Below, piece after piece: positions 1 through 16,651 of a DNA stretch of 16,651 bases (position 1 is its first letter; each line of letters opens with the position of its first letter). A program made the translations under genes and the position numbers. Source of the DNA: Competibacteraceae bacterium UBA2792 (GTDB lineage: Bacteria; Pseudomonadota; Gammaproteobacteria; Competibacterales; Competibacteraceae); the NCBI GenBank assembly GCA_002352125.1, contig DEHU01000258.1, forward strand, positions 1 through 16,651, read 5' to 3'. The notes beneath the pieces were generated by a model, which had not been told where the DNA came from, searched no databases, and saw only the letters and a program-made list of their open reading frames with translations.

Positions 1-104
1 CCACATAGCGCGATTGCCCTGCCGCCCACCCTTCGACGGATGACAGCAATATTAGAATGCTGCTAACGTAGCGGCCTTTCCGACCGACCGCAACCGTCCG
101 CGCC

Positions 105-2144
105 ATGAACGACACCACCTCCACCCGCCGTATCCTCGTCACCAGCGCCCTACCCTACGCCAACGGCCCGATCCACATCGGTCATCTGGTGGAATACATT
201 CAGACCGACATTTGGGTCCGCTTTCAGAAATCGCGCGGCCACGAATGTTATTACCTCTGCGCCGACGACGCGCACGGCACCCCGATCATGTTGCGGGCCG
301 AACAGGACGGCATCAGCCCAGAACAGCTCATCGAACGAATCTGGCAGGAACACCGCGCCGATTTCGCCGGCTTCCTGATCGAATTCGACAACTATTATTC
401 GACGCATTCCCCGGAATGCCGCCACTACGCCGAATTGATCTATCGCCGGCTGGACGCGGCCGGCCATATCAGCCGCCGGGTCATCACCCAAGCCTACGAT
501 CCGGAAAAACAAATGTTCCTGCCGGATCGCTTTATCAAGGGCGAATGCCCGCGTTGCGGCACCCCTGACCAGTACGGCGACAGTTGCGAAAATTGCGGCG
601 CGACCTACTCGCCTACCGACCTGAAAAATCCCCGCTCGGTGGTGTCCGGCGCGACCCCGATCACCAAGGAATCGCTGCATTTCTTCTTCAAGCTGGCCGA
701 CTTCGAGACGATGCTGAAAGATTGGATCGCCAGCGGACCGATCCAGTCGCAAATGGCCAATAAGCTGAACGAATGGTTCACCGCTGGTTTACAGGAATGG
801 GACATTTCCCGCGACGCGCCTTACTGGGGCTTCGAGATCCCCGATGCGCCCGGCAAATACTTTTACGTCTGGCTGGACGCGCCCATCGGCTACATGGCCA
901 GCTTCCAGAACTTCTGCGATCGCACCGGCCTCTCCTTCGACGATTTCTGGAACCCGGACAGCACGGCCGAGGTGTATCACTTCATCGGTAAGGACATCGC
1001 CTATTTCCACATCCTGTTTTGGCCAGCCGAGCTGACCGGCGCCGGTTTCCGCAAGCCGACGGCGGTGAACTGTCACGGCTTCCTGACCGTAGATGGTCAG
1101 AAAATGTCGAAATCGCGCGGCACCTTCATCAAGGCTCGCACCTACCTCCAGCACCTGCGGCCGGAATATTTGCGCTACTACTTCGCCACCAAGCTGAACG
1201 ATGGGATCGACGATCTCGATCTGAATTTCGAGGATTTTCTGCAACGGGTCAACAGCGACCTGGTGGGCAAGCTGGTCAACATCGCCAGCCGCTGCGCCGG
1301 TTTCATCACCCGCCGCTTCGCTGGCCGCTTGGCCGACACGCTCGCGGAACCGGCTTTATACGCCGACTTCGTCGCGGCTGGCGACGCCATCGCCGAGGCT
1401 TACGAAGGCCGCGCCTTCGGGCGAGCTATGCGGGAGATCATGGTGCTCGCCGACCGCGCTAACCAGTACATCGACGAGAAAAAACCCTGGATGTTGGCAA
1501 AACGGGCCGATGCCGGTGATGAGGTCCAGGCAGTTTGCAGCATGGGTTTGAATCTGTTCCGGGTCCTGACGATCTATTTGAAGCCCGTTCTGCCGGGCGT
1601 TGCCGCTCAGGTCGAGCAATTCCTGCAAATCCCGCCCTTGCGCTGGAGCGATCTGCCCAACCCGCTGCTCGGTCACGCCATCGCCGAGTTCAAGCCGCTG
1701 ATGCAGCGAATCGAAATGGCGCAAATCGCAGCGATGGTCGAGGATTCAAAAGAAAATTACCCGGCCGCCGAGAAAACCGTCGCAACGCCGCGCGGACCGC
1801 TGGCCGATGACCCGATCGGATCGACCATCACCATCGAGGATTTCGCCAAGGTAGACTTGCGAGTGGCGCGCATCGCCAAGGCCGAGGCTGTGGCCGGTGC
1901 CGATAAGCTGGTGCGGCTGGAACTCGACCTCGGCGGCGAAACCCGGCAAGTGTTCGCCGGCATCAAATCGGCCTACGCGCCCGAAGAGTTGCAAGACCGG
2001 CTAACGGTGATGGTCGCCAATCTCGCTCCCCGCAAGATGCGTTTCGGCGTTTCCGAAGGCATGGTGTTGGCGGCGGGTGGCGATGGCGGAATTTATCTGC
2101 TCGCCCCCGACAGCGGAGCAGAGCCGGGAATGCGGGTCAAGTGA
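105..2144 (+). CDS. metG: Methionyl-tRNA synthetase (class I, zinc type with C-terminal tRNA-binding domain)
   Basis: Charges tRNA-Met with methionine in the cytoplasm; essential for translation initiation and elongation. The 679-residue product is the usual length for the long bacterial form. The class I signature HIGH is at residues 24-27 and KMSKS at 333-337. A four-cysteine zinc knuckle (C148, C151, C161, C164) interrupts the connective peptide. The C-terminal part, from about residue 573, is an OB-fold of the Trbp111/EMAP type, which in this family dimerises the enzyme and helps hold tRNA. The ATG at 105 is chosen because the conserved N-terminal strand follows directly; no strong ribosome binding site precedes it. 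It converges on the sugar transferase gene with only 18 bp between the stop codons, and no clear terminator hairpin lies between them. No key residue is missing. The identification is secure. Confidence 0.97.
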
Positions 2145-2162
2145 TCCCGAAAGCCGCTGTCC

Positions 2163-3557
2163 CTAATGTGCACCCTTGCCCCACAGAATAGTGTGCACTG
2201 TCTGTAACAGGATAATGGTGTCGAAAAAGAAGCTGTAGTTCTTGATGTAGTACAGATCGTACTGCAATTTCTCGCGCGCATCCTCTTCGGACGCACCGTA
2301 GGGATAGCAGATTTGCGCCCAGCCAGTAATGCCTGGTTTGACCATATGGCGCATCGAATAGAACGGAATATTTTTGCGCAGATCGGCCACGAACTGCGGC
2401 CGTTCTGGCCGCGGGCCAACGAAACTCATGTCGCCGCGCAGTACGTTGAACAGTTGGGGCAATTCGTCGATGCGGGTGTCACGCAGTACCGCACCGACCC
2501 GGGTAATCCGCGAGTCGTTCTTGCCGGCCCAGACCGCTTTGCCATCTTTCTCGGCATCGACTCGCATGCTGCGGAATTTGACGACTTCGAACACCCGCTC
2601 GTTGAATCCGACCCGGGCTTGCCGGTACAGAATCGGCCCGCGGCCGCCCGATTCGAGCCAGACTGCCAATGCGGCAAACAACATAACCGGCCATGTGACC
2701 ACCAACAACAACGAACAAGCGGCAAGATCGAACAGCCGCTTCGCGGCTCGCTTGAGCAACGCCAACCGAAACCCGTCGGAAAAGATCATGTTGCTCGGTC
2801 GCAAGGCATCGAGCTGAATCTTTCCGGTCTCCCGTTCGTAAAACGTCAGAAAATTGCTGATGATCGCCCCCTGCATCTTGCACTCGAACACCTCGTCGAG
2901 TGGAAAACCCTTGCGCCGATCATCCATCGCGATCACGATCTCGTCGATGTGCAAATCTTCCGCCAAATCGCTCAGCGTGCTGGTCACCTGGAGCGTTCGG
3001 GAAACCGGTATGCCCATATATTCGTGTTCGTGGACTTGAACGTAACCTAGAACCTGGAAACCTACGTTCTTGTCCTGTAATTCTTCGAGCCGGGCCGCTT
3101 GTCGGCCTACCCCCAACACCAGCACTCGGCGTTTGATCTGATCTTGGTCGGAAACGTGGAAAAATCCGAAGCGCAACAGCAACACCCCGAAGAAAGCGAT
3201 GCCGAACGCCAGAGCGAACTCGCTGCGCCCCAAATACAGGCCGGGAAAGAGATAATAGATGTTCGTCATCACGAATAACCCGAGCATGAAGCTCACCCCG
3301 ACCCGCAACAACATGTCGCTCTTGCCGCTCCAGAAGTTGCGCTCATACAGCCCCATCGCCGTCATGATCGCGCACATGACCACCACGCAGACCAATGCGC
3401 TCGGAACTATTCCGCCAAAGGGCGGCAACGTATCTTTGCCACCCAGAGCCACGTATAACACCCGGCCAAAATATATCGACCAGAAAAAGAGGAGCAATTC
3501 GGCGAGCAGCAAGGTCACCAACGCTCGAGAAACGTAGTGTCTGAACAGGCGCATCAT
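2163..3557 (-). CDS. Membrane polyprenyl-phosphate sugar-1-phosphate transferase (EpsB_2 / exopolysaccharide type)
   Basis: Predicted initiating glycosyltransferase of exopolysaccharide synthesis, moving a hexose-1-phosphate from a UDP-sugar to undecaprenyl phosphate at the inner membrane. The 464 residues begin with four hydrophobic segments (roughly 12-30, 49-70, 83-104, 112-135). A nucleotide-binding-like domain starting near 'RVLVLGVG' (about 144) follows, then a fifth membrane segment (about 272-300) and the bacterial sugar transferase catalytic domain. Conserved catalytic-domain motifs are visible: 'KFRSMRVDAE', 'RIDELPQLFNVLRGDMSFVG', 'PRPERP' and 'KPGITGWAQ'. The N-terminal 'RLFRHYVSR' resembles the PEP-CTERM/exosortase-associated EpsB_2 subfamily, though this is from memory and no PEP-CTERM gene is in the window. 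Two adjacent ATGs mark the start; no convincing ribosome binding site is seen. The gene is divergent from the UDP-sugar dehydrogenase across an AT-rich region. The donor sugar cannot be read from sequence. Confidence 0.9.
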   Translation of the reverse strand: MMRLFRHYVSRALVTLLLAELLLFFWSIYFGRVLYVALGGKDTLPPFGGIVPSALVCVVVMCAIMTAMGLYERNFWSGKSDMLLRVGVSFMLGLFVMTNIYYLFPGLYLGRSEFALAFGIAFFGVLLLRFGFFHVSDQDQIKRRVLVLGVGRQAARLEELQDKNVGFQVLGYVQVHEHEYMGIPVSRTLQVTSTLSDLAEDLHIDEIVIAMDDRRKGFPLDEVFECKMQGAIISNFLTFYERETGKIQLDALRPSNMIFSDGFRLALLKRAAKRLFDLAACSLLLVVTWPVMLFAALAVWLESGGRGPILYRQARVGFNERVFEVVKFRSMRVDAEKDGKAVWAGKNDSRITRVGAVLRDTRIDELPQLFNVLRGDMSFVGPRPERPQFVADLRKNIPFYSMRHMVKPGITGWAQICYPYGASEEDAREKLQYDLYYIKNYSFFFDTIILLQTVHTILWGKGAH

Positions 3558-3748
3558 CGGATTGAACGCTCGGAATCAATGACCGTGAGTTTTTCGTCTT
3601 TTTTATATGACATTATTTCTAAATTTAATTTTTAAGTGAGGTAACATTAAACCCGATTTATCAATATCAAGAAAAGATAATGTACCAGAAAAGCCCCGGC
3701 CTTTGTACTAGGCTAAGTTTGCAGCAACACCGTAAAATGGAGAATTTA
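3558..3748. promoter_or_regulatory. AT-rich divergent intergenic region of the exopolysaccharide genes
   Basis: About 190 bp separates the divergently read sugar transferase and UDP-sugar dehydrogenase genes. The part at roughly 3590-3682 is strikingly AT-rich with T-runs, in otherwise GC-rich DNA. It must hold both promoters, but I see only a weak -10-like GATAAT (3676-3681) and no good -35 or sigma-54 pair. The last bases hold a clear ribosome binding site, GGAG at 3739-3742, six bases before the ATG at 3749. Confidence 0.4.
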
Positions 3749-5026
3749 ATGCTTGATCTCGCCACCACTCGCATCGGCATCGTCGGCCTCGGCTACGTGG
3801 GGCTCCCTCTGGCGGTCGAATTCGGCAAACAATTTCCGACGCTTGGCTTCGACATCAACGAAACCCGAGTTTGCGGCCTTGTCGATGGCATCGACAGTAC
3901 GCTGGAGGTCGCGCCGGAAGATTTGCGACAAGCCAAGCAGTTACACTACACCAGCCGTGCCGAAGAACTGACAGACTGCAACGTGTACGTCATCACGGTT
4001 CCCACTCCAGTGGACGATTATAGGCGTCCGGATTTCGGTCCGCTAATCGGGGCTAGCACCACCGTTGGCCGGTTGCTCAAACCGGGCGACGTGGCCATCT
4101 ACGAATCCACGGTTTATCCCGGCGCCACCGAAGAGGTTTGCGTACCGATTCTGGAGCGAGAGTCCGGATTACGCTTTAACGTGGATTTTTTTGCCGGTTA
4201 CAGTCCGGAGCGCATTAACCCCGGCGACAAGGAGCATCGGGTCACGACCATCCGTAAGGTCACTTCCGGCTCCACTCCTGCCGTCGCCGAGTTCGTGGAT
4301 GCCCTGTACCAACGGATCATCACCGCCGGCACCCACAAGGCTTCCAGCATCCGGGTAGCAGAAGCGGCCAAGGTGATCGAGAACACCCAGCGCGACGTCA
4401 ACATCGCGTTGGTCAACGAACTGGCACTGTTGTTCGAGCGGCTGGGCATCGACACCGAGGAAGTGCTGCTGGCCGCTGGCTCCAAGTGGAATTTCCTGCC
4501 GTTCCGGCCGGGGTTGGTCGGCGGCCACTGCATCGGCGTCGACCCTTACTACTTGACTTACAAGGCGCAAGAAATCGGCTATCACCCGGAAATGATTCTC
4601 GCCGGTCGGCGCATCAACGACGGCATGGGCGCCTACGTGGCCCGGCGAGTCGTCAAACTGATGACCCAGAAACGCATCCCAGTGGTAGACGCCAACATCC
4701 TGGTGATGGGTCTGACCTTCAAGGAAAACTGTCCGGATCTGCGCAACACCCGGGTGGTCGATATCGTCCAGGAATTTCGCGACTACAACGCCCGGGTCGA
4801 CGTTTACGATCCTTGGGTGGATGCTCGCGAAGCGGCGCACGAATACCGGATCGAACCGGTCCAGGAGCCGAAGCAGGGCCACTACGATGCCATCATTTTG
4901 GCGGTCGCTCACCGGCAATTTCGAGAACTGGGCGCCGAGGGCATCCGTGCCTTGGGCAAACCGAACTCGGTGCTGTTCGATGTAAAATACGTTCTGCCAG
5001 CCGGCACCGTGGACGGTCGGCTGTAG
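3749..5026 (+). CDS. tviB: UDP-N-acetyl-hexosamine 6-dehydrogenase (TviB/WbpA/WbpO type)
   Basis: NAD-dependent four-electron oxidation of a UDP-N-acetylhexosamine (UDP-GlcNAc, UDP-GalNAc or UDP-ManNAc type) to the uronic acid, supplying precursor for a capsule, O-antigen or exopolysaccharide. The product is 425 residues, the usual length. The Rossmann motif GxGxxG is at residues 13-18. The catalytic cysteine is C261 in '[12 protein letters not shown]', whose context is typical of the N-acetyl-sugar branch rather than UDP-glucose dehydrogenase. The motifs '[10 protein letters not shown]' and '[12 protein letters not shown]' also fit. The start at 3749 is preferred over upstream in-frame starts (3680, 3737): it has GGAG six bases upstream, and the 23 extra residues of the longer frame precede the conserved N-terminus and look non-coding. 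The epimerase follows after 25 bp, so the two are probably co-transcribed. The exact sugar specificity is not certain. Confidence 0.92.
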
Positions 5027-5051
5027 CGCAGAGCCAAGCACGAGAGACGCC

Positions 5052-6059
<1,008 letters not shown>

Positions 6060-6116
6060 ATTTCGTTGCTGCTTCCAGCCGTTACCTCCCCCTGCCCACT
6101 GAATCCTCGATCGAGA

Positions 6117-6542
6117 ATGCCTCGGCAAATCCGGCTCGCCGAACCGGCGATATGCGACGTATCGCAACTACGGCGACGCGAGCCGGTTTGGACAGCTTTG
6201 TCGGAACTGTGGCTGGATACCGAAATCGCCGAGCAGGATTTAGCTCGTATCGCGCACGTCATGGCTGAATCCGGCTTCGACATCGCAACTTTGCGCGCGA
6301 TTTACTTGGTCGAGGTGGCGCCCGTCGTATCGTGGAATCTACTCGGTGTCGCCGGTGTCTGGACGACATTCGACCCGCAGTGGTTGCACTCCGCTATCGT
6401 TCATAATTTACGATACCGGGCTCGATATCTACGATTTTTGGCCCGCTTTCCACTCACCCGCCGCCTGATGACGTATGCGACGGAAGAACATTGGACGAAA
6501 TTGGTCGAATTCATCGCCAAGCGGCGCGCAACCACCGCATAG
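6117..6542 (+). CDS. DUF7079-type conserved protein of unknown function
   Basis: A 141-residue soluble protein with no signal peptide or membrane segment. The core reads 'RREPVWTALSELWLDTEI' then 'ARIAHVMAESGFDIATLRAI', then 'EVAPVVSWNLLGVAG' and 'TFDPQWL'. I recall this pattern as that of the DUF7079 family of proteobacteria, small helical proteins with no assigned function. An upstream in-frame TTG at 6066 would add 17 residues rich in Pro and Ser that do not look conserved, so the ATG at 6117 is preferred; neither start has a strong ribosome binding site. It lies 57 bp after the epimerase on the same strand and 57 bp before the amidase. No function can be inferred from this setting. Confidence 0.72.
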   Translation: MPRQIRLAEPAICDVSQLRRREPVWTALSELWLDTEIAEQDLARIAHVMAESGFDIATLRAIYLVEVAPVVSWNLLGVAGVWTTFDPQWLHSAIVHNLRYRARYLRFLARFPLTRRLMTYATEEHWTKLVEFIAKRRATTA

Positions 6543-6599
6543 GCTGGAATCGCGCCGCATCCATACAGGGATTCGAGACACCATCGAGCGAACGATACC

Positions 6600-7274
6600 A
6601 TGCCGACAAGACACCACCGCTTCTCTCGTCGCGGCTTGCTCAAATGGATCGCGGGCGCGGCGGCTATCGGCACCCTACCCTTCCTCTATTACCGTTATCG
6701 GCTCCAGGTCTTTCCTCTTGGCCCGCCCGCTGTCATCCCCCGTTCGGAATGGGGCGCGGAAGAACCGGACCCGGCCCTCCAAAACGAAGGCGGCCACGAA
6801 GTATTCAACACCGTGGTCGTACACCATTCCGCCATGTTGCTCTCCGAAGGCCCGCGCGCGATTCAATACGTGCATATGCACCGGCGAGATTTTCTGGATA
6901 TTGGCTACCATTTCGTGATCGACGGACAGGGACGCATCTACGAAGGCCGGAGCCTTGCCGTGCATGGCGCCCACGTAAAAGGCCATAATGCCGGCACCCT
7001 GGGCATCGCGTTGATGGGAAATTACGAAGAGAGCGAACCCATCCCCGAACAGTTGGCCCGCTTGAAATGGTTGATCCGGGATCTCATGACAAAACATCCG
7101 CTCACCCATTTGGCGGGTCACAGCGACTTTCTACCGGGGAAAACGCTCTGCCCCGGCAAGAATTTGGAGCCGTTGCTGCCGGCTCTAGCCAGCGAGTTGG
7201 GCCTAAAATTCGGCACGGACGGTTACATCGGCCCGGAACCGGCGCCCGCCGCTCTTGTGACCGCCGTACGTTAG
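6600..7274 (+). CDS. Tat-exported PGRP-type N-acetylmuramoyl-L-alanine amidase
   Basis: Predicted zinc amidase that cuts the MurNAc-L-Ala bond of peptidoglycan in the periplasm. The 224 residues begin with a twin-arginine signal, SRRGLLK at 9-15, followed by a hydrophobic stretch (about 16-31), so export in folded form or membrane anchoring is likely. The Amidase_2/PGRP fold starts near 'IPRSEWGAEEP' (46-56). Likely zinc ligands are H75 in 'VVVHHSA', H174 in 'HLAGHSDF' and C184 in 'TLCPGK', matching the His-His-Cys set of T7 lysozyme-like amidases. 'YHFVIDGQGRIYEGR' and 'NAGTLGIALMGNY' are typical core motifs. The gene is followed by a probable terminator and then the nifB control region, so it is probably not part of the nif unit. 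A role in wall recycling or competition is speculation. Confidence 0.87.
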   Translation: MPTRHHRFSRRGLLKWIAGAAAIGTLPFLYYRYRLQVFPLGPPAVIPRSEWGAEEPDPALQNEGGHEVFNTVVVHHSAMLLSEGPRAIQYVHMHRRDFLDIGYHFVIDGQGRIYEGRSLAVHGAHVKGHNAGTLGIALMGNYEESEPIPEQLARLKWLIRDLMTKHPLTHLAGHSDFLPGKTLCPGKNLEPLLPALASELGLKFGTDGYIGPEPAPAALVTAVR

Positions 7275-7294
7275 ATTCCCGCTCCTGCGTCTCT

Positions 7295-7324
7295 CGGCCC
7301 CCGAAAGCGGGTTAGCCGAATTTT
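7295..7324 (+). terminator. Probable rho-independent terminator after the amidase gene
   Basis: A two-tier hairpin: outer arms CGGC (7295-7298) and GCCG (7315-7318), inner arms CCCG (7300-7303) and CGGG (7308-7311) with loop AAAG. It is followed by AATTTT, ending at 7324. It sits 20 bp after the amidase stop and just before the first NifA box, so it would insulate nifB from upstream read-through. The inner and outer stems are only 4 bp each, so this is moderate evidence. Confidence 0.45.
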
Positions 7325-7339
7325 GTGCCATTGCCGACA
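7324..7339 (+). promoter_or_regulatory. NifA upstream activator sequence 1 for nifB
   Basis: Perfect match to the NifA box TGT-N10-ACA: TGT at 7324-7326 and ACA at 7337-7339. It is centred about 130 bp before the expected nifB transcription start, within the usual range for NifA acting through DNA looping. It forms a pair with the box at 7356. Confidence 0.75.
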
Positions 7340-7355
7340 ATAGCCCATCTCCCGC

Positions 7356-7371
7356 TGTGACAAATGCCACA
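7356..7371 (+). promoter_or_regulatory. NifA upstream activator sequence 2 for nifB
   Basis: A second perfect TGT-N10-ACA: TGT at 7356-7358 and ACA at 7369-7371. Its start is 32 bp from the first box, about three helical turns, so both would face the same side of the DNA. It lies 65 bp before the -24 element. Confidence 0.8.
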
Positions 7372-7434
7372 GCACACCCAGCGTTCCCAATAAAAAAACC
7401 ATCTCCGACAATAGGTTGCTCGACTCATCGGTTC

Positions 7435-7450
7435 AGGCACGCCGGTTGCT
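7435..7450 (+). promoter_or_regulatory. Sigma-54 (-24/-12) promoter of the nifB operon
   Basis: The sequence AGGCACGCCGGTTGCT matches the sigma-54 consensus TGGCACG-N4-TTGCW except for the first base. The invariant GG (7436-7437) and GC (7448-7449) are separated by exactly 10 bases. Transcription would start near 7460, giving a leader of about 70 nt before the nifB ATG. With the two NifA boxes upstream, this makes nifB and the genes after it a NifA-controlled unit. Confidence 0.88.
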
Positions 7451-7530
7451 AAGCGATTCTTGCCGGCCGCGAGCCGCTACGGCGGACGACTATCCACTTC
7501 GACCGATTGCCCGTTTGCAGGGGAACGCAC

Positions 7531-8967
7531 ATGGAACCGACTAGCCAGCCGATGACCGCCGGTGCTTCTCCGGCGCTTCATCCCTGTTACTCCGAGCAGG
7601 CGCATCGCCATTTTGCCCGCCTGCACCTGGCGGTCGCGCCGGCTTGCAACATCCAGTGCCACTATTGCAACCGCAAATACGACTGTTCCAACGAATCCCG
7701 GCCCGGCGTGGTGTCGGAACTGCTGACGCCCGAACAGGCCGCGCACAAGGCTTTGGCGGTGGGCGCGGCGATTCCGCATCTGGCGGTGGTGGGCGTGGCC
7801 GGCCCTGGCGATCCGCTGGCCAATCCCGAGCGGCTGTTCGCAACATTCCGCGAACTGGCGGAAAAGGCGCCCGATCTGACCCTGTGCGTGTCCACCAACG
7901 GATTGGCGTTACCGGAACAGGTGGAAGAACTGGTCAAGTACCACATCGGCCATGTCACCATCACCATCAATTGCATCGACCCGGATATCGGCGCCCGGAT
8001 CTATCCCTGGATTTTCTGGAACCATCGCCGGATTCGAGGCCGCAAGGCAGCGGAAATGCTGATCGCCCAGCAACAGAAGGGGCTGGAAATGCTGATCGAG
8101 CGCGGGGTGCTGGTCAAAGTCAACTCGGTACTGATTCCAGGAATCAACGACGAACACCTCCACGAAGTCCACCGGGTCGTCAAGGCCAAGGGTGCCTTCT
8201 TGCACAACATCATGCCGCTGATCGCCCGTCCCGAGCACGGCACCTATTACGGCCTCGCCGGGCAGGTTGAACCGACCGCCGAGCAGGTGCGCGCGCTGCA
8301 AGATGCCTGCGCCAGCGAGAGCGGCGAAACCGGGATGATGAACCATTGCCAGCAATGCCGGGCTGATGCGGTGGGGATGCTAGGCCAGGATCGCGGCGCG
8401 GAATTCACCTTGGAAAAAGTCGCGGCCATGCAAGTGGATTGGCGGGCGGCGCTGGCGAAGCGGGCGGCGGTGCGCGCCACCATCGAACGTCGTCTGGCGA
8501 TGCAAACCCAGTTCGCCAAGGCGAAAAGTCCCATCCCATTGCCGGCCCGGCGCCCTGCGATCATCGCACCGGAAACCTTGCGGATGGCGGTGGGCAGCAA
8601 CGATGGACAGACCATCGACGCGCATTTCGGTCATGCTCGCGAATTCCTGATTTTCGATGTCTCCCCCACCGGCATGCGTTTGGTCGCGCGGCGCGGTATC
8701 GACAGCAATTATTGCAGCGGTCCAACCACTTGCGGCGACACCACGACCGTCCTTGCCAGCGCCATCGAAGCGCTGCGCGATTGCGCGGTGCTGCTCTGTG
8801 CCCGAATCGGCTTCGAGCCTTGGCGCCCCCTGGAGGATGCCGGCATCCAGCCCAACAGCGAGCATGCCATGGAACCGATCGTCGATGCGCTGCTAGCGGT
8901 TTACCGCGAATGGTGCGATGGCGGCCGGCTCGAAACCGAACCGGCCCTGGTCCGTTCTTCCGCCTGA
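7531..8967 (+). CDS. nifB: NifB, nitrogenase cofactor (NifB-co) synthase
   Basis: Radical SAM enzyme that fuses two [4Fe-4S] clusters and inserts the central carbide to make NifB-co, precursor of all nitrogenase cofactors. The 478-residue product has the radical SAM cysteines C39, C43 and C46 in 'ACNIQCHYCNRKYDC', with further cysteines nearby for the K clusters. A SAM-binding glycine region is visible in 'GVAGPGDPLANP'. From about residue 350 ('MAVGSNDGQTIDAHFGH') a NifX/NafY-like domain follows, giving the long proteobacterial two-domain architecture. The ATG at 7531 has AGGGGA (7519-7524) six bases upstream, so an earlier in-frame TTG at 7507 is rejected. It is the first gene after a sigma-54 promoter with two NifA boxes, and fdxN follows 12 bp after its stop. 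The identification is secure. Confidence 0.97.
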   Translation: MEPTSQPMTAGASPALHPCYSEQAHRHFARLHLAVAPACNIQCHYCNRKYDCSNESRPGVVSELLTPEQAAHKALAVGAAIPHLAVVGVAGPGDPLANPERLFATFRELAEKAPDLTLCVSTNGLALPEQVEELVKYHIGHVTITINCIDPDIGARIYPWIFWNHRRIRGRKAAEMLIAQQQKGLEMLIERGVLVKVNSVLIPGINDEHLHEVHRVVKAKGAFLHNIMPLIARPEHGTYYGLAGQVEPTAEQVRALQDACASESGETGMMNHCQQCRADAVGMLGQDRGAEFTLEKVAAMQVDWRAALAKRAAVRATIERRLAMQTQFAKAKSPIPLPARRPAIIAPETLRMAVGSNDGQTIDAHFGHAREFLIFDVSPTGMRLVARRGIDSNYCSGPTTCGDTTTVLASAIEALRDCAVLLCARIGFEPWRPLEDAGIQPNSEHAMEPIVDALLAVYREWCDGGRLETEPALVRSSA

Positions 8968-8979
8968 GTCTGCATCGTC

Positions 8980-9246
8980 ATGGCGTTCCGCATCGTCGCG
9001 AATTGCACTAACTGCTGGGCCTGTTTGCCGCTCTGTCCTCACGAGGCCATCCGCGCCGCGACGCCACACTTCGAGATCGATACGGCTCGCTGTACCGAGT
9101 GTGCCGGCGATTACGCCGACCCGCAGTGCGCCAGCATTTGCCCGGTCGAAGGCGCCATCGTCGATAGTACCGGCCAAGCCTTGAATCCCCCCGGTTCGCT
9201 GACCGGTTTGTCACCCGAATTCCTAACCCTTCCATCCACCCCTTGA
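8980..9246 (+). CDS. fdxN: nifB-linked 2[4Fe-4S] ferredoxin (FdxN type)
   Basis: Small bacterial ferredoxin of 88 residues with two cluster motifs. The first is C-x2-C-x2-C-x3-CP in 'CTNCWACLPLCP'. The second is C-x2-C-x8-C-x3-CP in 'CTECAGDYADPQCASICP', whose longer middle loop is typical of the FdxN group found directly after nifB. In known diazotrophs FdxN donates electrons for NifB-co synthesis. It lies 12 bp after the nifB stop, so it is almost certainly co-transcribed and possibly translationally coupled; no strong ribosome binding site of its own is seen. The C-terminal tail of about 25 residues after the second cluster is Pro- and Leu-rich and unremarkable. Confidence 0.92.
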   Translation: MAFRIVANCTNCWACLPLCPHEAIRAATPHFEIDTARCTECAGDYADPQCASICPVEGAIVDSTGQALNPPGSLTGLSPEFLTLPSTP

Positions 9247-9546
<300 letters not shown>

Positions 9547-9589
9547 CCGCCCTTAAGTTTCATTTTTTCGCGCTTGGGAGACCGTGTCC

Positions 9590-9940
9590 ATGCCATTAGT
9601 TACGTTTTCGCATCCTGAACACAAAACCAAAACCGTTTACGTCCCTGCCGGCAGCCATATCGAAACGGTCCTGAAAGTCGCCAAGGCCAACAAGATTCCG
9701 ATCAATTTCGATTGCCAAGATGGCGAATGCGGAACTTGTCTGGTCAAGGTGACGAGCTTGGATAAAAAGAAAGAGCGGATGAGCGGTCCGCCAACCGAGA
9801 AGGAAAGAAACCTGCTCAAGCAACTCGGCAAGCTGACCGACGAGGAAATCAGCCAGATTCTGGTAGATGACATTCCGCCACCCTGGCGGCTGGCTTGCCA
9901 GATGATCGTGCGCGACGAGGATATTCTGGTGGAATACTAA
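9590..9940 (+). CDS. fesII: FeSII-like [2Fe-2S] ferredoxin (Shethna protein II type)
   Basis: A 116-residue [2Fe-2S] protein with ligands C42, C47, C50 and C103 ('FDCQDGECGTCLVKV', 'WRLACQMIV'). Between the third and fourth cysteines is a charged insertion of about 50 residues ('TEKERNLLKQLGKLTDEE') absent from ordinary plant-type ferredoxins. From memory, this insertion, the DIPPPWRLACQ segment and the acidic end 'RDEDILVEY' match Azotobacter vinelandii FeSII. That protein binds nitrogenase under oxygen stress and holds it in an inactive protected complex. Lysines near residues 12-14 and 59-61 could serve contacts with nitrogenase, as proposed for FeSII. The ATG at 9590 has GGGAG (9576-9580) nine bases upstream; a GTG at 9584 is too close to it. 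It lies in the nifB unit. It could instead be a plain electron carrier. Confidence 0.82.
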   Translation: MPLVTFSHPEHKTKTVYVPAGSHIETVLKVAKANKIPINFDCQDGECGTCLVKVTSLDKKKERMSGPPTEKERNLLKQLGKLTDEEISQILVDDIPPPWRLACQMIVRDEDILVEY

Positions 9941-9966
9941 ACAGGATACTAACCGGGCTCGTGCCC

Positions 9967-10566
9967 ATGTCGCCAAATCCGCGCTTGAAATCTCCGATGC
10001 CTCCCGGCGCCGATGCTCATCGGCAAATCCACGGTTTGCTGATGAGCTACAGCCGGGGTTTGCCCAACGATGACACTTTGGCGCGGATGTTGGCGACCCA
10101 GGCCAGTGGCGGCGGTTCGTTGCCTGCCGGCTTGGGGCTGACGCCACCCGAATTCGTCGCCTTGCTAGGGCGGCATTTTCCGGGCGCCACATTGCCGGTC
10201 ATGCCGGACCGGCCACCGCCCGCTTGGGATCCGAGGCTGCTGGAGGAAAAAGAAGAACTGATCAAGTTGCTCGACTTTCACCGGGCAGGACAGGATGTTT
10301 CAGAGCGTTGGATGAGCGTGATCGTCGCTACCGGCTGCATGGCTAACGATCATCTTTGGGAGGATCTAGGCTTGTGGTCGCGGCGGGATTTGAGCGAACT
10401 GATGGCGCGGAATTTTCCGGTGCTGGCGGCTAAAAACGACCGCGACATGAAGTGGAAGAAGTTTCTCTACAAACAGCTTTGCGAGCAGGAAGGCATCTAC
10501 CTGTGCCGTGCTCCTTCCTGCGCGATCTGTCGCGATTACGCGCTTTGCTTTGGGCCGGAAGATTGA
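9967..10566 (+). CDS. nifQ: NifQ, molybdenum donor for FeMo-cofactor synthesis
   Basis: NifQ carries a [Mo-3Fe-4S] cluster and gives molybdenum to NifEN/NifH during FeMo-co maturation. The family signature C-x4-C-x2-C-x5-C is complete near the C-terminus: C180, C185, C188 and C194 in 'CRAPSCAICRDYALC'. The preceding 'WEDLGLWSRRDLSELMARNFP' and 'ARNFPVLAAKNDRDMKWKKF' are typical of NifQ. The product is 199 residues, close to the usual length. The frame is open further upstream into the FeSII-like gene, but ATG 9967 is preferred because it does not overlap that gene; a GTG at 9961 is possible. It is the last plus-strand gene of this nif unit, meeting the diguanylate cyclase gene tail to tail. 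Its presence implies a molybdenum nitrogenase. Confidence 0.95.
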   Translation: MSPNPRLKSPMPPGADAHRQIHGLLMSYSRGLPNDDTLARMLATQASGGGSLPAGLGLTPPEFVALLGRHFPGATLPVMPDRPPPAWDPRLLEEKEELIKLLDFHRAGQDVSERWMSVIVATGCMANDHLWEDLGLWSRRDLSELMARNFPVLAAKNDRDMKWKKFLYKQLCEQEGIYLCRAPSCAICRDYALCFGPED

Positions 10567-10603
10567 TAATCCAACGGTGAAGAGCAAAGCTTGGTCCTAC
10601 GTT

Positions 10604-11779
10604 TTACGGGGTGTCGGCGGCGACCCGGTCACGCCCAGCCGTTTTAGCGGCATATAACGCCGCATCGGCGCGTTGGATCACCCCGGACGGGGTTACGTCC
10701 ACACTGCGCGCCAGCGCAACACCGATGCTGGCATGGACGACGATGCTGCGGTCGCCTACGGCCACCGGCTGCGCGCCTATCACAATGCGCAATCGCTCTG
10801 CCGCTTCTACGGCCTTACCGATCCGCGTCGTCTGCTGCAAGATAACCGCAAACTCTTCACCGCCGATGCGCGCCACCACGTCGGTATCGCGCGACGCTTG
10901 CCGAAGGCGTCGTGCCACTTCGGCGAGCACGGCATCGCCGGCGGGGTGGCCATGCTCGTCATTGATGTGCTTGAAGTGATCGACATCGATCATCAGCAGC
11001 GCGAAGCCGATACCGCTGCGCTTCGCGCGACGCCACTCGCGTTGCAGTTCTTGATCGAAGGCGCGGCGGTTGAGCGCGGCCGTCAACGGATCGCGCATCG
11101 TCAGTTCGCGCAGCCGAACGACGAAGCGCGTGAGCAACATACCCAGCATCGAGAAGTTGAAGAGCGCCGCGCTGATCAGATAATTCAAGAGCAACTCGAT
11201 GTTGGCGAAGCTATCCTGATGCATCTCCAGCGAGCGGTCCATATTTTGCGATTGCTGCGCCAGGCGCACGGAAAAGCCCGCCACGATCAGCACCCCGGGG
11301 ATCGCCAGCAGAGATGCCAGCTTCCAGCCAAACTCGACCTTAAACGCCGGCCAAGCGCGCAACACCGAGACCAGCATAAACAGCGCCAGTCCGCCGTAGG
11401 AAAACAACACGCGCCACGACGCCATTGCCTCGGACGGACCGATGCAGACCAAGGCCGCGGTCGTGACGGCCACGATGGCCACTTGCACGCGGTCCCAGCC
11501 CGGGAGCCGCAAGAAGAGCTCCAGTCCACGATTGAGCATCGCGTACGACAGCAGCCACGAGATGGCGCTGCCCACATAGGCCCACCAGCCTCGCGTCTCG
11601 TTGCGCTGCGCGGCCAGCACCATGCCGACAGCGAGCAGCAACATGAAAGCTGCCCAGCACCAAGCAGCCGGTCGCTCATCGGCGATCAGCAGGCCGCACA
11701 AAAGCCATCCCAATACGTACAGCGTAAACTGGGCGCCGACGAGCAGCACAAGCGGAGCAAGGATCAGGTTTTCGGTCAT
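10604..11779 (-). CDS. Membrane-bound diguanylate cyclase (GGDEF domain)
   Basis: Makes c-di-GMP from two GTP at the inner membrane. The 391 residues begin with about seven hydrophobic segments (roughly 4-32, 38-57, 66-88, 98-114, 121-140, 152-171, 193-219), an N-terminal region I do not recognise as a named sensor. The GGDEF domain runs from about 229 to 388, starting 'DPLTAALNRRAFD'. The active-site signature GGEEF is intact at 306-310. An RxxD inhibitory site (RDTD, 297-300) lies exactly five residues before it, so product feedback inhibition is expected. The gene converges with nifQ. A degraded IS256 fragment begins about 20 bp upstream of its ATG, and no ribosome binding site is seen, so its native promoter may have been lost or replaced. 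It and the EAL proteins form opposing c-di-GMP activities in the same insert. Confidence 0.93.
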   Translation of the reverse strand: MTENLILAPLVLLVGAQFTLYVLGWLLCGLLIADERPAAWCWAAFMLLLAVGMVLAAQRNETRGWWAYVGSAISWLLSYAMLNRGLELFLRLPGWDRVQVAIVAVTTAALVCIGPSEAMASWRVLFSYGGLALFMLVSVLRAWPAFKVEFGWKLASLLAIPGVLIVAGFSVRLAQQSQNMDRSLEMHQDSFANIELLLNYLISAALFNFSMLGMLLTRFVVRLRELTMRDPLTAALNRRAFDQELQREWRRAKRSGIGFALLMIDVDHFKHINDEHGHPAGDAVLAEVARRLRQASRDTDVVARIGGEEFAVILQQTTRIGKAVEAAERLRIVIGAQPVAVGDRSIVVHASIGVALARSVDVTPSGVIQRADAALYAAKTAGRDRVAADTP

Positions 11780-11798
11780 TTAGGTCAGCGGGTGTTAT

Positions 11799-11987
11799 GA
11801 ACACCATCGCCAGGATACCCCAGCGAGAGACGCAACTCAGGGTCTTGTCAGTGCGCAACCGAACGACGGCGAAGGTGGCAATGGAGTTCGCGATCCGCGG
11901 GCGAACCCAATGTCCAGCGGGAGAATCATCAAACGCCAACAGCACCGCGTGGGCTTTCTCGAAGCAGATCGCCGCTTTCGGGCAATA
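11799..11987 (-). pseudogene. Decayed IS256-family transposase fragment
   Basis: Read on the minus strand, this stretch translates to a degraded C-terminal piece of an IS256 (Mutator-like) transposase: 'PKAAICFEKAHAVLLAFDD', then 'SPAGHWVRPRIANSIATFAV', then 'RLRTDKTLSCVSR' and 'AMVF'. I recall the family pattern as PKA..CL.KD...LLAFYDFPAEHW...RT.NPIESTFATVR.RT..TKGCLS...ALAMVF. Relative to this, the NPIES segment has lost a residue, and with it the conserved glutamate. Nothing of the N-terminal two thirds of a transposase is seen upstream and no terminal repeats were found. It sits directly upstream of the diguanylate cyclase and marks a past insertion event. Confidence 0.78.
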
Positions 11988-12252
11988 GGGCGGCCGGGAA
12001 CGGATTGAAAGCGCGTTTGGCGTCGATGCGGGGCGCGGCCATCGAAATGTCGTGCAAGGCTGCCTTCGATTACTGGCTCTTGGACGGTTTATTCAAGCGC
12101 ATTAGCGGTTCCTGGACCTCACAGCGCTGACCTTGTGTCCCCCCGAACGGATCGCTTAGCAGAATAATTTTATCTTTGCTCACGGCGCATTCGTTCTTTC
12201 ATCACATCGGGCTATCGGGAGTAACATTAGCCCAAGCAACCAATCGTTCTGC
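11988..12252. other. Gene-free stretch between the IS fragment and the EAL gene
   Basis: No convincing coding region on either strand. It begins GC-rich and turns AT-rich from about 12160, the likely left edge of the compositionally different segment. An inverted repeat GGGCTA (12209-12214) / TAGCCC (12228-12233) with a 13-base loop lies just past the EAL stop. It has no T-run in the EAL reading direction, so it is at best a weak terminator. The rest may be further unrecognisable mobile-element remains. Confidence 0.4.
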
Positions 12253-12972
12253 TCAATCATTTGGATAAAAAGCTACCGGCAAGCGTTCAAACGCTGGTTT
12301 GGCAAAAAAATAGCCTTGGAATAACTCGATACCTTCCTCATAGCACCAAAGATATTCTTTCTTAGTTTCGACACCTTCAGCAATGATATCGATACCAAGA
12401 TCTCTACAAGTCCGGATAATACCCCTCACTATGGCTTGGCGGGGTCCACGGCTATCGATACAACGAATCAATGACATATCGATTTTGATACTATCCGGCT
12501 GAAAGTCAGCCAACAAATTCAAGCCGGAATAACCGGCACCAAAATCGTCAATCGCGATACCAATTCCAGCACTACGATATTGATTAATGGATTCAGCAAA
12601 TTCATCGATATCATCAATGATTTCAGACTCCGTCACTTCGATCGTGATCGATTCACGAGAAATACCGACAGAATCAGCCATCGCCAAAGTCGACGAAATT
12701 GCAGTTTGCGAAGCCAACAGTGCCTTTGAAAATAAATTCAAATTCAAATGACACCCCAGGCCTAGTTTGGCTGCCAATGAAATGGCTTTTAGCCGTAATA
12801 GCTCATCGAACTGATACAGATTGACTTGCTCTACCTGCTGAAAAATCTGACTGGCTGGATCGTTGCGATAACCACGCACCAAAGCTTCAAAAGAAATGAT
12901 TGAGCCGGTGGCGATATTAACAATCGGTTGAAAAGCAAACGAAAAATCAGGAAAAATCGCCTCGCTAACCAT
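12253..12972 (-). CDS. Stand-alone EAL-domain c-di-GMP phosphodiesterase
   Basis: A 239-residue soluble protein made up almost entirely of one EAL domain, predicted to hydrolyse c-di-GMP to pGpG. The main catalytic and metal-binding motifs are present: E29-A-L (residues 29-31), the Asn in 'CHLNLNLF', 'IEVTESE', 'DDFGAGYS', the Lys in 'DSIKIDMSL', 'AEGVET' and the Gln in 'FQGYFFAKP'. There is no sensor domain, membrane segment or signal peptide. The ATG at 12972 is chosen because it lies 4 bp after the stop of the BLUF-EAL gene; starting at 13029 would add 19 residues that overlap that gene. No strong ribosome binding site is seen, consistent with translational coupling. It is clearly related in sequence to the degenerate EAL half of its neighbour. 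Codon use is more AT-rich than in the flanking nif genes. Confidence 0.92.
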   Translation of the reverse strand: MVSEAIFPDFSFAFQPIVNIATGSIISFEALVRGYRNDPASQIFQQVEQVNLYQFDELLRLKAISLAAKLGLGCHLNLNLFSKALLASQTAISSTLAMADSVGISRESITIEVTESEIIDDIDEFAESINQYRSAGIGIAIDDFGAGYSGLNLLADFQPDSIKIDMSLIRCIDSRGPRQAIVRGIIRTCRDLGIDIIAEGVETKKEYLWCYEEGIELFQGYFFAKPAFERLPVAFYPND

Positions 12973-12976
12973 AATT

Positions 12977-14179
12977 CTACGCCAGAGGTATGTTTGGGCT
13001 GGGCAATTGCTCAAAAGCAGGGCTAGCAATGTAATTGCCCTGCAATAACTCTACCTCCTCATCGACGAACCATTTAAACTCACCCAGCGTCTCAATATTC
13101 TTGGCCATCATATCGATACCCAAGTCAGTACAAGTTTGCTTTAAACCCAGAACAATGGCTTGGCGTGGTCCATTTTTATCGATATCCTGCACTAACTGTG
13201 CATCCAATGAAATCATTTCTGGGCGCAGCAGTGCCAATAAATTTAAACTGGCAAGCCCAGAACCGAAATGATCAATTGAAATACGCAAACCCGACCCGCG
13301 ATATTCTTCAATAATCTTGGCAAACTGCTCACGTTCGCCAATCAGTTTATCTTGATCAATTTGTAAAACAATACGACTTGGCTCAATACCATTTTTCTCG
13401 GCAGCCTCCAAAGAGGCCGAAATCGCCGCCTGCGCATCTTCCACTCGCCTGGCAATAAAACTCAGATGCAAATCACACGATAAACCCAATTTGGCTGCCA
13501 TGCTAATGGCAATAGCCCGGCAATTAGTATCGAAATAAGACCACTCGATATCACCGATCTGTGGCAAAATGTCTGGAAAGGCCTCATTATGTTGTCCACA
13601 CAAAATTGCTTCGTAAGCCTTTACGGTACCGTTAGCGACATTAATCACAGGCTGGAAAGAAAAAGACACTTTTGGCGTCATCATGGTAGCCGGTTGCATA
13701 ACTAATTTTTTGGCATCCGCCCCAAGATCAGGACTTAACGTATACTTGACTTTAGTGCGCCAGCGCCCCTCCCGAAAGGCGGCCAATAATTTTTTGGCCC
13801 GACCCGGCGTAATTTCAGTAAAACTAGAGCCTTTGCTGAAAAAATCATTCAGACCAATCAATTCATCCAGTTCCTGCTGAGAAACGCTAGAATAGCCCAT
13901 AGTCCATTCACCAAAGGCGCGCTTGGCAATAGGCTCTCGAATAATAGTCGAAACTTTAGTGTGCCTAACATCTTGGCTAATTTCATCAAATAACCGATCA
14001 ACGACTACCGCTGTCCCTTCTAGCACCTGAAAAAAACTGCCGTTCTCATAAAGCAGCATGCCAGTGATACCTAGCCGCGCATTTTTAGCTCTGGCCTTTA
14101 CCAGTAATTCGCGTAACTCAGACTCCTGCATGGGCTGAACTGCCGCGCTGCAATAAATCAGATGTATTAAAGTAACCAT
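12977..14179 (-). CDS. BLUF blue-light sensor fused to a degenerate EAL domain
   Basis: A 400-residue soluble protein. Residues 1 to about 97 are a BLUF flavin-binding photosensor. Y9, N33, Q51, W92 and M94 sit at exactly the spacing of the AppA residues Y21, N45, Q63, W104 and M106, so light sensing should work. A helical linker (about 100-165) leads to an EAL domain (about 170-395) that has lost most catalytic residues. EAL reads EAI (190-192), the catalytic Asn is H238, EVTE reads Q-I-D-Q (273-276), DDFG reads D-H-F-G (303-306), the catalytic Lys is S324 and EGVET reads K-N-I-E-T; only E190, D303 and Q380 remain. It is therefore probably not a phosphodiesterase but a binding or regulatory module, as reported for E. 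coli BluF/YcgF. It is followed by an intact EAL gene 4 bp downstream. AAAGG seven bases before the ATG is a plausible ribosome binding site. Confidence 0.92.
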   Translation of the reverse strand: MVTLIHLIYCSAAVQPMQESELRELLVKARAKNARLGITGMLLYENGSFFQVLEGTAVVVDRLFDEISQDVRHTKVSTIIREPIAKRAFGEWTMGYSSVSQQELDELIGLNDFFSKGSSFTEITPGRAKKLLAAFREGRWRTKVKYTLSPDLGADAKKLVMQPATMMTPKVSFSFQPVINVANGTVKAYEAILCGQHNEAFPDILPQIGDIEWSYFDTNCRAIAISMAAKLGLSCDLHLSFIARRVEDAQAAISASLEAAEKNGIEPSRIVLQIDQDKLIGEREQFAKIIEEYRGSGLRISIDHFGSGLASLNLLALLRPEMISLDAQLVQDIDKNGPRQAIVLGLKQTCTDLGIDMMAKNIETLGEFKWFVDEEVELLQGNYIASPAFEQLPSPNIPLA

Positions 14180-14200
14180 TGCTCCGCCTTTATGTCTGGC

Positions 14201-14228
14201 TATTAAATTTCACTTAAAGACCTAACAA
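14201..14228 (-). promoter_or_regulatory. Possible sigma-70 promoter of the BLUF-EAL / EAL operon
   Basis: On the minus strand a -35-like TTGTTA (14228-14223) and a -10-like TTAATA (14206-14201) are 16 bases apart, in AT-rich DNA about 22 bp before the BLUF-EAL ATG. The fit is only fair. Confidence 0.35.
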
Positions 14229-14315
14229 ATTTATCCGCTACCCCGCTGTCATGGGCGCGAAGCGCCTGCAACGACGCTGGAGTTCAGCGGGACGTTTAGC
14301 TCGTCTGCTGAAACG
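14220..14315. repeat. Palindrome-rich, attC-like or terminator-like element
   Basis: A GC-rich, highly self-complementary block inside AT-rich DNA. Outer arms CCCGCTG (14242-14248) and CAGCGGG (14285-14291) enclose a hairpin GGCGC-GAA-GCGCC (14254-14266). An alternative hairpin, CGCTG/CAGCG (14275-14279 / 14285-14289), competes with the outer stem. A further hairpin pairs CGTTTAGC (14293-14300) with GCTGAAACG (14307-14315), with one bulge. Read on the minus strand, just after the methylase stop, it starts GCTAAAC and ends GTTAGGT. These resemble the RYYYAAC and GTTRRRY ends of an integron attC site, the right end perfectly and the left with one mismatch. The spacers are asymmetric and no integrase is in the window, so a folded terminator or a REP-like element is equally possible. 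Confidence 0.45.
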
Positions 14316-14344
14316 ACTTGTCATGCCGTATCATATTTGGCACG

Positions 14345-15238
14345 TCACTCAAGAAAAGCATGCTGAACTGGGCGGCTTGTTACCACTTCTCGTGACGACG
14401 CAGCGAAATTAGTAACTAGCGCTTCAACAATTGGGTTTCTATTCTCTTCTTTTCCACCGATATGATAAAAATGTTCTCTGGTTAGAATTGGAAAGCTCGA
14501 CCAGAGGAATTTTATATAATTATTCTCTCGATAGTCATTGTGATGCCAAGTAGACAATATAAATTTACCGCGAAAATTGACCAAGCACTCGAAAAGGTCT
14601 TGTTCATGAGCATCATCCCATCCGTTGTAGTAATCAACATGCCTATCGATATAAGGAGGATCACAATAAATAATGTCATTTTCAATAGCTTGGGATATGG
14701 TTTTCTCGAAGCTTTGGCACTTAAAAGAAAAATCTTTTGCCCTAATTATTTTTGCAACCCATGCAACCTGATTGGTTATTTTCGTTATATAGGCTTGTGC
14801 AAAGCGATTGGGTTTCCGACAAAATGGAATGTTAAATTTACCTTTACGATTGAACCTTATCATTCCATTGAACCCTGCCCGATTAACAAATAAGAAATCC
14901 AATGGAGAGTGCTCGGCATTAAATCTATCTCTTATAAAATAATAGTGTTCTTCTCCTTTTTCTAACAAGGTAGCACCCTCTCTATTGAGGTAGTCGTTGA
15001 CTATTTCAGGCGTGATTTCATTTCTAGCAATCGCAGAATAAAAATTTACTAGATAAGGGTTTGTATCGCAAAGTACTGCACAATATGGTGCAACGTTGAA
15101 GGCAACTGCGCCTGTTCCCATGAAAGGCTCAATCCAAGCACCATTGAAATCCGGTGGCATAATGCTCTTTATCCAAGGAATAAGCTTGGTCTTAATCCCT
15201 TGAGATTTAATTGGTGGAACGCCAAATTTAATGCTCAC
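14345..15238 (-). CDS. Dam/D12-class DNA adenine-N6 methyltransferase, apparently orphan
   Basis: Predicted to methylate the N6 of adenine in a short DNA motif using SAM. In the 297 residues, the SAM-binding motif I is '[12 protein letters not shown]' (from E37) and the catalytic motif IV is 'YCDPPY' (DPPY at 193-196), in the order of the alpha/D12 group. '[20 protein letters not shown]' is the family's conserved central segment. No restriction endonuclease or specificity subunit is nearby, so it looks like a solitary or phage/cassette-derived methylase. The start is a GTG at 15238; a short upstream ATG frame ends at a TGA overlapping that GTG and may be a leader or chance. Base composition is AT-rich compared with draT and nifH, suggesting recent transfer. 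Its recognition site cannot be read from sequence; GATC is only a guess from the family. Confidence 0.9.
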
Positions 15239-15298
15239 TCTTTACCGTTTCTCATAACATCCCTGCAACCCGGACCCATTCACGCAATTCCCGCTAAA

Positions 15299-16189
15299 TC
15301 ACGCCAATCTTTCCACCTCATAAATCCCGCCGATCACTACATACTCGTCCTCACCTTTCAGCATCCCCGGCAACAGCCGATTGTAGAAAAACACCTTGGA
15401 CACTGGTACTTGCGTCCGTAGCATATGATCGCCGAACTCCTCGGCGCGCTCGCGGCGGACGCTGAAGGAACTGAGGTTGTTGAGTAGCACGATCCAGTGG
15501 TGACGGTCGGGCTTGGCCAGCACTTGATCATCGCTGAATCGATTGAAACCGCGATACAAAGTCAGGTGGGTCAGATCCGGCTGCTGGCGGTGTAACTCGT
15601 ACTGGCAGTAGGTGTACAGCAGATCCAGTTGCGCCTCCAGCGCGTTGGTGTTGTACAAACCCTGGCTGCACACTTCCATAAAATGCTCGTAGGCATCCTC
15701 GGTGCGATCATCGAGCAGAACACCGTGAAAGCGGGTCAGCAATCCGAAGCGCGATTCCACCCACGCCTTCAATACGGCGCCTTCCCGGCTGTTGGGGTCG
15801 AAGGCCCAACCGCGCACCATGCGCAGATAATCCGCCCGCCCGCGCAGCTTGGGCCGACTCTGCCGCGAATCGGTCACCCGGTCTGGCATCAACCCCGCCT
15901 CTTCCAGTGCCTCCAGCCGGAAATGCACGGTCATGTAATCCATGAAGCGTCGCGCCCGTTCGGCGGGGTCCGTCAACGATTCCAACAACGGCAACAGATC
16001 GGCGTGCAGTTCTGCTACCCCATCGAGCAGCAGCGGTGCCGGATGGTGCTGAAACGTCAAGCCGCCCAAAATCACCGCTGGCAGGTTGCAGCGGTTGATC
16101 GGCAGGCAGGCGGTTTTAGGAAGGCGCGGCCCCCATTCGGGCGCCGCAGAAAAATTGTTATCAATCTGACAAGCGGCCGCGTTTGTCAT
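15299..16189 (-). CDS. draT: DraT, NAD+-dinitrogenase-reductase ADP-ribosyltransferase
   Basis: Switches nitrogenase off by attaching ADP-ribose from NAD+ to one arginine of the NifH dimer, typically after ammonium addition or energy loss. Recognisable DraT features in the 296 residues are 'LPINRCNLPAVILGGLTFQ' (from 29), 'RFMDYMTVHFRLE' and 'YNTNALEAQLDLLYTYCQYE'. An R-S-E type ADP-ribosyltransferase core is visible: R213 in 'LYRGFNRF', Ser-Phe-Ser at 241-243 and the acidic 'GEDEYVVIGG' (E280, E282). The ATG at 16189 is the only start before the conserved region; the first about 25 residues are poorly conserved, and their DNA carries a NifA box. It is divergent from nifH, its substrate gene, across 151 bp. 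The partner hydrolase gene draG is not in the window; it may lie elsewhere. Confidence 0.94.
   Translation of the reverse strand: MTNAAACQIDNNFSAAPEWGPRLPKTACLPINRCNLPAVILGGLTFQHHPAPLLLDGVAELHADLLPLLESLTDPAERARRFMDYMTVHFRLEALEEAGLMPDRVTDSRQSRPKLRGRADYLRMVRGWAFDPNSREGAVLKAWVESRFGLLTRFHGVLLDDRTEDAYEHFMEVCSQGLYNTNALEAQLDLLYTYCQYELHRQQPDLTHLTLYRGFNRFSDDQVLAKPDRHHWIVLLNNLSSFSVRRERAEEFGDHMLRTQVPVSKVFFYNRLLPGMLKGEDEYVVIGGIYEVERLA
16156..16171 (+). promoter_or_regulatory. NifA upstream activator sequence for nifH, inside the draT 5' end
   Basis: Perfect TGT-N10-ACA: TGT at 16156-16158 and ACA at 16169-16171. It overlaps codons 7-12 of draT and is centred about 128 bp before the expected nifH start. 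A near match, TGT-N10-ACC, lies at 16184-16199. The box could in principle also influence draT. Confidence 0.7.
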
Positions 16190-16253
16190 CTATGCAACCC
16201 AGCCCCCGGCTGTCCAAAACAGAAAAACAACAGCAAAAACAGGTTATTGCTGA

Positions 16254-16651
<398 letters not shown>

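What the first reader, a model, noticed from the sequence alone, without database searches (positions are those of the whole stretch)
12253..14179. Possible split light-controlled c-di-GMP phosphodiesterase: dead BLUF-EAL plus live EAL in one operon
A BLUF-EAL protein with a complete flavin pocket but a degenerate EAL domain is followed 4 bp later by a stand-alone EAL protein with all catalytic motifs. EAL domains work and are regulated as dimers (known for BlrP1). The arrangement therefore suggests a heterodimer in which the light sensor sits on the dead subunit and the activity on the other. Known BLUF-EAL proteins are either active themselves (BlrP1) or act through a repressor (E. coli BluF with BluR). 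No MerR-type repressor is seen here, and a sensor/enzyme split within one operon would be a different design.
Basis: partly seen in the sequence, partly recalled or inferred. Interest (0 to 1): 0.75.

Follow-up and report, generated by a model that had tools for sequence, protein, structure and literature searches.

The report
Two-gene blue-light c-di-GMP switch
Two neighbouring genes encode a blue-light sensor carrying a disabled enzyme domain and a separate working copy of that enzyme; relatives of the pair in distant bacteria suggest that the two proteins work together to break down a signalling molecule in response to light.

Summary
P0002 (12980-14179, minus) is a BLUF-EAL protein with an intact flavin pocket and a dead EAL domain; P0001 (12253-12972, minus) starts 4 nt after its stop and is a stand-alone EAL with all eight checked catalytic residues. 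The dead EAL is not recent decay: of 120 listed homologues 72 are degenerate, 68 of 71 complete ones lost the same three catalytic positions, and the replacements are conserved. Sampled dead EALs form one clade (SH-aLRT 97). They appear linked to live EAL genes: 33 of 71 dead clusters share an exact longest-contig length with a live EAL cluster (28 of 40 on contigs of 5 kb or more), against 1 of 48 intact BLUF-EALs. Partner distances correlate. No second tandem locus was read directly. Here the pair lies in a low-GC island; no such BLUF-EAL was found in 39 other genomes of the order. Most likely the dead EAL is the dimerisation arm through which BLUF light-gates the live EAL; contact and light control are inferred. 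Splitting BLUF from EAL is known (PapB/PapA); the retained pseudo-EAL and its recurrent pairing I did not find in print.

The parts
12980..14179 (-). BLUF-pseudoEAL photosensor gene P0002, 400 aa (TAG at 12977-12979): BLUF residues 4-95, EAL-like residues 170-387
   Evidence: single BLUF gene found in the genome
13895..14170 (-). BLUF domain; flavin-site residues Y9, N33, Q51, W92, M94 intact
13019..13672 (-). Degenerate EAL domain; motif E S Q D H S K Q instead of E N E D D K E Q
12973..12976 (-). 4-nt gap between TAG of the sensor gene and ATG of the enzyme gene; no clear Shine-Dalgarno before the ATG, so translational coupling is likely (inference)
   Evidence: read directly
12253..12972 (-). 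Stand-alone EAL gene P0001, 239 aa, all eight checked catalytic residues intact
12001..15254 (.). Low-GC island (0.37-0.47 in 800-bp windows against about 0.51-0.64 in most of the window) holding the pair and a D12-class adenine methyltransferase

Best explanation
The two genes encode one split light-controlled c-di-GMP phosphodiesterase. P0002 senses blue light with its BLUF domain (inferred from intact residues) and has kept the EAL fold and compound helix but lost catalysis (shown by sequence). P0001 carries the hydrolytic site (shown by sequence). The pseudo-EAL most likely pairs with the live EAL across the usual EAL dimer surface, so that flavin excitation shifts that interface and the DDFG loop of the live subunit (inferred from BlrP1 and other EAL dimers). 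Light probably raises hydrolysis, as in BlrP1 and PapB/PapA; the sign is a guess. The pair is inherited together and sporadically distributed, here as part of an acquired island.
For: Anatomy and motifs. Conserved pseudo-active site: of 71 complete degenerate homologues (the window's own database record among them) 68 lost D2, K and E together, replaced mostly by H (58), S (49) and K (66), while BLUF conservation equals that of the intact BLUF-EALs (0.725 and 0.725) and the compound helix stays at 0.84. Linkage: exact longest-contig lengths shared by 33 of 71 dead clusters and a live EAL cluster, 28 of 40 at 5 kb or more, 19 of 26 at 10 kb or more; intact BLUF-EALs 1 of 48, 0 of 25, 0 of 17; shifted-length control mean 0.98, max 4 over 400 shifts. 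Of the 33 partners all carry ENEDDKEQ (32, P0245). In the four pairs where both members bear an organism name the names agree. Three pairs sit on contigs of 2508-2697 nt that leave 567-783 nt beside the two genes. Mantel over 33 pairs (window pair plus 32): BLUF to live EAL r 0.72, dead to live EAL r 0.62, none of 2000 permutations as high. Dead EALs one clade, live partners within another, SH-aLRT 97 each. P0006 is a recombinant of the two paralogues. EAL dimerisation places the DDFG motif and BlrP1 signals through the EAL dimer region (PMC5301497 and PMC3989770, passages and one section).
Against: No structure of a complex could be predicted and no light or enzyme data exist. No second tandem locus was read: linkage rests on contig lengths, gene order and strand elsewhere are unknown, and 12 of 40 dead clusters on contigs of 5 kb or more lack a listed partner, among them Nodosilinea sp. 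E11 on a 5.46-Mb contig. Correlated distances show joint descent, not contact; no species tree was used as control. Eight of ten sampled live-clade EALs without a matched partner fall in the same clade, so live EALs may also occur alone. The P0002 model is moderate (pLDDT 78, residues 98-159 below 50).
Confidence: 0.68

Rival explanations
1. PapB-like control without an EAL-EAL heterodimer: the BLUF domain and its cap helices contact the live EAL directly and the pseudo-EAL is only a homodimerisation or c-di-GMP-binding part.
For: PapB, which lacks an EAL, controls PapA in a heterotetramer (PMC8846402 passages). BLUF distances track live-EAL distances a little better (r 0.72) than dead-EAL distances do (0.62). 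A BLUF-only gene beside an intact EAL gene is seen in L062.
Against: The pseudo-EAL domain is kept at full length in nearly the whole dead clade and its compound helix is 84% conserved, more than a mere remnant needs.
Confidence: 0.17
2. Anti-repressor or adaptor like E. coli BluF: the dead BLUF-EAL acts on another protein, and the live EAL is an unregulated phosphodiesterase in the same transcript.
For: E. coli BluF has a degenerate EAL and antagonises BluR (PMC3509220 passages).
Against: That paper says degenerate BluF genes usually lie beside a MerR-type BluR gene and ycgZ-ymgAB; none is beside this pair, and the genome's two MerR_1 hits are on other contigs. Recurrent linkage to a live EAL is not explained.
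Confidence: 0.1
3. P0002 is a decaying duplicate with no function.
For: P0002 has more catalytic losses than most of its clade (N and first E also lost); Methylobacter L004 carries an interrupted BLUF-EAL remnant.
Against: The reading frame and BLUF pocket are intact, and the altered active-site letters are themselves conserved across the clade.
Confidence: 0.05

Closest known systems
PapB-PapA of Rhodopseudomonas palustris (BLUF protein plus solo EAL protein)
   Same: Light sensor and phosphodiesterase on separate proteins; BLUF sensor; solo EAL enzyme (PMC8846402, passages).
   Different: PapB has no EAL part; here the sensor carries a conserved, catalytically dead EAL domain.
BlrP1 of Klebsiella pneumoniae (BLUF-EAL)
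   Same: Same BLUF-EAL order and best PDB match by sequence (155 bits) and Foldseek E-value (4e-31).
   Different: BlrP1 is itself active as an antiparallel homodimer; P0002 lacks catalytic residues and the activity lies on a second gene. Whole-chain overlay is poor (rmsd 21, TM 0.53).
BluF (YcgF) of E. coli
   Same: BLUF-EAL with degenerate EAL (PMC3509220, passages).
   Different: No BluR-type MerR gene or ycgZ-ymgAB unit seen beside it; a live EAL gene is beside it instead.
Stand-alone EAL of Vibrio cholerae O395 (6ifq family)
   Same: P0001's closest solved relative by sequence (210.6 bits).
   Different: No BLUF partner is part of that entry; I did not check its genome context.

Membership tests
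BLUF-EAL phosphodiesterase (BlrP1 type) | BLUF domain with flavin-site residues followed by EAL domain | tested here: met
   Pfam BLUF and EAL in P0002; Y9, N33, Q51, W92, M94 present
BLUF-EAL phosphodiesterase (BlrP1 type) | Catalytic residues present in the same chain | tested here: not met
   P0002 reads ESQDHSKQ against ENEDDKEQ
PapB-PapA split sensor and enzyme | Separate live EAL protein encoded next to a BLUF protein | tested here: met
   P0001 ENEDDKEQ, 4 nt downstream; that papA and papB are adjacent was not checked
PapB-PapA split sensor and enzyme | Sensor is a short BLUF protein without another domain | tested here: not met
   P0002 has an EAL domain at 170-387
PapB-PapA split sensor and enzyme | Physical complex with light-dependent hydrolysis | not testable with these tools
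   No complex prediction or assay was possible
BluF-BluR anti-repressor system | Degenerate EAL in a BLUF-EAL protein | tested here: met
BluF-BluR anti-repressor system | Neighbouring MerR-type BluR gene | tested here: not met
   two MerR_1 hits in the genome, both on other contigs; neighbours are GGDEF and D12 methyltransferase genes
RimA (NCBIfam NF052265) | Curated score cut-off of 430 bits | tested here: not met
   P0001 240 bits, P0002 162 bits

The most novel reading that the evidence does not exclude
A single-origin class of pseudoenzyme-gated phosphodiesterases: a BLUF-pseudoEAL light sensor that works only as a heteromer with a dedicated live EAL, inherited and transferred as a two-gene unit between phyla (at least Pseudomonadota and Cyanobacteria), and separate from BlrP1, BluF-BluR and PapB-PapA.
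Probability: 0.55. Interest if true: 0.75.

Novelty: new variant of a known kind. Interest (0 to 1): 0.6.

Why it matters
EAL enzymes act as dimers, and in BlrP1 both subunits carry sensor and active site, which makes it hard to tell which subunit's light signal gates which active site. A natural pair with the sensor on a dead subunit and the activity on the other would let that be tested directly, would give a function to one group of degenerate EAL domains, and could serve as a two-part optogenetic tool for lowering c-di-GMP.

Tried and rejected
Direct reading of a second tandem locus failed. The one genome-contig scan gave four BLUF relatives: L002 and L003 intact BLUF-EALs, L004 an interrupted remnant, L005 BLUF only. 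Two viral-contig scans gave none, plasmids only matches under 60% identity, and whole-genome searches gave no other member of the dead clade with its partner: 96 relatives, 398 of the phylum, 369 and 360 of the class, probably overlapping draws, 40 of the order, 78 of the class of G122. Linkage therefore rests on contig lengths.

Considered and rejected: E. coli BluF-type partner (no MerR gene beside the pair); random decay (conserved replacements); a contig-length coincidence (shift control). The single intact match, P0117 and P0249 on a 1514-nt contig, cannot hold both genes end to end (1920 nt). A pair-wise covariation test across the interface was judged too shallow with 33 pairs and not run. 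The tree used chosen rows: 42 of 72 dead, 17 of 48 intact, 32 partners, 10 other live EALs, 16 loci; quick method, SH-aLRT only.

Dropped before counts: the window's own database records P0003 and P0123 were left out; they were kept (there 32 of 72 dead and 0 of 48 intact matched, before P0242-P0249 were added). P0059 (incomplete) was left out of the 71. Search lists were capped at 120 rows (of 287, 6507, 7659).

Full report
Observation. On the minus strand P0002 (400 aa, 12980-14179) is followed after TAG and four bases by P0001 (239 aa, 12253-12972). Pfam gives BLUF plus EAL for P0002 and EAL for P0001. P0001 keeps E, N, E, D, D, K, E and Q at the eight positions checked; P0002 keeps E, D and Q only and has S, Q, H, S and K elsewhere. 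The BLUF flavin-site residues are intact. The two EAL domains are 42% identical.

The dead EAL is a conserved type. A protein search listed 120 of 287 homologues of P0002. By the eight positions 48 are intact and 72 are not. Of 71 complete degenerate ones (the window's own record included), 68 have lost the second Asp of DDFG, the Lys and the Glu of AEGVE together; the replacements are mostly His (58), Ser (49) and Lys (66), and an Asp-Gln pair replaces Thr-Glu in most (60 Asp, 59 Gln). Mean column conservation of the BLUF domain is the same in dead and intact proteins (0.725), and the stretch corresponding to the compound helix stays at 0.84 (0.88 in intact ones). In an EAL tree of 117 chosen rows the 42 sampled dead EALs are one clade (SH-aLRT 97). 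The 32 partners lie with 8 other live EALs in a second clade (97), and most intact BLUF-EALs in a third, weakly supported one (82).

The pair recurs. Searches with P0001 and with the partner alignment listed 120 rows each, which gave 126 stand-alone EAL clusters besides the window's own. Of 71 dead BLUF-EAL clusters (own record dropped) 33 have a longest contig of exactly the same length as one of these EAL clusters, 28 of 40 on contigs of at least 5 kb and 19 of 26 of at least 10 kb. For intact BLUF-EALs the figures are 1 of 48, 0 of 25 and 0 of 17. Shifting lengths by 1 to 200 bases gave on average 0.98 matches for the whole set, at most 4. The one intact match is on a 1514-nt contig, too short for both genes end to end. 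The intact set is a fair but imperfect control, since the EAL list was drawn with P0001 and its partners as query. Of the 33 partners all have ENEDDKEQ; in the whole first list 118 of 119 do, one has Lys for Glu. In four pairs both members carry an organism name and the names agree: Cyanobacteria bacterium P01_F01_bin.116, Spirulina sp. SIO3F2, Candidatus Thiodiazotropha (ex Lucinoma borealis) and a Chromatiales bacterium. On three short contigs (2508, 2521, 2697 nt) only 567-783 nt remain beside the two genes, so there they must be close. Distances between partners correlate: BLUF to live EAL r 0.72, dead to live EAL r 0.62 over 33 pairs, none of 2000 permutations as high. P0006, on a 1535-nt contig, is like dead P0002 over residues 168-300 (77%, against 35% to P0001) and like live P0001 over 340-400 (81%, against 53% to P0002), a recombinant or assembly join that implies both genes in one source.

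Against this: 12 of 40 dead clusters on contigs of 5 kb or more have no listed partner, including Nodosilinea sp. E11 on a 5.46-Mb contig, and named dead clusters from Kofleriaceae and Schlesneria are also unmatched. The lists were capped, so the partners may lie further down or be absent. No tandem locus other than the window was read.

Intact BLUF-EALs look different. L003 (ORFs of 120 aa or more listed over 3000-9000) and L070 (110 aa or more) show an intact BLUF-EAL with no EAL gene beside it; L002 ends inside the gene, so only its upstream side is visible.

In this genome. The pair and a D12-class adenine methyltransferase lie in DNA of 0.37-0.47 GC against about 0.51-0.64 in most of the window, between nifQ plus a GGDEF gene and draT. 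In same-genus G005, nifQ and draT flanks lie on one contig about 4.2 kb apart with other genes between. Among 40 genomes of the order only G000 has such a BLUF-EAL; two others matched only with a stand-alone EAL. Several of these genomes are incomplete. Acquisition by transfer is the simplest reading.

Mechanism. BlrP1 is an antiparallel EAL-EAL homodimer whose BLUF signal reaches the active site of the opposing monomer through the dimer interface (review PMC8846402, passages; PMC3989770, passages and section 7). EAL dimerisation brings the DDFG motif into place (PMC5301497, passages). PapB, a BLUF-only protein, regulates PapA in a heterotetramer. A dead EAL that keeps the compound helix and is linked to a live paralogue fits a heteromer with sensor on one chain and catalysis on the other. 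Shown: intact sensor pocket, dead and live catalytic sites, conservation, statistical linkage. Inferred: contact, hetero over homo pairing, the sign of the light effect, translational coupling. The AlphaFold2 model of P0001 is confident (pLDDT 94); that of P0002 is moderate (78, with 98-159 under 50), its best Foldseek hit BlrP1 with poor whole-chain overlay.

Novelty. Ten literature searches of the held open-access library gave no description of a BLUF-pseudoEAL paired with a live EAL; I saw listings of these and passages of seven papers. Subscription papers, such as the original PapB-PapA work (seen only as a reference), are not held. A 2014 review notes that some BLUF-EAL proteins are degenerate (PMC4844311, passages). 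I therefore call it a new variant of a known kind.

Noticed in passing
window 14345-15238 (-): D12-class N6 adenine DNA methyltransferase (Pfam PF02086) in the same low-GC island, upstream of the pair on the same strand.
   Followed up: partly
window 7507-16189: Nitrogen-fixation neighbourhood: a NifB-like radical protein (read from the ORF, not tested), ferredoxins, NifQ and a DRAT gene around the island.
   Followed up: partly
L062:1492-2828 (-) and L041:17-1261 (+): In G122 and G192 a BLUF-only ORF is followed by an EAL ORF (PapB/PapA-like layout); G122's EAL is intact, G192's is degenerate (EQEDDRKH). No other of 78 genomes of that class matched at E 1e-45.
   Followed up: partly
P0006 (database protein on a 1535-nt contig): Recombinant of dead BLUF-EAL (N part) and live EAL (C part), or an assembly join of the tandem paralogues.
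   Followed up: partly
L004:1363-1983: Methylobacter psychrophilus carries a BLUF-EAL relative interrupted by a stop and cut short in the EAL part.
   Followed up: no
L042 and L049: Another group of BLUF-EALs (family f63) has DH for DD and V for the last E (ENEDHKVQ), a separate loss of catalytic residues in the tree.
   Followed up: no
window 10604-11779 (-): A GGDEF diguanylate cyclase gene lies next to the pair on the same strand, in normal-GC DNA, so opposing enzymes of c-di-GMP turnover are neighbours.
   Followed up: no
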